From Halomarina pelagica (lineage in GTDB: Archaea; Halobacteriota; Halobacteria; Halobacteriales; Haloarculaceae), in the NCBI RefSeq assembly GCF_024228315.1, contig NZ_CP100454.1:434001-498000 (forward strand): 64,000 nt of DNA, read 5' to 3'. This document shows, piece by piece, positions 1-64,000 of this stretch. Position 1 is the first letter of the stretch. Each line of letters begins with the position of its first letter. The notes below the pieces were generated by a model, which did no database searches, had not been told where the DNA came from, and saw only the letters and a list, made by a program, of their open reading frames with translations. The position numbers and the translations under genes are program-made.

Positions 1-660
1 CAGGCCAGCCTCGAAGCGGCGGGGATGGCCGCGGACGCCTCTGGCCTCACGCGCGAGGAGCAGGACGTGTTCGGGCGGCTCGTCGGTGCCATCGAGGAGA
101 ACCGGGTGCGGGTGCTCGACGACGTCCTCGGCGACGGGCAGCCGGCCGACGGCGCGGCCGACGACGCGGCGCGGATCCAGGAGTCGGCGTCACCGTCACC
201 GCCACCCGAAGGGGATGCACCGCGGGACGAACCTCACGGCGAGGACGGTGCCGGTCCCGAAGACGGTACCGGCCGGTCGTTGGGGGTGAGCGCGGCCGAC
301 GTGATGGGTTCCGGAGCCGAGAGTCGGTCGCCCGACGCGGTGCCGAGCGACGACGCCGAGTCGCCCCTCCCCCCGGACGATCCTCCCGAGGAAAGCGCCC
401 GCTCTCCGGTCGAACAGGGGGGCGAGGACCCGACGCCCCCCGAGGCGTCCTCGGCGGCCGACGAGACGGCCACCGATGGCTCTCCCGACGATACCTCCCC
501 CCCGACGGAGCGGACGACCGTCCGCATCACCGCCGACGTCGGCGAGATCCTCGGCGTGGACGAGCGCGCCTACGACCTCCGCACCGAGGACGTGGTGACG
601 CTCCCGACGCCGAACGCCCGGCCGCTCCTCCAGCGCGACGCGGCCGAGAAGCTGGACTGA
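1..660 (+). CDS. gins: DNA replication factor GINS (Gins51-type), 3' part
   Basis: The reading frame is open from the first base, so the gene starts outside the window. GINS is part of the archaeal CMG-like replicative helicase (MCM, GINS, GAN/Cdc45). The visible part begins with a short helical segment (AGMAADASGLTREEQDVFGR, EENRVRVLDDVL). A long acidic, Pro/Ser-rich linker of about 120 residues follows. The last 50 residues form a compact beta-rich C-terminal domain containing VRITADVGEILGVDERAYDL and a LPTPNARPLL segment, as expected for the B domain of haloarchaeal Gins51. The low-complexity linker is typical of haloarchaeal members. In related genomes the gene follows priS, which cannot be checked here. 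The family call rests on the C-terminal domain. Confidence 0.72.
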   Translation, partial: QASLEAAGMAADASGLTREEQDVFGRLVGAIEENRVRVLDDVLGDGQPADGAADDAARIQESASPSPPPEGDAPRDEPHGEDGAGPEDGTGRSLGVSAADVMGSGAESRSPDAVPSDDAESPLPPDDPPEESARSPVEQGGEDPTPPEASSAADETATDGSPDDTSPPTERTTVRITADVGEILGVDERAYDLRTEDVVTLPTPNARPLLQRDAAEKLD

Positions 661-1010
661 GTTGGGCTGACAGGCGACACGTACCCCTCGCCGACGGCTG
701 TGTCGCGCTCCCGCGGGACCGTCGGCGGCGATTCGTCAACGCACGCCCGTCGCTGGTCCCGTGATCGCATATAAAATCGAGGGCTCGATCGCCGAACGTC
801 GGCGAACGGTGTCGTCCCGCGTCGTACTGGGGGCGGACGAGCCTTCGAGAAGGTGGCAATCGAGCGTCCGCGCGAACGAAGTGAGCGCGGTTCGCCGACG
901 GCGAGGCGTGCCGAGCCGTCGGCCTTTTTAGCGTAGCTTTTTCGAGGAGCGGTGCCCGCAGCGGACGCCTTCGGCGTCCGCGAGGACACCCGACGACGAA
1001 AAAGGTACTG
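661..1010. other. intergenic region with hairpins, no gene
   Basis: This 350-bp gap separates the end of the GINS gene from the convergent cdc48 gene. Open frames here are antisense shadows. It contains T-rich stretches near 925-945 that could end the GINS transcript and a perfect hairpin at 961-981. The 860-900 stretch has the CGCGCGAACGAAGTGAGCGC flavour of the dispersed repeats also seen at 9.9-10.3 kb. Confidence 0.5.
961..981. repeat. perfect intergenic hairpin
   Basis: GCGGACGCC, a TTC loop, then GGCGTCCGC form a perfect 9-bp inverted repeat just beyond the cdc48 stop codon. It could serve as a bidirectional terminator or be part of a dispersed haloarchaeal intergenic repeat. A run of A residues (GAAAAAGG) lies near 998-1004, which reads as T on the minus strand and fits a cdc48 terminator. 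Confidence 0.55.
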
Positions 1011-3275
1011 CTATTGGAACGTTCGGGAGACCTGTTCCTGGTCGGCGGCGGTCTCGCCGCTCGAGAAGTTCTCCTCGATCTCCTCGTAGCGTTCCCGGAC
1101 CTCCTCGGTGACGCTTGCGTTGACCTCGTCGAGCGCCTGCTCGAAGTGGTCCATCGTGATGCGGACGTTGCCGACGGAGCCGCCGATGTCCTCGGGGTCG
1201 ACGTTCTTGATGAAGTCCCGGGAGGCGATCATGGCCGCCTCGCGGCAGACGGCCTCGATGTCCGCGCCGACGTAGCCCTCCGTCCGCCGGGCGAGGCGGT
1301 CGAGGTCTACGTCGTCCGCGAGCGGCTTCCTGCGGGTGTGGACCTCGAAGATGGCCCGCCGGGCCTCCTCGTCGGGGACGGGCACGTGGACGTGCCGGTC
1401 GAGCCGACCCGGGCGCATGAGCGCCGTGTCGATGAGGTCGGGGCGGTTGGTCGCGGCGACGACGACCACGTCCTCCAGTTCCTCCAGCCCGTCGAGTTCG
1501 GTCAGGAGTTGCGAGACGACGCGCTCGCCGACGCCCGAGTCGCTCATGTTGCGACCGCGCTGGCCCGCGATGGAGTCGATCTCGTCGAAGAACACCACGG
1601 TCGGGGCGTTCGACCGGGCCTTCTCGAAGACGTCGCGGACGCCCTTCTCCGACTCGCCGACGTACTTGTTGAGCAGCTCCGGTCCCTTGATGGAGATGAA
1701 GTTGCTCTGGGACTCGTTGGCGACCGCCTTGGCGAGGAGGGTCTTGCCGGTCCCCGGCGGACCGTACAGCAGCACGCCCTTCGCGGCCTCCATGTCCATG
1801 GCCTCGAACACCTCGGGGTAGTCGAGCGGCCACTGGATGGTCTCGCGGAGGCGCTCCTTGGTGCCCTCGAGCCCGCCGACGTCGTTCCAGGTGACGTCCG
1901 GCACCTCGACGAACACCTCCCGCAGCGCGGAGGGCGTGATGCCCTTCAGCGCCTCGCGGAAGTCGTTCTCGGTGACGCGGAGCGACTCGAGCACCTCGGC
2001 GTCGATCTCGTCGCTCTCGAGGTCGAGTTCGGGCCGGATGCGGCGGAGCGCGTTCATCGCGGCCTCCTTGGCCAGCGATTCGAGGTCCGCTCCGACGAAC
2101 CCGTGGGTGTTCTCGGCGTAGACGTCGAGGTCGATGTCGTCCGCGAGCGGCATCCCGCGGGTGTGGACCTGCAGGATCTCCTTGCGGCCGCCCTTGTCCG
2201 GGACGCCGATCTCGATCTCGCGGTCGAAGCGCCCGCCGCGGCGGAGCGCCGGGTCGAGCGCGTCGACGCGGTTGGTCGCGCCGATGACGGTGACCTGCCC
2301 GCGCTCCTCGAGGCCGTCCATCAGCGAGAGCAGCTGGGCGACGACGCGGCGCTCCACGTCGCCGCTCGTCTCGCCGCGCTTCGGGGCGATCGAGTCGAGT
2401 TCGTCGATGAAGACGATCGCGGGCGCGTTCTCCTCGGCCTCCTCGAACACCTCGCGGAGCTGCTCCTCGCTCTCCCCGTAGTACTTCGACATGATCTCCG
2501 GGCCGGAGATGTCGGTGAAGTAGGCGTCGATCTCGTTGGCGACGGCCTTCGCCATCAGCGTCTTGCCGGTGCCGGGCGGACCGTGGAGGAGGACGCCCTT
2601 CGGCGGCTCGATGCCGAGCTGGCGGAACAGCTCGGGGTGGCGCATGGGGAGTTCGATCATCTCGCGGACCTGTTCGAGTTCGTCGTCCAGGCCGCCGATG
2701 TCCTCGTAGTTGACGCTCGGCGTGCCGCCGCTCTCCGCGCTCGGCTGGGAGACGATCTGCTCTGCGGGCTTCTCGCTCACCTGCACCTCCGTCGAGTCGG
2801 TGACGACGACGGTGCCCGTCGGCTTCGTCTGCGCGATCTTCAGCGGAATGCGCTGGCCGGACATCGACGAGAGGGGACCGAACCCGAGCGAGAACGGGAC
2901 GGTCTGGCCCTTCGTGATGGCCTGACCGCTCAGCTTGTCGCGGATGTGACCGCCGATGTTCCCCCGGATGCGGAGGTTCTGCGGGAGCGCCACGGTGACG
3001 GCCGTGGCGGGTTTGACCTCCGCCTTCTCCACCTCGACGCGGTCGTCGATGCCGACGCCCGCCTCCTGTCGGAGTCGCCCGTCGATGCGGATGACGCCCT
3101 TCCCTTCGTCCTCGGGGTAGCCCGGCCAGACGCGGGCGACGGCGCGTCCCTCGCCGTTGCTGATGAGGATGTAGTCGCCGTTCTCGAGGTCGAGGTCGGC
3201 CATCGCTCGGCGGTCGATGGCCGCCAGTCCCCGCCCCGCGTCCTTCTGTTTCAGTGGCTTGACGGTGAGCTTCAT
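1011..3275 (-). CDS. cdc48: AAA+ ATPase CDC48/VCP (p97-like unfoldase)
   Basis: This 754-residue protein has the full CDC48 layout. The N domain (double-psi barrel plus CDC48_2, residues about 1-180) precedes two AAA+ modules. D1 has Walker A GPPGTGKT at about 232-239 and Walker B IVFIDELD at about 287-294. D2 has Walker A at about 505-512 and Walker B VVFFDEID at about 559-567. Both modules keep arginine-finger/SRH segments ([40 protein letters not shown]). The enzyme extracts and unfolds substrates, feeding the archaeal proteasome. The ATG at 3275 overlaps the stop of the upstream Hsp20-like gene by 4 bp (ATGA), implying translational coupling. Length and motifs are normal. Confidence 0.97.
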
Positions 3276-3505
3276 GGTCTCACCTCGATAGTGACGACGC
3301 CGTTTTTGATAAACGCTTGCGCGTCGCCCGCGGGGACGTCGAACTCGTACTGCTGGTCGCCGACGACGACGATCGCGGTCCCGTCGACCACGTCGACGTC
3401 CGCGTCACCGACGTGTCCGAGGTCCGCAGCGAACACCACCGCGTCCTCGTAGTCGTACCGGCGAATCGGATCCTCGCCCTCTGCGAACCGTTGGTGATTG
3501 CTCAT
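3272..3505 (-). CDS. small Hsp20-like protein coupled to CDC48 (DUF7127-like)
   Basis: This acidic 77-residue protein ends in [16 protein letters not shown], which resembles the terminal beta-strand (F..NGVLTI.V) of the alpha-crystallin/Hsp20 fold. The preceding [19 protein letters not shown] also fits short beta strands. It is much shorter than a full small heat-shock protein and has no IXI tail. It is the first gene of a two-gene operon with cdc48 (4-bp overlap), so a role as cofactor or substrate adaptor for the unfoldase is plausible but inferred. The start ATG at 3505 lies directly behind a palindromic promoter element. Confidence 0.75.
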
Positions 3506-3540
3506 TACTAACCCTTAGTTAGTCATTTCTATATTTAAAA
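3506..3540 (-). promoter_or_regulatory. promoter and palindromic operator of the hsp20-like/cdc48 operon
   Basis: On the minus strand an AT-rich TATA box (TTTAAATATA, 3531-3540) sits about 30 bp upstream of the start codon, so the mRNA should be nearly leaderless. Between TATA box and ATG is a perfect inverted repeat, ACTAAC (3507-3512), 5-nt spacer, GTTAGT (3518-3523), overlapping the expected transcription start. This is a typical position for a repressor operator, possibly heat- or stress-responsive. Confidence 0.6.
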
Positions 3541-3769
3541 CTTGCGCCGGAATATCGATAGACGGCACCGGGTACGGGGAATTCACTGTAGTTGCGGTTC
3601 ACACTTCTCGTCGGTCGCACTCATTGGTCGCACTCGTCGGTCCACGAAGGGGCGCGACCGTGGGACGCCGGGACGGAGACATCGGGCGGAAGTCACGTGG
3701 TGTTAGCCACGTGGTGTGGACGTTTCGCGCAGTGCGGGCGTTTATGTCGCGTCTGGGCGGAGAGTGGTC

Positions 3770-4567
3770 ATGGAACCAGAGGTAGTGACGCACGACGGGC
3801 GGCGGACGGCCTACCGCCGGACGGACTTCGGCGGCGGCGGACCGACGGTCCTGTACGTCCACGGGAGCGGCGGGAACCGCGGGGTGTGGGTCCGCCAGTA
3901 CGGCTGGCGCGAGCATCCCGGCCCGGCGGTCGCGCTCGATCTGAGCGGGCACGGCGAGAGCGAGGACGTGACGACCCCGCCCGGTCCCGAGACGCTCGAC
4001 GCGTACGCCGACGACGCGGTGGCGGTCGCCCGCGAGGTCGGCGCGGACGTGCTCGTGGGGAACTCCCTCGGCGGCGCGGTCGTCCAGCGGGTCGCGCTCG
4101 ACCGCAGCGACGACCTCGATCTCGCGGCGCTCGTCCTGTGCGGAACGGGCGCGAAGCTCGGCGTCGTCGACCCCCTGAAGGACGCGCTCGCCACCGACTT
4201 CGAGGGCGCGATCGAGACGCTCCACGGCGAGGACATGCTGTTCCACGACGCCGACGCCGAGGCGCGCGCGGCGTCCGAAGCCGCCATGCGCGAGACGGGA
4301 CGGGCGGTCACCGAACGGGACTTCCTCACCTGCGACGCATTCGACGTGCGCGGCCGACTCGGCGACCTGGACGCCCCCTGCCTCGCCGTGACCGGCGAGC
4401 ACGACCGCCTCACGCCCGTCGCGTTCCACGAGTACCTCGCCGAGCGGCTCCCCGACTGCGATCTCAGCGTCGTCCCCGACGCGGCCCACCTCTCGATGGT
4501 CGAGGCGAGCGCGGCGTGGAACGCGGCGCTCGCGGAGTTCCTCGACGGGCGCGTCGAGCGCGCCTGA
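3770..4567 (+). CDS. alpha/beta hydrolase
   Basis: This is a 265-residue alpha/beta-hydrolase-fold enzyme. It shows the oxyanion motif VLYVHGSGGNRGVW, a DLSGHGES segment, the nucleophile elbow VGNSLGGA (Ser), a late acid in TGEHDRLTP and a catalytic His in PDAAHLSMVE. The substrate is unknown; esterase, peptidase or lactonase activities are all possible. I chose the ATG at 3770 because the frame upstream of it lacks similarity, and codons from there give MEPEVVTHDGRRT as a normal start. It stands alone, convergent with the TauE gene that ends at 4619. Confidence 0.85.
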   Translation: MEPEVVTHDGRRTAYRRTDFGGGGPTVLYVHGSGGNRGVWVRQYGWREHPGPAVALDLSGHGESEDVTTPPGPETLDAYADDAVAVAREVGADVLVGNSLGGAVVQRVALDRSDDLDLAALVLCGTGAKLGVVDPLKDALATDFEGAIETLHGEDMLFHDADAEARAASEAAMRETGRAVTERDFLTCDAFDVRGRLGDLDAPCLAVTGEHDRLTPVAFHEYLAERLPDCDLSVVPDAAHLSMVEASAAWNAALAEFLDGRVERA

Positions 4568-4618
4568 GTGCCGACGCTGGACGGCCGACGAGCGCGAAGA
4601 TGCGCCGCTGCGCCCCGC

Positions 4619-5434
4619 CTAGACGACCGCGAGGTACGGCCCGAGCGCGACCAGCACGGCGGCGAGAGCGCGCTTCAGCCTGACCACGTCCACGGCGTGC
4701 GCCAGTCGCCACCCGAGGAGCGCGCCGACGAGTTCGGGGAGCCCCACGAGGAGCGCCAGCGTCGGCGACACCGACCCCTGGGCGAGGTAGCCGGCCGTCG
4801 CGCCGCTCGCGATGAAGACGGACTGTACCTGCGCCACGGCGACGGCGGCGAGCATCGGCGTCCCGGCCGCGACGAGCAGCGGGACCGCGAGCACGGGTCC
4901 GCCCACGCCGAGCAGGCCGCTGACGACGCCCACGCCGAACCCGATGGCGGTGACGGTGCCGTGGGACGCCGGATCGCCCCCGTCGCCCTCGCGACGGGTG
5001 CGCCACCAGACGAGCGCTCCCGACAGGGACACCACCGCGCCGAGGAGGAACCCGAACGCCGCCGTCGGGAGCCGCGCGTTCAGCCACACGCCGACGAGCG
5101 CGCCGACGACGCCCGCGACGCTGAGCAGCAGCGCGTCGCGCCGCCCCGCTCGCGCCGACAGTTCTCCGGAGCGAAGGTAGGCGACCGCGCCGAGCAGGCC
5201 GGTGGCGACGAACGTCGCGCTCGCGGTCCCGGCGACGGTGGCCGGCGTCGCGGTCGTGAGCGCGAAGAGCGCGGCGGTGACGAGGATGCCTCCCGGACCG
5301 ATGGCGGTGATGCCGACGCCGCCGATCAGGGCGACGGCGGCGAGCGCGAGCGCGGTGGCCGGATCGATCTCGATCACGGGAGTCGAACCGAGTTCGATCA
5401 CGGGAATCGAGTCGAGCGCGATCACGGCGGGCAC
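4619..5434 (-). CDS. TauE/SafE family sulfite exporter-like permease
   Basis: This 271-residue polytopic membrane protein is of the TauE/SafE family. Two repeats carry the characteristic glycine-rich motif, seen as GGVGITAIGPGGILVTAAL and VVSGLLGVGGPVLAVPLLV. About eight membrane segments are apparent. Members export sulfite, sulfoacetate or other organic anions; the substrate here cannot be told. The start is a GTG (5432-5434) placed immediately after the Nramp-like stop codon (5435-5437) with no gap, so the two genes are co-transcribed and probably translationally coupled. The first 25 residues are a short imperfect repeat (IALDSIPVIELGSTPVIEID), unusual for the family; a later start is possible. 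Confidence 0.85.
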   Translation of the reverse strand: MPAVIALDSIPVIELGSTPVIEIDPATALALAAVALIGGVGITAIGPGGILVTAALFALTTATPATVAGTASATFVATGLLGAVAYLRSGELSARAGRRDALLLSVAGVVGALVGVWLNARLPTAAFGFLLGAVVSLSGALVWWRTRREGDGGDPASHGTVTAIGFGVGVVSGLLGVGGPVLAVPLLVAAGTPMLAAVAVAQVQSVFIASGATAGYLAQGSVSPTLALLVGLPELVGALLGWRLAHAVDVVRLKRALAAVLVALGPYLAVV

Positions 5435-6715
5435 TCAGAAGTTCCCCGAGAGGATCGCGCCGAAGACGTCGCCCGCGGAGGAGGCGGCGAGGAATATCGC
5501 GAGCAGGACGAGCGACACGTTGACGGCGTTCAGCGCGAGCCCGTTGTCGTGCTCGCCCATCGTCTCGTCGTCGTTGACCGCCCAGAACAGGAGCAGGGCG
5601 GTGATCGGCAGGCCGACGACGCCGTTGTACGCCGGAAAGAGGATGATCATCTCGACGACGCTGAGGCCGAAGACGGCGTGGACGAGCGGCGAGAGGCTCC
5701 CGACGGCGACGAGGGCGACGTAGAGGAGCTTGAACCGCCGGTCGTCCGGCGTGACGTCGTGGCCGAGCGCCTGCGGGATCATGTACGCCGGCGTCCACAT
5801 GATCGGGACGATGCTGTTGAACGCCGCGGCCAGCGCGCCGACGAGGAACAGCACGAGCGCCCAGCCGCCGAGCACCTGCGCGAGCGCCCGACCGGGCGTG
5901 ATGAACGTCTCCAGGCTGGTGATGCCCATCGGGCGCAGCACCGCCGCCGTGGAGACGATGATCGCCACGGTCGTCAACCCCCCGACGAGGTAGCCGAGAC
6001 CGAGGTCCCGGCGCATCGTCGGGATCGCTGCGGCGTCGGTCCAGCCCTTCTCCTCGACGAGGATCGACTCGAGAAAGAAGTTCGGCCAGAGGGCCGTCGT
6101 CCCGATGATGGCCGCCACGAGTGTGAGCGCCCCCGGGGCCGGGATCGAGGGGACGAGGCCGGCGACCACCGCGGCGGGGGCGGGCGCGCTCGCCCCGGCG
6201 ACGGCGAGGTAGGCGGCCAGCAGGCCGAACATCGTCACCGTCATGACCCGCTCGATGCGGTCGTAGCTCTGGACCCCCGTGACGATGGCCGCGAGCCCGG
6301 TGAGCAGGGCGATCGGTTGCCAGCCGACCGCTCCCCCCGAGAGGACGGCGACGCCCTTCCCGACGGCGGCGGTCAGTTCCAGACACCACGCGACGCAGCC
6401 GACCGACAGCAGGAGCGCGACGGCCGTCGCGCCGGCGCGTCCGAGCTTACGCCGGGTGAAGACCATCAGCGACTCGCCGAAGATGCCGAGTCGCGCGCTC
6501 ATGTCCTGCGCCATGAAGCCGAACAGCACCGCCCCGACGGCCGCCCACAGGAGCGCGTAGCCGTACCGCACCCCGGCGGAACTCGCGATGAACACCGACC
6601 CCGAGCCGAAGTAGCTCGCGACCATCACGAACCCGAGCCCGTACTTCTCGAAGAAACGCCGCACCGATGCCTCGATTCCGATACCCGTCGATGATTGTCG
6701 TTCGTCCGTAGCCAT
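5435..6715 (-). CDS. divergent Nramp-superfamily transporter
   Basis: The 426-residue protein has 11-12 membrane segments and the general Nramp/APC layout, including GVRYGYALLW after TM1 and GTTALWPNFFLESIL in the TM6 region. The canonical metal site is altered. The DPGN motif of TM1 reads GSGS (ASYFGSGSVFIASS), and the MPH motif of TM6 reads WPN. Classical Mn2+/Fe2+ selectivity residues are therefore absent; related divergent subfamilies transport other ions such as Mg2+. It starts at ATG 6715 and is followed without a gap by the TauE-like permease, so both may act on one physiological substrate set. Substrate is not assigned. Confidence 0.72.
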   Translation of the reverse strand: MATDERQSSTGIGIEASVRRFFEKYGLGFVMVASYFGSGSVFIASSAGVRYGYALLWAAVGAVLFGFMAQDMSARLGIFGESLMVFTRRKLGRAGATAVALLLSVGCVAWCLELTAAVGKGVAVLSGGAVGWQPIALLTGLAAIVTGVQSYDRIERVMTVTMFGLLAAYLAVAGASAPAPAAVVAGLVPSIPAPGALTLVAAIIGTTALWPNFFLESILVEEKGWTDAAAIPTMRRDLGLGYLVGGLTTVAIIVSTAAVLRPMGITSLETFITPGRALAQVLGGWALVLFLVGALAAAFNSIVPIMWTPAYMIPQALGHDVTPDDRRFKLLYVALVAVGSLSPLVHAVFGLSVVEMIILFPAYNGVVGLPITALLLFWAVNDDETMGEHDNGLALNAVNVSLVLLAIFLAASSAGDVFGAILSGNF

Positions 6716-6985
6716 GTATACGTAGTCTCCGCTCCGCCGGCCGAGAGCGGTCGCTCTCGGCCACTCTCACTTCACTTCGATCGACGAATCGATACGACCG
6801 GACTGCCCCTCGCCCTGACGTACTCGATGCCGACAATTATAGGCTACGCTTGCACCTGCTGCTCGCCGGAGATTCGCATCTCCTGAGACGACTCGGCGCG
6901 ATCGTTCGCTCGCGCCGTCGCTGACCTCTCTCGCGAGCACGGTCACCTCTCGGAGTTTCGACCGTATCGGGTTCGAGGGGGCCGT

Positions 6986-7798
6986 TCAGTACAGGTGCTC
7001 GAGGTCCTCCTCGACGTGGCTGTGCTCGTCGCCGGGGAACGCGCCCGATTCGACCGCCTCGACGTAGTCGCCGAGCGCGCGCGCCATCTCGGCGCGGGCG
7101 TCGCCGAACGGTTTCGCGAACGGCGGCGTCCAGTCGGAGAGACCCACCACGTCGTGGAAGACGAGCACCTGCCCGTCGCAGTCCGGGCCAGCACCGATGC
7201 CGATGGTGGGAATGTCGAGTTCGTCGGTGACGTGCGCCGCGAGGTTGGCCGGGACGTGCTCGAGCACGAGCGAGAACGCACCCGCCTCCTCGTGTGCGCG
7301 CGCGAGGTCGACGATCTCGCGGGCGTCCGCCTCGCTCGTCCCCTGCCTCGCGTACCCGCCGAGTTCGTTCACGCGCTGGGGGGTGAGTCCGAGGTGGGCC
7401 ATCACCGGGATCCCGAGCTGGACGAGCCGTTCGGTCAACTCGACGGTGTGCGGCCCCGACTCCAGTTTCACGGCGTCGGCGTGCGCCTCCTTGAGCATCC
7501 GTCCGGCGTTTCGGACGCTCTCTGACTCCTCTACGCCGAACGAGAGGAACGGCATATCCGCGACGACGAGCGCGTCCTCGACCCCTCGGGCGACGGCCGC
7601 CGTGTGGCTCAGCGTCTCCTCGACGGTGACCGGGAGCGTCGAGTCGTGGCCGAGGACGGCGTTCCCCATGCTGTCGCCGACGAGAACCATGTCCACGCCG
7701 GCCCCGTCGACGAGCGACGCGCCCGGCGCGTCGTAGGCGGTGAGCATCGTGATCGGTTCGACGCCCGCCTTCGCGCGAACGTCGGTGACGGTGGTCAT
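6986..7798 (-). CDS. panB: 3-methyl-2-oxobutanoate hydroxymethyltransferase
   Basis: This 270-residue enzyme matches PanB throughout: TAYDAPGASLVDGAGVDMVLVGDSM near the N-terminus (Mg2+ ligands in GDS), VVADMPFLSFG, VKLESG, HLGLTPQ, the catalytic-region LVLEHVPANLA and IGIGAGPDCDGQVLVFHDVVG. It transfers a hydroxymethyl group from a folate-type donor to 2-oxoisovalerate, making ketopantoate for coenzyme A. I chose ATG 7798 (MTTVTDVRAKAG) because it matches the usual PanB start; the longer frame to 7933 adds unrelated sequence. It is divergent from the small membrane gene at 7896. Confidence 0.96.
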   Translation of the reverse strand: MTTVTDVRAKAGVEPITMLTAYDAPGASLVDGAGVDMVLVGDSMGNAVLGHDSTLPVTVEETLSHTAAVARGVEDALVVADMPFLSFGVEESESVRNAGRMLKEAHADAVKLESGPHTVELTERLVQLGIPVMAHLGLTPQRVNELGGYARQGTSEADAREIVDLARAHEEAGAFSLVLEHVPANLAAHVTDELDIPTIGIGAGPDCDGQVLVFHDVVGLSDWTPPFAKPFGDARAEMARALGDYVEAVESGAFPGDEHSHVEEDLEHLY

Positions 7799-7895
7799 GG
7801 GTGGAACGCCTGCTCGCGCGGAGAAAACGTGTTCGGTGTCGCTCGTCCGGCCCGCGAACGAAGGGATCATACCGCCCCGCTCCCGAGACCCGGAC

Positions 7896-8144
7896 GTGTC
7901 GCCGCACGTCGAACGGACGGATCCCGAGGGCATCGACTACGGGTGGGTGATGCAGACGACGTTCGTGGCCACCATCGTCGTCGGCGCGCCCGTGGTGGCC
8001 GCCCTCTCGCTGTTCGGACCGCCGCTCGAGACGTGGGGCCAGCGCGCCGAGTTCGCCGTCCGCGTCGGCGCGCTCGTCTGGGTGTGCACCGCCGCGGGCG
8101 TCTACCTCTACGCGCGGCGTAACCACGGTCGACGTCAGACGTAG
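7896..8144 (+). CDS. small two-helix membrane protein (DUF5822-like)
   Basis: The 82-residue product reads PHVERTDPEGIDYGWVMQ at the N-terminus. It then has two membrane helices, about residues 20-42 (TTFVATIVVGAPVVAALSLF) and 56-76 (VGALVWVCTAAGVYLYARR). The GIDYGWVMQ motif is conserved in a haloarchaea-specific family of unknown function. I chose the GTG at 7896; the in-frame ATG at 7740 would overlap panB and adds low-quality sequence. Its 3' end overlaps the convergent HAD gene by 10 bp. Confidence 0.65.
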   Translation: MSPHVERTDPEGIDYGWVMQTTFVATIVVGAPVVAALSLFGPPLETWGQRAEFAVRVGALVWVCTAAGVYLYARRNHGRRQT

Positions 8145-8671
8145 CGGAAGTCGGTCGCCGCCCGCCGCGCGGTGAGTTCGTCCCGCTCGGAATCGCCGAC
8201 GAAGAGCGTCCGCTCCGGGCGCGCCGAAAGCGCCGTCACGACGGTCAGGAGGGGTTCGGGGTGGGGTTTCTCCGTCGCGACGCTGTCCCGGCCGACCAGG
8301 GCGTCCACGTGTTCGGCCAGGCCGTGTGTATCGAGCGCGATACGACAGGCCGCCTCGCAGTTGAGCGAGCAGACGCCGACGGGGACGGACAGCGGCAGGT
8401 CGTCCGCGGCGGTGAGGCGGTCAGAGTCGTGTGCGCCCCGGCGCTCGTGCTCGCCGATGGCCGCCTCGACGGGCGCGCGGTGTCCCGTCTCGTCCGCGAG
8501 CTCGAGCATCGCCCAGAGGTCGTGCCCGTCGACGGTCACGCCCCGGTCGCCGAGAACCGTCGCGACGTCGCGCCTGACCACCTCCCAGTCGACGGCCAGA
8601 TCGACGAGCGTCCCGTCGAGGTCGAAGACGATCGCCTCGTAGCTCCCCTCGTCCGTACGGTATCCGGTCAC
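8135..8671 (-). CDS. HAD-superfamily phosphatase
   Basis: This 178-residue enzyme has HAD motif I FDLDGTLVD near residue 17, a small helical cap, motif II/III in PVGVCSLNCE and EKPHPEPLL, and motif IV VGDSERDE near residue 160. It resembles phosphoglycolate-phosphatase-like enzymes; the substrate is unknown. The start is GTG at 8671 (TGYRTDEGSY follows). It lies 70 bp from the acyl-CoA dehydrogenase on the same strand and may be transcribed with it. Confidence 0.87.
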   Translation of the reverse strand: MTGYRTDEGSYEAIVFDLDGTLVDLAVDWEVVRRDVATVLGDRGVTVDGHDLWAMLELADETGHRAPVEAAIGEHERRGAHDSDRLTAADDLPLSVPVGVCSLNCEAACRIALDTHGLAEHVDALVGRDSVATEKPHPEPLLTVVTALSARPERTLFVGDSERDELTARRAATDFRYV

Positions 8672-8741
8672 GCGACCGAGTAGGACACGGGAGGAGAAAG
8701 GTTACGCGGCCGACGCCGTCGGCCCGCGATCGAGGTCGCGC

Positions 8742-9863
8742 TCAGTCGAGGAGCCCGCGCGCGATGACCGTCTTCTGGATCTGCGAGGTCCCCTCGTAGA
8801 TCGTGGTGATCTTCGCGTCGCGGTAGAGCCGCTCGACGCCGAAGTCCGTCGTGTAGCCGTAGCCGCCGTGGATCTGGATCGCCTCGTTCGTCACGTCCAT
8901 CGCCCCCTCGCTGGCGACGTACTTCGCGACGCTCGCCGCCCGCGCGAAGTCGGCACTCCCCGCGTCCTTCTTTCGCGCCGCCTCGCGCGTGAGCTGTCGG
9001 CCCGACTCGACCGTCGCGTGCATGTCCGCGAGCGTGTGCTGGACCGACTGGATCTCGGCGATCGGCTCCCCGAACTGCTCGCGCTCCGTCGCGTAGGCGA
9101 TCGAGCGGTCGAGCGCGTCCTGCGCGAGGCCGACCGACTGGGCGGCGATGCCGATGCGCCCGCCGGTGAGGATCGAGAGCGCCGCGGACAGGCCCCGTCC
9201 CTCCGGCGTGAGCCGGCAGGACTCGGGGATCCGTACGCCGTCGAAGGAGACGCTCGTCGTGTCGCTCGCCCGCAGGCCCAGTTTGTCCTCCCTCGGCCCG
9301 ACCGTCAGACCGTCGGCGTCGCCCGGGACGACGAACTGCGTTATCTCGTCGGGGGCGGTCTTGGCGAAGACGACGTACACGCCCGCGCGCTCGCCGTTCG
9401 TGATCCACTGCTTGTCCCCGTCGATCACGTACTCGTCGCCCTCCCGCTCCGCGGTGGTGGTCATCTCCGCCGGGTTCGAGCCGGCACCGGGTTCCGAGAG
9501 GCAGAACGCGCCGACCGGCCGGCCGGAGACCATCTCGGGGAGCCAGCGCTCGCGCTGCTGCTCGTCGCCGAACTCCGCGATGCAGGAGGTCGCGAGGCAG
9601 TGGACCGAGAGCGCCGTCGCCACGGCGAGCGTCCCGTAGGCGACCTCCTCGTTGACGATCGCGTAGGTGAGCGCGTCGGCGTCGAAGCCGCCGTACTCCT
9701 CGGGGACGGTCAACCCCGTCAGGTCGAGTTCCGCGAGCCCGTCCCACACCTCCTCGGGGAAGCGCTCCTCCCGGTCGCACGCCGCCGCGATCGGCTGTAT
9801 CTCCTCGACCGCGAACTCGCGGACGACCTCTCGGATGGCCTCCTGCTCGGCCGTGAGTGTCAT
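8742..9863 (-). CDS. acyl-CoA dehydrogenase
   Basis: This 373-residue flavoprotein has the three acyl-CoA dehydrogenase domains: N-terminal helices (LTAEQEAIREVVREFA), the FAD-contacting middle domain (FCLSEPGAGSNPAEM, QWITNGERAGVYVVFAKT) and the C-terminal bundle with the signature IHGGYGYTTDFGVERLYRDA. The catalytic glutamate lies in IYEGTSQIQ near the end. It catalyses alpha,beta-dehydrogenation of acyl-CoA and passes electrons to ETF. Chain-length specificity is not deducible. No other beta-oxidation genes are adjacent. Confidence 0.95.
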   Translation of the reverse strand: MTLTAEQEAIREVVREFAVEEIQPIAAACDREERFPEEVWDGLAELDLTGLTVPEEYGGFDADALTYAIVNEEVAYGTLAVATALSVHCLATSCIAEFGDEQQRERWLPEMVSGRPVGAFCLSEPGAGSNPAEMTTTAEREGDEYVIDGDKQWITNGERAGVYVVFAKTAPDEITQFVVPGDADGLTVGPREDKLGLRASDTTSVSFDGVRIPESCRLTPEGRGLSAALSILTGGRIGIAAQSVGLAQDALDRSIAYATEREQFGEPIAEIQSVQHTLADMHATVESGRQLTREAARKKDAGSADFARAASVAKYVASEGAMDVTNEAIQIHGGYGYTTDFGVERLYRDAKITTIYEGTSQIQKTVIARGLLD

Positions 9864-9915
9864 ACCCGACAGTTCGAGGCCGGGGGCAAAAGTCGCGCGG
9901 CTCGGTAACCACCAC

Positions 9916-9967
9916 GTTTTGCTGCGCTCGTTCGCGCGCCTGCGGCGCGCTCACTCGCTGGCAAAAC
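9916..9967. repeat. palindromic intergenic repeat, copy A
   Basis: The unit is bounded by GTTTTGC (9916-9922) and GCAAAAC (9961-9967) and centred on a perfect GCGCGCC/TGC/GGCGCGC hairpin (9934-9950), so it can fold as one long imperfect stem. A diverged second copy lies at 10219-10270. After each copy comes CTGGA, a variable pair of bases and AAAACC. Confidence 0.7.
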
Positions 9968-10182
9968 CTGGACTAAAACCCTCGTCGCTCCCTACGGTCG
10001 CTCCTCGGTCCGCTCGCTCGGCGCTTCGCGCCTCGCTCACGGCTGGCGCGCTGGCGTCGGCGGTGGCGGTCGAATCACTCGGATCAGTCGTCCGGTCCGT
10101 AGCTTTATACCGGAGAACGGGACCAGCGTCCGTGTGACGTAACTTCCGTCGCGGGGCGCTCGCGGTTGCGCGACGCCACGCC

Positions 10183-10405
10183 CCGCGAGCCCCACCGCGG
10201 CGTCGCCTGCACGCCCACCTTTTACTGCGGTCGTTCGCGCACCTACGGCGCGCTCTCTCCCTGGCAAAAGCTGGATCAAAACCGCGCCTCACCCCCTCAG
10301 TCGCTCCGCTCCTTCGAGGGTTCGGCGCGTCCGCTCGTTCGGCCGTCGGCCCCACTCGCGGGTGCTCGATACCAGACTCCGCGAGCCCCACCGCGGCGTC
10401 GCCTG
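10183..10405. repeat. 27-bp direct repeat pair, 196 bp apart
   Basis: An exact 27-bp sequence beginning CCGCGAGCCCCACCGCGGCG occurs at 10183-10209 and again at 10379-10405. The intervening DNA carries palindromic copy B (10219-10270). The arrangement suggests local duplication of a mosaic intergenic repeat. Confidence 0.75.
10219..10270. repeat. palindromic intergenic repeat, copy B
   Basis: This is a diverged copy of the 9916-9967 unit. Its ends are CTTTTAC and GCAAAAG and the core is GTTCGCGCACCTACGGCGCG. Several changes keep the stem partly paired. Confidence 0.65.
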
Positions 10406-10473
10406 TTCGCCGGGACGCGTCGCTGGTCGCACGAGGACCGATCGCTCGTCGACACCGCGGCCGATCCGAGTGA

Positions 10474-11682
10474 CTACTCCCCGCGCAGGAACGACACGAC
10501 CTCCTCGCCGTCGGCGTTCAGTCCGCCGCCCTGCGCGACCGTGGGGCTGCCACCCCCGCCGCCGCCGAACTCGTCGGTCACCCCGTCCACCACCGCGCCG
10601 GCCGCCGGGTCGCCCGTCGTGGCGACCGCGAGCGACGAGCCGTCGACCAGCGCCACCACGTCCGCGCCGTCGCCCGCGAGCGCCTGCGCGCGGTCCGCGA
10701 GGCCGTTCGCGTCCAGCCCCTCGACCTCTCCGACGAGCCAGGTCCGCCCGTCGCGCTCGATCGTCTCCTCGCGCAACTCCGCGATCCGGGCGTCGACGAG
10801 CCGTTTGCGGAGGGCTGCCAGTTCCGACCGGAGGTCCTCGCGCTCCTCGCGCAGTCGAGCGACGGCGTTCGGCAGGTCGCCGACGTTCGTCTCCGCCGCT
10901 CGCGCCGCGTCGAGAGCGGCGCGCTTCTCCGCGACGCGGCGCTCGATCCCGACGCTCCCGACGGCGAACTCCACCCGGGTGAGGCCCTCACCGGGGTTAG
11001 ACCGGCCGAGGACCGTCACGGGACCGATCTCCCGCGTGTTCGAGACGTGGGTGCCGCCGCAGGCCGCGGCGTCCCACGGCCCGTCCGCCCCGTCGATCGT
11101 GACCACGCGGACGGCGTCGCCCTCGATCCCCTCCTCCGTCTTCGTGTTGAACGCGACCTCGTCGCGCGAGAGGGCCTCCTCGCGGGGGTACTCCTCCCAG
11201 GTCACCGACCGGGAGTCCCAGACGACCTCGTTGACGAGCCGCTCCAGTTCGACCAGCGTCGCGTCGTCGATGGCCGTGGGCGTCGAGAAGTCCACCCGGA
11301 CCTTCTCCTCGGTGATGCCGAAGCCGCCGTAGCCGAGGTCGTCGAGGAGCCGCCGCCCCGCGCCGTAGAGCGCGTGGCTGGCGGTGTGCGCGCGCATGCA
11401 GTAGGTCCTGAACGCCCCGTCGACGGCGCACTCGACGGTCGCGCCGGCCTCGATCCCGTCGGCGTCCGCGTCGACGTCGCCGGCGAGCACGTGGACCACC
11501 CGCCCGTCGCGCTCCTGAACGTCGTCGACCGGGATCCCCGCGATCGTTCCCCGGTCGGCGGGCTGACCGCCGCCCTCGGCGTAGAAGTAGGACCGGTCGA
11601 GGACGATCTCGCGGCCCTCGCGTGACTCGACGGTCGCTTCGAAACGGGTCGTGTAGGGGTCGCGTGCGGCGCGTGAACTCAT
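10474..11682 (-). CDS. alaX: AlaX-type alanyl-tRNA editing protein with DHHA1-like C-terminus
   Basis: The 402-residue protein is a free-standing relative of the AlaRS editing domain. The N-terminal barrel (SYFYAEGGGQPADRGTI) leads to zinc motif HTASH (HxxxH) at about residue 98, with the second half CGGTHVSNTREIGPV near residue 215. A coiled-coil stretch (RLREEREDLRSELAALRKRL, about 270-300) connects to a glycine-rich DHHA1-like end (EFGGGGGGSPTVAQGGG). It should hydrolyse Ser- or Gly-mischarged tRNA-Ala and corresponds to the long AlaX class. I chose ATG 11682 (MSSRAARDPYTTRF); the longer frame reads through tandem repeats and is not credible. Confidence 0.9.
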   Translation of the reverse strand: MSSRAARDPYTTRFEATVESREGREIVLDRSYFYAEGGGQPADRGTIAGIPVDDVQERDGRVVHVLAGDVDADADGIEAGATVECAVDGAFRTYCMRAHTASHALYGAGRRLLDDLGYGGFGITEEKVRVDFSTPTAIDDATLVELERLVNEVVWDSRSVTWEEYPREEALSRDEVAFNTKTEEGIEGDAVRVVTIDGADGPWDAAACGGTHVSNTREIGPVTVLGRSNPGEGLTRVEFAVGSVGIERRVAEKRAALDAARAAETNVGDLPNAVARLREEREDLRSELAALRKRLVDARIAELREETIERDGRTWLVGEVEGLDANGLADRAQALAGDGADVVALVDGSSLAVATTGDPAAGAVVDGVTDEFGGGGGGSPTVAQGGGLNADGEEVVSFLRGE

Positions 11683-11719
11683 CACCCTCTCGGCAGTCGC
11701 GCTGGCTGAAAAACCCCTC

Positions 11720-11764
11720 GAAGCCCACGAAGCCCACGAAGCCCACGAAGCCCACGAAGCCCAC
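11720..11764. repeat. five tandem copies of a 9-bp unit
   Basis: GAAGCCCAC is repeated exactly five times in a row (11720-11764), followed by a partial GAA. It lies in the 104-bp gap between the MBF1-like gene and alaX, close to where the alaX promoter or leader would be. Copy number should vary easily by slippage. Confidence 0.95.
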
Positions 11765-11786
11765 GAACCGCCGGACGGGACGCCGG

Positions 11787-12305
11787 TCACTCCTGGGCGA
11801 GCTGGACGTTCAGGCGCTCCTCGAGCGCGGCGACGAGCGAACCGCCGATCCCCGCGCTCGTGGCTCGGCCCTGCTCGACGGCGAGGACGTCGGCCTCCCG
11901 GACGCCGAGTTCGCCGGCGAGTTCGGCGGCGGTCAGCCCCGCCTCCTCGCGCGCCTCCGCGAGCCTGTCGCCGTATCCCCGGACCAGGTAGGGGAGGGGA
12001 TCGTCCTCGTAGTCGGTGCCCTGCTCCCAGCGGGTGGAGTCGCCCTTGCGCGCGTCGGCCATCCGGGCGGCGTTGCGGACGGCGCGTCGCTTTCGGTCCC
12101 GCTCCCCGGAACGACGGGTGTCGGAGTCGCGATTCCGGCCGCCGCCGGACGAGCGATCGTCGCGCCCGTGGCGGCGACAGTCGGGACAGACCTGGAGGAC
12201 CGCGCCGGCCACGTTCGCCGATTCGAGCGACGCGCCCTCGGCACCGCAGAGTTCGCACGCGTCGCTCTCGCCGGAGCTGACGCCGCCGGTCGAGTATTTC
12301 GCCAT
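11787..12305 (-). CDS. MBF1-like zinc-ribbon and HTH protein
   Basis: This 172-residue protein follows the archaeal multiprotein-bridging-factor plan. An N-terminal zinc ribbon (CELC at about 17-20, CPDC at about 42-45) is followed by a basic, low-complexity linker rich in Arg, Ser and Asp. The C-terminal helix-turn-helix of Cro type is at about 110-160 (DRLAEAREEAGLTAAELAGE, LGVREADVLAVEQGR). It is predicted to be a transcription coregulator binding TBP or the ribosome. ATG 12305 (MAKYSTGG) is the family-typical start; the longer frame is rejected. It precedes alaX in the same direction. Confidence 0.85.
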   Translation of the reverse strand: MAKYSTGGVSSGESDACELCGAEGASLESANVAGAVLQVCPDCRRHGRDDRSSGGGRNRDSDTRRSGERDRKRRAVRNAARMADARKGDSTRWEQGTDYEDDPLPYLVRGYGDRLAEAREEAGLTAAELAGELGVREADVLAVEQGRATSAGIGGSLVAALEERLNVQLAQE

Positions 12306-12379
12306 GGCCCCAGTAGCGGGTAGTCCGTATTGAAACACCCGCTTGCTGACGTGTCTCACCCGAAGCGGCAAACGGAAGC

Positions 12380-12390
12380 GCTTTTATTAG
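12380..12390 (+). promoter_or_regulatory. TATA box for tRNA-Leu
   Basis: GCTTTTATTAG lies about 40 bp upstream of the mature tRNA-Leu 5' end, giving a predicted transcription start with a short 5' leader. It is divergent from the MBF1-like gene. Confidence 0.45.
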
Positions 12391-12426
12391 ACGGCTGATT
12401 ACGAGAAGACGCGCACGACACAGCGT

Positions 12427-12511
12427 GCGTGGGTAGCCAAGCCAGGCCAACGGCGCAGCGTTGAGGGCGCTGTCCTGTAGAGGTCCGCCGGTTCAAATCC
12501 GGTCCCACGCA
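12427..12511 (+). tRNA. tRNA-Leu (anticodon GAG)
   Basis: This is an 85-nt class II tRNA. The acceptor stem GCGTGGG (12427-12433) pairs with CCCACGC (12504-12510) and the discriminator is A. The anticodon arm is CAGCG-TTGAGGG-CGCTG, with anticodon GAG reading CUC/CUU leucine codons. A long variable arm (TGTCCTGTAGAGGTCC region) precedes the T arm GCCGG-TTCAAAT-CCGGT. No intron is visible. CCA is not encoded. The 3' end is duplicated downstream at 12581-12605. Confidence 0.95.
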
Positions 12512-12580
12512 CTGTTGAGCGAACCACGCTCACCGTGCGAACGGCCGGTTTGAATCAGGAAGCGCTTCGGGTGCTTCCGT

Positions 12581-12605
12581 GGTTCAAATCCGGTCCCACG
12601 CACTG
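12581..12605 (+). repeat. duplicate of the tRNA-Leu 3' end (att-like site)
   Basis: Exactly 25 bp beginning GGTTCAAATCCGGTCCCACG, covering the T-loop, acceptor 3' strand and three flanking bases, repeat the sequence at 12490-12514 with a 91-bp offset. This is the signature left when an element integrates at a tRNA 3' end. No integrase or cargo lies between the copies (66 bp), so it looks like a scar or a captured att fragment. Confidence 0.75.
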
Positions 12606-12785
12606 CCCGGTGGCACACCCACCGTACACGTGCGGGTGCTCGCAGACAGCACCCACGCAAATTCCTTCGGAACTGCTCGGCGAGCGGACGCTCCCGTTGG
12701 AGGACGACGGGACGATCCGCCCGACGGGACGATCCGCTCCCGGAGAGAGCGTCGAGTGACGTCGCCCCGAGAAGGCGGAACAGTG

Positions 12786-13370
12786 ATGGCCGAGTCGCAC
12801 TCACCTCCACCCGTGCAGCTCCAGGCCAGAGAGCACGTCCCGGCGCTGACGGGCGTGCTGACGATCGTCTCGCTCGCGCTGGTGTTCGGGGCCGTCCTCG
12901 GCTACCTCCCCACGGAGTCGCTCCCGCGTTCCCGAGCCGTCCTCGACCTCATCCCCCACGTCAACGCGGTCATCAGCGTCGCCGCCATCGGGACCATCCT
13001 CGCCGGATGGCGCTGGATCCGCGCCGGTCGCGTCGAGCGCCACCGGGTGGCGATGCTCGCGAGCTTCGCGCTGTTCGCGCTCTTCCTCGCGCTGTACCTC
13101 TACCGGGTGAGCATCGAGGGACCGACCGACTTCCCCGGGCCCGACGCGATCCACACCTACCTCTACCTCCCGGTGCTCGCGGTGCACGTCACGCTCGCGA
13201 TCGTCTGTATCCCGCTGCTCTACTACGTGCTCCTGCTGGCGGCGACGCGACCGTGGCGCGAACTGCCCGCGACGAACCACCCCCGCGTCGGGCGGATCGC
13301 GGCGACCCTGTGGCTCGTCTCGTTCGCGCTCGGCGTCGTCGTCTACCTCCTCCTGTACGTGGTCTACTGA
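12786..13370 (+). CDS. DUF420 family membrane protein
   Basis: The 194-residue protein has five or six membrane helices and the DUF420/YozB pattern: conserved His in LIPHVNAVISVAA, RAGRVERHRVAMLASF, HTYLYLPVLAVHVTLAIVCIP and a closing TLWLVSFALGVVVYLLLY helix. In haloarchaea and Bacillus this family neighbours cytochrome-oxidase or haem-assembly genes and may bind haem or copper through its histidines; no such genes are visible here. I chose ATG 12786 (MAESHSPPPVQ), as the longer frame runs back into the duplicated tRNA sequence. Confidence 0.88.
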   Translation: MAESHSPPPVQLQAREHVPALTGVLTIVSLALVFGAVLGYLPTESLPRSRAVLDLIPHVNAVISVAAIGTILAGWRWIRAGRVERHRVAMLASFALFALFLALYLYRVSIEGPTDFPGPDAIHTYLYLPVLAVHVTLAIVCIPLLYYVLLLAATRPWRELPATNHPRVGRIAATLWLVSFALGVVVYLLLYVVY

Positions 13371-13423
13371 CCGTCGAGCGCGAGAACGAGAACGTTTTTG
13401 CGTCGCCTGCGCGACGGTCGACC

Positions 13424-13741
13424 ATGGCGGACACAGACTGGCCCTACGACCCGGACTCCGACGAGGGGAGCGAGGGGATGCGCAAGTACGGGCAGGCGAT
13501 CCTCGCGAAGAAGGTGGACGAAGAGGAGGACTTCCCGCTGCGCGCCAGCGACTTCCTCGAGGAACACGCCGGTGACCCCATCCGCGTCAACTATCGGGAG
13601 GTCGTAAGCGTCGCCGACATCTTCGAGCACCTGGACGAAGCGGAGTTCGAGACGATCCGGGACTTCCACGAGGCGACGGGTCGGGCGATGCGCGAGGCGG
13701 GCTACTGGAACTTCTACCCCGACGGCGAGGACCCCGTCTGA
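13424..13741 (+). CDS. small acidic haloarchaeal protein (DUF5785-like)
   Basis: The 105-residue, very acidic protein contains GMRKYGQAILAKKVDEEEDFPL, DPIRVNYREVVSVADIFEHL and a C-terminal AMREAGYWNFYPDG. It belongs to a conserved haloarchaeal family of unknown function, which I recall as DUF5785. There is no signal peptide or membrane segment. It starts 53 bp after the DUF420 gene in the same direction and may be co-transcribed. Codon use is typical of the genome. Confidence 0.72.
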   Translation: MADTDWPYDPDSDEGSEGMRKYGQAILAKKVDEEEDFPLRASDFLEEHAGDPIRVNYREVVSVADIFEHLDEAEFETIRDFHEATGRAMREAGYWNFYPDGEDPV

Positions 13742-13879
13742 GCGGACTTTCTTCGGACGAGAGACGAGCGGAAGTATATGCCGGCGGCCGTCGTCACTGA
13801 TCGACATGTACGCCGGACAGGGGAGGACATCGAGGGGACGGGGGGTGGCCGTCGAACGCGCGCGCAGTCCCCCCCGAGG

Positions 13880-14887
13880 ATGAGCCGGTCGCTGTACTTC
13901 ACCGGACCGACGGAGGTCGCGGTGCGCGAGCGCGACCGACCGACGCCCGGTCCGGACGAACTCCTCGTGGAGAGCGATCTCACGGCGATAAGTACGGGGA
14001 CCGAGTTGCTCGTCTATCGCGGCGAGATCGAGCGTGCGATCGCCGCCGACGACACGATCGAAGCGCTGTCGGGGACGTTCGAGTACCCGTTCCGGTACGG
14101 CTACGCCGCCGTCGGGCGCGTCGTCGAGACGGGCGACGCGGTCGACGGATGGGAGGGCGAGCGCGTCTTCGCGTTCAACCCCCACGAGAGTCACTTCCTC
14201 ACGACGCCGGAGTCGGTGGTTCGCGTTCCCGACGGCGTCGGCACCGAGCGCGCCGTCTTCCTCGCGAACGCCGAGGCCGCCGTCAACTTCGTGATGGACG
14301 GCCGGCCGATGGTGGGCGAACGGGTCTGCGTCTTCGGACAGGGGGTCGTCGGCCTCCTGACCGCCGGCCTGCTGGCCGCGTTCCCCCTCGCCGAACTCGT
14401 CACGGTCGAACCGTCCGCCCGGCGGCGCGACCTCTCCCGGTCCGTGGGAGCGACGCGGGCGATCGACCCCGATACCGGCGTCTCCGTTCGCGGGGCACTC
14501 GCCGATGGGGAGTGCGACGGTGCCGACCTAACCTACGAACTCTCGGGCAACCCCGACGCGCTCGGCGCGGCGATCGACGCGACGGGCTACGCCGGACGCG
14601 TCGTCATCGGATCGTGGTACGGCACGAAGCCCGTCGAACTCACGCTCGACGGACGCTTCCACCGGAGCCACGTCCGCCTCCGGTCGAGTCAGGTAAGCCG
14701 CGTCGACCCCGAACACGCCGGGCGGTGGGACAAGGAACGCCGACTCGACGTGGCGTGGGACCGACTCGACGCCCTCCGACCGGAGCGGTTCATCACCCAC
14801 CGCCTCCCCGTCGAACGGGCTGACGAGGCGTACCGACTGCTCGACGACGAACCGGAGACGGCCGTACAGACCGTCCTCACGTATTGA
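13880..14887 (+). CDS. MDR-superfamily dehydrogenase lacking zinc ligands
   Basis: The 335-residue protein is a medium-chain dehydrogenase/reductase with a GroES-like N-terminal half (PGPDELLVESDLTAISTGTELLVYRGE) and a Rossmann domain (ERVCVFGQGVVGLLTAGLLA at about 155, TVEPSARRRDLSRSVGATRA). The catalytic-zinc Cys and His and the four-Cys structural lobe of zinc alcohol dehydrogenases are absent; only two cysteines occur in the protein. This resembles BchC-like and other zinc-independent members. I chose ATG 13880 (MSRSLYFTGPTEVAV), the normal family start. It lies some 2.3 kb upstream of the PTPS-fold/glycosyltransferase/methyltransferase cluster and may serve that pathway, which is inference. 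Confidence 0.8.
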   Translation: MSRSLYFTGPTEVAVRERDRPTPGPDELLVESDLTAISTGTELLVYRGEIERAIAADDTIEALSGTFEYPFRYGYAAVGRVVETGDAVDGWEGERVFAFNPHESHFLTTPESVVRVPDGVGTERAVFLANAEAAVNFVMDGRPMVGERVCVFGQGVVGLLTAGLLAAFPLAELVTVEPSARRRDLSRSVGATRAIDPDTGVSVRGALADGECDGADLTYELSGNPDALGAAIDATGYAGRVVIGSWYGTKPVELTLDGRFHRSHVRLRSSQVSRVDPEHAGRWDKERRLDVAWDRLDALRPERFITHRLPVERADEAYRLLDDEPETAVQTVLTY

Positions 14888-15059
14888 ACCGTCGGACGAA
14901 CCGGTCTCGGAGCGACAATGGACGGAACGCCGGGGAGCGGGCGCGGACACCGGAGCGCGAGCGGCGAAACCGCCGCCTCACGCGTCCTCCTCGAGCGTTT
15001 CGGCGTATGGACCGGTTGCGGATCGAAACATTGTTATGCTATGGCACCCCTCACCCGGT

Positions 15060-15359
15060 ATGTCGTCCAGCGCACGGGAGGGGACGGACCGGACGGCCCT
15101 GCGGCTAGCGGAGTTGAACGGCGTTCGTCGCGTGGTGTCGACGATCGGCTACGCCCACATCGTAGTCTACGAACGACCGGGGGGCGAGCGGACGCTCCCG
15201 CCGGCACAGCGCGTGGCGCTCCGGGAGGCGCTCGCCGGGACGCCCTACGACATCGACTCGTATCACGTCGCCGAGGGGGAGCACCTCCCGGCGTCGGTCG
15301 CGTCGTACTGCGCCGACGACGAACTGGCCGTCGCCATCCGGGTGCGTCCCTCGGCGTGA
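15060..15359 (+). CDS. hypothetical haloarchaeal protein
   Basis: The 99-residue protein contains LNGVRRVVSTIGYAHIVVYE, LPPAQRVALREALAGTPYDI and YHVAEGEHLPASVASYCADD. I do not recognise a named domain. It has no membrane segment and one Cys. Acidic composition and codon use match the genome, which supports a real gene. I chose the ATG at 15060 (MSSSAREGTD). It is 52 bp upstream of another unassigned gene in the same direction. Confidence 0.6.
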   Translation: MSSSAREGTDRTALRLAELNGVRRVVSTIGYAHIVVYERPGGERTLPPAQRVALREALAGTPYDIDSYHVAEGEHLPASVASYCADDELAVAIRVRPSA

Positions 15360-15411
15360 CCGCGAGGAGTCGACCCGAACGTCTATCCGTCCGCCGGCGT
15401 AGACGCCGGTG

Positions 15412-15999
15412 ATGCTGACCACGACGCTCACCGACGGGACGCTCTACCGGTTCGACGGCGGCGGGGAGTACGCCGTCTTCGAGGGGTGCGGGTTCTACAC
15501 CGACGAGGGGTTCGCCCTCGATCGGGGGGAGGTCGTTCAGACGACCGGCAACGGCGTCGAACTCCTGCGCCCGTGGCGGTTCGACCGGTTGCGCGAGCGC
15601 CGCGACGAGGGGCGGCGCTCGCACGACCGCCTCGACGGCGTCACCGCGACCGTCTACGAGAGCCACCCGCGGGGGAGCGTGCTCGCCGAGGGCGCGTTCG
15701 TCCGGAGTCGCTTCGTCGAGGAGCGCTTCGACGGCGCGGCCACCGCGGCCGTCGCCTCGCCCGCCACCGGCGAACTGTTCGACGTGCAGTACTACGAGGG
15801 TGCGAGCGACCTCGCCGCGTTCGACGACAGCCTGCTCGCGCCCCCGCTGCTCGACACCGACGAGAACCCCGCGGGGTTCGTCGCCCGGAACGTCGAGACG
15901 GGGCTCGCGGGCTTCCTCCCGGCCGACGAACTCGCCGCCCGCCTCGGGGACGACCTCGTGGGCTGTACGGCCGTCCTCGGGACCGGGCGTCGGCTCTGA
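15412..15999 (+). CDS. hypothetical protein
   Basis: The 195-residue protein begins MLTTTLTDGTLYRFDGGGEY and appears beta-rich in its first 60 residues. A helical middle (LRPWRFDRLRERRDEGRRSH) precedes a second beta-rich part (GFVARNVETGLAGFLPADEL). No catalytic motif or signal peptide is recognisable. A GTG three bases upstream (15409) is an alternative start. Composition is normal for the genome. Confidence 0.6.
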   Translation: MLTTTLTDGTLYRFDGGGEYAVFEGCGFYTDEGFALDRGEVVQTTGNGVELLRPWRFDRLRERRDEGRRSHDRLDGVTATVYESHPRGSVLAEGAFVRSRFVEERFDGAATAAVASPATGELFDVQYYEGASDLAAFDDSLLAPPLLDTDENPAGFVARNVETGLAGFLPADELAARLGDDLVGCTAVLGTGRRL

Positions 16000-16043
16000 T
16001 CGGGGGCCCCCGGTGAGGGTTCGTACGGCCGCGTAGCGCCACT

Positions 16044-16733
16044 TCACTTCCCCTCGGCGCTCGCCGTCGAGAGAGCCTCCGCCTCGTCTGTCGCGGTGAT
16101 GGTCGAGCCGATGAGACGACCGGCACCGCGTCTGAGTCGGCGAGAGATCGCCCGCTGCGAGACGTCGAACTGCCGGGCGAGTTCGGTCTGCGTGACGCCC
16201 CTCGGTTCGTCGTAGTAACCCTGATCGTAGGCGGTGCGGAGCGTCCGGCGCTGTCGGTCCGTGAGACCGTACTGCGTTCGCTCGAGCCGGTCGCGCTGCG
16301 TATACACGCGATCCAGGTCGAGGGCCAGCCCCCGATCGGTACAGAACTCGACTAGCTCCCGGACCCGAGATCGATCGGGGAAGCGAATGACGAACTGCCA
16401 GCCGTCCACGGTCCCGCTGGCGCTCAGAAGGGTCGCGTCCGCCTTCGACAGCGCGTAGACGATCCCGCGGGAGGCCGGGTTCCAGGTCGCCCGGTAGAGC
16501 CGGCCCGACGCGACGCGCGCGGTCTCGGTCAGCGATCGAATCGCGGGACTGCGGCGGACGACGGCGGCGAATTCGTCGAAATTACCGCTGTCCCACGCCC
16601 AGAAGAAGGGGATCGGTCCATCGTCCGTCGGCACGACCTGTTCGAAGTCGACGCGGACGTCCGGTTCGGCCGCAATCGCCTCCCCGAGCGGGAAGTCGTC
16701 CAGCGGCAGATGGAACTCTCCGATCGACACCAT
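16044..16733 (-). CDS. bacterio-opsin activator-type HTH regulator
   Basis: The 229-residue transcription factor has the haloarchaeal Bat architecture. An N-terminal sensor-like region of about 150 residues (EFHLPLDDFPLGEAI) is followed by a C-terminal HTH_10 domain with the hallmark YGLTDRQRRTLRTAYDQGYYDEPRGVTQTELARQFDVSQRAISRRLR. The ligand and targets are unknown. ATG 16733 fits. It is adjacent to a small zinc protein on the same strand and near no obvious operon, so it may act on distant genes or on the hypothetical genes upstream. Confidence 0.92.
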   Translation of the reverse strand: MVSIGEFHLPLDDFPLGEAIAAEPDVRVDFEQVVPTDDGPIPFFWAWDSGNFDEFAAVVRRSPAIRSLTETARVASGRLYRATWNPASRGIVYALSKADATLLSASGTVDGWQFVIRFPDRSRVRELVEFCTDRGLALDLDRVYTQRDRLERTQYGLTDRQRRTLRTAYDQGYYDEPRGVTQTELARQFDVSQRAISRRLRRGAGRLIGSTITATDEAEALSTASAEGK

Positions 16734-16802
16734 ATCCCGAATTGGGGGCGAACGGGTAAGTCCTCATTGGCCCTTCGAGGAGAGTTCACGCATCGGTACG
16801 CG

Positions 16803-17003
16803 TCACGCGGTCGAACTGCGGAACATTCGATCCCAGAACCCGCACCGGCAGCGCGGTCGGTGGGGGTAGTACTCGGTCGTTCGGATGGACGAGTGGTCCG
16901 TCTCGGCGTAGTGGTCGACCATGGCATTCGTCATCTCCGATCGGGAACACTCCTCTCCGGTCTGTTCTGTCCAGGCGCAGTCCGCGCAGTAGGCTATGAC
17001 CAC
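16803..17003 (-). CDS. small Cys/His-rich putative zinc protein
   Basis: From a GTG at 17003 the frame encodes 66 residues containing CADCAWTEQTGEEC, MVDHYAETDHSS and CRCGFWDRMF. Pattern and size resemble small haloarchaeal zinc-binding proteins with a CxxC knuckle and an H...H pair. It is leftward, directly upstream of the Bat-type regulator (69-bp gap). A longer frame to 17213 adds arginine-rich sequence and is unlikely. Confidence 0.5.
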   Translation of the reverse strand: MVIAYCADCAWTEQTGEECSRSEMTNAMVDHYAETDHSSIRTTEYYPHRPRCRCGFWDRMFRSSTA

Positions 17004-17237
17004 GTCGAGTAGTTGGGCGCGGAAGCGCTTGAGGGGACGGCGTCTATGTATACCCGCCGAGATCCGACTCGGGCGACTCGACCGGGACCGACGCCCCTCG
17101 GACCGCGACTCCTGTTGGACGTCCAACTTTATCCGTCGTACCCGCGTAGGTGTGAGAGGACAGAGTCGGTCGTCCCATCGAGCGATCCGTCGATCGGTCG
17201 GACGCCGCGTCACCGAGCGTCACACGATCCACAGGCC

Positions 17238-17615
17238 ATGTACACTGTCACCGTCACCCGAGACTTCGTCGCACAGCACTTCCTCACGGTGCCGAACCCC
17301 GGACCTGAGGGGGATCGCCACTCGCATCACTTCGAGGCGGAACTCACCCTGACGGGGCCGGAACTCGACCGCTACCAGTATCTCACCGACATCGACGCCG
17401 TGAACGCGGTGCTCGACGAGGTGGAGGCGCGCTACGCCGACGAGACGCTCAACGACCTGCCCGAGTTCGAGGGGTACAACCCGAGCGTCGAGCGGTTCGC
17501 CCGGGTCGTCTGGGAGCGGGCCGCCGAGGCGCTCGACCCGGACTACGTCGAGACGCTCGCGGTGCGGATGTGGGAGGACGAGACCGCCTGCGCGGGCTAC
17601 GAACAGTCGCTCTGA
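17238..17615 (+). CDS. 6-pyruvoyl-tetrahydropterin synthase-fold protein without catalytic Cys
   Basis: The 125-residue protein matches the PTPS/QueD T-fold family. The zinc histidines are H14 (DFVAQHFL) and H28/H30 (RHSHHFEAELTLTG), with a C-terminal glutamate region (VRMWEDETACAGYE). Canonical PTPS and QueD carry a catalytic Cys just before the HxH motif; this segment (TVPNPGPEGDRHSHH) has none, so the chemistry may differ. It starts the run PTPS-glycosyltransferase-methyltransferase-ParB-like with overlapping genes. ATG 17238 is the family-typical start. Possible roles are archaeosine-precursor synthesis or an uncharacterised pterin pathway; the missing Cys argues against plain QueD. Confidence 0.83.
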   Translation: MYTVTVTRDFVAQHFLTVPNPGPEGDRHSHHFEAELTLTGPELDRYQYLTDIDAVNAVLDEVEARYADETLNDLPEFEGYNPSVERFARVVWERAAEALDPDYVETLAVRMWEDETACAGYEQSL

Positions 17616-18700
17616 TGCGCGTCGGCCTCGTCGTCTACGGCGACCTCGACGCGCGGACCGGCGGGTTCGGCTACGACCGGACGCTCGTCGCGGACCTCCG
17701 CGAGCGCGGCGACGGCGTCGAGGTGATCGCCCTGCCGTGGCGCACCTACCGGCGCGGCCTGCTCGACAACCTCGACCCCCGACTCGCAGAGCGCATCGCG
17801 GGCGAGTACGACGTGCTCCTGCAGGACGAACTCGCGCACCCGTCGCTCGCGCTGACGAACCGCCGCCTGCGCGTCCGTCTCGACTGCCCGCTCGTCGGCG
17901 TCGTCCACCACCTCCGGCGCGACGAGGTCTCCGGCTGGCGTCGGCGCGCCTACGGTGCCGTCGAGCGGGCGTACCTCGACACCCTCGACGGGGTCGTGGC
18001 GACCAGCGAGGCCACCCTCGAGTCGGTCCGCGACCTCGTCCCCGTCGAGCGCGCGCTGGTCGCGCCGCCCGCCGGCGACCAGTTCGACCCGCCCGCCGTG
18101 AACGTCGACGCGAGAGCGCACGACGGGCCGCTCCGCGTCGTTGCGCTGGGGAGCGTCGTCCCGCGGAAGGGGATCGACGCGCTCGTCGAGGCGCTCTCGC
18201 GGCTCGACGCGCCGTGGACGCTCACCGTGATCGGGAGCATCGAGGCGGATCCGGGGTACGTCCGCCGCCTGCGCGCGCTGGTCGCCGACCGGGACCTGGA
18301 CTCTCGGGTCGCGTTCACGGGCGACCTCCCGACGCCCGCGGTGGCGGCCGTGCTCGAACGGAGTCACGTGCTCGCGCTCCCGTCGCGCCACGAGGGGTTC
18401 GGCGTCGCCTACCTGGAGGGGATGCGGTTCGGCCTCCCCGCGCTCGCGAGCGCCAGCGGCGGCGCTCGCGAACTGGTCGAGCACGGCAACACGGGGTACC
18501 TCGTCGAACCGGGCGACGCGGCGGCGCTCTCGCTGCGCCTCGCGGAGCTGGAGGCCGATCGCGACCACCTCGCGCGGCTGGGCGAGGCCGCCCGGACGCG
18601 CGCGGCGCGTCACCCGACGTGGGACGAGACGGGCCCGCGGGTGCGGTCGTTCCTCGCGGACCTCGCCGAGCGGCCGACCGCGCGGAGGGAGCGGGCGTGA
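17615..18700 (+). CDS. GT4 family glycosyltransferase
   Basis: The 361-residue protein is a GT-B fold glycosyltransferase. The N-terminal Rossmann half runs from MRVGLVVYGDLDARTGGFGY, and the C-terminal half has RVVALGSVVPRKGIDALVEA and the retaining-enzyme EX7E motif in EGFGVAYLEG. The nucleotide-sugar donor and acceptor are unknown. Its ATG overlaps the PTPS stop (TGATG at 17613-17617), and its own 3' end overlaps the methyltransferase start, so the three are translationally coupled. In this context the acceptor may be a small molecule rather than a surface glycan; that is inference. Confidence 0.9.
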   Translation: MRVGLVVYGDLDARTGGFGYDRTLVADLRERGDGVEVIALPWRTYRRGLLDNLDPRLAERIAGEYDVLLQDELAHPSLALTNRRLRVRLDCPLVGVVHHLRRDEVSGWRRRAYGAVERAYLDTLDGVVATSEATLESVRDLVPVERALVAPPAGDQFDPPAVNVDARAHDGPLRVVALGSVVPRKGIDALVEALSRLDAPWTLTVIGSIEADPGYVRRLRALVADRDLDSRVAFTGDLPTPAVAAVLERSHVLALPSRHEGFGVAYLEGMRFGLPALASASGGARELVEHGNTGYLVEPGDAAALSLRLAELEADRDHLARLGEAARTRAARHPTWDETGPRVRSFLADLAERPTARRERA

Positions 18701-19638
18701 GTTCGGCGGGCGACCCGGGGGCGGGAGACGACTTCCAGCGCTACCTCCGGGCGAAGCGGACCGTGGACGACCGCGCGATCGACCGCCGGGTGTTCGACCG
18801 ACTCCGCGAGGAACTCGCGGGTCGGGAGTCGCTCCGCGTCCTCGACGTGGGCGCGGGGCTCGGCGCGTCGCTTCGCCGGTTTCTCGCGCGCGACGCGCTC
18901 CCCGACCGCGTCGAGTACGTCCTCGTTGATCGGGACGGGGCGACCCTGGCGGCGGCCCGGGAGACGCTTCCCGCGCGGGCGGGCGAACTGGGCTACGAAG
19001 CGTCGAAGGACGAGTCGCCCGACGGTGGCGTACTCCTCTCTCGCGACGACGAGCGCGTGCGCGTCGAGTTCGTCCGCGGCGACGCGCTCGCCGTCGCGTC
19101 CGACCGCGAGCGCGAGTACGATCTGCTCGTCGGGCAGGCCTTCCTCGACCTCGTCGACCCCGCCGCGCTGTCGGATCTCCTGTCCTGTCTCCGCGCCGGC
19201 GGTCTCTGGTACTTCCCCATCACCTACGACGGCGGGACGCGGTTCGCGCCGGCGCACCCCCTGGACGACGCCGTCGAGCGGGCCTACCACGCGCACATGG
19301 ACGCCCAGCCGAAGGCCGGAAGCGCCGCCGGGCGGGCCGTCTTCGGCGCGCTCCCCGACCGCGCCGCCGTCCTCGCCGCGGCGGGGTCCGACTGGGTCGT
19401 CTACCCCCGGGATCGCGGCTACCCGGACGACGAGGCGTACTTCCTGCGGTACGTCCTCGACACCGTCGCGGGGGCGGTCGGCGAGCGGGCGACCGACCCG
19501 AACGCGACCGACGGCGGCGCGGCGGCCCTCGACCCCGACGCGCTGGACGACTGGCTGGCGACGCGACGCGGGCAGGTCGAGGCGGGCGAGTTGACGTACG
19601 TCGCCCACCAGCTCGACCTGCTGGGGCGGGTGGAATGA
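18697..19638 (+). CDS. SAM-dependent methyltransferase
   Basis: The 313-residue protein has a class I methyltransferase core: LRVLDVGAGLGASLRRFL (SAM motif I, about residues 45-62), VLVDRDGATLAAA (motif II acid) and EYDLLVGQAFLDLVDP followed by LSCLRAGGLWYFPITYDGGT. About 100 extra C-terminal residues are helical and may form a substrate lid. It starts at GTG 18697, overlapping the glycosyltransferase by 4 bp (GTGA), and its stop overlaps the next gene by 4 bp. The target is unknown. A similar gene set was not otherwise recognised. Confidence 0.85.
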   Translation: MSSAGDPGAGDDFQRYLRAKRTVDDRAIDRRVFDRLREELAGRESLRVLDVGAGLGASLRRFLARDALPDRVEYVLVDRDGATLAAARETLPARAGELGYEASKDESPDGGVLLSRDDERVRVEFVRGDALAVASDREREYDLLVGQAFLDLVDPAALSDLLSCLRAGGLWYFPITYDGGTRFAPAHPLDDAVERAYHAHMDAQPKAGSAAGRAVFGALPDRAAVLAAAGSDWVVYPRDRGYPDDEAYFLRYVLDTVAGAVGERATDPNATDGGAAALDPDALDDWLATRRGQVEAGELTYVAHQLDLLGRVE

Positions 19639-20240
19639 CGCCCGTCCGCGTCGACGAGGCGACGGTCGTCGCCCACTGGCTCCGCCTCGAACCGGGGACG
19701 TCCGTCGATCCGTCGAACCTGTCCGAGTCCGAGGCGCTCGACGCGCTCCTCACGGCGAAGCCGGGCGCGGCCGCGTTCGTCTGGCGAGCCAGACCGGTCG
19801 AGTGGTACCGGCTCCGACTCCCCCGCGAGCGGTTCACCCGCCTCCGGGTCGTCGGCGGGCCGTCGGAACTCGGCTGGCGCGCGCTCTCGGTCGACGGGAC
19901 GGTGCTCGGGGCCGCCCGCCGGATCGACGCGGGCGACGCGACGCGACTCCCGGAGGCGACGGGAGTGAGCGTCACCGCCGTCGAGCGACTGGCGAACGAC
20001 CTCGCCGACGGCGCGTCGCTCCCGGCCCTCGTGCTGACGACGCGTCGGGGGTGCGCGCCGACGCGCGTCGTCGACGGCAACCACCGGGCGGCGGCGACGG
20101 CCCTGCACCTCCTGCGGACGGGCGAGTACCGTCCGCTCGATGCGTACCTCGGCGTCGGCGCGAATCCCGTCCTCCGACCGCTCCGCGAACGGCTCTGCGG
20201 GGTCGCGAGACGGCTGCTCGGCGGCGACCTCACCCCCTGA
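19635..20240 (+). CDS. uncharacterised protein with ParB/Srx-like motif
   Basis: The 201-residue protein ends with TRVVDGNHRAAATALHLLRTGEY. A (V)DGxHR motif after a SLPALVLTTRR strand is typical of the ParB/sulfiredoxin nucleotide-binding fold. The N-terminal half (AHWLRLEPGTSVDPSNLSES) is unrecognised. Members of this fold may hydrolyse or bind nucleotides, so it may be an enzyme of the cluster rather than a partition protein. It overlaps the methyltransferase stop by 4 bp (ATGA). Confidence 0.65.
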   Translation: MTPVRVDEATVVAHWLRLEPGTSVDPSNLSESEALDALLTAKPGAAAFVWRARPVEWYRLRLPRERFTRLRVVGGPSELGWRALSVDGTVLGAARRIDAGDATRLPEATGVSVTAVERLANDLADGASLPALVLTTRRGCAPTRVVDGNHRAAATALHLLRTGEYRPLDAYLGVGANPVLRPLRERLCGVARRLLGGDLTP

Positions 20241-20289
20241 TCAGTGATCGCACGAAACACACTTACTCGCCGGTGGCGAAGCTCGTACT

Positions 20290-20637
20290 ATGGCGACGAG
20301 ATCACACGCCGCGGAGCTTCCGGGGGAGGTCGTGGACGACCTGCTCGCCGCGCCGCGTCGCCGCCGGTTGCTGGCGCTGCTCTATCGCCGCGACGGTCCG
20401 ACGGCGCTCTCGACGCTCGCGGCGCACATCGCGGCGACGGAGGCTGGCGTCCCCGTCGAGGACGTCGCGGGCGAGGACCGGACGGCGGTCTGGTGGGCGC
20501 TCCACGAGGAGGACCTGCCGAAGCTGCTGGCGACCGACGTGGTGGCCTACGACTCGACGCGCGACGCGCTCTCGCTCTCGCGGGCGGCGTCCCAGTTCGA
20601 GGAGCGGTTGGCGGGGCTCTCGGCGGACGGCCGGTAG
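20290..20637 (+). CDS. winged-helix regulator (DUF7344-like)
   Basis: The 115-residue protein resembles haloarchaeal winged-helix proteins in which LLAAPRRRRLLALLYRRDGP opens helix 1 and ALSTLAAHIAATEAG forms the recognition region. HEEDLPKLLATDVVAYDSTR makes the wing and LSRAASQFEERLAGL the final helix. It is probably a local transcription regulator. It sits between the glycosyl/methyl cluster and the GTP cyclohydrolase gene and may regulate one of them. Confidence 0.75.
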   Translation: MATRSHAAELPGEVVDDLLAAPRRRRLLALLYRRDGPTALSTLAAHIAATEAGVPVEDVAGEDRTAVWWALHEEDLPKLLATDVVAYDSTRDALSLSRAASQFEERLAGLSADGR

Positions 20638-20695
20638 GTCCCGGCGATCCCGACAAAACCAAAGAAGCATACTCCGTCTCGCTGTATCGACCGCC

Positions 20696-21472
20696 GTGAC
20701 GAGCACACAGGTCACCCTCGTTCAGATCGACAACTACGGTCCGTGGACGGTCACGCCGGAACCCCGGCGGGAGGTCGACCTCCAGACGCTCCAGTCGCGC
20801 CTCTACGCCGACCTCTCCCAGCTGTTCGGCAACCGCGAGGGGTACGTCTTCTTCACCCGCTTCGACAACATGATCGCGGTGACGAACGGCCTCGACCGCG
20901 ACGCCCACGCGCTGATCCAGGAGTCGGTGGGCAACCGCTACCCGGTGACGATCAGCCTCGGCGTCGCGGTCGACGAGCGGCCGATCGACGCGCTCGGCCG
21001 GGCGAGCGCCCTGTTGCAGGACGCTGGAAGCGCACAGGACGAGACCCGACAGGAGATCCTCCAGGGCGACCCGCTCCCCCAGGCCGAGCGCGGCCCCGGA
21101 GACGTGCAGATCGCCCACTTCGACGTGAACGACGCGACGGGGAAGTACACCGACCAGCTCAACGCCTTCGACACGTTCATCCACATCGAGCAGGGGTACG
21201 CCGAACTCATGCGCTACATGCGAAACGCCCACGACTCGCTGTCCTTCTTCGTCGGGGGCGACAACGTCATCGCGGTCTGTCCGTCCCTCGACGAGGCGGA
21301 GTACCGGGACGCCGTGGAGCACGTCCGGGACATGGTCGGCGTCGAACTCAAGGTGGGCGTCGGACGCGCTCGAACGGCCCAGGACGCCGGCATGCAGGCG
21401 AAACACGCCCTCGAGGTCTGCCGCGAGCGTGAGACCGACGTCGAACTGGACTGGGACGGACCGACGCCGTGA
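20696..21472 (+). CDS. arfA: GTP cyclohydrolase III (IIa)
   Basis: The 258-residue protein is archaeal GTP cyclohydrolase III, which opens GTP to 2-amino-5-formylamino-6-ribosylamino-4(3H)-pyrimidinone 5'-phosphate, the first step toward riboflavin and F420. It has two related palm-like halves: TLVQIDNYGPWTVTPEPRRE with FFTRFDNMIAVTNG, and QIAHFDVNDATGKYTDQLNA with FFVGGDNVIAV (metal-binding GGDN). The start is GTG 20696. It lies 58 bp behind the winged-helix gene, in line with the PTPS/GT/MT run. This raises the possibility that the FAPy product or its derivatives feed that cluster. Confidence 0.95.
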   Translation: MTSTQVTLVQIDNYGPWTVTPEPRREVDLQTLQSRLYADLSQLFGNREGYVFFTRFDNMIAVTNGLDRDAHALIQESVGNRYPVTISLGVAVDERPIDALGRASALLQDAGSAQDETRQEILQGDPLPQAERGPGDVQIAHFDVNDATGKYTDQLNAFDTFIHIEQGYAELMRYMRNAHDSLSFFVGGDNVIAVCPSLDEAEYRDAVEHVRDMVGVELKVGVGRARTAQDAGMQAKHALEVCRERETDVELDWDGPTP

Positions 21473-21670
21473 GCGACGTCGGCCGAGTCCGATCGCCACC
21501 TCCACCTCGAAGACGCGGGTCGCACCCGTACCGCCCGGCGGACGAGTCGCAGCGGACGGTGGTCGTCGCCGCGGGACGTACTCCGCCGACCGGCGTCCGC
21601 GGCGCGGAAATCCGGAGACACTGGCGACGCCGGGGATAGCTTTTAGTCCCGACGTGTGATACCACCGCAC

Positions 21671-22183
21671 ATGGATGGGAGTGTCACCGTCCGGGATGCG
21701 ATGACCCGGACGTACGTGGGCGTGACGGAGGGGGACACCCTCGCCGAGACCGCGGAGTTGCTCGTCGAAGAGGACGCGACCTGCGCGGTCGTGCTGCGCG
21801 GACGCGAACCGATCGGCGTCGTCGGCCAGGCGGACGTGCTCGCGGCGTACGTCCGGGGCGACGCCGATCGATCGACCGTCTCGGACGTGATGAACACGGA
21901 CGTCGCGACCGTCCCGCCCGGGACCTCGGTTCGCGACGCGAGCAACCGGTTCACCGGGCAGATCCACCGGCTGCTCGTCACCGACGGCGACGAACTCCTC
22001 GGCGTCCTCACCGAGCGGGACATCCTCACCGTTCCCCACGGAACCGACTCGTTCGACGACGAGATGCACTCCTCGACGCCGAACTACGGCGAGCAGGGCA
22101 TCTGCGAGGGGTGCGGAACGCTCACCCGATCGCTCGAGGTCGCCGACGGCCTGGCGCTCTGTGCGGACTGTCGCGACACCTGA
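21671..22183 (+). CDS. CBS-pair protein with C-terminal zinc ribbon
   Basis: The 170-residue protein consists of two CBS domains (VTVRDAMTRTYVGVTEGDTL, VSDVMNTDVATVPPGTSVRD, LLGVLTERDILTVPHG) and a short C-terminal zinc knuckle (CEGCGTLTRSLEV with CADC). CBS pairs bind adenosine nucleotides and act as energy sensors; the zinc ribbon may contact nucleic acid or protein. Such CBS plus Zn-ribbon proteins are common in archaea. ATG 21671 is chosen over the in-frame upstream ATG 21656. Confidence 0.88.
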   Translation: MDGSVTVRDAMTRTYVGVTEGDTLAETAELLVEEDATCAVVLRGREPIGVVGQADVLAAYVRGDADRSTVSDVMNTDVATVPPGTSVRDASNRFTGQIHRLLVTDGDELLGVLTERDILTVPHGTDSFDDEMHSSTPNYGEQGICEGCGTLTRSLEVADGLALCADCRDT

Positions 22184-22284
22184 GGGCATTCCTGCCCACG
22201 CACGTACATCCTCCCCCGGATCCGTCCGACGCCGTCGCCGGTCTTCCCCCTCGTGTACCACGAAACGCAGGTGGAAAGAGTGGA

Positions 22285-22296
22285 TAGGTTTATATC
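22285..22296 (+). promoter_or_regulatory. TATA box of the binding-protein gene
   Basis: GATAGGTTTATAT (TTTATAT at 22289-22295) is centred about 30 bp upstream of the ATG at 22322, predicting a leaderless or near-leaderless transcript for the substrate-binding lipoprotein gene. Confidence 0.6.
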
Positions 22297-22321
22297 TGCA
22301 CGTTTGATACCCCTCGTTACC

Positions 22322-23614
22322 ATGCGACATGGCATCGACAGACGGCATTTCCTGAAGGGAGCGGGGGTCGCGGGCGCGACGCTCGTAGCGGGGTGTCTCG
22401 GCGGCGGCGGTGACGGCGGCGACGGTGGAAACGGCTCCGGAAACGGAGGCGGCGGCGGAGGCGGAGGCGGTGGCGGCGGCGGCGAACTCCGCGTCGGCGT
22501 CCTCATGCCGCTCACGGGCGACCTCGGGACGCTCGGCAAGCCCATCGCCCGGGGGGCGGAACTCCCCGTGAAGCAACTGCAGAACGCCGACACCAACTTC
22601 CAGGTCTCCTCGCAGACCGAGGACACGGCGACGGACCCCAACCAGGGGGTGACGTCGGCGGAGACGCTCGTGAACTCGGGCTTCGTGGCGGTCACCGGCG
22701 CTGCGTCGTCGAGCGTGACCATACGGGCGGCGAACGAGGTGTTCGTCCCGAACGAGGTCTGCGCGTGCTCTCCGGCCAGTACCTCGCCTGAGATCACGAA
22801 CCTCGACGACGACGGGCTCATCTTCCGCACGCCGCCCGCGGACGACATCCAGGGGAAGGTGCTCGCGCAGGTGGCGGCCGACGAGGGCGCGAAGAGCGCG
22901 TCGACGCTGTTCGTCAACAACGACTACGGGCAGTTGCTCTCGCAGTCGTTCGCCGACGCGTTCCAGAACGCGCAGGGCGGCACCGTCCAGCAGACCGTGT
23001 CGTTCCAGTCGGGACAGTCGAGCTACTCCTCGCAGCTACAGCAGGCGCTCGGGGGCGATCCCGACCTCCTGCTGGTCATCGCCTACCCCGAGAGCGGCAT
23101 CCAGCTGTTCCGTGACTTCTACTCCGGGTTCGACACCGGCCTCCCGGTCCTCGTGACCGACGGCCTGCGCGACGGCACGCTCCCGACCGAGGTGGGGAAC
23201 GCGATGGCGAACGTGAAGGGGACCGCCCCCAGCGCCAGCGGGCCGGGCCAGGACTTCTTCGTCAAGCAGTGGGAGGAACAGTACGGCGGTTCTCCGGGCG
23301 TGTTCACCGCCCAGGCGTACGACGCGACGGCGGCGCTCCTGCTCGCGCAGGCGGCCGCGGGCGAGCAGTCCGGGCCGGCGATCGCAGAGCAGATGCAGAC
23401 CGTCGCCAACCCGGAGGGCGAGAAGTTCGGCCCCGACAAGCTGGCCGAGGCGCTCGAAGCCGCCGGTAACGGCGACGACGTCAACTACCAGGGCGCGTCG
23501 AGCACCGTCGAGTTCGACGAGAACGGCGACCTCCAGACGGCCACGTACGAGCTGTTCGGCTTCAAGAAGGGCGGCGGGGTCGAGACGCTCGACACGATCG
23601 AGTTCAGCGGCTGA
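22322..23614 (+). CDS. livJ: branched-chain amino acid-type ABC transporter binding protein (Tat lipoprotein)
   Basis: The 430-residue protein starts with a twin-arginine signal (RRHFLKGAG) and a lipobox ending in Cys (LVAGC), followed by a Gly/Asp-rich tether of about 35 residues. It then has a periplasmic-binding-protein type I fold (VGVLMPLTGDLGTLGKPIAR). It is anchored outside the cell and delivers ligand to the LivHMGF importer encoded convergently on the other strand. Branched-chain amino acids are the default ligand, but amides, urea or other compounds are possible. ATG 22322 is chosen because the Tat motif follows at once. Confidence 0.92.
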   Translation: MRHGIDRRHFLKGAGVAGATLVAGCLGGGGDGGDGGNGSGNGGGGGGGGGGGGGELRVGVLMPLTGDLGTLGKPIARGAELPVKQLQNADTNFQVSSQTEDTATDPNQGVTSAETLVNSGFVAVTGAASSSVTIRAANEVFVPNEVCACSPASTSPEITNLDDDGLIFRTPPADDIQGKVLAQVAADEGAKSASTLFVNNDYGQLLSQSFADAFQNAQGGTVQQTVSFQSGQSSYSSQLQQALGGDPDLLLVIAYPESGIQLFRDFYSGFDTGLPVLVTDGLRDGTLPTEVGNAMANVKGTAPSASGPGQDFFVKQWEEQYGGSPGVFTAQAYDATAALLLAQAAAGEQSGPAIAEQMQTVANPEGEKFGPDKLAEALEAAGNGDDVNYQGASSTVEFDENGDLQTATYELFGFKKGGGVETLDTIEFSG

Positions 23615-23616
23615 GT

Positions 23617-23638
23617 TCGGGAGACGTCCCGTCTTTTC
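23617..23638. terminator. possible convergent terminator
   Basis: A small GGGA/TCCC hairpin (23619-23630) followed by TTTT (23634-23637) lies in the 33-bp gap between the convergent livJ and livF genes. It is weak and may serve only the rightward transcript. Confidence 0.35.
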
Positions 23639-23647
23639 GCGACGCGA

Positions 23648-24460
23648 CTACCCGCCGAGGAACTCCCGTCTGACCTCCTCGTCGGCGAGCAGCGCGTCCC
23701 CGGTGTCGACGAAGCGGTTTCGACCGTTGACGAGGACGTACCCGCGATCGCACCGGCGCAGGGCCTCCTTCGCGTTCTGCTCGACCATCAGGACGGCGGT
23801 CCCGGCGTCGTTGATCGCGTCGATGCGGTCGAACATCTCGTCGACGAGGTCCGGCGCGAGTCCCGCCGAGGGTTCGTCGAGCAACAGGAGTTGGGGATCG
23901 AGCATCAGCGCCCGCCCCATCGCGAGCATCTGCCGCTGGCCCCCCGACAGCGTCCCCGCCTTCTGCGTGTCGCGCTCGCGCAGGATCGGAAAGCGGTCGT
24001 AGACCGCTTCGAGTCGATCCCGGGGCACGGCGTCGAGGATGTACGCCCCCATCTCCAGGTTCTCCTCGACCGACAGCGACGGGAAGACGTTGTCGTTCTG
24101 GGGGACGTAGCCGATGCCGTAGTGGATCACCTCCTCGGGGACCAGCCCGGCGATGTCGTGGCCGTCGAAGGTGATCTCGCCGCCCATGTGGGTCGTCAGC
24201 CCGAAGACGGACTTCATGGCGGTCGACTTGCCCGCGCCGTTCGGGCCGACGATGGTGACGTACTCACCCTCGCCGACGGTGAGGTCGAGGTCGGAGAGCA
24301 CCTGCAGGTCGCCGTAGCCGGCGTCGAGTCCGCGGACCACGAGCAACCCGTCTTCGGGTTCGCCCGCCGTCGCCGCGGTCGCCCGTCCGTCGGTCGCCGT
24401 CCCGTCCGTCGGATCCGTCGGCTCCGCTTCGCCCGCCGCCTCCGGTTCCGTCCCGCTCAT
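23648..24460 (-). CDS. livF: ABC transporter ATPase LivF-type
   Basis: The 270-residue ATPase has an unusual acidic/Thr-rich N-terminal extension of about 35 residues, then Walker A VGPNGAGKST, Q-loop YVPQNDNVFPSL, signature LSGGQRQM and Walker B LLLLDEPSAGLAPDL, ending with the switch His region (VLMVEQNAKEAL). This is the pattern of LivF. It energises the branched-chain amino-acid-type importer. Its ATG overlaps the livG stop by 4 bp. It is the last gene of livH-livM-livG-livF. Confidence 0.95.
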   Translation of the reverse strand: MSGTEPEAAGEAEPTDPTDGTATDGRATAATAGEPEDGLLVVRGLDAGYGDLQVLSDLDLTVGEGEYVTIVGPNGAGKSTAMKSVFGLTTHMGGEITFDGHDIAGLVPEEVIHYGIGYVPQNDNVFPSLSVEENLEMGAYILDAVPRDRLEAVYDRFPILRERDTQKAGTLSGGQRQMLAMGRALMLDPQLLLLDEPSAGLAPDLVDEMFDRIDAINDAGTAVLMVEQNAKEALRRCDRGYVLVNGRNRFVDTGDALLADEEVRREFLGG

Positions 24461-25317
24461 ATCGTCTCACCCAGGTAGGCATCGACGACCTGTTCGTTGT
24501 TCCTGATGTCCGCGGCCTCGCCCTCCGCGAGGACCGTTCCCTGGTGCATGACGATGATGTGTTCGCAGTTGTTCATGATGACGTCCATGTCGTGCTCGAC
24601 GAGGAGGAACGTGTAGCCCTGCTCGCGCAGGTCGTGGACGCGCCGGAGGAGCTTCTTCTCGAGCGTCGGGTTGACGCCCGCGAGCGGTTCGTCGAGCAGC
24701 ACCATCCGCGGGTCGGTCATCAGCACGCGGGCCATCTCCAGCAGTTTCCGCTGGCCGCCGGAGAGGTTGCCCGCGAACTCGAACGCGAGGTGGTCGATCT
24801 CGAAGAACTCCAGGGTCTCCCAGGCGCGCTCGTAGAGTTCGCGCTCCTGTTCGACGACCTCTCCGCGTAGGCCGGGGAGTACCGAGCGGACGAGCGACTC
24901 GCCGACCTGTCCGCGCGGCGCGAGCATCATGTTCTCGAGCACGGTCATGTCGTGGAGTTCGCGGGCGATCTGGAACGTGCGGACGAGCCCGCGGTTGGCG
25001 ATCTGATCCGGGCGCAGGCCGGTGATCTCCTCGCCCTGGAAGTAGACGTGACCCGCGGTCGGCGCGTGGACCCCGGTGATGCAGTTGAACGTGGTGGACT
25101 TTCCCGCCCCGTTCGGCCCGATGAGCCCCGTGAGCGACCCCGCCTCGACGGAGAAGGTCGCGCCGTCGACCGCGGTGATCCCGCCGAACTCCATGCGGAG
25201 GTCCTCGACGCGCAGCGGGAGCCCGCGGGGCGTGTGCCGCGCGGCCTCCTCGACGGCGGAGTCAGAACCCTCCGCGTCGTCGACCGGCGGGTTCGCGGCG
25301 GTCCCGACGTCACTCAT
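24457..25317 (-). CDS. livG: ABC transporter ATPase LivG-type
   Basis: The ATPase carries LRMEFGGITAVDGATFSVE, Walker A GPNGAGKST, the LivG-specific RTFQIARELHDMTVLENMML, signature LSGGQRKLLEMARVL, Walker B MVLLDEPLAGVNP and EHDMDVIMNNCEHIIVMHQG. An acidic extension of about 35 residues precedes the domain. I give the ATG at 25317 (286 residues); a GTG at 25326 is the alternative. Both lie within the 3' end of livM, indicating coupled translation. Confidence 0.95.
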   Translation of the reverse strand: MSDVGTAANPPVDDAEGSDSAVEEAARHTPRGLPLRVEDLRMEFGGITAVDGATFSVEAGSLTGLIGPNGAGKSTTFNCITGVHAPTAGHVYFQGEEITGLRPDQIANRGLVRTFQIARELHDMTVLENMMLAPRGQVGESLVRSVLPGLRGEVVEQERELYERAWETLEFFEIDHLAFEFAGNLSGGQRKLLEMARVLMTDPRMVLLDEPLAGVNPTLEKKLLRRVHDLREQGYTFLLVEHDMDVIMNNCEHIIVMHQGTVLAEGEAADIRNNEQVVDAYLGETI

Positions 25318-26650
25318 CGCTCTCACCTCCCGACGCGCCGCCGTCGGTCGCCGCCCCTCGGCCCTCCGGTCGCCGTCTGAGGTCGACCGCCGCGGCGGGT
25401 TCGATGCGGTGGCCGAGCAACCCCTCGGGACGACGCTGCATCAGGTAGACGAGCAGGACGCCGACGACGACGAAGCGCATCTGGTCGACGTGGGCGATGG
25501 TGTAGCCGACGAGCGGCCCGACGTCGAGCGACGCGAGCGGCCCGACGGCGTCGGCGAACGTCGAGGGCGTCGAGATGCCCCGGAGGAACCCGACCTCACC
25601 GAGCAGGTTGTCGAGGTACTGCGGCAGGAGGAAGAGCACGCCCGCGAACAGCCCCGCGCCGAGGACGCTCCCGGTGTTCGATCCGGAGCCGCCGATGATG
25701 AGCGCGATGAAGACGTAGAACGTGATGTCCGGACGGAAGGAGGCCGGCTCGACCGCGTTGAGGCCGTAGACGTACCAGAGGATTCCCGCGAGTCCCATCA
25801 GCGCACAGCCGAGCATGAACACCTTCACCTTGAACGCGCGGGTGTCCTTGCCGAGCGAACTGGCGACGAGTTCGTCCTCGCGGATGGCCTTCAGGACGCG
25901 ACCGAACGGGGAGTTCGCCGTCCGGGACAGCAGGAGGTAGACGACCCCGACGACGAGGACGACGACCAGGGCGTAGACGAACCCCTCCACCGGCGGGGTG
26001 GTGGTCACGCCGACCGCCTCGAAGACGCCCATGATCGCGTCGCCCGCCGGGGAGTCGAAGAGGGCCTCGATGGGGTTCTCGGGCCAGTTGCGAAAGCCCT
26101 GGCCCCCGCCGGTCCCGAGGGTGACGCCGGCGACGGTGAACTGGCTCGCGGGCCTCGAGAGCACCGTCAGGCGGATCACCTCGGAGATGGCGAGGGTGGC
26201 GATGGCGAGGTAGTCGGCCCGGAGGCGCAGCGCGGGGAACGCCGTCGCGAGTCCCACGAGCGACGTGACGAGCATCGCGCCGAGGACGCCGAGCCAGAGG
26301 GGGAGACCGAGCCCCGGCGGCGACCCGGTCGGCGAGCCGCTCAGCATCCCGAAGGAGTACGCGCCGACGGCGAGGAAGCCCGCGACGCCGATGTTGAACA
26401 GCCCGGCGTAGCCCCACTGGAGGTTGAGCGCGAGGACGGCGAGCGCGTAGACGGCCGTCAGGAGCGTCAGGTTGGCGAGCAGGCGGAAGATCCCGGTGGT
26501 GTTGAACCCGATGACGCTCCCGACGACGGCGAAGACCGCGTAGAGACCGAGCATCATGCCGAGGACCATCAGCGCGTCGAGGACGGGCCGGTCGATCTCG
26601 CCGATCCGCTCCCTGAGGGCGTCGAGACCGCCGAGGGAACCGGCGCTCAT
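25310..26650 (-). CDS. livM: ABC transporter permease LivM-type
   Basis: The 446-residue permease has about ten membrane segments and the LivM landmarks: LNLQWGYAGLFNIGVAGFLAVGAY, the EAA-like loop LRADYLAIATLAISEVIRL and FGRVLKAIREDELVASSLGKDTRAFKVKVF. An N-terminal extra segment (about 100 residues with two helices) precedes the core, and an Arg-rich cytoplasmic tail ends the protein. I chose ATG 26650 (MSAGSLGGLDALRERI), which overlaps the livH stop by 4 bp. Confidence 0.93.
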   Translation of the reverse strand: MSAGSLGGLDALRERIGEIDRPVLDALMVLGMMLGLYAVFAVVGSVIGFNTTGIFRLLANLTLLTAVYALAVLALNLQWGYAGLFNIGVAGFLAVGAYSFGMLSGSPTGSPPGLGLPLWLGVLGAMLVTSLVGLATAFPALRLRADYLAIATLAISEVIRLTVLSRPASQFTVAGVTLGTGGGQGFRNWPENPIEALFDSPAGDAIMGVFEAVGVTTTPPVEGFVYALVVVLVVGVVYLLLSRTANSPFGRVLKAIREDELVASSLGKDTRAFKVKVFMLGCALMGLAGILWYVYGLNAVEPASFRPDITFYVFIALIIGGSGSNTGSVLGAGLFAGVLFLLPQYLDNLLGEVGFLRGISTPSTFADAVGPLASLDVGPLVGYTIAHVDQMRFVVVGVLLVYLMQRRPEGLLGHRIEPAAAVDLRRRPEGRGAATDGGASGGESDE

Positions 26651-27732
26651 GCGGTCGTCACCCCCCCGAACAGCCCCTGCGGGCGGACCAGCAGGACGAC
26701 GATGAGCAGGAGGAACGCCACCGGGTCCGCGAAGTCCACCCACTGTCCGGTGAGCCAGACCCGCGAGACGTTGCTCGCCACCCCGAAGACGATCCCGCCG
26801 GCGATGGCCCCGTAGACGGAGCCGATGCCGCCGAGGATGACCGCGGCGAAGATGAACAGCAGGAGCATCCACCCGAAGTCGAAGATGATGGTCCCCCGCG
26901 AGAGGACGACGAGGTACCCCGCCGCCCCGGCCAGGCCGCCGCCGAGCATCCACGTCCAGCGAACGACCCGCTCGGTCGGGATGCCCGTCACGCGCGCGAG
27001 GTCCTTGTTGTCGGCCATCGCGCGCATCGCCTTGCCGAGTTTGGTGCGCTGGAGGAGGAGGTGGACGCCGAGCATCAGGACGACGGAGATCACGACGAGC
27101 GTGAGGTCGTGGGCGTTTATCACCAGCCCCCCGACGTTGTAGCTCACCGTCCCGCCGGTCACGCCCCGACTGTTCAGGTCGAAGACGAACGCGATGAGGT
27201 ACCGGAGCGCGAACGCGACCCCGACGCTCGCGATGAGCAGCGAGATGCCGTCCTGGTCGCGCATCGGGCGGTAGACGATCCGGTCGAGCGCCAGCGACAC
27301 GGCGACGGTGAGGACGATGGCCCCGATCAGCCCCGCGACGATCGCGAACGGCGTGTTCGTGATGCTCGTGCCGGGGTTCGCCTGCACGAGCAGCAGGCTC
27401 GCGATGTCGGTCACCCCGAGGCTGACGCCGCCGACGAGGAAGGCGACCGCCCAGCCCGCGAACCCGCCGACGGTGACGTACTCCCCGTGCGCGAAGTTGG
27501 CGAAGCCGAGGATACTGTAGGTCAGCGAGAGTCCGATGCCGGCCAGCCCGTAGATCAGGCCGAGCTTCAGCCCGTTCCAGAGGTAGCGTCCCAGCGCCTG
27601 CGGGGGGAGCGCACCCGTCACGAGCTTCGCGACGATATCGAGCACCAGTACGAGCGCGACCACCGTCACCGCGAGGGTCGCCGGCCGCTCGACGAGCCGC
27701 CGTCCGCGTGAATATGCGTCACTTACTCCCAT
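26647..27732 (-). CDS. livH: ABC transporter permease LivH-type
   Basis: The 361-residue permease shows the LivH signature: GLKLGLIYGLAGIGLSLTYS, LGFANFAHGEYVTVGGFAGW, the RPMRDQDGISLLIASVGVAF loop, and a late coupling segment AMRAMADNKDLARVTGIPTERV. It has about nine membrane helices, with a loop between helices 3 and 4 longer than usual (VTDIASLLLVQANPGTSITN). It is the first gene of the livHMGF operon. ATG 27732. Confidence 0.94.
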   Translation of the reverse strand: MGVSDAYSRGRRLVERPATLAVTVVALVLVLDIVAKLVTGALPPQALGRYLWNGLKLGLIYGLAGIGLSLTYSILGFANFAHGEYVTVGGFAGWAVAFLVGGVSLGVTDIASLLLVQANPGTSITNTPFAIVAGLIGAIVLTVAVSLALDRIVYRPMRDQDGISLLIASVGVAFALRYLIAFVFDLNSRGVTGGTVSYNVGGLVINAHDLTLVVISVVLMLGVHLLLQRTKLGKAMRAMADNKDLARVTGIPTERVVRWTWMLGGGLAGAAGYLVVLSRGTIIFDFGWMLLLFIFAAVILGGIGSVYGAIAGGIVFGVASNVSRVWLTGQWVDFADPVAFLLLIVVLLVRPQGLFGGVTTA

Positions 27733-27762
27733 GAGCGTTAGTCACGCGGTAGCTCTGGCCCG

Positions 27763-27776
27763 GGGGATAAATAACC
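27763..27776 (-). promoter_or_regulatory. TATA box of the livHMGF operon
   Basis: On the minus strand GGGTTATTTATCC lies about 33-45 bp upstream of the livH ATG, followed by GC-rich DNA. It is the only AT-rich element in the 230-bp gap to the tRNA-Thr gene. Confidence 0.5.
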
Positions 27777-27964
27777 CTCCGCTCCGTGTCGGGTTCGTTA
27801 CATACGTTCTACCCGACGGGGTCTGCATCGAACGGCCCTCTCGGTCCGGCGATCCCTCACCGCCGACCGACTGATGTCAGGATCGTCATGAGTGTAAGTC
27901 GGACATACTCTACCGTCCGGGAGCGCAGTCGGCGGTCGCGCGGTCCGCGGACCGCGCGACCGCA

Positions 27965-28038
27965 AGCCAAGGGTGGGATTCGAACCCACGAATTCTCGAT
28001 TACAAATCGAGTGCTTGAGCCGCCCAAGCTCCCTTGGC
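27965..28038 (-). tRNA. tRNA-Thr (anticodon TGT)
   Basis: On the minus strand the acceptor GCCAAGG pairs with CCTTGGC. The D arm is GAGCTTGGGCGGCTCAAGC. The anticodon arm CTCGA-TTTGTAA-TCGAG gives TGT for threonine ACA/ACG codons. The T arm is CGTGGG-TTCGAAT-CCCACC and the discriminator is T. No intron and no encoded CCA. It lies 5 bp past the stop of the GNAT gene on the same strand, so it may be processed from a joint transcript. Confidence 0.95.
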
Positions 28039-28043
28039 GCTCA

Positions 28044-28529
28044 CTAGGAATCGTTCTCCCTCGGAACCATATCCGTTTCGCTGTCCTTCGCCATCGTGAC
28101 GCGGTGCGGGCGGTAGCCCAGGCGGCGGTAGAAGCGGCGCGCCTCGTCGTTCGCGGCCATCACGTCGAGCGCGACGATCGCCGCCCCGTCCGCCCGCAGG
28201 GCGTCCTCGGCGGCTCCAAGGAGCGCCGTTCCGACCCCCTCGCCGCGGCGCTCGGGGACGACGTACAGGTTCTCGACGACCCCCTTCTGGACGGCCTGCT
28301 CGTAGACCCCCGACTCCGGTGCGAACATGACGAAGCCGATCACCTCGCCCCCCTCGCGGGCGACGAGCAGTCCGCCGGTGGCGATGGATCTGGCGATCGC
28401 CTCGCGGACGGTCCCGCGGTTCTCGACGGCCGAGAGGTGAGAGCCGTACCGACGCTGTCCCTCCGCGAGCGCGACCCAGAGGTCGGCGATCCGGTCCGCA
28501 TCGCCCATCCGGGCCGCCTCGATCTCCAT
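28044..28529 (-). CDS. GNAT family N-acetyltransferase
   Basis: The 161-residue protein has the GNAT fold with acetyl-CoA loop VPERRGEGVGTALLGAAE (R-x-x-G-x-G) and the closing ARRFYRRLGYRPHRV segment. The substrate is unknown (protein N-terminus, amine or antibiotic). Its ATG overlaps the pgk stop by one base (TGATG on the minus strand), so the two are coupled. That is an unusual pairing without an obvious functional link. Confidence 0.88.
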   Translation of the reverse strand: MEIEAARMGDADRIADLWVALAEGQRRYGSHLSAVENRGTVREAIARSIATGGLLVAREGGEVIGFVMFAPESGVYEQAVQKGVVENLYVVPERRGEGVGTALLGAAEDALRADGAAIVALDVMAANDEARRFYRRLGYRPHRVTMAKDSETDMVPRENDS

Positions 28530-29713
28530 CAGCGCAACGCCTCGACGGCGGGGAGCGACTGGCCCGTGAGCAGCGCGAGCGCCGCCCCCCCACCGGTGCT
28601 CACGTGGTCGAACCCGTCGAGACCGAGCCGGCGGATGGCGGCCGCGGTGTCGCCCCCGCCGACGATCGTGTAGCCGGCGGCCGTGGCCGCCTCGAACAGG
28701 TCGCACGTCCCGGCGGCGAAGCGGTCGTCCTCGTAGACGCCCGCCGGACCGTTCAGGATGGCCGTGCCGGCGTCGGCGAGCACGTCCCCGTAGGCGTCGA
28801 CCGTCCCCGAGCCGACGTCCATCGCCGCCTCCTCGACCGGGAGGTCGGAGACGGGGACCTCGACGCGCTCGCCGTCGCGCTCGACGGCCACGTCGACCGG
28901 GCGGTGGATACGGTCGCCGTACGCGGAGAGCAGGCGCTCGGCCTGCGCGAGGCGGTCGCCCGCGCGGTCGTTGACCACGCGCGTGCTCTCCGCGCCCAGG
29001 TCGACCCCCGAGGCGTGCAGGAACGAGTTGCCGACGACGCCCGACGTGAGGACGGCGTCCGCGAGACCGGAGTCGAGGACCGACGCGGCCACCTCGATGG
29101 AGTCGTCGACCTTCGCCCCGCCGAGGCAGTAGACGCGCGGTTCGGGCGTCTCCTCGATGTTCCCGAGCGCGTCGAGTTCCCGCTCCATGACGCGCCCGGC
29201 GTATCCGGGCAGGTCGACTGGGAAGCCCACCATGGAGGGCTGGGAGCGGTGGGCAGTCGCGAAGGCGTCGTTCACGTAGGCGTCGAGGACGGGGACGAGT
29301 CCCCGAACGAGGTACGTCTCGGCGGCGGTCTCGGGGGGGAACTGAAGCACCTCCTCGCTGTAGAAGCGCGTGTTCTCCAGCACGAGCACCGTCCCGGGAT
29401 CGAGCGCGTCGACGCGTTCGCGGGCGGCCGCGCAGAACGTCGCGTCGACGTACTCGACGGGTGCGGGGAGGAGATCGTCGAACCGCGCGGCGTGAGATTC
29501 GAGCGTGGTGAAGTCGTCCCCGCCGGGACGACCCTGGTGGGCCAGAACGGCGACCCGCGCGCCGCGGTCGGCCAGTTCCGCGAGCGTGTCGCGGTGCGCC
29601 CGCAGACGAGCGTCGTCGGCGAGCGTTCCGTCCGGCCCGATCGGACTGTTGATGTCGACGCGCACCCCGACGGCGACGCCGTCGGCGTCGAGGTCGTCGA
29701 GCGTCCGTATCAT
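28529..29713 (-). CDS. pgk: phosphoglycerate kinase
   Basis: The 394-residue enzyme matches PGK: GVRVDINSPIG near the N-terminus, LAHQGRPGG, LENTRFYSEE, DAYVNDAFATAHRSQPSMVGF, YCLGGAKVDDSI, AILNGPAGVYED and the closing GGGDTAAAIRRLG/STGGGAALALL. It interconverts 1,3-bisphosphoglycerate and 3-phosphoglycerate, linking glycerol breakdown (glp genes in this window) to the lower glycolytic path. ATG 29713. Confidence 0.97.
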   Translation of the reverse strand: MIRTLDDLDADGVAVGVRVDINSPIGPDGTLADDARLRAHRDTLAELADRGARVAVLAHQGRPGGDDFTTLESHAARFDDLLPAPVEYVDATFCAAARERVDALDPGTVLVLENTRFYSEEVLQFPPETAAETYLVRGLVPVLDAYVNDAFATAHRSQPSMVGFPVDLPGYAGRVMERELDALGNIEETPEPRVYCLGGAKVDDSIEVAASVLDSGLADAVLTSGVVGNSFLHASGVDLGAESTRVVNDRAGDRLAQAERLLSAYGDRIHRPVDVAVERDGERVEVPVSDLPVEEAAMDVGSGTVDAYGDVLADAGTAILNGPAGVYEDDRFAAGTCDLFEAATAAGYTIVGGGDTAAAIRRLGLDGFDHVSTGGGAALALLTGQSLPAVEALR

Positions 29714-30021
29714 GCGCGAGTCTCCACGACGTCGGAGCAAAGGTGTTGTGCTTGTCGACGTGGGGTCGGCCCACCGGTCGAAATCGCGCAAAACGATACC
29801 CTCTGGGCGTCGAATTCGAGACTGGCGGAGACGTACCTCGAAGAACGGAAACGGGCATCGACCGACTGCGGATCGACGTGTTCGTACGGTTCTCCCACGC
29901 GAACCGTGTCGTCCCCACCTGTGTCTTCCCTCGGGAACTGTGTCGACCCGCGGTCAGTAGTGCCCTGTCTCGAGGGATACGCCACACCGGAATATAATTT
30001 TTCGAACCTAACAGGAGGTTC
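29714..30021. other. pgk upstream region, no gene
   Basis: The 300 bp upstream of pgk hold its promoter region. I see no strong TATA box close to the pgk start. A TATA-like AATATAATTTTTC at 29991-30003 points right toward the small frame at 30022. No conserved coding frame was recognised. Confidence 0.4.
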
Positions 30022-30111
30022 ATGAAAATAAACCAGTGGCCGAATACCGAGACCTCCGTGCGGGAACGCCGAGGTCGCACCGACTACGTCGTCCGGTCGC
30101 GATCTCGGTAG
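30022..30111 (+). CDS. possible small ORF (29 aa) with strong ribosome-binding site
   Basis: An AGGAGG (30013-30018) lies just ahead of ATG 30022, with a TATA-like AATATAATTTTTC some 25 bp before it. The frame encodes 29 residues (MKINQWPNTETSVRERRGRT then DYVVRSRSR). Strong Shine-Dalgarno sites are uncommon in haloarchaea, so the combination is notable. It may be a real basic microprotein, a leader peptide or the 5' remnant of a truncated gene; I do not recognise the sequence. Confidence 0.35.
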   Translation: MKINQWPNTETSVRERRGRTDYVVRSRSR

Positions 30112-30532
30112 TCGCCTCGATGTGAGCGGCGGAATCCCGCGAAGCGCGACCGAGAACCGGCGTCCGACCCGTCGTCTCCCTCGCCCGGCACCTGCCGGGG
30201 TTGGATACCTAGCCACCGCGGATAACGAGCGGGGGGCCGTAGGTCAAATTGGCTGGTGCCACCAGTCGCATGGAACCGTCATCCGACGCCGCCTCCGGAC
30301 CGCCGCTCCGCCGCACCACGGTCCGACTCTCCATGGCGGTCGGTGTCCCTCCCGGGACACCCTGTCTGTCACCATTTTCGGACCACTGCATCGAGCGAGA
30401 GTGGTGCCGAGAGACGATCGCCGCCCTTCCACCGTTCGAAGGTAGATCCGTCCGTCACGAATACATCATTTCGAAACCCAGTCCACGAAATTGACAGTAA
30501 CAGATTTAGACTGATTCTGCGCTTCTTCGGTC
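30112..30532. other. intergenic region, nothing recognised
   Basis: About 420 bp between the small frame and the HNH nuclease. Frames on both strands are short and Arg/Pro-rich. The last 60 bp become AT-rich (AATACATCATTTCG, TTGACAGTAACAGATTTAG) and probably hold the nuclease promoter. No repeat or RNA was identified. Confidence 0.4.
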
Positions 30533-31723
30533 GTGGCTCAGAAGCTGTCCAGAACGGAACTCGTGACCGATCTCCGGGCGTTCGCCCGGAAGCTGGGAGA
30601 GACGCCGACCCGCCGGCAGATGAACGAGGGCGGCCCGCATTCGAGCATGCCCTACTACCGCGAGTTCGGCTCGTGGAACGAGGCGCTGAACGCCGCGGGA
30701 CTGCTCACGAACCACCGGAACGACGTGCCCGACGAGGAGTTGATCGACGAACTCCGGCGGGTGGCGACGACACTCGATCGGACGCCTCGGTTCGAGGACG
30801 TGGAGGAATACGGTATGTTCTCCGCGTCCACGTACATGCGGCGGTGGGGATCGTGGCCCGACGCCAAGGAGGCGGCCGGATTGCGACGGGAGACGCGGAC
30901 GAGTCGGCGGATCGAGCGATCGGAGCTGTTGGACGCGCTGGACGAACTGGCACGGGAGGTGGGGAAAGCGCCCACCCAGGAGGAGATGAACGAGTTAGGG
31001 CGATTCTCGCAACGGCCGTACTATCGGGAGTGGGGATCGTGGGCGGAGGCGCTTCGGGCGGGGGGATTCGAACCGAATCACGAAAACGGTTACAACGAGG
31101 ACGAACTTGTTGACGCCTTACGAGAGTTAGCAGACGAGTTAGGTCACACGCCAGCGCGGTGGGAGATGGACGAAAAGGGAGAATTTTCGTCAGACCCCTA
31201 CATTCGAGCCTTCGGGACGTGGACCGAAGCCTGGGATGCTGCAGGACTTGAGCCCCGAGCGTGGTACCCGAAACGGGCAACCGAGCGAGAATTGATCGAA
31301 TCGATACACGCTCTCGCGGAGGAACTCGACCGGGTACCGACTCGACAGGAGATGGTCGAGCACGGTCCATACTCTCGCGAACCGTTTCTCCGCACGTTTG
31401 GCTCGTGGAGCGCAGCGCTCGAAGCTGCAGGGTTCGAACCTTACCGCCACGATGACACCGATAGCGAGTATATTTACTATGGTTCGAACTGGCCCGATCA
31501 GCGCAAAAAAGCACTACTCCGTGATCAATATCGATGTCAGAGATGCGGGGTTACTGAACCGAAGTACAGACGTAAACACGGGCGTGGGTTAGAAGTCCAT
31601 CACCTGACTAAACTTAGGAAGTTCGACAATATCGAGGTAGCGAACCAGCTTTCAAACTTGTTGACGTTGTGTCCGGAGGATCATCGATTAGTAGAGGCGA
31701 AGGGACGAGTCACTAAGGATTGA
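30533..31723 (+). CDS. HNH nuclease with five homing-endonuclease-associated repeats
   Basis: The 396-residue protein has five copies of a 55-65-residue repeat (about 5-58, 66-122, 124-183, 187-243, 250-308). Each reads like ELxxxLRxxAxxLgxTPtxxeM followed by YxRxFGSWxEAxxAAGL, the homing-endonuclease-associated repeat used for DNA binding. A C-terminal HNH domain (about 320-390) has CQRCG, LEVHHLTKLRKFDN, NLLTLCPEDH. Start GTG 30533. Repeats 1-3 are GC-rich like the genome, while repeats 4-5 and the HNH domain are AT-rich, so the gene looks composite. It stands alone, not inside an intron or intein. It could be a homing-type nuclease, a defence effector or a domesticated enzyme. Confidence 0.85.
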   Translation: MAQKLSRTELVTDLRAFARKLGETPTRRQMNEGGPHSSMPYYREFGSWNEALNAAGLLTNHRNDVPDEELIDELRRVATTLDRTPRFEDVEEYGMFSASTYMRRWGSWPDAKEAAGLRRETRTSRRIERSELLDALDELAREVGKAPTQEEMNELGRFSQRPYYREWGSWAEALRAGGFEPNHENGYNEDELVDALRELADELGHTPARWEMDEKGEFSSDPYIRAFGTWTEAWDAAGLEPRAWYPKRATERELIESIHALAEELDRVPTRQEMVEHGPYSREPFLRTFGSWSAALEAAGFEPYRHDDTDSEYIYYGSNWPDQRKKALLRDQYRCQRCGVTEPKYRRKHGRGLEVHHLTKLRKFDNIEVANQLSNLLTLCPEDHRLVEAKGRVTKD

Positions 31724-32053
31724 CGATAGTCGGAGATATGTATATTTTCCATGAGATAGTAGTTTCTTTATGCTCGGTTGCGGGTAAATCAGTTGGAAGA
31801 GCTTCCGACTAATTCTTGATCACCGTCATCTTCTTTAACAGATCCACCGTTGGCTGGTTTCCCCATTGTGTATGGTGACGGTAATGTCTGGTGAGACTCC
31901 GGAGGTGAATATAGTCTCGCCAGCCTGCTGTGGACATATCCCGTTAAAGGCCACGATTATATGTATCCTTTCAGGTTTTGATTCATACTTCGAACTGCAC
32001 CAACCGACTACCGCTAATTCTAAAAACTAGAAAGAAGCTAATCCGAATACTGG
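31724..32053. other. AT-rich intergenic region
   Basis: This 330-bp stretch is clearly AT-richer than the genome. It carries only tiny frames, for example a 25-codon minus-strand frame starting at 31866. I see no repeat ends, tRNA or intact gene. It continues the low-GC character of the 3' half of the HNH gene and of the pilin gene, and probably belongs to the same acquired segment. Confidence 0.5.
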
Positions 32054-32485
32054 CTAGTTGATCGTCAGATCGACTTCCTTGTTCATTACGACTGTCTGTG
32101 TATCACCATTCTTGGCTGTCACTGTTACCGTAACTGTGACTTCATCACCGGAGGTGCCACTCACCGTTGCAGTGGTTGTCTCTCCTATTGCTTCTAACGT
32201 TGTTCCAGATGAAACATTGGCTGTACCACCAGTCACAGCGTAACTAACGTCAATGACGGTATCTTCACTCTGTCGACTGTTGAAAGTGGTCGTGATCGTG
32301 TCCGCCTCATCGTTCGCTTGGATGGTCGCACCTGCCTGCACGTTCGTCTGTACGTTGTCGCCGAGTCCGAGCACGAACGTGCCGATAACTGCAGCTAGAA
32401 TGACAGTAATCGCCACCATAAGGATGACACCTATCACTGGACTGACACCTCTCTCGTCCGCGTCGAGCAGTTTTCTGATGTTCAT
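32054..32485 (-). CDS. type IV pilin (archaeal PilA-like)
   Basis: The 143-residue protein has the archaeal class III signal: a short basic leader ([13 protein letters not shown]) followed by the hydrophobic stalk [20 protein letters not shown], the hallmark of the archaeal pilin N-terminal domain processed by PibD. The rest is a Thr/Val-rich beta domain ([20 protein letters not shown]) exposed on the pilus. ATG 32485 is fixed by the leader. Base composition is AT-rich compared with neighbours. No pil assembly genes are adjacent, so it depends on machinery elsewhere. Confidence 0.92.
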
Positions 32486-32869
32486 GTTGTTGCCATATCC
32501 CACTGTGCCACGGTCGGCCGCGCCGATCGCGCGTCCACGCGCGATCGGGGGGTAGAGGAGTCCCACCAGGGGCGGGTCCCGAACCCGCGAGGCCGACATC
32601 CCACGTGCCAGTGGTTACTCTTCGATTTTATCGCTCTCGTATTAACACTTACTTCTGTTGCAGATTGTTTTACTATCGAGATAGTCAAAACATCGATTGT
32701 TTCGGGGTTTCACGTTCTGACGATCGCTCGCTGTCCGGCGGTTTTCGGACGAGGGTGACGAGCGGGGCGTTCACCGAGTCGGTGGCGCTCGCGCCGCGTC
32801 GGGCGCTCGTACGGACGGCGGCGGAGGACGGCAACGTTGATTCCCGCGCGCGCCGACGTTCCCCCGAGA

Positions 32870-33346
32870 ATGAAGGACGGCAACCTGGACGACGTCGACA
32901 GGGAGATCCTCTACCGGCTTCAGCGGGACGCGCGTCACACCTCGTCGGGGGACATCGCGGCGGGGATGGACGTCTCCGCGAGCACCGTTCGCAACCGGAT
33001 TCAACGGCTCGAAGCCGCGGGGATCATCCGCGGCTACCACGTCGACATCGACTACGAGGCCGCTGGCTACCCGCTCTACACCAAACTCGTCTGCACCGCC
33101 CCGGTCGACGAGCGCGAGGAACTCGTTCGGCGGGCGCTCGACGTACCGGGCGTCGTCGCCGTCAGGGAGGTGATGACCGGCGACGAGAACGTCTACATCA
33201 ACGCGGTGGGGCGCGACCACGACGACCTGAACCGCATCGGACGCGAGCTGAGCGGCCTCGGTCTCCGCATCACCGACGAGGTCCTCATCAGAGACGAGTA
33301 CGTCCGCCCGTACCGGGGGTTCCACGACCGAGAGCGGCCCGACTGA
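32870..33346 (+). CDS. Lrp/AsnC family regulator
   Basis: The 158-residue protein has an N-terminal AsnC-type HTH (LDDVDREILYRLQRDARHTS, then MDVSASTVRNRIQRLEAAGI) and a C-terminal RAM-like ligand domain (VVAVREVMTGDENVYINAVG). This subgroup often controls ion transport or amino-acid genes in haloarchaea. It is followed by a TrkA-N protein and a CPA2 antiporter, so it may regulate them. ATG 32870 is chosen over upstream 32837. Confidence 0.9.
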   Translation: MKDGNLDDVDREILYRLQRDARHTSSGDIAAGMDVSASTVRNRIQRLEAAGIIRGYHVDIDYEAAGYPLYTKLVCTAPVDEREELVRRALDVPGVVAVREVMTGDENVYINAVGRDHDDLNRIGRELSGLGLRITDEVLIRDEYVRPYRGFHDRERPD

Positions 33347-33541
33347 ACGACTCCACCTCGCGGACGTGGCACTTCTACGACCCCACTACCGAGACGATCT
33401 CGCAATTTTTCCAACTATCATTCTCGATCTGTGAATGCAAGCGCGCATCTTATACTGATCTGATTCCTAGCGACGAGCGCACAGGTGGGACGAACGCTCC
33501 GGGCCTCGCCGGACGGAAGCGGGGCAGACCACGGCCAGAAC

Positions 33542-33967
33542 ATGACCGTACTGATCGTCGGCGACGACGCGGTCGCCCGCGCGCTCGCGGAGCGCTTCGA
33601 CCGGCGCGGGGCCGGCGTAGTGCTCGTCGGAGCCGACGCCGAAGCCATCGAGGCGGCGCGCGCCGCCGGACTGACGGCGCACCGTCTCGATCTGACCGAC
33701 GCGGGGGCGCTGCGAGCGGTGCTCGAGGGGGTGACGGTCGCCGTCGTCTCGACGGCGGCCGACGGCGTCAACCTGCTCGCCGCACAGGCGCTCGCGCGCG
33801 ACGTCGAGTGCGTCGTCGTGCGCGTCAACGACCCGCGAAACCACGTCGCCTTCGAGGCGCTGGACGCGGATCGCGTCTGCGCGACGACGGTACTCGCGGG
33901 CGCGCTCGCCGAGACGGCCGAACTCGAACGACCGGCGCGACGCCGGCGTCGACGGATGGTCTCGTAA
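33542..33967 (+). CDS. stand-alone TrkA-N (RCK-N) domain protein
   Basis: The 141-residue protein is a single Rossmann-type RCK-N domain: MTVLIVGDDAVARALAERFD (degenerate dinucleotide loop, GDDAVA rather than GxGxxG), VVLVGADAEAIEAA and VVRVNDPRNHVAFEALDADRV. No RCK-C domain follows. It probably gates or regulates the antiporter encoded 157 bp downstream. ATG 33542 is chosen over upstream 33485. Confidence 0.85.
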   Translation: MTVLIVGDDAVARALAERFDRRGAGVVLVGADAEAIEAARAAGLTAHRLDLTDAGALRAVLEGVTVAVVSTAADGVNLLAAQALARDVECVVVRVNDPRNHVAFEALDADRVCATTVLAGALAETAELERPARRRRRRMVS

Positions 33968-34124
33968 CACGAACGATCATGGGAGTCGAACGTAGGAGGG
34001 TAGCGGTGCGGATCGCTGCGGCGTCACCGACGCCGCGAGCGACGACCGCCTCGACGAGGGGTAGAGCCGCGTCGACGGAGAGCAGGGATACGACGGGGAT
34101 AGGACACGCGACGGGGATGGGACG

Positions 34125-35393
34125 ATGGTAGCGGGCGGGGCGGAGATCGACGTCCTGAACCTCCTGCTTGTCCTCGTCGTGGCCTGGACGTTCGGCGCGG
34201 CCGCCGAACGCGTCGGATACCCGGCGATGATGGGCGAGTTGCTCGCCGGCGTCGCGTTCGGCCCGGCGATGCTGGGGCTGCTCGAACCGTCCGAGACGCT
34301 CGACGTCCTCGCCGAGCTGGGCGTCTTCCTCCTGATGGTGTACGTCGGGATGGAGGTGGACCTCGACGACCTGTTCGCGCTCGGTTCCCAGGCGCTCGCC
34401 GTCGCCGTCGGCGCGTTCGTCATCCCCTTCGGGCTCGGCTACGGCGCGGGAGTCGCCATCGGCACGTCGACCGGCGGCGCGCTGTTTCTCGGTCTCGCCA
34501 TGGCGGCGACGTCGCTCGCGACGAAGTCGCGCATCCTCGTCGACCTCGACCTCCTCGACACCCGCATCGCGGGGATCCTGCTGGGCGGCGCGTTGATCTC
34601 CGACGTGGGCGTGCTCGTGGTGTTCGCCGCGGTGCTCGGCTTCGTCCAGGCGGGGACCGTCGACGCGCTCGCCGTCGTCATCACCCTCGTCGAGGCGCTC
34701 GCGTTCTTCGCCGCGACGCTGTTCATCGGGTACCGGTTCCTGCCGCACGTCTGGTCGCAGTTCGACGCCTTGCGCCGACGCTACGGCTTCGTGAACGAGA
34801 CGACCGCGTTCACCATCGCGCTGGCGGTTGCGCTCGTGTTCGCCGCGCTCGCCGACCTCGCCGGCCTCCACGTGATCATCGGCGGCTTCGTCGCCGGGAT
34901 GTTCCTCCGGCAGGCGGACCTCCACGAGTCGCTCTATCGGCACATGCACGACGTGATCTACGACCTCGCCATCGGCTTCTTCGCGCCCGTCTTCTTCGTC
35001 ACGGTGGCGTTCGACATCACGCTCGACGTCTTCACGCAGAGCCTGGGGCTGCTCGCGTTACTGGTCGGCGTCGCCTTCGTCGGCAAGATCGCCGGTTCGT
35101 GGCTCTTCTCGCTCCCGACGAACCTCACCTCCCGCGAGGGGGTGGTCATCGGCTTCGGCATGAACGGTCGGGGTACCGTCGAGATCATCATCGCCGCCGT
35201 CGCCCTCTCGAACGGCATCATCGGCCAGGAACTGTTCTCGATACTCGTCTTCCTCGCCATGTTCACCACGGCGATGGTTCCGGTGACGATGAAGTGGGGC
35301 ATCGACTGGCTCAGCGCGGCGGGCGAACTCGTCTACACGGACGGATCGACCGGATCGACCGAACCGCCCGCGGAGACGGACGTCAGGGGGTGA
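34125..35393 (+). CDS. CPA2 family cation/proton antiporter
   Basis: The 422-residue membrane protein has about 12 helices and CPA2/Kef landmarks: VGYPAMMGELLAGVAFGPAM, LAELGVFLLMVYVGMEVDLDDL, the DTRIAGILLGGALISDVGVLVV helix with the conserved Asp, and FGMNGRGTVEIIIAAVAL near the C-terminus. It exchanges Na+ or K+ for H+. There is no fused RCK domain; the separate TrkA-N gene just upstream is the likely regulatory partner. ATG 34125. Confidence 0.92.
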   Translation: MVAGGAEIDVLNLLLVLVVAWTFGAAAERVGYPAMMGELLAGVAFGPAMLGLLEPSETLDVLAELGVFLLMVYVGMEVDLDDLFALGSQALAVAVGAFVIPFGLGYGAGVAIGTSTGGALFLGLAMAATSLATKSRILVDLDLLDTRIAGILLGGALISDVGVLVVFAAVLGFVQAGTVDALAVVITLVEALAFFAATLFIGYRFLPHVWSQFDALRRRYGFVNETTAFTIALAVALVFAALADLAGLHVIIGGFVAGMFLRQADLHESLYRHMHDVIYDLAIGFFAPVFFVTVAFDITLDVFTQSLGLLALLVGVAFVGKIAGSWLFSLPTNLTSREGVVIGFGMNGRGTVEIIIAAVALSNGIIGQELFSILVFLAMFTTAMVPVTMKWGIDWLSAAGELVYTDGSTGSTEPPAETDVRG

Positions 35394-35444
35394 TCCTCGC
35401 CTCGTTCCGTCCTCGTTTCGTCCTGCCCCGACTCTCTCCCGCCT

Positions 35445-36794
35445 TCACTCGACGAGGGCGGCGTCGAGCACCTCGAGCGGGTGGCGGACCTCGTAGCCGG
35501 TGCCGTGCTCCATCTGCATCGCGCAGGTGGGACACTCCGTCATGCCCGCGCCCGACTCGACGGTCTCCATGTGCTCGAACATCTCCTCACCGATCGCCAT
35601 CGAGACGTCGTAGTTCTCCTCCTTCCAGCCGTAGGTGCCGCTGATGCCCGAACAGGAGTCGCCCACGTCGGTCACCTCGACGCCGTCGAGGTCGGCGAAC
35701 ACCTCGCGCGACTGGTTCGCCAGTCCCTGATTGCGGGCGTGGCAGGGCGCGTGGTAGGCGAACTCCCCGAGCGACACCTCCGCGTCGGCGAGCGCCGAGG
35801 GGAGGTCCTCGTGGATGCGGAGGTACTCGATCGCGTCGTAGGTGCTCGCGGCGACGGCGTCGGTTCCCTCGAAGTCGAACAGTTCGGGGTACTCCTTCCG
35901 GAGCGCCATCGAGCAGGAGGTACAGGAGCAGACCACGTCGTAGCCCGCCTCGATCAGTTCCCGGAAGGTCTCCACGTTGAACCGCGCGGCCCGCCGGGCG
36001 TCGTCCATCATCCCGTTGGCGAACATGGGCGTGCCGGAGCAGCGCTGGTCGGGGACGGCCACCTCGTACCCGAAGTGCTCGTACACCCGGACGAGGGCCT
36101 TCGCGACCTCGGGGGTGTTGTAGTTCGCGTAGTCGCCGTGGAAGTACGCGACGCGCTTCCGGCTCCCGTCGTCGCCTCCTGTGTTCCGTTCCGCCCGCGC
36201 GCGCTCCCGCGAGGCGTCACGGCCGCCTCGCTCGTCCCACCACTCGCGGAACGTCTCGGTGGCGAACTCGGGAAACTCCCGCTCCGACGTGATGCCGAGC
36301 ACGCGCTCGTTCACCAGCTTCGTGACCCCGAGGCCCATCACGAAGTTGGTGAGCCGCGGCACGCGCGAGCCGAGTCGGGCCAGCGTGCCGTAGTTGGCGA
36401 GGATCCGGTCGCGCAGGTAGGTGAGCGAGAGGCCCTGCTCCTCGACGTACTTCGCGCGCGCCGTGTTGTGCATCTGACTCAGCGGGACGCCCGAGGGACA
36501 CGCCGAGTCACAGCGCATGCAGTTCGAGCACTGCTTGATCGAGGCGTCGACCTCGACGTCCTCCTTGCGCGTCAGCCGCCACTGCTCCGGCCCCTGGAAC
36601 TTCGGCCCGGGGAAGGTGTCGTCCACCTCCGCGACCGGACACGAGGTGTCGCAGCTGGAACACTTGTAACAGTCGTCCGTCCCCGGGCGGAGGTCCATCT
36701 CCTCGGCCTCCGGGAACACCTGTACGGGGTACTCGTCGTCGAACCCGTCGTCGGTTCGGTCCGTCGCGTCGCTCGGGTCTTCTGTGTCGCTCAT
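35445..36794 (-). CDS. glpC: anaerobic-type glycerol-3-phosphate dehydrogenase subunit C
   Basis: The 449-residue protein has two 4Fe-4S ferredoxin motifs (CYKCSSCDTSCPVA at about 42 and CSNCMRCDSACPSG at about 89) and two cysteine-rich CCG domains (CSCTSCSMAL, HAPCHARNQGL, CSGISGTYGW, CPTCAMQME). It passes electrons from GlpA to the membrane quinone pool. An acidic N-terminal stretch of 40 residues is typical for haloarchaea. ATG 36794 overlaps the glpB stop by 4 bp. It is third in the operon glpA-glpB-glpC. Confidence 0.95.
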   Translation of the reverse strand: MSDTEDPSDATDRTDDGFDDEYPVQVFPEAEEMDLRPGTDDCYKCSSCDTSCPVAEVDDTFPGPKFQGPEQWRLTRKEDVEVDASIKQCSNCMRCDSACPSGVPLSQMHNTARAKYVEEQGLSLTYLRDRILANYGTLARLGSRVPRLTNFVMGLGVTKLVNERVLGITSEREFPEFATETFREWWDERGGRDASRERARAERNTGGDDGSRKRVAYFHGDYANYNTPEVAKALVRVYEHFGYEVAVPDQRCSGTPMFANGMMDDARRAARFNVETFRELIEAGYDVVCSCTSCSMALRKEYPELFDFEGTDAVAASTYDAIEYLRIHEDLPSALADAEVSLGEFAYHAPCHARNQGLANQSREVFADLDGVEVTDVGDSCSGISGTYGWKEENYDVSMAIGEEMFEHMETVESGAGMTECPTCAMQMEHGTGYEVRHPLEVLDAALVE

Positions 36795-38092
36795 GTGGTC
36801 CTCTCCGTGGTCTCTCCCGCCAGTCGCCCGGCACGGACGCCCGTGGCGAGCGAGACGCCGCTGCCGGAACACTCCGCGGCGAAGTCGTAGCCCCCGAGGA
36901 CCGCGCCCGCGGCCCGGAGGTTCTCGTAGTGCGGTTCGTCGGTCGCGTCGAGGGGGCGGAGGTCGCGGTCCACGCGCACGCCGAAGCGGGCGAACGGGTG
37001 GGCGTCGAACGCGCCGTCCTCGAACCAGTCGTAGCGGTCGTCGGGGTGGGGGACGTGACAGCCGAAGACGGCCTCACGGACGCCCCCGCGATCGGAGTCG
37101 ATGCCCTTCCCGACCAGCCCGCCGGCCGCGAGCACGTACTGGTCGGCGCGGTAGGGCACGACCTGTCGCTCGTGGCGCACCCGGACGGCCTCGATCCGAT
37201 TCCCGTCGGCCTCGTGGTCGACGACCGGGACGCCGTTGGTGGCGCGCACGCCCGCCTCGTCGGCGGCGGCGTAGAGGCGCTCCGCCAGGCGGATCCCGGG
37301 GAGGCTCGGCGGCCCCATCGGCACCTCGAACACCGCGGCGTCGAGGAGCCGTTCGAGCGCCGGGCGTACCTCCTCGGGACGGTCGTGACCGAGGAGCGCC
37401 GGGAAGCCGACGCGCTCGGCGTCTCCGAGGTGGGGGCGGACGAGTTCCGCGAGCGCGGTTCGGACGGCGACCCGCGACCCCTCGTGCTCGACGAGCGCGT
37501 TCTCGTCGAGCGCGCGCGCGAGACGCGTGATCGCGGCGTCGTCCCGGAAGTCGCCCGGGAAGGGGACGGTCGCGCCCCGCACCTCGAAGGGGACGCCCGC
37601 GGCCCGGAGGTGATCGGCGGCGTAGCCCGCCGAGAAGTCCGTCACCGTCTCGAAGCCGACGAGCAGCGCCTCGCGGTCGTCGCTGGCGAGGCCCGCGGCG
37701 ACGCCGGCGGGGTAGCGGGCGGTCGGCTTGATCGCGCCGCCGTGGGTCGGCACCAGCGCGTTGCGGTTGGTGTGGCCACCCCGGTAGGACTCGCCCGCGA
37801 GGTCGTCGAAGAACGCGAGCCCCTCGCGGACGCCCTCGCTCCCGAGGTGCGCGTAGGGGTGGGGGTGGTCCTCCGGGAGGGCGTCGATCGCCTCGAACGG
37901 GTCGGCGAGCGGGTCGAGGTCGTCCCCGTCTGGTTCGTAGCCGAGCACGTCGATCAGCCCAGAGGCCTGCCGGAGCGTGCTCTCCTTGTGGGAGACGAGG
38001 CGCGTGCGCGCGCCGGTCCGTGCGGCGGCGATGGCGGCGGTCACCCCGGCCAGCCCGCCGCCGACGACGAGGACGTCGTCCTCAATCGCCAT
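36791..38092 (-). CDS. glpB: glycerol-3-phosphate dehydrogenase subunit B
   Basis: The 433-residue protein starts with an FAD/NAD-binding GxGxxG-type motif ([20 protein letters not shown]) and matches GlpB across its length, including [20 protein letters not shown] and the closing [20 protein letters not shown]. Its ATG (38092) overlaps glpA by 11 bp, so translation is coupled. It probably helps bridge GlpA and GlpC at the membrane. Confidence 0.95.
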
Positions 38093-39794
38093 GCTCGCCC
38101 CCGTCGAAGGCGGCGAAGTCGGTCCTCCGGCCGGTCCGCGCCGGGTCGCGGTCGCGGTTCATCGTCGCCGCGTGGAGCGCGTGGTTGAGCATCGCCTGTG
38201 AGAGCTGCTCGCCCCACAGCGCGTGACGCTCGCCCTTGTAGCGCTCCCGATAGAGGTCGTCGAACGCGGCGGTGACCGTCGCCTCGTCGTACTCGGGGTG
38301 GAGTTCGAACGCCATCCGGTGGGCGCAGAACCCGCCCTGGCAGTTGCCCATCGAGGCGCGGGTGCGGATGCGCGCGGCGTTGAGATCCGAGCCGGACTGG
38401 GAGATGGCGTCGCGTAACTCGGCGCGAGTGACCGCCTCGCAGTCGCAGAGCACGGGGTTCGGCTCGCCGGTGCGAAGGACCTCGTCGGCGCGGCTGCCGA
38501 GGCGCTGGACGCTCCGGCGGCCGATCGGCGACCGGAGACCGAAGTCCGCCATGTAGTCGCGGAGGACTGAGAAGTCCTCGCTGCCGGGGAGGGGAACCTC
38601 GGCGGTTCGGCAGGGGGCGGAGACGCCGAGCCTCTCGCAGACGTGGTCGGTGATCGACTCGGCCATCATCCGGTAGGTGGTGAACTTCCCGCCGACGATG
38701 GAGGTGAACCCGGGGAGGTCGTCGCGCTCCTCGTGGTCGAGCAGGAAGTAGTCGCGGGTGATGTCCGTCGGGTCGGCCGTCCCAGTCCCCGGCGGCTCGT
38801 ACAGCGGGCGGACGCCCCAGAACGAGCGCACCGTGCGCGACTCCGCGAGGACCGGGACCAGCTTCGACAGCTCGTCGATGAGGAGGTCCACCTCCCACCT
38901 CTCCTCTGGGTAGTCCTCGGGGTCCTCGACCTCCTCGTCGGTCGTCCCGAGGATGGCGGTCGTCTCGTGGGGGACGACGATGTCGGCGTCGCCCTTCGGC
39001 CGGCAGCGGTTGACCACGCGGTCGACCTGCCGGCAGTTCATCACGACCATCGCGCCCTTCGACGGGCGCACCTCGACGTCGACGCCCGCGAGCGCGCCGA
39101 TCCGGCCGGCCCACGCGCCGGTCGCGTTGACCACGTGCTCGGCGTAGATCTCCTCGGTCGTGCCGGGCGTCCCCTCGCCGTGCCCGCCCGGGCCGTCGCC
39201 GTGGCGCACGCGGACGCCGACGACGCGACCGCCCGCCGGTCCGGCGTTCGCCCCGTTCGCCCCGCCCTCGACGAGCACGTCCGTCACCGCCGCGTGCGTC
39301 TCGACGCGCGCGCCGAACTCGATCGCGCTCGCGGCGTTCGCCACGCAGAGGCGGAACGGGTCCACCGCGCCGTCGGGGACGCGGATCGCCCGCGTCACCT
39401 CCGGAGAGAGATACGGCTCCTCGCGCCGGACCGTCTCGCCGTCGACCACCTCGGCCGGGATGTCGCAGGCGCGACAGCCGGCGAGTTTCTCCTCGAAGTA
39501 GTCGTCCGGGTCGCCCTCGAGCTGGACGAAGTAGCCGCCGGTCATCTCGACGCAGTGGCTCGCGATCTCCCGGAGGACGCGGTTCTCCTCGATGCACTCG
39601 CGCGCGCTCTTCCGATCCGAGACGGCGTAGCGGCCCCCGCTGTGGAGCAGGCCGTGCATCCGACCGGTCGTCCCGTGGGTGAGGTTGCCCTGCTCGACGA
39701 GCGTGACGTCCACGCCGCGCATCGCGAGGTCCCTGGCGATACCGCACCCGGTCGATCCCCCGCCGATAACTACGACCGTTGTCTCCGACGCCAT
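38082..39794 (-). CDS. glpA: glycerol-3-phosphate dehydrogenase subunit A
   Basis: The 570-residue flavoprotein oxidises sn-glycerol-3-phosphate to DHAP. It has an N-terminal FAD motif ([20 protein letters not shown]), substrate-site segments [16 protein letters not shown] and [12 protein letters not shown], and a C-terminal BFD-like iron-sulfur domain ([21 protein letters not shown]). It is the first gene of glpABC, divergent from glpK with a 281-bp regulatory gap. ATG 39794. Confidence 0.96.
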
Positions 39795-39826
39795 CGGTTA
39801 CTGTCCGAACCAGGACCCCGGTGTAC

Positions 39827-39839
39827 TTTATTTTATCGC
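39827..39839 (-). promoter_or_regulatory. TATA box of glpABC
   Basis: On the minus strand CGATAAAATAAAG lies about 33-45 bp upstream of the glpA ATG, predicting a short leader of some 10-15 nt. Confidence 0.6.
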
Positions 39840-39954
39840 GGCCACGGTTTCGGCGGTAAAGATATCCGTCCGAGGCCGGAGTCGGTCAGTCACGGGCGAA
39901 CGAAAGTACGCGTTACGCGCCGATCTGGAAGTATCTGTCGGCGGGCGTGAGTAA

Positions 39955-39980
39955 GATTTATAACGATATTCAATATTGTT
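39955..39980 (+). promoter_or_regulatory. glpK promoter with palindromic operator
   Basis: TTTATAA (39957-39963) is the likely TATA box. Immediately downstream, AACGATATT-C-AATATTGTT (39962-39980) is a 19-bp palindrome with one mismatched pair, lying between TATA box and the predicted start near 39986. A repressor bound here would block transcription. The predicted leader of about 90 nt before glpK is long for a haloarchaeon. A second GTTTA...TAAAC pairing spans about 39978-40008. Confidence 0.6.
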
Positions 39981-40075
39981 TACCAGCGTAGACCGTGCGG
40001 CGATAAACAATCGTCGTCGCGGCGGCGGCGACCGGCGGCACGGCCGTCGCGACGCCGCCACCGAGGTGATCCACT

Positions 40076-41623
40076 ATGCAGGACGAGACATACATCGGTG
40101 CCATCGACCAGGGGACGACCGGAACGCGCTTCATGGTGTTCGACCACGGCGGCCGGGTCGTCGCGAACGCATACGAGACCCACGAGCAGATCTACCCCGA
40201 ACCGGGCTGGGTCGAACACGACCCGGTCGAGATATGGGAGAACACGAAGACGGTCGTCACGCGGGCGCTCGCGGAGGCGGGCCTGGAGGCCGACCAGCTC
40301 GCCGCTCTCGGCATCACCAACCAGCGCGAGACGACGCTCCTCTGGGACGCCGAGACCGGCCACCCCGTCCACAACGCCATCGTCTGGCAGGACCGCCGAA
40401 CGACAGACCGCGTCGAGGAACTCCAGGACGCGGGCATGGCGGGCACCATCCGCGAGAAGACCGGGCTGGAGGTGGACGCCTACTTCTCCGCGACCAAGGC
40501 CGAGTGGCTGCTCGACAACGCCGACCCGATCAAGCTCCAGCGCGCCCGCCCCGAGGACGTGCGCGACCGCGCGGAGGCGGGCGAGATACGCTTCGGGACG
40601 ATCGACACGTGGCTCATCGACAAGCTCACCGGGAACCACATCACCGACGTGACGAACGCCTCCCGGACGATGCTGTACAACATCCACGACATGGAGTGGG
40701 ACGACGAACTGCTGGAGGAGTTCGGCGTTCCCGCGGCCACGCTCCCCGAGGTGCGCCCGTCGAGCGACGCCGACTACTACGGTCACACCGACCCGAACGG
40801 CTTCCTCGAGGCGGAGATCCCGGTCGCGGGCGCGCTCGGCGACCAGCAGGCCGCCCTGTTCGGCCAGACCTGCTTCGACCCCGGCACGGCGAAGAACACC
40901 TACGGGACGGGGTCGTTCTTCCTGATGAACACCGGCGACGAACCCGTCGAGAGCGACCACGGACTGCTGACCACCGTCGGCTTCCAGCGCTCGGGCGATC
41001 CCGTCCAGTACGCCCTGGAGGGGGCCATCTTCATCACCGGTGCGGCGATCCAGTGGCTCGAGGACATCGAACTCATCGACAACCCGGCCGAGACGGAGAC
41101 GCTCGCCCGGAGCGTCGACTCGACCGACGGCGTCTACCTCGTCCCCGCGTTCACGGGCCTCGGCGCGCCCCACTGGGACGGCCGCGCCCGCGGCACGATC
41201 GTGGGGCTGACCCGCGGCACCCGGAAGGAACACCTCGTCCGCGCGACGCTCGAGTCCATCGCGTACCAGACCCGCGACGTGGCGGAGGCGATGGAGGCCG
41301 ACTCCGGGATCGAGATGGGGACGCTCCGCGTCGACGGCGGGGCCGTGAAGAACAACTTCCTCTGTCAGCTCCAGTCGGACATCGTCGGGACCGGCATCGT
41401 CCGCCCCGAGGTGGACGAGACGACGGCGCTCGGGGCCGCCTACGCCGCCGGCCTCGCGGTCGGCTACTGGGAGACGGTCGACGAACTGCGGGACAACTGG
41501 CAGATCGACCGCGAGTTCACTCCGGAGATGCCCGCCGAGGAGGCAGACGGCCTGCACGCCCGCTGGATGGACGCGGTCGACTGCTCGCGCGGCTGGGCGA
41601 CCGACGGGGACGGAGGCGACTGA
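40076..41623 (+). CDS. glpK: glycerol kinase
   Basis: The 515-residue enzyme matches FGGY glycerol kinases: YIGAIDQGTTGTRFMVFDHG at the N-terminus, LGITNQRETTLLWD, DRRTTDRV, TIDTWLIDKLTG, GALGDQQAALFGQ and the C-terminal FGGY signature region ESIAYQTRDVAEAME followed by LRVDGGAVKNNFLCQLQSDI. It phosphorylates glycerol, a major haloarchaeal carbon source released by Dunaliella. It is followed without a gap by a membrane-protein gene. ATG 40076. Confidence 0.98.
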   Translation: MQDETYIGAIDQGTTGTRFMVFDHGGRVVANAYETHEQIYPEPGWVEHDPVEIWENTKTVVTRALAEAGLEADQLAALGITNQRETTLLWDAETGHPVHNAIVWQDRRTTDRVEELQDAGMAGTIREKTGLEVDAYFSATKAEWLLDNADPIKLQRARPEDVRDRAEAGEIRFGTIDTWLIDKLTGNHITDVTNASRTMLYNIHDMEWDDELLEEFGVPAATLPEVRPSSDADYYGHTDPNGFLEAEIPVAGALGDQQAALFGQTCFDPGTAKNTYGTGSFFLMNTGDEPVESDHGLLTTVGFQRSGDPVQYALEGAIFITGAAIQWLEDIELIDNPAETETLARSVDSTDGVYLVPAFTGLGAPHWDGRARGTIVGLTRGTRKEHLVRATLESIAYQTRDVAEAMEADSGIEMGTLRVDGGAVKNNFLCQLQSDIVGTGIVRPEVDETTALGAAYAAGLAVGYWETVDELRDNWQIDREFTPEMPAEEADGLHARWMDAVDCSRGWATDGDGGD

Positions 41624-42703
41624 ATGGCGCAGATCGACCTCTCGGGGCTCTGGGCGGTCGAGATGCTCATCGCGGCGTTCGCGGGCGGCGCGTTCGGCGC
41701 GGCGCTCGGCGCGCTCCCCGCCTTCATCTTCACGGGGTTCATGGTCATCGCGGGGGAGGCCGCGGAGATCGCCAATCGGCACATCGGCCAGACGGTGGGC
41801 ATCAGTGCCGCAGAACTCGACGCCGTCGGGATCACGGGCTCGATCGCCTTCGGTCCCGTCTTCGGTCCCCACATCAGCTTCGCGGCGGGCGCGGCGGCGG
41901 CCGCCTACGCCGCCCGCAAGGGCTACATCGACGATCCCGGCTTCGACTACCACCCCGCGAAGGACATCCCCTACGCGCTCGGGACGAAGCCGGACGTGCT
42001 CGCGGTCGGCGGGATCTTCGGGATCGTCGGCTACTGGATCGCCACCCTCTCCGGCGCGCTCTCGCTCCCGTGGGACCCCATCGCGATGGGGGTCACCCTC
42101 TCGGCGCTCGTCCACCGCGTCGCCTTCGGCTACCCCATCGTCGGGGACACCTCGCGGGGACTGCTGAACATGAAGCCGTTCGAGGCCGAGGAGATGCGCG
42201 TCATGGGCGAGCACGCCACCGACGGCGGGGCCGAGAACTCGCGTTTCCTCGTCGAGCCGTGGCTCCCCCACCAGTACAAGTGGGCGAACGTCGCCGCGAT
42301 CGGCGCGGTCGTCGGGGTGCTCGCCGCGTACACCGCCTACGTGACCGAGAGCGCGTTCCTCGCGTTCGGCATCAGCGCCGCGAGCCTCGTCTTCCTCAAC
42401 CTCGGGGTGGCGAACATCCCCGTCACGCACCACATGGCGCTCCCGGCGAGCACGGCGGCGCTGGCGCTCGTCCCGCAGGGGACGCCGATCACCGAGGCGT
42501 CGCTGGTCGTCGTCCTCGTCGTCGGCGCGGCGTTCGGGCTGATCTGCGCGCTGTTCGGGGAACTGTTCCAGCGTGTCTTCTACGCGCACGGCGACACCCA
42601 CTGGGACCCGCCCGCGGCGGCCATCGTCTTCGGGACGTTCCTCATCGCCGTGCTCGCGCTGGTCGGCGTCCTCCCGCAGAGCGTCTGGGTACCGCTGCCC
42701 TGA
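41624..42703 (+). CDS. multi-pass membrane protein co-transcribed with glpK (DUF7973-like)
   Basis: The 359-residue protein starts directly after the glpK stop codon (ATG 41624) and has about eight to ten membrane helices (IAAFAGGAFGAALGALPAFIF, VLAVGGIFGIVGYWIATLSG, LVVVLVVGAAFGLICALFGE). It also has conserved soluble loops (GFDYHPAKDIPYALGTKPDV; GDTSRGLLNMKPFEAEEM; HGDTHWDPPAAAIVFG). It is not an MIP aquaporin: the NPA motifs are absent. Haloarchaeal glpK genes are commonly followed by this family, so glycerol uptake is a reasonable inference. Confidence 0.72.
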   Translation: MAQIDLSGLWAVEMLIAAFAGGAFGAALGALPAFIFTGFMVIAGEAAEIANRHIGQTVGISAAELDAVGITGSIAFGPVFGPHISFAAGAAAAAYAARKGYIDDPGFDYHPAKDIPYALGTKPDVLAVGGIFGIVGYWIATLSGALSLPWDPIAMGVTLSALVHRVAFGYPIVGDTSRGLLNMKPFEAEEMRVMGEHATDGGAENSRFLVEPWLPHQYKWANVAAIGAVVGVLAAYTAYVTESAFLAFGISAASLVFLNLGVANIPVTHHMALPASTAALALVPQGTPITEASLVVVLVVGAAFGLICALFGELFQRVFYAHGDTHWDPPAAAIVFGTFLIAVLALVGVLPQSVWVPLP

Positions 42704-42795
42704 CGCCGCGGGGCTGACGGGTCGGGCGTACCTGACCCTCGGCGCGCGCGACCGATCCGCGACCGACCTCCGATCGATCTCACTACACACCTCCG

Positions 42796-43965
42796 ATGAA
42801 CTTCGAGGAACGCATCCTCAGGCGACAGCGAACCGACGGCGACGCCCGACTCGTGCGCGACGGCGACGCGGTGAACCCGCTCGCGCACCTCGACGAACCG
42901 GTCGGGCGCGGCCCCGTCCTCGAGCGACTGCTCGACGCGGTCGCCCCCGTCTTCGAGGGCGAACTCCCGGCCGACAGCTACCTCTGGGGGCCGGCGGGGA
43001 GCGGGAAGTCGGCGCTCGTCACCGCGCTCGTCGAACACCTCTCGCGGCTCGTCGGGGGGGGCGGCCGGGCGATCTACACCACGACCCGTGGCGGATCGAC
43101 CGGGCCGTCGCTCGCCGTTCGCTACGTGGACGCACGGACGGCCAACAGCGCGTTCGGACTCCACTACGCCGTGCTCGACGCGCTCTCCGACGACGCCATC
43201 CCGCGCGGCGGGGTCCGCACCGACGCGCTGCGGGAGCGCCTCGCCGAGTGGCTCTCCCGGCGGAACCGGCGCGTCCTGCTCGTCGTCGACCACGTCGGGG
43301 AGCCCGAGACGTATCCGGCGTCGTTCGTGACCGACCAGTTCGCCCCGCTCGCTGACGCGGTGGCGACCGTCTGCGTCGGACGCGACCCGCCCGCCGAGGG
43401 CGAGTGGGAACCCGCGCAGGTCGTCGAAGTGCCGGCGTACGACCGGCACGCGCTGGAGGACGTGCTGACGACGCGCGTCTCCCGCGGGCTCTCCCCCCGG
43501 GCGCTCCGCCACGAACAGCTCGCCCGGATCGCGTCCTGGGCCGACGGGAACGCCTACGACGCCCTCTGCGCGCTGTTCTGCGCGGTCGACGCCGCGGTGA
43601 CGGCGGGCGCGGACCGCGTCTCCGACGAACACGTGGACGCGGGGATGGCGGCGGTCCCCCGCGACGGCGTCCCCCTCGGGCGCGTCCTCGCGCTCTCCGA
43701 CGCCCGCCGGACCGTCCTGCGACACCTGGTGACCCTCGACGCCGACCAGCGCACCTCGGTGGGGGCGACCGCGGAGGCGATCGCGGCCGACCCCGAGGTC
43801 TCGCTCTCGGTCGGGACCGTCACGCGCGTGCTGTACGAACTCGCCGAGACGGGGATCCTCGATCGGGTCACGGTCGAGGCAGACTCGGGGCGGGGACGAC
43901 CCCCGAGCCGCCTCGAACCGCGGTTCTCGACGCTCGCCTTCCGGCGGCTGTACGACGCGGCGTGA
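42796..43965 (+). CDS. Orc1/Cdc6-like AAA+ ATPase, divergent Walker B
   Basis: The 389-residue protein resembles haloarchaeal Orc1/Cdc6. It has an N-terminal region with PLAHLDEPVGRGPVLERLLD, Walker A YLWGPAGSGKSALV (about residue 60), a middle segment SAFGLHYAVLDALSDD and a C-terminal winged helix (RTVLRHLVTLDADQRTSVGA, TVTRVLYELAETGILDRVTV). Walker B reads RVLLVVDHVGEPE, so the catalytic Glu of the DE motif is His. It may bind but not hydrolyse ATP. No origin repeats are visible nearby. It follows the glycerol genes by 92 bp and may be a regulatory rather than initiator paralogue. Confidence 0.78.
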   Translation: MNFEERILRRQRTDGDARLVRDGDAVNPLAHLDEPVGRGPVLERLLDAVAPVFEGELPADSYLWGPAGSGKSALVTALVEHLSRLVGGGGRAIYTTTRGGSTGPSLAVRYVDARTANSAFGLHYAVLDALSDDAIPRGGVRTDALRERLAEWLSRRNRRVLLVVDHVGEPETYPASFVTDQFAPLADAVATVCVGRDPPAEGEWEPAQVVEVPAYDRHALEDVLTTRVSRGLSPRALRHEQLARIASWADGNAYDALCALFCAVDAAVTAGADRVSDEHVDAGMAAVPRDGVPLGRVLALSDARRTVLRHLVTLDADQRTSVGATAEAIAADPEVSLSVGTVTRVLYELAETGILDRVTVEADSGRGRPPSRLEPRFSTLAFRRLYDAA

Positions 43966-44068
43966 GCCTCCCGCGCCGCCCGTATCCTCTGCGCCTTCGC
44001 GCCTCCCGCACCTCCCGCGCCGTCCGATGACGTTAAGCGCGCGCCGGATGAGCCTAGACGCGACAGAG

Positions 44069-44500
44069 ATGTACGACCGGATTCTCTTCCCGACCGACGG
44101 GAGCGAGGGGGCGGACGAGGCGCTCGACTACGCGCTCTCGCTCGCAGAGCTGTCCGACGCGACGGTCCACGTACTGTACGTCGCCGACACGAACCGCGAC
44201 AGCCTGGCGGTCCTCGGCGGCGAGGTGGTCGACGCCCTCGAGGAGGAGGGCGAGCGCGTCGTGAGCGAGGTGGTCGAGACCGCCGAGGCGCGCGGCGTGG
44301 GTGTCGTCGGCGAGGTGGTGCAGGGCGAGCCCCACCCGTCGATCCTCGACTACGCCGAGCGCGAGGGCGTCGACCTTATCGTGATGGCGACCCACGGACG
44401 GCGCGGACTCGACCGCTACCTCCTCGGGAGCGTCACCGAGAAGATCGTCCGGACGGCGTCCGTGCCCGTGCTGACGGTTCGAATGGACGAGGCCGACTGA
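44069..44500 (+). CDS. universal stress protein (UspA family)
   Basis: The 143-residue protein has the UspA fold: MYDRILFPTDGSEGADEALD at the start, VHVLYVADTNRD and the ATP-binding motif VMATHGRRGLDRYLLGSVTEKIVR (G-2x-G-9x-G-S/T type), then ASVPVLTVRM at the end. It is likely a nucleotide-binding stress protein. ATG 44069 is preferred over two in-frame ATGs upstream (44027, 44048) because it matches the family start. Confidence 0.92.
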   Translation: MYDRILFPTDGSEGADEALDYALSLAELSDATVHVLYVADTNRDSLAVLGGEVVDALEEEGERVVSEVVETAEARGVGVVGEVVQGEPHPSILDYAEREGVDLIVMATHGRRGLDRYLLGSVTEKIVRTASVPVLTVRMDEAD

Positions 44501-44826
44501 CCGCGCCCCGGTGACTTCGGCCGCCGACCGCCGATCACCGACCGTCGGCCGTCGGCCGTCGACCGCGGTGCCACCCGGGTGAGTCGGCGGTCCCCCCGGA
44601 GACGGCGGATCGGACCGTCACCGGCCGGACGCGGTGACGATCCTCCGGCGAGGAGTCACGGAAATATCGACCGGATCCCTCGCGGCCATGACCCCCGGTC
44701 GAGTACGGGCACAGTCGTGTGCGAGACGTCGCGCGCGGACGAGGGGGCCGGTGAACTCGACGGATCGAGACGCTCGTCCCCGTCCCCGTCCCCTTTCGTT
44801 CACGCGTGCGGACTCGCGCGTACCCC
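44501..44826. other. intergenic region with short GACCG repeats
   Basis: This 326-bp gap holds the upstream region of the MscS gene. Near 44519-44567 it has short imperfect repeats built on GACCG, CCGAC and GTCGGCC. I see no gene on either strand and no clear TATA box. Confidence 0.4.
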
Positions 44827-45765
44827 ATGACTCTCGGCAGATACACACTCGTACTCCAGCAGGGCGGTTCGAACGGCGGGACTGGTATCGACTGGCCGGA
44901 CACGCCCGGGGAGGCGCTCGCCCAGTTCTCCGGCGTCGTCGCGGACGTGCTCGTGTTCGTCGCCGCGTTCGTGGCCGTCTACCTCCTCGGTCGCCTCGTG
45001 CTCGTCCCGCTGACGAACCGCGCGATGCGCGCCCGCGGCTTCGATCCCACGATCCGGAGCCTCGCGGAGAACGTCGTCGGCGTGCTCGCGCTGTTCGCGG
45101 CGGTCGCCGTCGCGTTCACCGTCGCGGGGTTCGAGGTGTTTCTCGCGGCGTTCGCGACCATCGGCGGCGCGCTGGCGCTGGCGCTCGGCTTCGCCGCGCA
45201 GGACCTGCTCAGCAACTTCGTCGCCGGGATCTTCATCCTCAAGGACCGCCCATTCGAGATCGGCGACTGGATCGAGTGGAACGACATGGAGGGCACCGTC
45301 GAGGACATCGACCTGCGCGTGACGCGCGTGCGGACCTTCGACAACGAACGGATCACGGTCCCGAACTCCGAACTCGCGAACAACGCCCTCACGAACCCCG
45401 TCGCGTACGACACGCTCCGCCAGCGGTTCGTCTTCGGCATCGGCTACGACGACGACATCACCCACGCGACGCAGGTCATCCTGGAGGAGGCAGCGCGGGT
45501 GGAGGGCATCCTCGACGATCCCGAGCCGTCGGTCCGCGTCACGGAGCTGGCCGACTCCTACGTCGGCCTCCAGGCGCGCTTCTGGATCGGCGACCCCTCG
45601 CGCGCCGACCTCGTGGGGGTGCAGTCGGAGTTCGTGCAGGCCGTGAAGGAGCGCTGCGACGCCGAGCGGATCGAGATGCCGTATCCCTACCGCGAACTCA
45701 CCGGTAGCATCGACGTGGACGGGATGACCGAACAGGAGCCGTCCGCCGCGCGCGCGGACGACTGA
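44827..45765 (+). CDS. MscS family mechanosensitive channel
   Basis: The 312-residue protein has three N-terminal membrane helices. TM3 is the glycine/alanine-rich pore helix (ATIGGALALALGFAAQDLLS) followed by NFVAGIFILKDRPFEIGDWI, and the beta domain carries the MscS motif RITVPNSELANN. It releases osmolytes on hypo-osmotic shock, a key need for a halophile. A short acidic C-terminal tail follows the alpha/beta domain. ATG 44827 is chosen. Confidence 0.93.
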   Translation: MTLGRYTLVLQQGGSNGGTGIDWPDTPGEALAQFSGVVADVLVFVAAFVAVYLLGRLVLVPLTNRAMRARGFDPTIRSLAENVVGVLALFAAVAVAFTVAGFEVFLAAFATIGGALALALGFAAQDLLSNFVAGIFILKDRPFEIGDWIEWNDMEGTVEDIDLRVTRVRTFDNERITVPNSELANNALTNPVAYDTLRQRFVFGIGYDDDITHATQVILEEAARVEGILDDPEPSVRVTELADSYVGLQARFWIGDPSRADLVGVQSEFVQAVKERCDAERIEMPYPYRELTGSIDVDGMTEQEPSAARADD

Positions 45766-45799
45766 ATCTCGGAAGCGTCTCGGAAAGCTCGGAGCCGCG

Positions 45800-47104
45800 T
45801 CAGTCGTCGACGGCGACCGCTGCCGGGCGGGACTCGCCGCGCGCGTCGCCCGGGGGGCGGAGCGCGAGTGCCGCGCCGCCGGCGACGACGGCGAGCGCGC
45901 CGCCGAGCAGGAACGTCCACGTCCAGCCGGAGACGGTCACGAGCCACCCCGTCACGGTCCCCCCGAAGATGCCCCCCCACATCTTCCCCGAGTAGAGCAG
46001 CGCGTAGTTCGCCGAGGACTCTGCCTCGCCGTAGTAGTCAGCGACGATGCTCGGAAAGAGGGTGTACTGCGGGCTCCAGAAGAACGTCGCCACGACGACG
46101 GCGACGAGGAAGCCGACGGTGGTACCGGACTGCCCGAAGTAGACGACGGCGAACAGCCCGAGTCCGCACAGCGCGAACGAGGCGGCCATCGCGACCCGCC
46201 GGTTGACGCGGTCGGAGAGTTCGCCCAGCAGGAGGCGGCCGACGCCGCCCGCGATCGGGAGCAGCGTCGCCGACGCGGTGGCGGTCACCGCGGTCAGCCC
46301 CATCGCCGCGGCGAACGAGACGATCTTCGCGGTCAGCATCAGCCCCGCGCCGCTGACAGCGACGAACATCGCGTACATCAGCCAGAACTGCCACGTCCGG
46401 AGCATCCCGCGCCAGGTGTAGTCGCCCCTCGGCGCGGCCGCGGTCGCCCCCTCGTCGCCTCCCGCGTCCCTCCCGTCCACGTCCGCGTACCACGATTCCG
46501 GCGGGTCGCGGAGCACGAACGCGGCGACGAGGATCGCCGCGCCGATGATCAGCCCCATCGTGCGGAGCACGTCGTCGTAGCCGCCGACGGTCGCGTTGGC
46601 GCGGACGTACGGGACGAACAGCGCCGCTCCGCCCGCGAACGCCATCGTCCCGGCCCCCGTCGTCAGTCCCCGGCGATCCGGGAACCACTTCAGCGCGGTG
46701 TTCACCGCGACGGTGTAGACGACGCCGACGCCGATCGCGCCGACCGAGTAGAGCACCCACAGCTGGAGCGGCGTCGTCGCGTACGAGAGCAGGTAGTACG
46801 ACCCGCCGGCCAGCCCCGCCGCGAGGAGCGTCAGCCCCCGCGGGCCGTGGCGGTCGCGCCACCAGCCCACCGGGAACTGCGACCCCGACTGGAAGATCAC
46901 GTACAGGGTGAACACCAGCCCGAGGGCGGTCGGCGAGATCTCGAGGTCGGTCGCGAGCGGCCCCTCGATGGACGACCAGACGTACTGGTAGGGGCTGACC
47001 GCGCCCATCGCGAGCGCGGCGGCGACCACCAGCCACCACCGGGAGAACCCGAGGTGCTCGCGGGCGCGGGCGGCGTACTCGTGGTCGGGGCCGTCCGCCG
47101 CCAT
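45800..47104 (-). CDS. MFS transporter, oxalate/formate antiporter-like
   Basis: The 434-residue protein has 12 membrane helices. Sequence features of the OFA branch include AMGAVSPYQYVWSSIEGPLA, the RDRHGPRGLTLLAAGLAGGS loop after TM2, and FFWSPQYTLFPSIVADYYGE in the second half. Substrates are probably small carboxylates or peptide breakdown products. ATG 47104 overlaps the stop of the gamma-glutamyltransferase gene by one base, so they form an operon. Transport of glutamate, a GGT product or substrate is possible, though inferred. Confidence 0.88.
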   Translation of the reverse strand: MAADGPDHEYAARAREHLGFSRWWLVVAAALAMGAVSPYQYVWSSIEGPLATDLEISPTALGLVFTLYVIFQSGSQFPVGWWRDRHGPRGLTLLAAGLAGGSYYLLSYATTPLQLWVLYSVGAIGVGVVYTVAVNTALKWFPDRRGLTTGAGTMAFAGGAALFVPYVRANATVGGYDDVLRTMGLIIGAAILVAAFVLRDPPESWYADVDGRDAGGDEGATAAAPRGDYTWRGMLRTWQFWLMYAMFVAVSGAGLMLTAKIVSFAAAMGLTAVTATASATLLPIAGGVGRLLLGELSDRVNRRVAMAASFALCGLGLFAVVYFGQSGTTVGFLVAVVVATFFWSPQYTLFPSIVADYYGEAESSANYALLYSGKMWGGIFGGTVTGWLVTVSGWTWTFLLGGALAVVAGGAALALRPPGDARGESRPAAVAVDD

Positions 47105-48726
47105 CAGTACCCGACCGCGAGGCCGTCCTTGCGCGGCTCGGTCGCCCCCGAGAGGATCCCGTCCTCGTTGCGGACGATCTGCGCCCCGCCGAACTGCGAG
47201 GCGGGGAGCGTCCGAACGTCGTGACCCATACGGGCGAGCTTCGGCGCGATGCCGTCGGCGACGCGTTCCTCGAGCGCGAGCGAGCTGTCCTCGCGGTAGC
47301 GCCAGCGCGGCTCGTCGAGCGCCGCCTGCAGCGGGAGGTCGTAGTCGACGAGGTTCGAGATCACCTGGACGTGGCCCTGGGGTTGCATGTACCCGCCCAT
47401 CACGCCGAAGGCCGCCCAGTCGTCGGCTCCGAAGCGGGCGAGGCCGGGGATGAGCGTGTGGAACGGGCGCTTGCCCGGCGCGAGGCGGTTGGGGTGGTCC
47501 GCGTCGAGCGAGAACGACGCGCCGCGGTTCTGGAGCGCGATGCCCGTGTCGCCGGCGACGAGGCCGCTGCCGAACCCGGCGAACCGGGAGTTGATGTAGG
47601 AGACGACGTTGCCCTCGTCGTCTGCGACGCACAGGAGCACGGTGTCCGCGTCCTCGGCGCGCGCGTCCGGCACGCCGAAGGAGGCGTCCGCGAGCCCCTC
47701 GCCGTCGAGTTCGCTCGCGCGCCGCCGGGCGTACTCCATCGACCCGAGCGGCGGGACCTCCTCGTAGTCGGGGTCGGTGATGTATCGGTGGCCATCGTGG
47801 AAGGCGAGCTTCGTCGCCTCGGCGAACTCGTGGACGCGCTCGGGGGAGTGAAGCGGGTGGCGGGCGGCGTCGCGCACCCCCGCGATGTTGAGCGCCTCGA
47901 GGACGACCAGCCCCTGGTTGTTCGGCGGGAGTTCGTACACCTCCGCGCCGTTGTACGTCGTGCTCACGGGATCGAGCAGCTCCGGCTCGAACGACGCGAG
48001 GTCGTCGTCGTCGAGGAAGCCGCCCTTCGACCGCACCTCGGCGACGATCCGCTCCGCGATGTCGCCCTCGTAGACCACGTCCGCCCCCTCGTCGGCGACG
48101 CGTTCGAGCGACCGCCCGAGGTTCGGGAGGCGGACGCGCTCGCCGACCGTCGGCGCGCGCCCGTCCGGGAGGTACGCCGCGCGGGCGTGCTCGTCCGTGA
48201 ACAGCTCCTCGCCGTGTCGCCACTGGGCGGCGACGACCTCCGTGACGGGGTACCCCTCGATCGCGTACCGGATCGCGGGCGCGAGCGCCTCCTCCATCGA
48301 GAGGCGGCCGAACCGCTCGACGGTGAGTTCCCAGCCCCGGGCGGTGCCGGGGACGGTCACGGTGTGCGCGCCGCGCTCGGGCATCGTCGCGTCCGCGGGA
48401 TCGACCCCCTCCTCCTCGGCGACCGCCTCCCGGACGCGCTCGCGGGTCGCCCCCGCGGGCGCGCCGCCGCAGCTTCGCATCGCGCCGACGTCGCCGTCGG
48501 CGGTTCGGTAGAGCGCGAACACGTCGCCGCCGAGGCCCGTGCTCGTGGGCTCGACGACGTTCAGCGCCGCCGCCGTCGCCACCGCGGCGTCGAAGGCGTT
48601 CCCCCCCTGCTGGAGGACGGTGATCCCCGCCTGCGAGGCGAGCGGCTGGCTGGTGGCGACGACCCCGCGCTGGCCGTACACCGTCGAGCGGCGGGAGTTG
48701 AACTTGTCCAGGTCGACCGTGGGCAT
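47104..48726 (-). CDS. ggt: gamma-glutamyltransferase family protein (YwrD-like)
   Basis: The 540-residue Ntn hydrolase has the GGT layout: GVVATSQPLASQAGITVLQQGGNAFDA, TSTGLGGDVFALY, and the autocleavage site at the Thr of DADTVLLCVADDEGNVVSYINS (about residue 358), then FGSGLVAGDTGIALQNRG. The TTHYS motif of classic GGT is TVLLC, as in the YwrD/cephalosporin-acylase-like branch, so activity on glutathione is uncertain. Haloarchaea use gamma-glutamylcysteine, a plausible substrate. There is no Tat or Sec signal, so it is probably cytoplasmic. ATG 48726 is chosen; GTG 48741 is an alternative. Confidence 0.92.
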   Translation of the reverse strand: MPTVDLDKFNSRRSTVYGQRGVVATSQPLASQAGITVLQQGGNAFDAAVATAAALNVVEPTSTGLGGDVFALYRTADGDVGAMRSCGGAPAGATRERVREAVAEEEGVDPADATMPERGAHTVTVPGTARGWELTVERFGRLSMEEALAPAIRYAIEGYPVTEVVAAQWRHGEELFTDEHARAAYLPDGRAPTVGERVRLPNLGRSLERVADEGADVVYEGDIAERIVAEVRSKGGFLDDDDLASFEPELLDPVSTTYNGAEVYELPPNNQGLVVLEALNIAGVRDAARHPLHSPERVHEFAEATKLAFHDGHRYITDPDYEEVPPLGSMEYARRRASELDGEGLADASFGVPDARAEDADTVLLCVADDEGNVVSYINSRFAGFGSGLVAGDTGIALQNRGASFSLDADHPNRLAPGKRPFHTLIPGLARFGADDWAAFGVMGGYMQPQGHVQVISNLVDYDLPLQAALDEPRWRYREDSSLALEERVADGIAPKLARMGHDVRTLPASQFGGAQIVRNEDGILSGATEPRKDGLAVGY

Positions 48727-48839
48727 GTGAGAGGGGTTCACGCACGCCCCCGAAAGCCGAGGGCCGAATAGTTTCGGTGTGGGGGTACGCCGAACTGGTT
48801 CGGTAGCCGTTATATCCCCCGCGATCCCGATGTCGTGGC

Positions 48840-49490
48840 ATGACGTTCTCGATCTGCGTCCGGGAGGAGACCGACGGCGGCGACGTCTTCGGCGTCGCCG
48901 TGGCGACCGACGCGCCCGCCGTGGGCGCGCTCGCCCCCTGCGTGAGCCACGAGGGAGCCATCAGCACCCAGAGTTTCGTCAACGTGCGTCTGGGGCGGCG
49001 GGGCGTCGCCCTGCTCTCCGACCTCGCCGTCGACGACGCGCTCTCCGGCCTGCTCGCGCGTGACGATCACGCCGAGTTGCGCCAGGTCCACGGCGTGGAC
49101 GCCCGGGGGGCGACGTTCGCATACACCGGCGAGGGCTGTGAGGAGTGGTGCGGACACGTCGTCGACGAGGAGCGCGGCGTCACCGCCGCCGGGAACATGC
49201 TCGTCGGGGAGGAGACCCTCCACGCCGCCGCGGCGGCCTACGACGAGGGCGACGGCCCGGTCTGCGAGCGCCTCCTCGACGCGCTCGCGGCGGGCGCGGA
49301 GGCGGGCGGCGACAAGCGCGGGCACACCTCCGCCGCCCTGACGGTGAAGGCCCCCGAGACGACCGTCTACCACGACCTGCGCGTGGACGAACACGAGACG
49401 CCGATCGCGGAACTCCGGCGCGTCTACGAGGCGGCCCGCGAGGCGAGCGAGACGTTCACCGAGGCGAAGAAGTCGCGGATCTTCGACTGA
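48840..49490 (+). CDS. DUF1028 family putative Ntn-hydrolase
   Basis: The 216-residue protein begins MTFSICVREETDGGDVFGVA and contains VGALAPCVSHEGAISTQSFVNVRLG, VDARGATFAYTGEGCEEWCG, AAGNMLVGEETL and GGDKRGHTSAALTVKAPE. These are the DUF1028 hallmarks; the family is thought to be Ntn-hydrolase-like but its reaction is unknown. It is divergent from ggt with a 113-bp gap, so the two could share regulation. The pairing with ggt suggests amide or gamma-glutamyl chemistry. ATG 48840. Confidence 0.88.
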   Translation: MTFSICVREETDGGDVFGVAVATDAPAVGALAPCVSHEGAISTQSFVNVRLGRRGVALLSDLAVDDALSGLLARDDHAELRQVHGVDARGATFAYTGEGCEEWCGHVVDEERGVTAAGNMLVGEETLHAAAAAYDEGDGPVCERLLDALAAGAEAGGDKRGHTSAALTVKAPETTVYHDLRVDEHETPIAELRRVYEAAREASETFTEAKKSRIFD

Positions 49491-49723
49491 ATCCGTGACC
49501 GATTAATTATCCACGGAGGCACTGTCTAGTTACTCTCACGTACACCTCTTCTCTGTCTGCTCCGGGACGTTCTCCTGTCCGCTGCCGTCCGAAGAGAACT
49601 GGGTGGAGGTGAGCGAAAAGAGGTACCTGGCAGCTTCATTCTCGACCTCTCTCGAAGTAATTCGAGGACAGCGACCGGTTCGCCGATGCGCGGTATCGAC
49701 GCGTACCGACGAGTGAAACACGC

Positions 49724-49981
49724 TTAACTGGCTAGCACCGGGCTCGAATACCAGAGCAAGAGTACTGAGAGGGCGAGGGCGATAACGCCGGCGACGACGC
49801 AGATCACGGCGAGGACGCGAGTGATTGGACGTGTATCGAAGCGGTACATCTCGACGCCGAGAGCGAGGAGAACGATCCCTAAGACGGGTGTGAAGATCCC
49901 GTTCAGGACGGTGAGGACTACCGCTAGCCCGCCCAATCCGAGTACCATACCGAGTTTCTTCGAACTCATCACCGGATTCAT
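49724..49981 (-). CDS. small membrane protein, possibly an immunity partner
   Basis: The 85-residue protein has three predicted membrane helices (LGMVLGLGGLAVVLTVLNGI, PVLGIVLLALGVEM, RVLAVICVVAGVIALALSVLLLW) and short polar turns. It is not recognised. Its GC content is lower than the core genome. It starts 38 bp downstream of the Tat-exported orphan on the same strand, so the two are likely co-transcribed. The size and arrangement would suit an immunity or membrane-anchor partner; that is speculative. Confidence 0.6.
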   Translation of the reverse strand: MNPVMSSKKLGMVLGLGGLAVVLTVLNGIFTPVLGIVLLALGVEMYRFDTRPITRVLAVICVVAGVIALALSVLLLWYSSPVLAS

Positions 49982-50019
49982 GGTTTCAGTTTATTTCACT
50001 CATAAAAATATAACCGTTG

Positions 50020-50709
50020 TTAGAGCCCTTCGTCCCAGAGCTTCCAACCCCCACGATCATAGCCACGAAGTAGTGACCACGGCTGAGCGCTATCGACACA
50101 ACCGAAGTCGCCAGACAGACATTGTTTGAGACTCACTTGCTGGAACGATTCGAATCCCCAGTCAAACGTTGTAACCTGATCACCGATATTCCCCCGATAG
50201 AACCAGGTAGGAGCGAGGTTGGAAATATACGAGTAAGTATCGATGTTCCAGACGCTACTCCCGTTATAACTCCACGTCATGACGTGGACGAAGTCCCATA
50301 TTTTTGCTCCCGAAATCTGACTCCTTGCTGTCTGAGTGTAGCGTGCAGTACGTCGATTTGATAAGATCGAGATCTGGTTCTCTTCGACCGTTGTACTAGA
50401 GATATCTGTAGGCTGTAAGCCCACAATTACCACCTGTTGCTGTTCTGTAGAGAGTTGTTCGAATACCTGCTCTGCTTTGTCTTGAGATAGCTGAACGAAC
50501 GCTTGGACGAATGCCCGCGACTGCTGCTTGTTCTCCGGGTTAAATTCAGTATCAGGAGTTTTCGTGCTAACTGTTTCGTCAGTGTCTGCCGTAACGATTC
50601 CTGTAAGGCTGGCTCCCACTACTCCAGCCAATCCTACGTTTCGGAGGAACTTGCGTCGGTTGACCAAGCTGTTGTCCGATCTGTCTTTCAACATAGACAT
50701 AAAGATCAT
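50020..50709 (-). CDS. Tat-exported orphan protein, AT-rich
   Basis: The 229-residue protein has a Tat signal (NRRKFLRNVGLAGVVGASLT, cleavage near TGIVTADT), a polar Gln-rich segment (NKQQSRAFVQAFVQLSQDKA) and an aromatic, Asn/Ser/Gly-rich C-terminal domain of about 100 residues. That domain contains TWSYNGSSVW, TWFYRGNIGDQ and two cysteines in KQCLSGDFGCVD, ending GYDRGGWKLWDEGL. No enzyme motif is visible. The gene is AT-rich with a TATA-like ATAGATATATG near 50725-50735. In-frame ATGs at 50709, 50700 and 50694 make the start uncertain. It could be a secreted peptide precursor, toxin or surface protein. Confidence 0.7.
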   Translation of the reverse strand: MIFMSMLKDRSDNSLVNRRKFLRNVGLAGVVGASLTGIVTADTDETVSTKTPDTEFNPENKQQSRAFVQAFVQLSQDKAEQVFEQLSTEQQQVVIVGLQPTDISSTTVEENQISILSNRRTARYTQTARSQISGAKIWDFVHVMTWSYNGSSVWNIDTYSYISNLAPTWFYRGNIGDQVTTFDWGFESFQQVSLKQCLSGDFGCVDSAQPWSLLRGYDRGGWKLWDEGL

Positions 50710-50833
50710 TCAAACACAAGGTAATAGATATATGTACCACAGAGTTTTTAAAATACCCGCTGTCTGTTCAATTCTCGGTATACGATACTATCTAGTTCAG
50801 CGAGTTTGAGAAGCGAGGTGGTCGTAGTGAGAA

Positions 50834-51340
50834 GTGATCATTGAACTCGCAGATCTCCGTAAAGAGATGTTAGACGTGGGGAATCAATACGTTTGGGAGA
50901 ACGAGCGAACACCGAGACCCGTCTGCTGTTTCGCGGTTCGACTTCACTCGATAGGGATGTCATTGCGTGAAGTCAAGGCCGTCCTGGACTCGCTGGGTGT
51001 CAATTGCTGCCATCAAGCGATTTGTGCACTGTGGAAGACGCGACGCGTCTTCCATGCTTACAAGAACGACGAAGTCGTTCTTGAGACAGCCCATCAGAAC
51101 CGCTTCGCGTTCCGAGGACGGCGTTCCTCCACCGCCTCACGAGAGACAGGATCTCTCCGAGACAGCGTTTCCTGTCGATGCTGGCGGCTATCCGACTGCC
51201 TCACTCGTCACGAATTGAGCGGTCATCTCGACTGCAGTGACCGGAACCACGTCGAGACGTGGTTCCGGACCGTCTCGACGCGGATCGACAGCTTCCACTC
51301 TCCTTGTGGCGGAGCAGTCAAGCAAGTGCAATACGGTGGT
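50834..51340 (+). pseudogene. IS6-family transposase pseudogene
   Basis: From GTG 50834 the frame reads IIELADLRKEMLDVGNQYVW, ENERTPRPVCCFAVRLHSIG and VLDSLGVNCCHQAICALW, matching the N-terminal part of haloarchaeal IS6-type transposases. The catalytic core that should follow is replaced by hairpin-rich DNA. The end re-emerges in pieces: FPVDAGGYPTA in one frame, then RHELSGHLDCSDRNHVETWF and TVSTRIDSFH in another. The first DDE Asp region is missing and at least one frameshift is present. It cannot be active. Confidence 0.7.
51032..51268. repeat. cluster of perfect palindromes inside the IS remnant
   Basis: Within 237 bp there are several perfect hairpins. They are TGGAAGACGCG/A/CGCGTCTTCCA (51032-51054), CAAGAACGAC/GAA/GTCGTTCTTG (51061-51083), GAGAGA/CAGGA/TCTCTC (51141-51157), and a 13-bp stem with a 2-nt loop beginning CCGGAACCACGTC (51241-51268). 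Weaker stems lie between. Such density is far above expectation for coding-derived DNA. Confidence 0.85.
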
Positions 51341-51480
51341 TACAACGATCCAGACACGACTATGCCAGACATCGACCGAATAGGCGTCGGATGAGTTGGT
51401 GCCAGTTGCTGAAGGTGTGAACTAGATGATTTATCTACGGAAGATATTTTAATTACTGTTACTGTATCTGATGGTGTCAC

Positions 51481-51489
51481 TTTTATAAC
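51481..51489 (+). promoter_or_regulatory. TATA box of the gene at 51538
   Basis: TTTTATAAC lies about 50 bp upstream of the ATG at 51538, in AT-rich DNA just outside the IS remnant. Predicted start near 51512, leader about 25 nt. Confidence 0.5.
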
Positions 51490-51537
51490 GGGGTTCCGAT
51501 CGTCGAGTAGCGTCGGACGGACGCTGGAGACTCGAAC

Positions 51538-52119
51538 ATGAACCGACGACGGCTCGTCACGGCACTCGGCACTGGAATCGCAACGGTCAGCCTCGGAGCG
51601 GCGTCGCTCGTCCGGCGGGGCGCGGCCGCGAACGTCCGCTTCAGCGCGGGGCGGGTACGGCTCTCCAACGATAGCGGCGACGTCGAACGCGTCTTCGTCC
51701 GCCCGACGGGGCGGGTGCGGTGGCGGAACTTCGACCAGCCGGTGACGGGCGCGCGATTGACCTTCCGGGCGACGGTCCCGGGCCGAACCGGGTGGAAGAC
51801 GGTCCACGACGAGCGCTACGCGCTGTTCGAGGAGGGGAAGACGACCGGTCGCTTCCGGTACACGCCCGAGCGCGTCGGGGAGATCACGCTGTACGAGGGA
51901 ACGCGGGCGAACGAACTGTTCGGGGCCGAACGAGACGGCGAGACGCGGGAGGAGACGGTGCGGATCGCGGTCCGCGTCACCCTGCTCGCCGCCTCCGGGA
52001 GGCCCGCCCGGCCGACGGACGAGGCGCAGTTCGGCGACGTGGCGACGCTCGCGACGACCGCGGTCAACGAGGGAGCGACGGTCAGCGCCAGCGGCAGAGC
52101 GAACGGCGGGATCGAGTGA
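51538..52119 (+). CDS. Tat-exported hypothetical protein
   Basis: The 193-residue protein begins MNRRRLVTALGTGIATVSLG, a Tat-type signal without a lipobox Cys, cleaved near RRGAAANV. The mature part is beta-rich (VRFSAGRVRLSNDSGDVERV, RVRWRNFDQPVTGARLTF) and looks like a secreted immunoglobulin-like or C2-like sandwich. No family is recognised. Composition is normal GC-rich, so the AT-rich island ends before it. It is convergent with the dipeptide transporter operon; their stops are 2 bp apart. Confidence 0.65.
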   Translation: MNRRRLVTALGTGIATVSLGAASLVRRGAAANVRFSAGRVRLSNDSGDVERVFVRPTGRVRWRNFDQPVTGARLTFRATVPGRTGWKTVHDERYALFEEGKTTGRFRYTPERVGEITLYEGTRANELFGAERDGETREETVRIAVRVTLLAASGRPARPTDEAQFGDVATLATTAVNEGATVSASGRANGGIE

Positions 52120-52120
52120 G

Positions 52121-53479
52121 TCAGGGATTCTCGACCGACACGCCGGACGCTCCGGTCGGGGGGGCGTCCCGTTCCCCGGTCGCCTCGACGCGGTGACAGT
52201 CCGCGGCGCGGTCCGGCCCGAGCGCGACGCGTTCGGGCACCTCGTCGGCGCACGGCGAGGGGAACGCCTCGCGGACGACGCGGGCCGCCTCCTCCTCGTC
52301 GCCGGCGACGGCCGCCCGCGCGGCCGCCTCGATCGCCTCGGCGGCCTCGTCCGGGAGGTCGGCGCGGTCGCCGGGTAAGGACTGCTCGACGACCGCCGAC
52401 GCGACCGACGCGTCGTCCGTCGATCGCCCCTCCGCCGCCAGTTGCGCCACGACCGCCTCGGGATCGAGGGCACCCTCCGCGACGCGCGTGCGGAAGGTGA
52501 ACGCCCGGCGGAACGCCTCCTGGGTCCCCGACCAGTCCGCGGGCGGGATGATCGCCGGACAGCGCGTGTGGAAGCGACAGCCCGACGGCGGGTCGAGCGG
52601 CGACGGGACCGTCCCCCGGAGGACGACCCGCTCGCGCCGCGCAGCGGGGTCGATGCGCGGCACCGAGGAGAGCAACGCCTCCGTGTAGGGGTGCTGCGGA
52701 TCGTCGAACAGCGCCTCGACGGGTGCCGTCTCGACGATTTGCCCGAGGTACATCACGGCGACGCGGTCCGCGATGTGGCGGACGACGCTCAGGTCGTGCG
52801 TGATGAACAGCAGCGAGAGGCCGAACTCCTCCTGGAGGTCGGAGAGCAGGTCGAGGATCTGCGCCTGGACGCTCACGTCGAGCGCGCTCACCGGCTCGTC
52901 GGCGACGATCAGGTCCGGCTCGACCGCGAGCGCGCGGGCGATGCCGACCCGCTGCTGCTGCCCGCCGGAGAACTGCTTCGGGTGGCGGTCGAAGTGGCTC
53001 GCCCGCAGGCCGACCCGCTCCAGCAGCTCCTTCGCGCGCTCGGTCCGGTCGGCGTCGCTCTCGCCGATGCCGTGGACCTCCATCGGCGCTTTGAGGATCT
53101 GCCCGACGGTCTGGCGGGGGTTGAGCGACGCGAGCGGGTCCTGAAACACCATCTGCAGGTCGCGGCGGTACGGGCGTATCTCCCGCTGGGAGAGCCCCGC
53201 CAGCTCCTCGCCGCGGTAGCGGACGCTGCCGGCCGTCGCCTGGTGGAGGTTGAGCACCGTCAGCCCGAGGGTGCTCTTCCCGCACCCCGACTCGCCGACG
53301 ACGGCGAGGGTCTCCCCCTCGCGGATCGCGAGGTCGACCCCGTCGACCGCCTTCACCGACGACGCGGAGCCGACGACGCGGTCGAGCAGGCCGTCGGACT
53401 GATCGAAGTGTTTCTTCAACCCCTCGACTTCGAGCAGCGGGGGCGATCCGTCCGGGTCTCCGCGTTTTGCGTCGGTCAT
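52121..53479 (-). CDS. dppF: oligopeptide/dipeptide ABC transporter ATPase DppF-type, with C-terminal insertion
   Basis: The 452-residue ATPase has Walker A GESGCGKST, signature FSGGQQQRVGIARAL, Walker B LIVADEPVSALDV and the oligopeptide-specific C-terminal motif SGCRFHTRCPAI. It is about 100 residues longer than usual. An acidic, Ala-rich insertion (about 335-420) separates HTRCP from the final cysteines (SPCADEVPE, ADCHRVE). Such insertions are seen in haloarchaeal homologues. It works with DppD to power the importer; ATG 53479 overlaps dppD by 4 bp. Confidence 0.93.
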   Translation of the reverse strand: MTDAKRGDPDGSPPLLEVEGLKKHFDQSDGLLDRVVGSASSVKAVDGVDLAIREGETLAVVGESGCGKSTLGLTVLNLHQATAGSVRYRGEELAGLSQREIRPYRRDLQMVFQDPLASLNPRQTVGQILKAPMEVHGIGESDADRTERAKELLERVGLRASHFDRHPKQFSGGQQQRVGIARALAVEPDLIVADEPVSALDVSVQAQILDLLSDLQEEFGLSLLFITHDLSVVRHIADRVAVMYLGQIVETAPVEALFDDPQHPYTEALLSSVPRIDPAARRERVVLRGTVPSPLDPPSGCRFHTRCPAIIPPADWSGTQEAFRRAFTFRTRVAEGALDPEAVVAQLAAEGRSTDDASVASAVVEQSLPGDRADLPDEAAEAIEAAARAAVAGDEEEAARVVREAFPSPCADEVPERVALGPDRAADCHRVEATGERDAPPTGASGVSVENP

Positions 53480-54519
53480 GGTCGATCACCTTCGGGACCG
53501 CGCCGGAGACAGGCTGCCTCGTGGCCGTCTCCGCCGACGGGCCTGAAGTCGGGTTCGCGTTCGAAGCACTCGCGCGTCGACTCCGGACAGCGCGGCGCGA
53601 AGTGGCAGGCGTAGGGGATGTCGATGAGGTCGGGGACGTACCCCTCGATGGGCCGCACCTCGGCGTCGGGTTCGTCGACCCGCGGCGTGCTCGCGATGAG
53701 CCCCTGCGTGTAGGGGTGCTGGGGGTTCGCGAACAGCTCGTCCGCGGGGCCGCGCTCTACGATCTCGCCGGCGTACATCACCGCGACGCGGTCGCAGAGT
53801 TCGGCGACGACCGCGAGGTCGTGGGTGATGAACAGGATCGCCGTGTCGAAGGCGTCCTTCAGGTCGCGCAGTTCGTCGAGGATCTGCGCCTGGATGGTCA
53901 CGTCGAGGGCGGTCGTCGGCTCGTCCGCGATGAGCAGGTCCGGCTCGCAGGCGAGCGCCATGGCGATCATCGCCCGCTGGCGCATCCCGCCGGAGAACTC
54001 GTGGGGGTAGTCCGCCGCGCGGGCCGCCGGCTCGGGGATCTGGACCGCCTCGAGCATCTCGATGGCCCGCCGCCACGCCTCGGAGTTCCTCGCCGCACCC
54101 AGTATCTTGCGCTTGATCTCGGCCGGGAGGGAGACGGACTCCCCGACGTCCTGGTGGAGTCGGACCGTCTCCGCGATCTGCTCGCCGACGGTGAGCGTCG
54201 GGTTGAGGCTGTTCATCGGGTCCTGAAACACCATCGAGACCCGTCCGCCGCGCAGTTCCCGTAGCTCCGCCTCGTCCTTCGCGAGCAGCGACTCGCCGTC
54301 GAGGCGGACGTCGCCGCCCGCGATCTCGCCCGGCGCGTCGACGATGCCGAGGACGCTCTGTGCGAGGACGCTCTTTCCCGACCCGGACTCCCCGACGAGA
54401 CCGACGATCTCGCCGGGGTCGACGGCGAGGTCGACGCCGTCGACCGCCCGAACGACGCCCCGGTCGGTGGGGAACTGCGTTCGCAACCCCTCGATCTCGA
54501 GGAGCGTCACGGCGACCAC
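53476..54519 (-). CDS. dppD: oligopeptide/dipeptide ABC transporter ATPase DppD-type
   Basis: The 347-residue ATPase has [20 protein letters not shown], Walker [10 protein letters not shown], signature [15 protein letters not shown], Walker [14 protein letters not shown] and the C-terminal cysteine motif [17 protein letters not shown] 54519 is the longest start; GTG 54510 (TLLEIEGL follows) fits the family equally. It is fourth in the operon order dppA-B-C-D-F. Confidence 0.94.
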
Positions 54520-54565
54520 CCCCCGCGGGTGCCGCGGTCGGGGAGCGGCGTCGGCGCGTCCCCGA

Positions 54566-55564
54566 TCATCGCTCCTCCACCTCGCCCTGATCGACGTCGA
54601 AGGCGTCGCGCAGGCCGTCGCCGAAGGTGTTGAACGCCAGCACGGTGACCATGATGGCGAGCCCCGGCATGACGGAGATCCACCAGGCCCGCTCGATGAA
54701 CTGCCGCCCGTCGGAGAGCAGCAGCCCCCAGGTCGGCGTCGTGGGCTTCACGCCGAGGCCGAGAAACGACAGCCCGGCCTCCGCGAGGATGGCGAGCGGG
54801 ATCATCAGCGTCGCCTGCACGATGAGCGGCGCGACGGCGTTGGGGAGCATCTCGCGCGCCATGATCCGGCGATCGGACATCCCGACGGCGCGGGCGGCGG
54901 TGACGTACTCCGACTCGCGCAACGAGAGGATCTCCCCGCGGATGAGCCGGGCGAAGTCGTCGATGTAGGCGATGCCGATGGCGATGACGACGTTCGTGAC
55001 GCCCAGCCCGCCCGTGAGCGCGATGATGCCGACGCCGAGGATGAGTTCGGGGAACGCCCACTGGAAGTCGACGTACCGCATCAGCAGGCTGTCGATCCAG
55101 CCGCCGTAGTAGCCCGCGAGGACGCCGATGGTCGTCCCGAGCGTGAACGCGACGGCGAGCGTCGCCATCGCCACGAGCAGCGAGACGCGCGCGCCGTAGA
55201 CGAGCCGCGTCAGCACGTCGTGGCCGAACGAGTCGGTCCCCAGCAGGTGGAAGACGCGCTCCGTCTCGCCGTCGCCGTCGAAGTCACCGACGGAGTACGA
55301 GCCGGGTTCCTTCATGAACGCGAACGTCGCCTCCTCGTCGTAGGGGGCGACGACCGGCGCGAGGGCGGCCGTGAGCACGAACGCGACGACGACGATCGCG
55401 CCGAACAGCGCCAGCTTGTCGCCGAGGATCCCCTCGACCAGCCGCTCGCGCGTGCTCCGGTACTCCTCGGTCCGCTCGGAGCGCTCGTACTCGGGGGGCA
55501 TCTCGCCGGGGCCGAACACCGTGCGCTCGCCGACGCCCGGGCCGGCGGAGGTGTCGGAACTCAT
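54566..55564 (-). CDS. dppC: dipeptide ABC transporter permease DppC-type
   Basis: The 332-residue permease has six membrane helices. The first is preceded by an acidic 40-residue tail; an LLGTDSFGHDVLTRLVYGAR motif and the binding-protein-dependent loop (EILSLRESEYVTAARAVGMS then LPNAVAPLIVQ) place it in the DppC/OppC group. A 50-residue extracytoplasmic insertion (EEATFAFMKEPGSYSVGDFD, GDGETERVFH) before the motif resembles a calcium-binding-like acidic loop. ATG 55564 overlaps the dppB stop by one base. Confidence 0.94.
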   Translation of the reverse strand: MSSDTSAGPGVGERTVFGPGEMPPEYERSERTEEYRSTRERLVEGILGDKLALFGAIVVVAFVLTAALAPVVAPYDEEATFAFMKEPGSYSVGDFDGDGETERVFHLLGTDSFGHDVLTRLVYGARVSLLVAMATLAVAFTLGTTIGVLAGYYGGWIDSLLMRYVDFQWAFPELILGVGIIALTGGLGVTNVVIAIGIAYIDDFARLIRGEILSLRESEYVTAARAVGMSDRRIMAREMLPNAVAPLIVQATLMIPLAILAEAGLSFLGLGVKPTTPTWGLLLSDGRQFIERAWWISVMPGLAIMVTVLAFNTFGDGLRDAFDVDQGEVEER

Positions 55565-56514
55565 CACCCCTCACCTCCGTAGCGGATGCGCGGGTCGATG
55601 GCGGTGTAGGCGATGTCGACCGCGAGGTTGGTGAACACGAGCACGCCGGCCACGAGCAGGATGACGACCTGCGTGACGGGGTAGTTGCGGTCGAGCATCG
55701 AGTCGACGAGCAGGCGGCCGAGCCCCTGGATGCTGAAGACGAGTTCGACCGTGACGCTCCCGACGAGCACGAGCGCGAGCTGGATGCCCGCGACGGTGAC
55801 GACCGGGATGAGCGCGTTCTGGAGCGCGTGCTTGTACAGCCGGGTGCGCGATCCGACGCCCTTCGCGAGGGCGGTCTTCATGTACGGCTCGTCGAGCACC
55901 TCCAGCAGCGAGGAGCGCATCATCCGCATCACGACCGCGCCGTAGGGGAGTCCCACGGCGATCCCGGGGAGGACGATGTGCTCGAGCCAGGTGACGAATC
56001 CCTCCTCGAGGGGCAACCCGACGATGGGGAGGAGGTCGAGCCAGACGCCGAACACCAGCGCGAGCAGGATGCCGACGAAGAACGCCGGCATCGACAGCCC
56101 GAGGAACGCCCCGATGGTGGCGACGTAGTCGACGGGCTGGCGCTTCCGCGTCGCGCTGACGATGCCCGCCGGGACGGCCACCGCGAGGCCGACCGTGACG
56201 GCCACGAGCGCGACGGAGAACGTCCGCGGCGCGGCCTGCCCGACGAGCGCGGCGACCGACTGGCTGGTGGTGATGCTCTGGCCGAAGTCGAACGTCAGCA
56301 GATCGAGCATGAAGTCGGCGTACTGAACGGGGAGCGGGTCGTTGAGCCCGAGTTGCTCCCGCAGGGCGCGCTTCGCCTGAGGCGTCGCCTCCTGACCGAG
56401 CATGGTCTGGACGGGCCCCCCCGGGATGGCGCGGAGGCCGAAGAAGACCGTGGTGGCGACGAGCCACATGATGAACGCGGCGTGGGCGACGCGCTTCGCG
56501 ATGTACCGGCGCAT
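55564..56514 (-). CDS. dppB: dipeptide ABC transporter permease DppB-type
   Basis: The 316-residue permease has six membrane helices and DppB features: RYIAKRVAHAAFIMWLVATT at the N-terminus, GGPVQTMLGQEATPQAKRAL, LRRQLGLN-like region (LREQLGLNDPLPVQYADFM), the EAA loop (LLEVLDEPYMKTALAKGVGS) and VFSIQGLGRLLVDSMLDRNY. ATG 56514 starts one base after the dppA stop. Confidence 0.95.
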   Translation of the reverse strand: MRRYIAKRVAHAAFIMWLVATTVFFGLRAIPGGPVQTMLGQEATPQAKRALREQLGLNDPLPVQYADFMLDLLTFDFGQSITTSQSVAALVGQAAPRTFSVALVAVTVGLAVAVPAGIVSATRKRQPVDYVATIGAFLGLSMPAFFVGILLALVFGVWLDLLPIVGLPLEEGFVTWLEHIVLPGIAVGLPYGAVVMRMMRSSLLEVLDEPYMKTALAKGVGSRTRLYKHALQNALIPVVTVAGIQLALVLVGSVTVELVFSIQGLGRLLVDSMLDRNYPVTQVVILLVAGVLVFTNLAVDIAYTAIDPRIRYGGEG

Positions 56515-56515
56515 G

Positions 56516-58183
56516 CTAGCCGTCCAGCCGCACCGTGTGGAAGTTCCGCATGAAGGGGATGTGGGTGAACCCCTTCACGCGATCCGTGTGAGCGGCGACG
56601 TCGTTCTGGTGCATGAGGTAGGCGTGCGGGGCCTGCTCGATGAGCCGGTCTTCGAGTTCGTGAAGGATCTTCGTGCGCTTCTCCCGGTTCAGCTCGCGGC
56701 GCTGGTCGGCCAGTAGCTGGTGGACCTTCTCGTCCTGGAAGTTCACCCAGTTCCAGACGCCGCCCTCGTCGGGCAGGCGGTAGAAGTTGTACAGCGACTG
56801 GTCCGGGTCGGGGTCGCCGACGCTCCCGCTGATGGTCGTGTCGTAGTCGAGCTTCTCGTAGCGCTCCCAGTACGTCGAGGAGGTGACCTGCTCGATCTCG
56901 ACGTCGAACCCGGCGGCGTTGAGCTGCTGGCGCATCGCCTTCGCCGCGCGCGTGTCGCCCTGCGCGGTCAGGATGGAGAAGCTCGCGCCCTCGATCCCCG
57001 CCTCCTTCACGAGTCGCTTCCCCGCCTCGGGGTCGTACTGCTGGGTCGAGGGCTTGTCGTCGCGCCACGCCCACTCGGTCGCCTTGTTGATCGGACCGGT
57101 GTCGGGCAGCGCGTTACCGAAGTAGGCAGTCTCCACGAACTTCTCGTTGTCGACGAGCTTCGCGATGCCGAGGCGCGCCTTCCGCGAGGCGAAGGTGTCC
57201 TTCGTCTCGTTCATGGCGAAGCCGTACCAGTTCACGCCGGGCGAGACGGAGGCGGTGACGCCGCTCGCGCCCTCGACCTGCTCCAGGTTCTGGAGCGGCA
57301 CGAGGTTGGCGAAGTCGATCTCGCCGCTCCTGAGGGCGTTGACGAGCGTCGCCGCCTCCGGGATGGGCTTGACGTCGACGCCGTCGAGGTAGGGGAGCGC
57401 GTTGCCCTCCTCGTCGGTCTCGAAGTAGTCGTCGAAGGCGTCGAGGACGAGCTTCGAGCCGACCTGGTGCTCGCGAACCTGGAACGGCCCCGTGCCGACG
57501 GGTTTCGTCTTGTACGCCTCGGCACCCATCTCCTCGATGGCCGTCTTCGAGACGATCGTGGCCGCGCGGCCGGGACCGCGCGTGAGGTAGACGAGCGCGG
57601 GAGCCATCGGCTGCTTGAAGTTGAGCGTCACCGAGTGGTCGCCGTCGACGACGACGCCCCCGTCGTCGACCGGCTTGAGCGTGCTCAGTTTCGACGCGGC
57701 GGGGGTGTCCTTCGAGATGGTCCGCTGGATCGTGTACTTCACGTCCTCGGCGGTGAACGTCGCGCCGTTGTGGAACGTGACGCCCTTCCTGAGGTCGAAA
57801 CGGATCGTCGCGCCGCCGTTTTCGACGGTCCAGTCCTTCGCGAGGTCCCCGCGGATGGTGAGGTCCTTCTTCAGCGTGACGAGGCCGTTGAAGACGTTCG
57901 CCGCCACCTGGAAGTACTGACCGACGCTGATGTACGGCGGGTCGAGCACGTCGATGCTCCCGGTGAACCACCCCGCCTGGAGGCGGCCCCCGCTCCCGCC
58001 GGAGCCGCCACCGCCGCCGCCGTCGCTCCCGTTGCCGTCGCCGCCGCCACCGCCGCCGAGACAGCCGGCCACGCTCGCCATCCCCGCCGCACCGAGTAAC
58101 TTCAGCGTGGTCCGCCTGTCGATCGTCGGACCGCTCAGGTCCTCGGGGGTGAACCCGCGCGCGTCCGGGTCGCTGGATGTCAT
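56516..58183 (-). CDS. dppA: dipeptide ABC transporter substrate-binding lipoprotein
   Basis: The 555-residue SBP_bac_5 protein has a cytoplasmic pre-signal of about 20 residues, a Tat signal (DRRTTLKLLGAAGMASVAGC) with lipobox Cys and a Gly/Ser/Asp-rich tether. The binding domain then follows (DVLDPPYISVGQYFQVAANV, RFDLRKGVTFHNGATFTAED, GTGPFQVREHQVGSKLVLDA). It captures oligopeptides or other ligands such as nickel chelates or glycosides for DppBCDF. It is the first gene of the operon. ATG 58183. Confidence 0.94.
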   Translation of the reverse strand: MTSSDPDARGFTPEDLSGPTIDRRTTLKLLGAAGMASVAGCLGGGGGGDGNGSDGGGGGGSGGSGGRLQAGWFTGSIDVLDPPYISVGQYFQVAANVFNGLVTLKKDLTIRGDLAKDWTVENGGATIRFDLRKGVTFHNGATFTAEDVKYTIQRTISKDTPAASKLSTLKPVDDGGVVVDGDHSVTLNFKQPMAPALVYLTRGPGRAATIVSKTAIEEMGAEAYKTKPVGTGPFQVREHQVGSKLVLDAFDDYFETDEEGNALPYLDGVDVKPIPEAATLVNALRSGEIDFANLVPLQNLEQVEGASGVTASVSPGVNWYGFAMNETKDTFASRKARLGIAKLVDNEKFVETAYFGNALPDTGPINKATEWAWRDDKPSTQQYDPEAGKRLVKEAGIEGASFSILTAQGDTRAAKAMRQQLNAAGFDVEIEQVTSSTYWERYEKLDYDTTISGSVGDPDPDQSLYNFYRLPDEGGVWNWVNFQDEKVHQLLADQRRELNREKRTKILHELEDRLIEQAPHAYLMHQNDVAAHTDRVKGFTHIPFMRNFHTVRLDG

Positions 58184-58287
58184 ACGGCAAGTACTGTGAG
58201 AACATGTCCCATTATTGTGGAACCGAATATACTCGGTGTCGTGGTGCTACGGAGGTACAGGGACGGCGAAACGTCCCGTGAACAGAC

Positions 58288-58992
58288 GTGAGGGAAGTAA
58301 TACTCCAGATCCGACACCACGGCGAACCGGAAAGCGACATCAGTGCGAAGTATCCCGAGGTGACGCTCCAGTCGCGCTCGTCGATGACCGGACGGACGAC
58401 GAGCAGGAAGCGCATCATCGAGGTGAGCGGCGATCCGGCGGTCATCCCCAAGTTTCTGGAGGAGTTCGGCGAGGCCGACCCCATCATCGCGCTCGAACCG
58501 CTCTCGCCGGTGGACCGGGAGCGCGTGTTCGTCGCGATGACCTACGACGCCTACAAGTGGGACAGCATCTCCGAGCGCCTCTCGGACATGGGTATCCACT
58601 ACCGGAACGGGACGACCATCACCGCTGGCTGGGAGCGCTGGACGCTCTACCTCGGCGACGACGACGACCTCTCCTCGATCGTGGAGACGATCGAGGCGGC
58701 GGGCAACGAGACGCGACTGGTCAGGAGCGTCGAGCTGAGCGAGGTCGAGGCCAACGACCAGCTCGACGTGACGGCGCTCGTCCGCGAACTCACCCCGCGC
58801 CAGCAGGAGGTGCTCGCCACCGCCATCGACTGCGGCTACTACCGGATGCAGCGCGAGACGACCATCGAGGAGATCGGCGAGGAGCTGGGAATCGCTCCCA
58901 CGACGACGTGGGAGCACCTGAAGCGGGCCGAGCACAAGGTCATGCGCGAGATGGCGGACCACCTCGACCCGCCCGCCGTCGTCCGGCGGTGA
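58288..58992 (+). CDS. Bat-type HTH_10 regulator
   Basis: The 234-residue regulator starts at GTG 58288 (REVILQIRHHGEPES). It has an N-terminal sensing domain (VTLQSRSSMTGRTTSRKRII, FLEEFGEADPIIALEPLSPV) and a C-terminal HTH_10 domain with LTPRQQEVLATAIDCGYYRM, TIEEIGEELGIAPTTTWEHL. It is divergent from the dipeptide transporter operon with a 104-bp shared promoter gap, making it the likely regulator of that operon. Confidence 0.92.
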   Translation: MREVILQIRHHGEPESDISAKYPEVTLQSRSSMTGRTTSRKRIIEVSGDPAVIPKFLEEFGEADPIIALEPLSPVDRERVFVAMTYDAYKWDSISERLSDMGIHYRNGTTITAGWERWTLYLGDDDDLSSIVETIEAAGNETRLVRSVELSEVEANDQLDVTALVRELTPRQQEVLATAIDCGYYRMQRETTIEEIGEELGIAPTTTWEHLKRAEHKVMREMADHLDPPAVVRR

Positions 58993-59058
58993 TCGGTCGT
59001 TTCGCGTCCGGAGGGCGGTCCACGGCTACAGCCCGGGACCGCCGCGGGCGGGGTCCGA

Positions 59059-60369
59059 TCAGGCGTCCAGCCGATCCGCGATCGACGCCGCGATCTCGCG
59101 CGCTCGCGCCCGGATCGCGTCGGCGTCCGCGACGACCACCTCGCCGCGCTCCTGGAGGACCTCGCCGTCGACCATCGTGAACCGCACGTCGTCGCCGTGG
59201 GCCGCGAAGACGACGTGCGAGTAGGGGTCGTACAGCGGCGTCGCGCGCGTGAGGTCGGTCGTCAGGCCGATCACGTCCGCGCGCCAGCCCTCGCGGAGCG
59301 CGCCGACGCGCTCGAAGCCCGCCGCCCGCGCGCCGTTGCGCGTCGCCATCTCGAAGACGACCCGTGCGGGCGTCGACGTCGCGTCGTGCCGGTCTACCTT
59401 CTGGAGGAGGCTGGCCTGGCGCATCTCGGTGAAGGGATCGAGGGTGTTGTTGCACGGCGGGCCGTCGTTGCCGAGCGCGACGTTGATCCCCCGGTCGAGG
59501 TAGTCCGCGATCGGCGCGGTCCCCGAGGCGAGCTTCATGTTCGAGGACGGACAGTAGGTCACGTTGGTGCCGGTCTCGGCCAGCACCTCGCGCTCCGTCT
59601 CGTCGGTCCAGACGCAGTGGGCGAGCACCACGTCCTCGCCGGTGAGGCCGACCTCGTGGAGCCAGTGGACGTTCCGCCGGCCGGTGTCGGCCTCCACCTG
59701 CGCCACCTCGTCGCGGTTCTCGCTCGCGTGGGTGTGGATGCGCACGCCGTCGTAGCGGTCGGCCAGTTCGCGCGCGCCGCGCAGGCACTCCTCGGTGCAG
59801 GAGACGGCGAAGCGCGGCGTCAGCGCGTAGCGGATGCGCCCGCCGCACGTGTCGTGGTAGGCCTCGATGAGCCGTTCGGACGCGGACAGCGCCGTCTCGG
59901 TGTCCTCGAGCAGCCCCTTGGGTGCCCGCTTGTCCATCATCACCTTCCCGAGCAGGCCGCGGATCCCCATCTCGCCGGCCGCCTCGAAGGCGGCGTCCGC
60001 GTGGGCGACCGAGAGGTGATCGATCGCGGTGGTGGTGCCGCTCTCGATCAGTTCGAGGTAGCCGAGTTCGGCGGCGGCGCGCATCTCCTCGGCGGTGAGC
60101 GACGCCTCCATGGGGAGGACGTAGTCGAACAGCCAGTCGAGCAGTTCCGCGTCGTCGGCGATGCCCCGTCCGAGGCTCTGGACGGAGTGGACGTGCCCGC
60201 CGACCAGCCCCGGCATCAGCAGGTCGTACCCCTCACGTTCGTGGTCGGGATATCGATCCAGGAGGTCCTCGCGGGGGCCGACGGCCGCGATACGCGACCC
60301 CTCGACGACGACCGCCCCGTCCTCGACGACGGTACTCGAGTCGACGAGCACCGTTCCAGTGAGTATCAT
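59059..60369 (-). CDS. amidohydrolase, 5'-deoxyadenosine/MTA/SAH deaminase-like
   Basis: The 436-residue metal-dependent hydrolase has the amidohydrolase ligand set: HVHSVQS (HxH, about residue 59), HTHASE, AHCVWTDE and the Asp in VALGNDGPPCNNTLDPFTEM. The segment PCNNTLDPFTEMRQA is typical of the MtaD/SAH deaminase group, which deaminates 5'-methylthioadenosine, S-adenosylhomocysteine or 5'-deoxyadenosine. Guanine or chlorohydrolase-type activities are less likely. It stands alone, convergent with the Bat-type regulator gene. ATG 60369. Confidence 0.88.
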   Translation of the reverse strand: MILTGTVLVDSSTVVEDGAVVVEGSRIAAVGPREDLLDRYPDHEREGYDLLMPGLVGGHVHSVQSLGRGIADDAELLDWLFDYVLPMEASLTAEEMRAAAELGYLELIESGTTTAIDHLSVAHADAAFEAAGEMGIRGLLGKVMMDKRAPKGLLEDTETALSASERLIEAYHDTCGGRIRYALTPRFAVSCTEECLRGARELADRYDGVRIHTHASENRDEVAQVEADTGRRNVHWLHEVGLTGEDVVLAHCVWTDETEREVLAETGTNVTYCPSSNMKLASGTAPIADYLDRGINVALGNDGPPCNNTLDPFTEMRQASLLQKVDRHDATSTPARVVFEMATRNGARAAGFERVGALREGWRADVIGLTTDLTRATPLYDPYSHVVFAAHGDDVRFTMVDGEVLQERGEVVVADADAIRARAREIAASIADRLDA

Positions 60370-60473
60370 CGGTCTCCGCTCCCCTCAGAGTCCGAGCACC
60401 GTGAAGTCAGCTTTGATCCGTAGGAGGGACGGACCGTGTGCGTTCTTTACCCTTCGGGACGAAGGGGTGGTCG

Positions 60474-60797
60474 ATGGAGGCGGCCCTCTGGTACGTGCTG
60501 ACGGGAACCCGAGGCGGACCGAATCGGGCACGGATCCTCCAGACCCTTCGCCGCCGACCGAGAAACGCGAATCAACTGGCCGAGGCGCTCGACCTCCACT
60601 ACGAGACCGTCCGCCACCACCTGGACGTGCTCGTGGACAACGACGTCCTCGTGACCGGCGGCGACGGGTACGGAGCGGTGTACCTCCCATCGCCGCGCGT
60701 GCGACAGCAGTGGGACGTCGTCGAGTCGATCCTCCAGGAGGTCGGCGTAGACGAGGACCGAGTCGAAACGGATACGGAGAGTGACACCGACTCATGA
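60474..60797 (+). CDS. winged-helix (ArsR-like) regulator
   Basis: The 107-residue protein has a classic winged helix: GGPNRARILQTLRRRPRNAN, QLAEALDLHYETVRHHLDVL, VDNDVLVTGGDGYGAVYLPS, and a short acidic C-terminal tail. It is probably a local regulator of the small membrane protein 67 bp downstream, an arrangement common in haloarchaea. I chose ATG 60474 (MEAALWYVLTG); an earlier frame start at 60438 is less likely. Confidence 0.86.
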   Translation: MEAALWYVLTGTRGGPNRARILQTLRRRPRNANQLAEALDLHYETVRHHLDVLVDNDVLVTGGDGYGAVYLPSPRVRQQWDVVESILQEVGVDEDRVETDTESDTDS

Positions 60798-60864
60798 CTG
60801 AAGCGAGACGAACCATGAATCCGGCAGGACAGCGCCCGTCGGCCGCGACCGTCGAGGGGATCCT

Positions 60865-61176
60865 ATGAGCGTGCTCATCGACCTCATGCGGGTCGCGCTC
60901 GGGGTGAACCTCGTCCTCCTCGTGGGCCTCCTCTACGTCTGGGTCCGCAACTACCTGCAGTTCCGCTCGAAGCACACCTTCGGGCTGTCCCTGTTCGGCG
61001 TGTTCCTGCTCGGCGAGAACGCCCTCGCGCTGTACTTCTTCGCCTTCCACCCCGTCCTGAGCCCCTGGGTCGCGGACCCAACGCTCGTGCCGCGTCCGGC
61101 GCAGATCGCGATGCTGGTCCTCCGCCTCCTCGAACTCGTGGCGATCGGCGTCCTGCTGTGGACCACGTGGGACTGA
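60865..61176 (+). CDS. small three-helix membrane protein
   Basis: The 103-residue protein has three predicted membrane helices (ALGVNLVLLVGLLYVWVRNY, FGLSLFGVFLLGENALALYF, MLVLRLLELVAIGVLLWTTW). Its function is unknown; it belongs to a haloarchaeal family paired with ArsR-like winged-helix genes. ATG 60865. The two genes appear to form one operon. Confidence 0.78.
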   Translation: MSVLIDLMRVALGVNLVLLVGLLYVWVRNYLQFRSKHTFGLSLFGVFLLGENALALYFFAFHPVLSPWVADPTLVPRPAQIAMLVLRLLELVAIGVLLWTTWD

Positions 61177-61252
61177 CGGGCGCTCGCACTCTCCCTCGAC
61201 TCCTCGCCTCCGACTCTCTCCTCTGCCCCCCTCCTCCGACCCATTCGACCGC

Positions 61253-61285
61253 CGACCGCCGAGCGCCGACCGCCGAGCGCCGACC
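61253..61285. repeat. 14-bp tandem repeat, about 2.4 copies
   Basis: CGACCGCCGAGCGC is present twice in tandem (61253-61266, 61267-61280) followed by CGACC. It lies in the gap before the ferritin-like gene and looks like simple slippage. Confidence 0.85.
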
Positions 61286-61467
61286 ATCCGTCCACGTCCG
61301 ACAGTCGATACCGGGGACGCCGCGCCGTCAGAAACAGTCCCGAACGGAGTACGTCTCCGATCGGAGAAAGTCAGTGTGAAAAATACAGCCGAATTTCGGT
61401 CTCAGTTCGGGAAATGTTAAATTGGCGAGAGGTGCCACACTCAGTCGGCGCGATACCGCGCACGACT

Positions 61468-62172
61468 ATGAAGGACTCCACCACCGAATTCGACGGAGCA
61501 GGAGGATCGAGCGACGACCACGGTACCGACCGGCGCGGGTTCCTCTCGACGGCGGCGAAACTGGGCGGCGGGGCGGCGCTGCTCTCGTTCGGCGGCGCGG
61601 GCGTCGCCGCCGCCGACGGGCACGAATCGAAGGAGGGACCGAGCGACCTCGACATCCTCAACTACGCGCTGACGCTCGAGCACCTCGAGTACGCGTTCTA
61701 CCGCGACGCGCTGAAGACCTTCGGCGAGAAGGACTTCGAGGGGCCGAACAGCCCCGGCGACGACATCTTCAATACCAACCGCCCGCGCTACGGCACCTAC
61801 CAGCGGTTCGAGGAGATCCGCGAGCACGAGGAGGCGCACGTCGAGACGATCTCCGCGACCATCGAGAAGCTCGGCGGGACGCCCGTCGAGGAGGCGGAGT
61901 ACGACTTCCCGTACGACGACGTGGACGGGTTCATCAGCCTCGCACGGACCTTCGAGAACCTCGGCGTCGCGGCCTACGCCGGTGCCGCGCCGATGATCGA
62001 CAACGCGGAGGTCCTCTCGGCGGCGCTCAGCATCCACAGCGTCGAGGCGCGACACGCCGGCTACCTCAACCTCCACGAGTACCGCCTGCCGTACCCGGAC
62101 GCCTTCGACCCGGCGAAGACCATGGACCAGGTCCTCGCGGCCGCCGGCCAGTTCATCGTCAGCGACAAGTAA
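61468..62172 (+). CDS. Tat-exported ferritin-like domain protein
   Basis: The 234-residue protein has a pre-region, a Tat signal (DRRGFLSTAAKLGGGAALLS, cleavage near GVAAADGH) and a four-helix ferritin-like domain. Putative di-iron ligands lie in TLEHLEYAFYRDAL, REHEEAHVETISATIEKL and IHSVEARHAGYLNL. Members of this family occur across bacteria and haloarchaea as exported or envelope proteins of unknown activity, possibly oxidoreductases. ATG 61468 is chosen because it leads straight to the Tat signal. Confidence 0.88.
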   Translation: MKDSTTEFDGAGGSSDDHGTDRRGFLSTAAKLGGGAALLSFGGAGVAAADGHESKEGPSDLDILNYALTLEHLEYAFYRDALKTFGEKDFEGPNSPGDDIFNTNRPRYGTYQRFEEIREHEEAHVETISATIEKLGGTPVEEAEYDFPYDDVDGFISLARTFENLGVAAYAGAAPMIDNAEVLSAALSIHSVEARHAGYLNLHEYRLPYPDAFDPAKTMDQVLAAAGQFIVSDK

Positions 62173-62236
62173 GGTCAGCGAAACGCGAAACGCGGCTGTT
62201 CTCGGCTGCTGGGGGCTGACGCCCCCGCGACCGGCC

Positions 62237-62358
62237 TCACTGGGTGCTCGACGTCCCGCCGTCGAGCACCGGCGACTCGCCGTTCAGGTACGCGGAGCGG
62301 TCGCTGGCGAGGAACGGGGCGGCGTTCGCCACGCCCGCCGGCGTGCCCGCCCGGCGCG
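62237..62358 (-). pseudogene. C-terminal remnant of a short-chain dehydrogenase
   Basis: On the minus strand the frame ending at 62237 reads RAGTPAGVANAAPFLASDRS then AYLNGESPVLDGGTSSTQ, which is the conserved C-terminal 40 residues of SDR dehydrogenases (G-x-PeevAnav-FLASD...G....vDGG). Upstream of about 62358 the similarity stops and no Rossmann motif or YxxxK is found, so only a fragment survives. Confidence 0.75.
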
Positions 62359-62887
62359 AGGAACGAAGATACACGCGAATCGCTGACGGTAGCGACGTTC
62401 AGACGCGTCGCGGGTGGGCGGAGGGGCCGCCGACGAGCGTCTCCATGCGAGGTACGACGCGCATATCGGTCATAGTTAGTGTCTCGAAAACCCGAACGGT
62501 CGGCGCGTTACCCGCGGGCGAAGACGGCCACCTCGATCGTTATCCTCCCATTAAACCGCCCGCTGTCGGGCGGTCGCGTCGAGAGGGGGCGACGTTCTGG
62601 CCAGTGATCGATCGGGAAAGGGGAGCGTCGCGCGTGGGCGCTCCTGGAGCGGAGTGCGGAACGGGTCAGTAGGGAGTACGGCAAGCTGGGTCGTGCGGTC
62701 GGCACCGCGCTGAGCCGGGCGGTGCCGACGCACCCAGTCACAGGTGGGGGTCCCGGCTCGCGCCGGGGGCGGCTCCCGTTTTTCGTTACTGGAAGCCGAG
62801 TCACAAATCTCGGACCGAGGCCTTAGCTATATCGCCGGTCGGAACCGGTGAATTACACCGTTTCGATGGTTTACGCGTGAAACGAAC
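62359..62887. other. non-coding stretch with strong hairpins
   Basis: No gene is convincing in this 530-bp region. Its first part may hold more debris (a 24-codon minus-strand frame starting near 62474). From about 62545 to 62785 it contains several strong hairpins and ends in a terminator-like GC stem (62752-62767) and TTTTT (62779-62783) on the plus strand, described in the findings as a candidate structured RNA. Confidence 0.45.
62590..62785 (+). ncRNA. candidate structured RNA (unassigned)
   Basis: The segment holds a long stem (TCGGCACCGC 62699-62708 with GCGGTGCCGA 62719-62728, extended by GTGCG 62693-62697 and CGCAC 62729-62733). A second stem, CCCGGC/TCGC/GCCGGG (62752-62767), is followed by a T5 run. 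No consensus of RNase P RNA, SRP RNA or tRNA was found. Strand and ends are guesses from the terminator-like end. Confidence 0.22.
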
Positions 62888-63073
62888 TCACGACTCCGAC
62901 CACGATTCCCGACACGACGCCCCGCAGAAGTGGGCCGTCTCGACCCGACCGTCGTCGATCCAGGTGACGACCCGGTGGCCGGGATCGCGAACGAGCGGGC
63001 GATCGCAGACGGCACACCGCGGCGCGTTCGACTCGTCGACGTCTTCGTCGAGGTCGGACGTCGGATCGACCAT
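62888..63073 (-). CDS. small zinc-finger protein (DUF7576-like)
   Basis: The 61-residue protein contains CAVCDRPLVRDPGHRVVTWI and AHFCGASCRESW, giving a CxxC...CxxxC zinc site. It is one of many haloarchaeal micro zinc proteins with unknown function. I chose ATG 63073 (MVDPTSDLDEDV); the frame upstream to 63232 is Arg-rich and unlikely. Confidence 0.65.
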   Translation of the reverse strand: MVDPTSDLDEDVDESNAPRCAVCDRPLVRDPGHRVVTWIDDGRVETAHFCGASCRESWSES

Positions 63074-63206
63074 CAGCGGACCACCTCCCCGAGAGACGCG
63101 GACGAGCGGCGCATTTCCCGGGAGAACGGGCCGGTAGTACTTATACACTGCCGGTCGAGCCGACCGGCGATCCCGGATCGCGGTACGACCCCATCTCGTG
63201 GCGCGT

Positions 63207-64000
63207 CTACCGATCGCGGGAGACCGACTCACCGGGTGCCGTCGTCGCGCCCGGCGAGAGGACGACGCCGGGCGCGAGGGAGGTGTTGATGCCCGTCTTC
63301 GCGCCGTCGCCCGCGACGACGCCGTACTTGCGCCGGCCGGTCGAGACGCGCTCGCCCTTGACCGTCTGTCTCACGTCGCCGCCGTCGTGTCTGAGGTTCG
63401 CCACGTTCGTCCCCGCGCCGAGGTTCACGCCGGGACCGAGCAGGCTGTCGCCGACGTAGGAGAGGTGCGGGACGTTCGTCCCGCGCATGACGACGCTGTT
63501 CTTGAGTTCGACCGAGTGGCCGACGTGGCAGTCCTCGCCGACGAGCGTCGCCCCGCGGACGTAGGCGTTCGGTCCCACGCTCGCCCCCGACCGGATCAGC
63601 GCCGGTCCCTCGATCACGACGCCCGCCTCGACGACCGCGCCCGCCTCCACCACGACGGGACCGCGAAGGTCGGCGTCGCCGCGTACCTCGCCCTCGACGC
63701 GGGGCTCGAGGTCGGCCAACTTCCACTCGTTGGCCGCGAGTAGCTCCCACGGGCGGCCGACGTCCATCCAGCGCTCGACCTCGACCGCCTGCACCTCGTG
63801 CTCGTCGATGACCCGCGCGAGCACGTCGGTGAACTCGTGTTCGCCGCGCTCGCTCTTGGGGACGTCGAGCCAGTCGCGGGCCTCCTCGGGGAAGACGTAC
63901 GCGCCGGCGTTCGCGAGGTCGGTCGGCGGCTCGTCGGGCTTCTCGACGATGTCGACGACGCGCTCGCCGTCTCGCGAGTCGATCCCCCCCTCGCTCGACT
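63207..64000 (-). CDS. glmU: sugar-1-phosphate nucleotidyltransferase/acetyltransferase (GlmU-type), 3' part
   Basis: The frame enters from beyond the right edge; 264 residues are visible. The nucleotidyltransferase part shows VVDIVEKPDEPPTDLANAGA, YVFPEEARDWL, HEFTDVLARVIDEHEV and VERWMDVGRPWELLAANEW. A left-handed beta-helix with hexapeptide repeats follows (GPVVVEAGAVVEAGVVIEGP, ALIRSGASVGPNAYVRGATL), then a loop GVNLGAGTNVANLRHDGGDV and KTGINTSLAPGVVLSPGATT. This is the layout of archaeal bifunctional UDP-GlcNAc pyrophosphorylase/GlcN-1-P acetyltransferase. Glucose- or mannose-1-phosphate substrates cannot be excluded. Confidence 0.9.
   Translation of the reverse strand, partial: SSEGGIDSRDGERVVDIVEKPDEPPTDLANAGAYVFPEEARDWLDVPKSERGEHEFTDVLARVIDEHEVQAVEVERWMDVGRPWELLAANEWKLADLEPRVEGEVRGDADLRGPVVVEAGAVVEAGVVIEGPALIRSGASVGPNAYVRGATLVGEDCHVGHSVELKNSVVMRGTNVPHLSYVGDSLLGPGVNLGAGTNVANLRHDGGDVRQTVKGERVSTGRRKYGVVAGDGAKTGINTSLAPGVVLSPGATTAPGESVSRDR

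Follow-up and report, generated by a model that had tools for sequence, protein, structure and literature searches.

The locus analysed here raises the question of why several perfect palindromes are packed into 237 bp of a decayed IS6-type transposase gene, and whether all of them arose in the same way. The window, that is, the whole stretch of 64,000 nucleotides of Halomarina pelagica DNA that was analysed, contains an insertion sequence remnant flanked on both sides by the short inverted end motif CTAGTTCA (Table 1). Its assignment to a decayed IS6 transposase, made in a preliminary description of the sequence, was borne out by a match to the IS6 transposase profile of NCBIfam (NF033587, E 9.5e-10, residues 21-65) and by alignment to L015, an intact IS6 copy of this genome. 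The profile score of 38.5 bits fell far short of the 125 required for the family, which is unsurprising for a remnant, and a transposase match was absent from the Pfam scan of the remnant. DNA relatives of the remnant were present in 50 of 146 family genomes, and positions 51119-51300, or nearly so, were 77-82% identical in 29 fetched family relatives.

Table 1. Positions of the features of the IS6 remnant and of the hairpin block within the window.
Feature	Positions	Strand	Basis or state
Decayed IS6-type insertion sequence (approximate limits)	50791..51430	+	End-to-end alignment with intact own-genome copy L015
Transposase gene, 5' part	50834..51021	+	79-85% identity to L069, L073, L079 and L085 up to 51019-51021
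Dispersed hairpin block, inserted; three of the original four or more hairpins left	51022..51120	+	Own-genome copies
Hairpin 2 (stem 11 bp, loop 1)	51032..51054	n/a	Perfect
Hairpin 3 (stem 10 bp, loop 3, GAA)	51061..51083	n/a	Perfect
Linker AGACAGCCCA (family: GGACAGCCCA or CAGCCCA)	51084..51093	+	
Hairpin 4, the hairpin B of the family	51094..51115	n/a	Decayed: 1-nt deletion and T to C relative to L012
Right end of the element (GGACG)	51116..51120	+	
Transposase gene, 3' part	51121..51394	+	Frame shifted relative to the 5' part; worn beyond ~51300
Native IS6 quasi-palindrome (stem 13 bp, loop 2)	51241..51268	n/a	Perfect only in this copy; relatives imperfect

Among the stems of 11, 10, 6 and 13 bp that had been described as dense and perfect, those of 11, 10 and 13 bp are real and beyond chance, while the 6-bp stem is ordinary, being one of several matches of 6-7 bp. 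An origin by chance, aided by GC-rich haloarchaeal codon use, would agree with the palindrome richness of the whole window, where 18 stems of at least 9 bp were found against 6.6 expected under a first-order Markov model, and 12 stems of at least 10 bp against 1.7 expected (15 simulations), so the DNA is moderately palindrome-rich anyway. However, 20,000 first-order Markov sequences modelled on these 237 bp included not one with three stems of at least 10 bp, and the conserved linkers recur in copies elsewhere; these dispersed copies already refute chance, whose likelihood is practically nil. Moreover, the folding of the block 51022-51120 as single-stranded DNA (z = -4.7) was equalled by none of 200 shuffles. 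The longest stem of the window, a perfect one of 15 bp at 27932-27963, is unrelated to both the hairpin block and the IS6 palindrome.

The alignment to IS6 relatives separated the native 13-bp stretch from the inserted block. The same stretch was found in all 30 IS6 relatives as part of a conserved coding motif, pairing at 7-11 of the 13 positions; the relatives mostly read ATC-GAA-AAG-TGG-TTC-CAG, against GTC-GAG-ACG-TGG-TTC-CGG in the window. Two codon differences had been held to make this stem perfect, and they do hold against the relatives, but four base changes act. Compared with the consensus of the relatives (10/13 pairs), all four changes inside the palindrome go towards pairing, and the three unpaired positions are all repaired. 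If substitutions were independent and occurred at the rate of the remnant itself, the chance of reaching 13/13 pairs would be ~5e-5; if the ten existing pairs are held by coding constraint, that of the three repairs alone is ~0.003 (product of per-pair values). One template switch, with the 3' arm copied from the 5' arm, would perfect 51241-51268, and is favoured because one point change plus one switch is simpler than four separate changes; there are thus moderate grounds to suppose that template switching perfected this stem. The earlier idea that the remnant records template-switch mutations fits here to that moderate degree, but not the 11- and 10-bp stems. As for the same palindromes occurring in relatives as ordinary coding sequence, this was found for the 13-bp stem only, and weakly, as the relatives are imperfect there.

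Extending this explanation to the whole remnant, so that all palindromes would be transposase quasi-palindromes perfected in place by template switching, gains from the 13-bp stem, in which every one of the four changes improves pairing (P ~5e-5), but the transposase of the relatives has no counterpart of the first two stems, which instead match copies dispersed elsewhere in the genome. In-place formation of 51022-51120 is already refuted, and this account of all palindromes together is highly improbable. The palindromes of the remnant have two origins, namely an inserted repeat and native IS6 sequence; a common origin is ruled out by the own-genome copies of the block and the alignments of the IS6 relatives, and the initial treatment of the palindromes as a single phenomenon within the transposase fails, since the first two stems belong to an inserted dispersed repeat and not to transposase sequence.

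The search of the genome for further copies of the hairpin block found four of them, three with 85-90% identity to 51022-51120 (C1:3142918, C1:112612 and C1:3353382) and one with ~78-79% (C1:575217). When the whole remnant was used as query, the matches were confined to about this block, and the same copies were recovered with the block alone. They are apparently intergenic, one lying beside an ilvD-like gene and another beside a tnpB-like frame (as read from translations), and share both the linkers and a succession of perfect hairpins. Across the aligned copies, the hairpins follow the order GCGTT[hp1]CAGTG[hp2]TGCCCA[hp3]GGACAGCCCA[hp4]GGACG, of which the window keeps the second and third intact, the fourth damaged and a few bases before the second; these bases (GTGCACTG, before 51032) point to a former hairpin 1. 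The list of palindromes made initially was incomplete in this respect, as the third, imperfect hairpin of the block (51094-51115) had been missed. The loop of hairpin 3 is TTC in the related copies L012 and L014, and GAA in L013. The arrangement of the four-hairpin block looks like that of one element nested in the linker of another, between CAG and CCCA. A longer series was observed at L014:1794-2075, with ~10 hairpins in a row (19-25 bp, mostly perfect, spaced 5-10 nt).

The basic unit of the dispersed family is a double hairpin of 52-60 bp, CG-TT[hairpin A]CAGCCCA[hairpin B]GGA-CG, the element's own ends being only TT and GGACG; copies lie between genes, within transposons and, in the reading frame, within host genes, trpB and the fibrillarin gene among them. 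Species genomes of bacteria and archaea, scanned with the motif, gave at least 80 loci, and all 80 among the matches listed were haloarchaeal by title. The pattern appeared in 28 of 392 genomes of a phylum sample, all 28 belonging to the window's own order, while a reversed control pattern appeared in none of the 392. With the right flank left free, the motif was found in 49 of 195 genomes of the order, and nearly all matches ended in GGACG. Exact matches of the canonical element in viral contigs amounted to zero, and a viral origin was rejected on that count. Related genomes also commonly contain a second type of double hairpin whose linkers differ, GTCGTT[hp]TGATGA[hp]AACCAC (L046, L052, L054, L057 and L058 near 1500; L124:12201), and in L061, L063, L172, L187 and L188 elements lie in a region resembling an IS200/IS605-type left end, after GGGGATACAGCG or similar.

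In 117 copies defined by their linkers alone, hairpin B was perfect in 100, while hairpin A was perfect in 85 of the 115 that could be scored. CGTT accompanied hairpin A in 109 of 115 copies, and hairpin B nearly always presented CGTC(C) on the reverse strand. The stems mostly measured 8-12 bp with loops of mostly 3 nt, and the arms, commonly starting with CA, CG or TC, varied widely in sequence between copies. GAA and TTC loops in otherwise like copies are only suggestive of loop inversion: hairpin B presented them in 22 and 19 cases, respectively, whereas the skew in hairpin A (23 GAA, 4 TTC) disfavours free inversion there.

Alternatively, the hairpins may work at the RNA level, as terminators, stabilisers of mRNA or a small RNA, and owe their spread or persistence to this role. 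Several intergenic copies near gene ends and T-tracts would agree with it, although this is an uncounted impression, and the sense orientation of 15 of the 16 elements found in coding-like frames could be explained by selection on RNA or on the peptide. Nevertheless, the 55 mismatched stem pairs, read in linker orientation, included 9 G.T and 19 A.C, hence with no sign of RNA wobble pairing; copies inside coding genes also speak against an RNA role. A known RNA family was rejected, since Rfam gave no match at gathering score in four loci bearing copies, and a function as RNA is considered improbable overall. Of the uses proposed in the preliminary description, a MITE-like element agrees with the dispersed copies, and a small RNA is disfavoured by the mismatches and the Rfam result.

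The presence of the element inside host genes was examined in 75 scored elements, 16 of which lay in coding-like spanning frames. The length was divisible by 3 in 15 of these 16, as opposed to 15 of the 59 outside such frames, an excess that is in part circular, given that insert lengths in multiples of 3 make it easier for an open frame to run through. Coding periodicity in the two flanks, tested without regard to frame, gave a weak result, with one usable case of 70 under the first thresholds and 5 to 8 of 68-69 scored elements usable per setting under looser ones; among the elements whose phases agreed, the length was divisible by 3 in all for three settings and in 3/4 for the fourth. Pfam matches were found in all ten insert-bearing host or tnpB proteins scanned, the insert lying inside a domain match in seven of them. 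These proteins were fibrillarin, PBP, TnpB, ABC transporter, PALP (TrpB, twice), AidB-like acyl-CoA dehydrogenase, UvrD helicase with PDDEXK, histidine kinase and QRPTase. In the histidine kinases at L150:4929-6593 and L164:733-2691, the HATPase region has several further hairpin-coded repeats (with a peptide like DAVEHGSTSPR) adjoining the element.

The comparison of orthologs is free of this circularity. For the fibrillarin gene (L156/L261), a 54-bp insert was found in one locus and the site was empty in 29 (best 30 of 77 matching genomes). For trpB, the 60-bp inserts of L198 and L202, the two loci that started the trpB search, are positioned one codon apart, and the insert was absent from all 30 other aligned loci (best 30 of 87 matching genomes). 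Empty sites have one CG and filled sites two, the second being compatible both with a 2-bp target duplication and with a CG carried by the element. Such very local insertions (1/30 fibrillarin loci and 2/32 trpB loci) suggest recent movement, as far as sequence comparison can tell. A search for empty sites with joined flanks gave 46 of 71 elements passing a mechanical rule; several passes were false (e.g. L164; L151 versus L181; L212 versus L228), and only crisp empty sites were therefore relied on.

The window's right junction was GCGGCG/GCGTTC, or close to it, in 24 of 30 IS6 relatives, and six of the 30 (L072, L073, L074, L084, L095 and L096) had a double hairpin ending in GGACG at exactly this junction, which makes the insertion site recurrent. 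Since the linker is CGCACA in four of these six (L072, L073, L084 and L096), where most of the family has CAGCCCA, the recurrence may partly reflect one old insertion carried by IS6 copies. On the left side, IS6 similarity reached 51018-51021 in six relatives checked, and the transposase between both junctions measured 193-195 bp in five of six, with 246 bp in L073 because it carries the element. L074, like the window, also lacks transposase left of the junction; two insertion sites are apparently fused there through one element, with the intervening stretch lost. The left side of the window's copy is damaged, so that its own empty site can be placed only approximately. The simplest history suggested by these alignments has two steps, an insertion at the recurrent site and then a left-hand deletion: the element would have inserted beside CG in the IS6 transposase gene, at GCGGCG/GCGTTC, and a later deletion would have taken ~195 bp of transposase and the outermost hairpin, leaving the block 51022-51120, perhaps with the help of a 2-nt microhomology and the palindromes. 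Overall, the locus is very probably best explained by a haloarchaeal double-hairpin mobile repeat within an IS6 gene, a later deletion and a native quasi-palindrome that was perfected separately.

A description of this double-hairpin family was not found in the open-licence literature of PubMed Central, where no paper contained the element's sequence strings or its peptide either. The nearest known kinds are the bacterial CGTC-tagged REP dimers and the Rickettsia palindromic elements (RPEs) and, in haloarchaea, the PATEs and SMRs. Closest in anatomy are the CGTC-tagged REPs, described by Di Nocera et al. 2013 (PMC3733652) as a bacterial superfamily, GTAG and CGTC REPs together occurring in more than 80 species of eight phyla. 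According to that description, CGTC REPs have stems of 8-9 bp starting with A-T pairs, loops of 4-5 nt, an unpaired outer tag and an inner CCA-like tail, form mostly head-to-head dimers, are in some cases intragenic and have no known dedicated transposase (PMC3733652). The haloarchaeal element resembles them in its inner CAGCCCA, its head-to-head arrangement with tags on the outside, its intragenic copies and its want of a known transposase of its own, and may do so in its CGTC-like outer motif, CGTT on one strand and CGTCC on the other. It differs from the published features in its mostly 8-12 bp stems, its loops of mostly 3 nt and its arms without an A-T start, and also in that its two hairpins differ from one another, with a spacing of only 7 nt.

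The intragenic REPs of Rickettsia conorii are given as RPE-4 and RPE-6 (PMC3733652), within ten RPE families of ~150 bp (PMC10969869, PMC3733652). The RPE hallmark is a palindromic repeat in-frame in unrelated protein genes, giving a recurring peptide (PMC10969869), and in the cited accounts such repeats are described from Rickettsia and some other bacteria (PMC10969869, PMC3733652). The element is alike in lying in-frame in unrelated protein genes (10/10 Pfam matches; empty sites in fibrillarin and trpB), and differs, compared by description, in its 52-60 bp, its two hairpins and its haloarchaeal hosts. Fungal mitochondrial double hairpin elements and sponge mitochondrial repetitive hairpin-forming elements, reported as noncoding with two or three hairpins between or within genes (PMC2800124), have by description the same multi-hairpin build without coding capacity, but are mitochondrial.

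Within haloarchaea, the element might be a known PATE or SMR of the Haloquadratum type. The PATEs of Haloquadratum walsbyi are described with near-terminal palindromes, no target duplication and terminal-only forms of 52 bp, and the SMRs as short, transposase-free repeats that target other mobile DNA (SMR-A ~110 bp, one SMR-B 80 bp; PMC3119063); the element likewise is a transposase-free haloarchaeal mobile repeat, in some cases nested in other mobile elements, and one Haloquadratum MAG contains it (L155). On the other hand, terminal-only PATEs arise by the fusion of two near-terminal palindromes into one, and SMRs have terminal inverted repeats and members commonly more than 95% alike (PMC3119063), whereas the element has 52-60 bp, two unlike hairpins, widely variable arms and sites in host genes. 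Sizes, ends and reported hosts set it apart by the published descriptions, and insertion into host proteins is unmentioned in the relevant parts of PMC3119063; membership in either kind is unlikely.

With regard to the way in which this double-hairpin family moves, the unit would fold as single-stranded DNA into two hairpins, and a single-strand transposase (HUH, Y1/RAYT-like) provided in trans would cut it and join it beside CG. Spread by such Y1/RAYT-like insertion is a possibility put forward by analogy, held with somewhat less than even confidence, and draws on the capacity of the unit to fold into two hairpins, on its joining beside a short target and on the PATE-like and REP-like parallels. 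Among the loci examined, the search for a longer element bounded by both ends of the unit yielded nothing but chance or compound pairs, and no mobilising gene was linked to the element. The alternatives are template switching during replication, by which the unit would be copied, and a recombinase whose crossover spans 2 bp.

For haloarchaea as a class, it may be tentatively proposed, more as a conjecture than an expectation, that a still-active double-hairpin family forms an archaeal arm of the CGTC-REP and RPE world. Its folded single strands, inserting beside CG, would supply host proteins with a ready-made peptide (like VRKTTESSSAAHQNAERSE) and so influence how proteins evolve, while template-switch correction would keep the stems perfect and would also perfect quasi-palindromes like 51241-51268. 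A warning for annotation is that a haloarchaeal protein may owe a short insert with an AAHQ-type peptide to mobile DNA. Furthermore, the local insertions in fibrillarin and trpB are precise reporters. Haloferax and Haloarcula are genetically tractable, and the haloarchaeal family brings tractable organisms to the question of what moves REP-like hairpins that have no transposase and of whether the added peptides matter.
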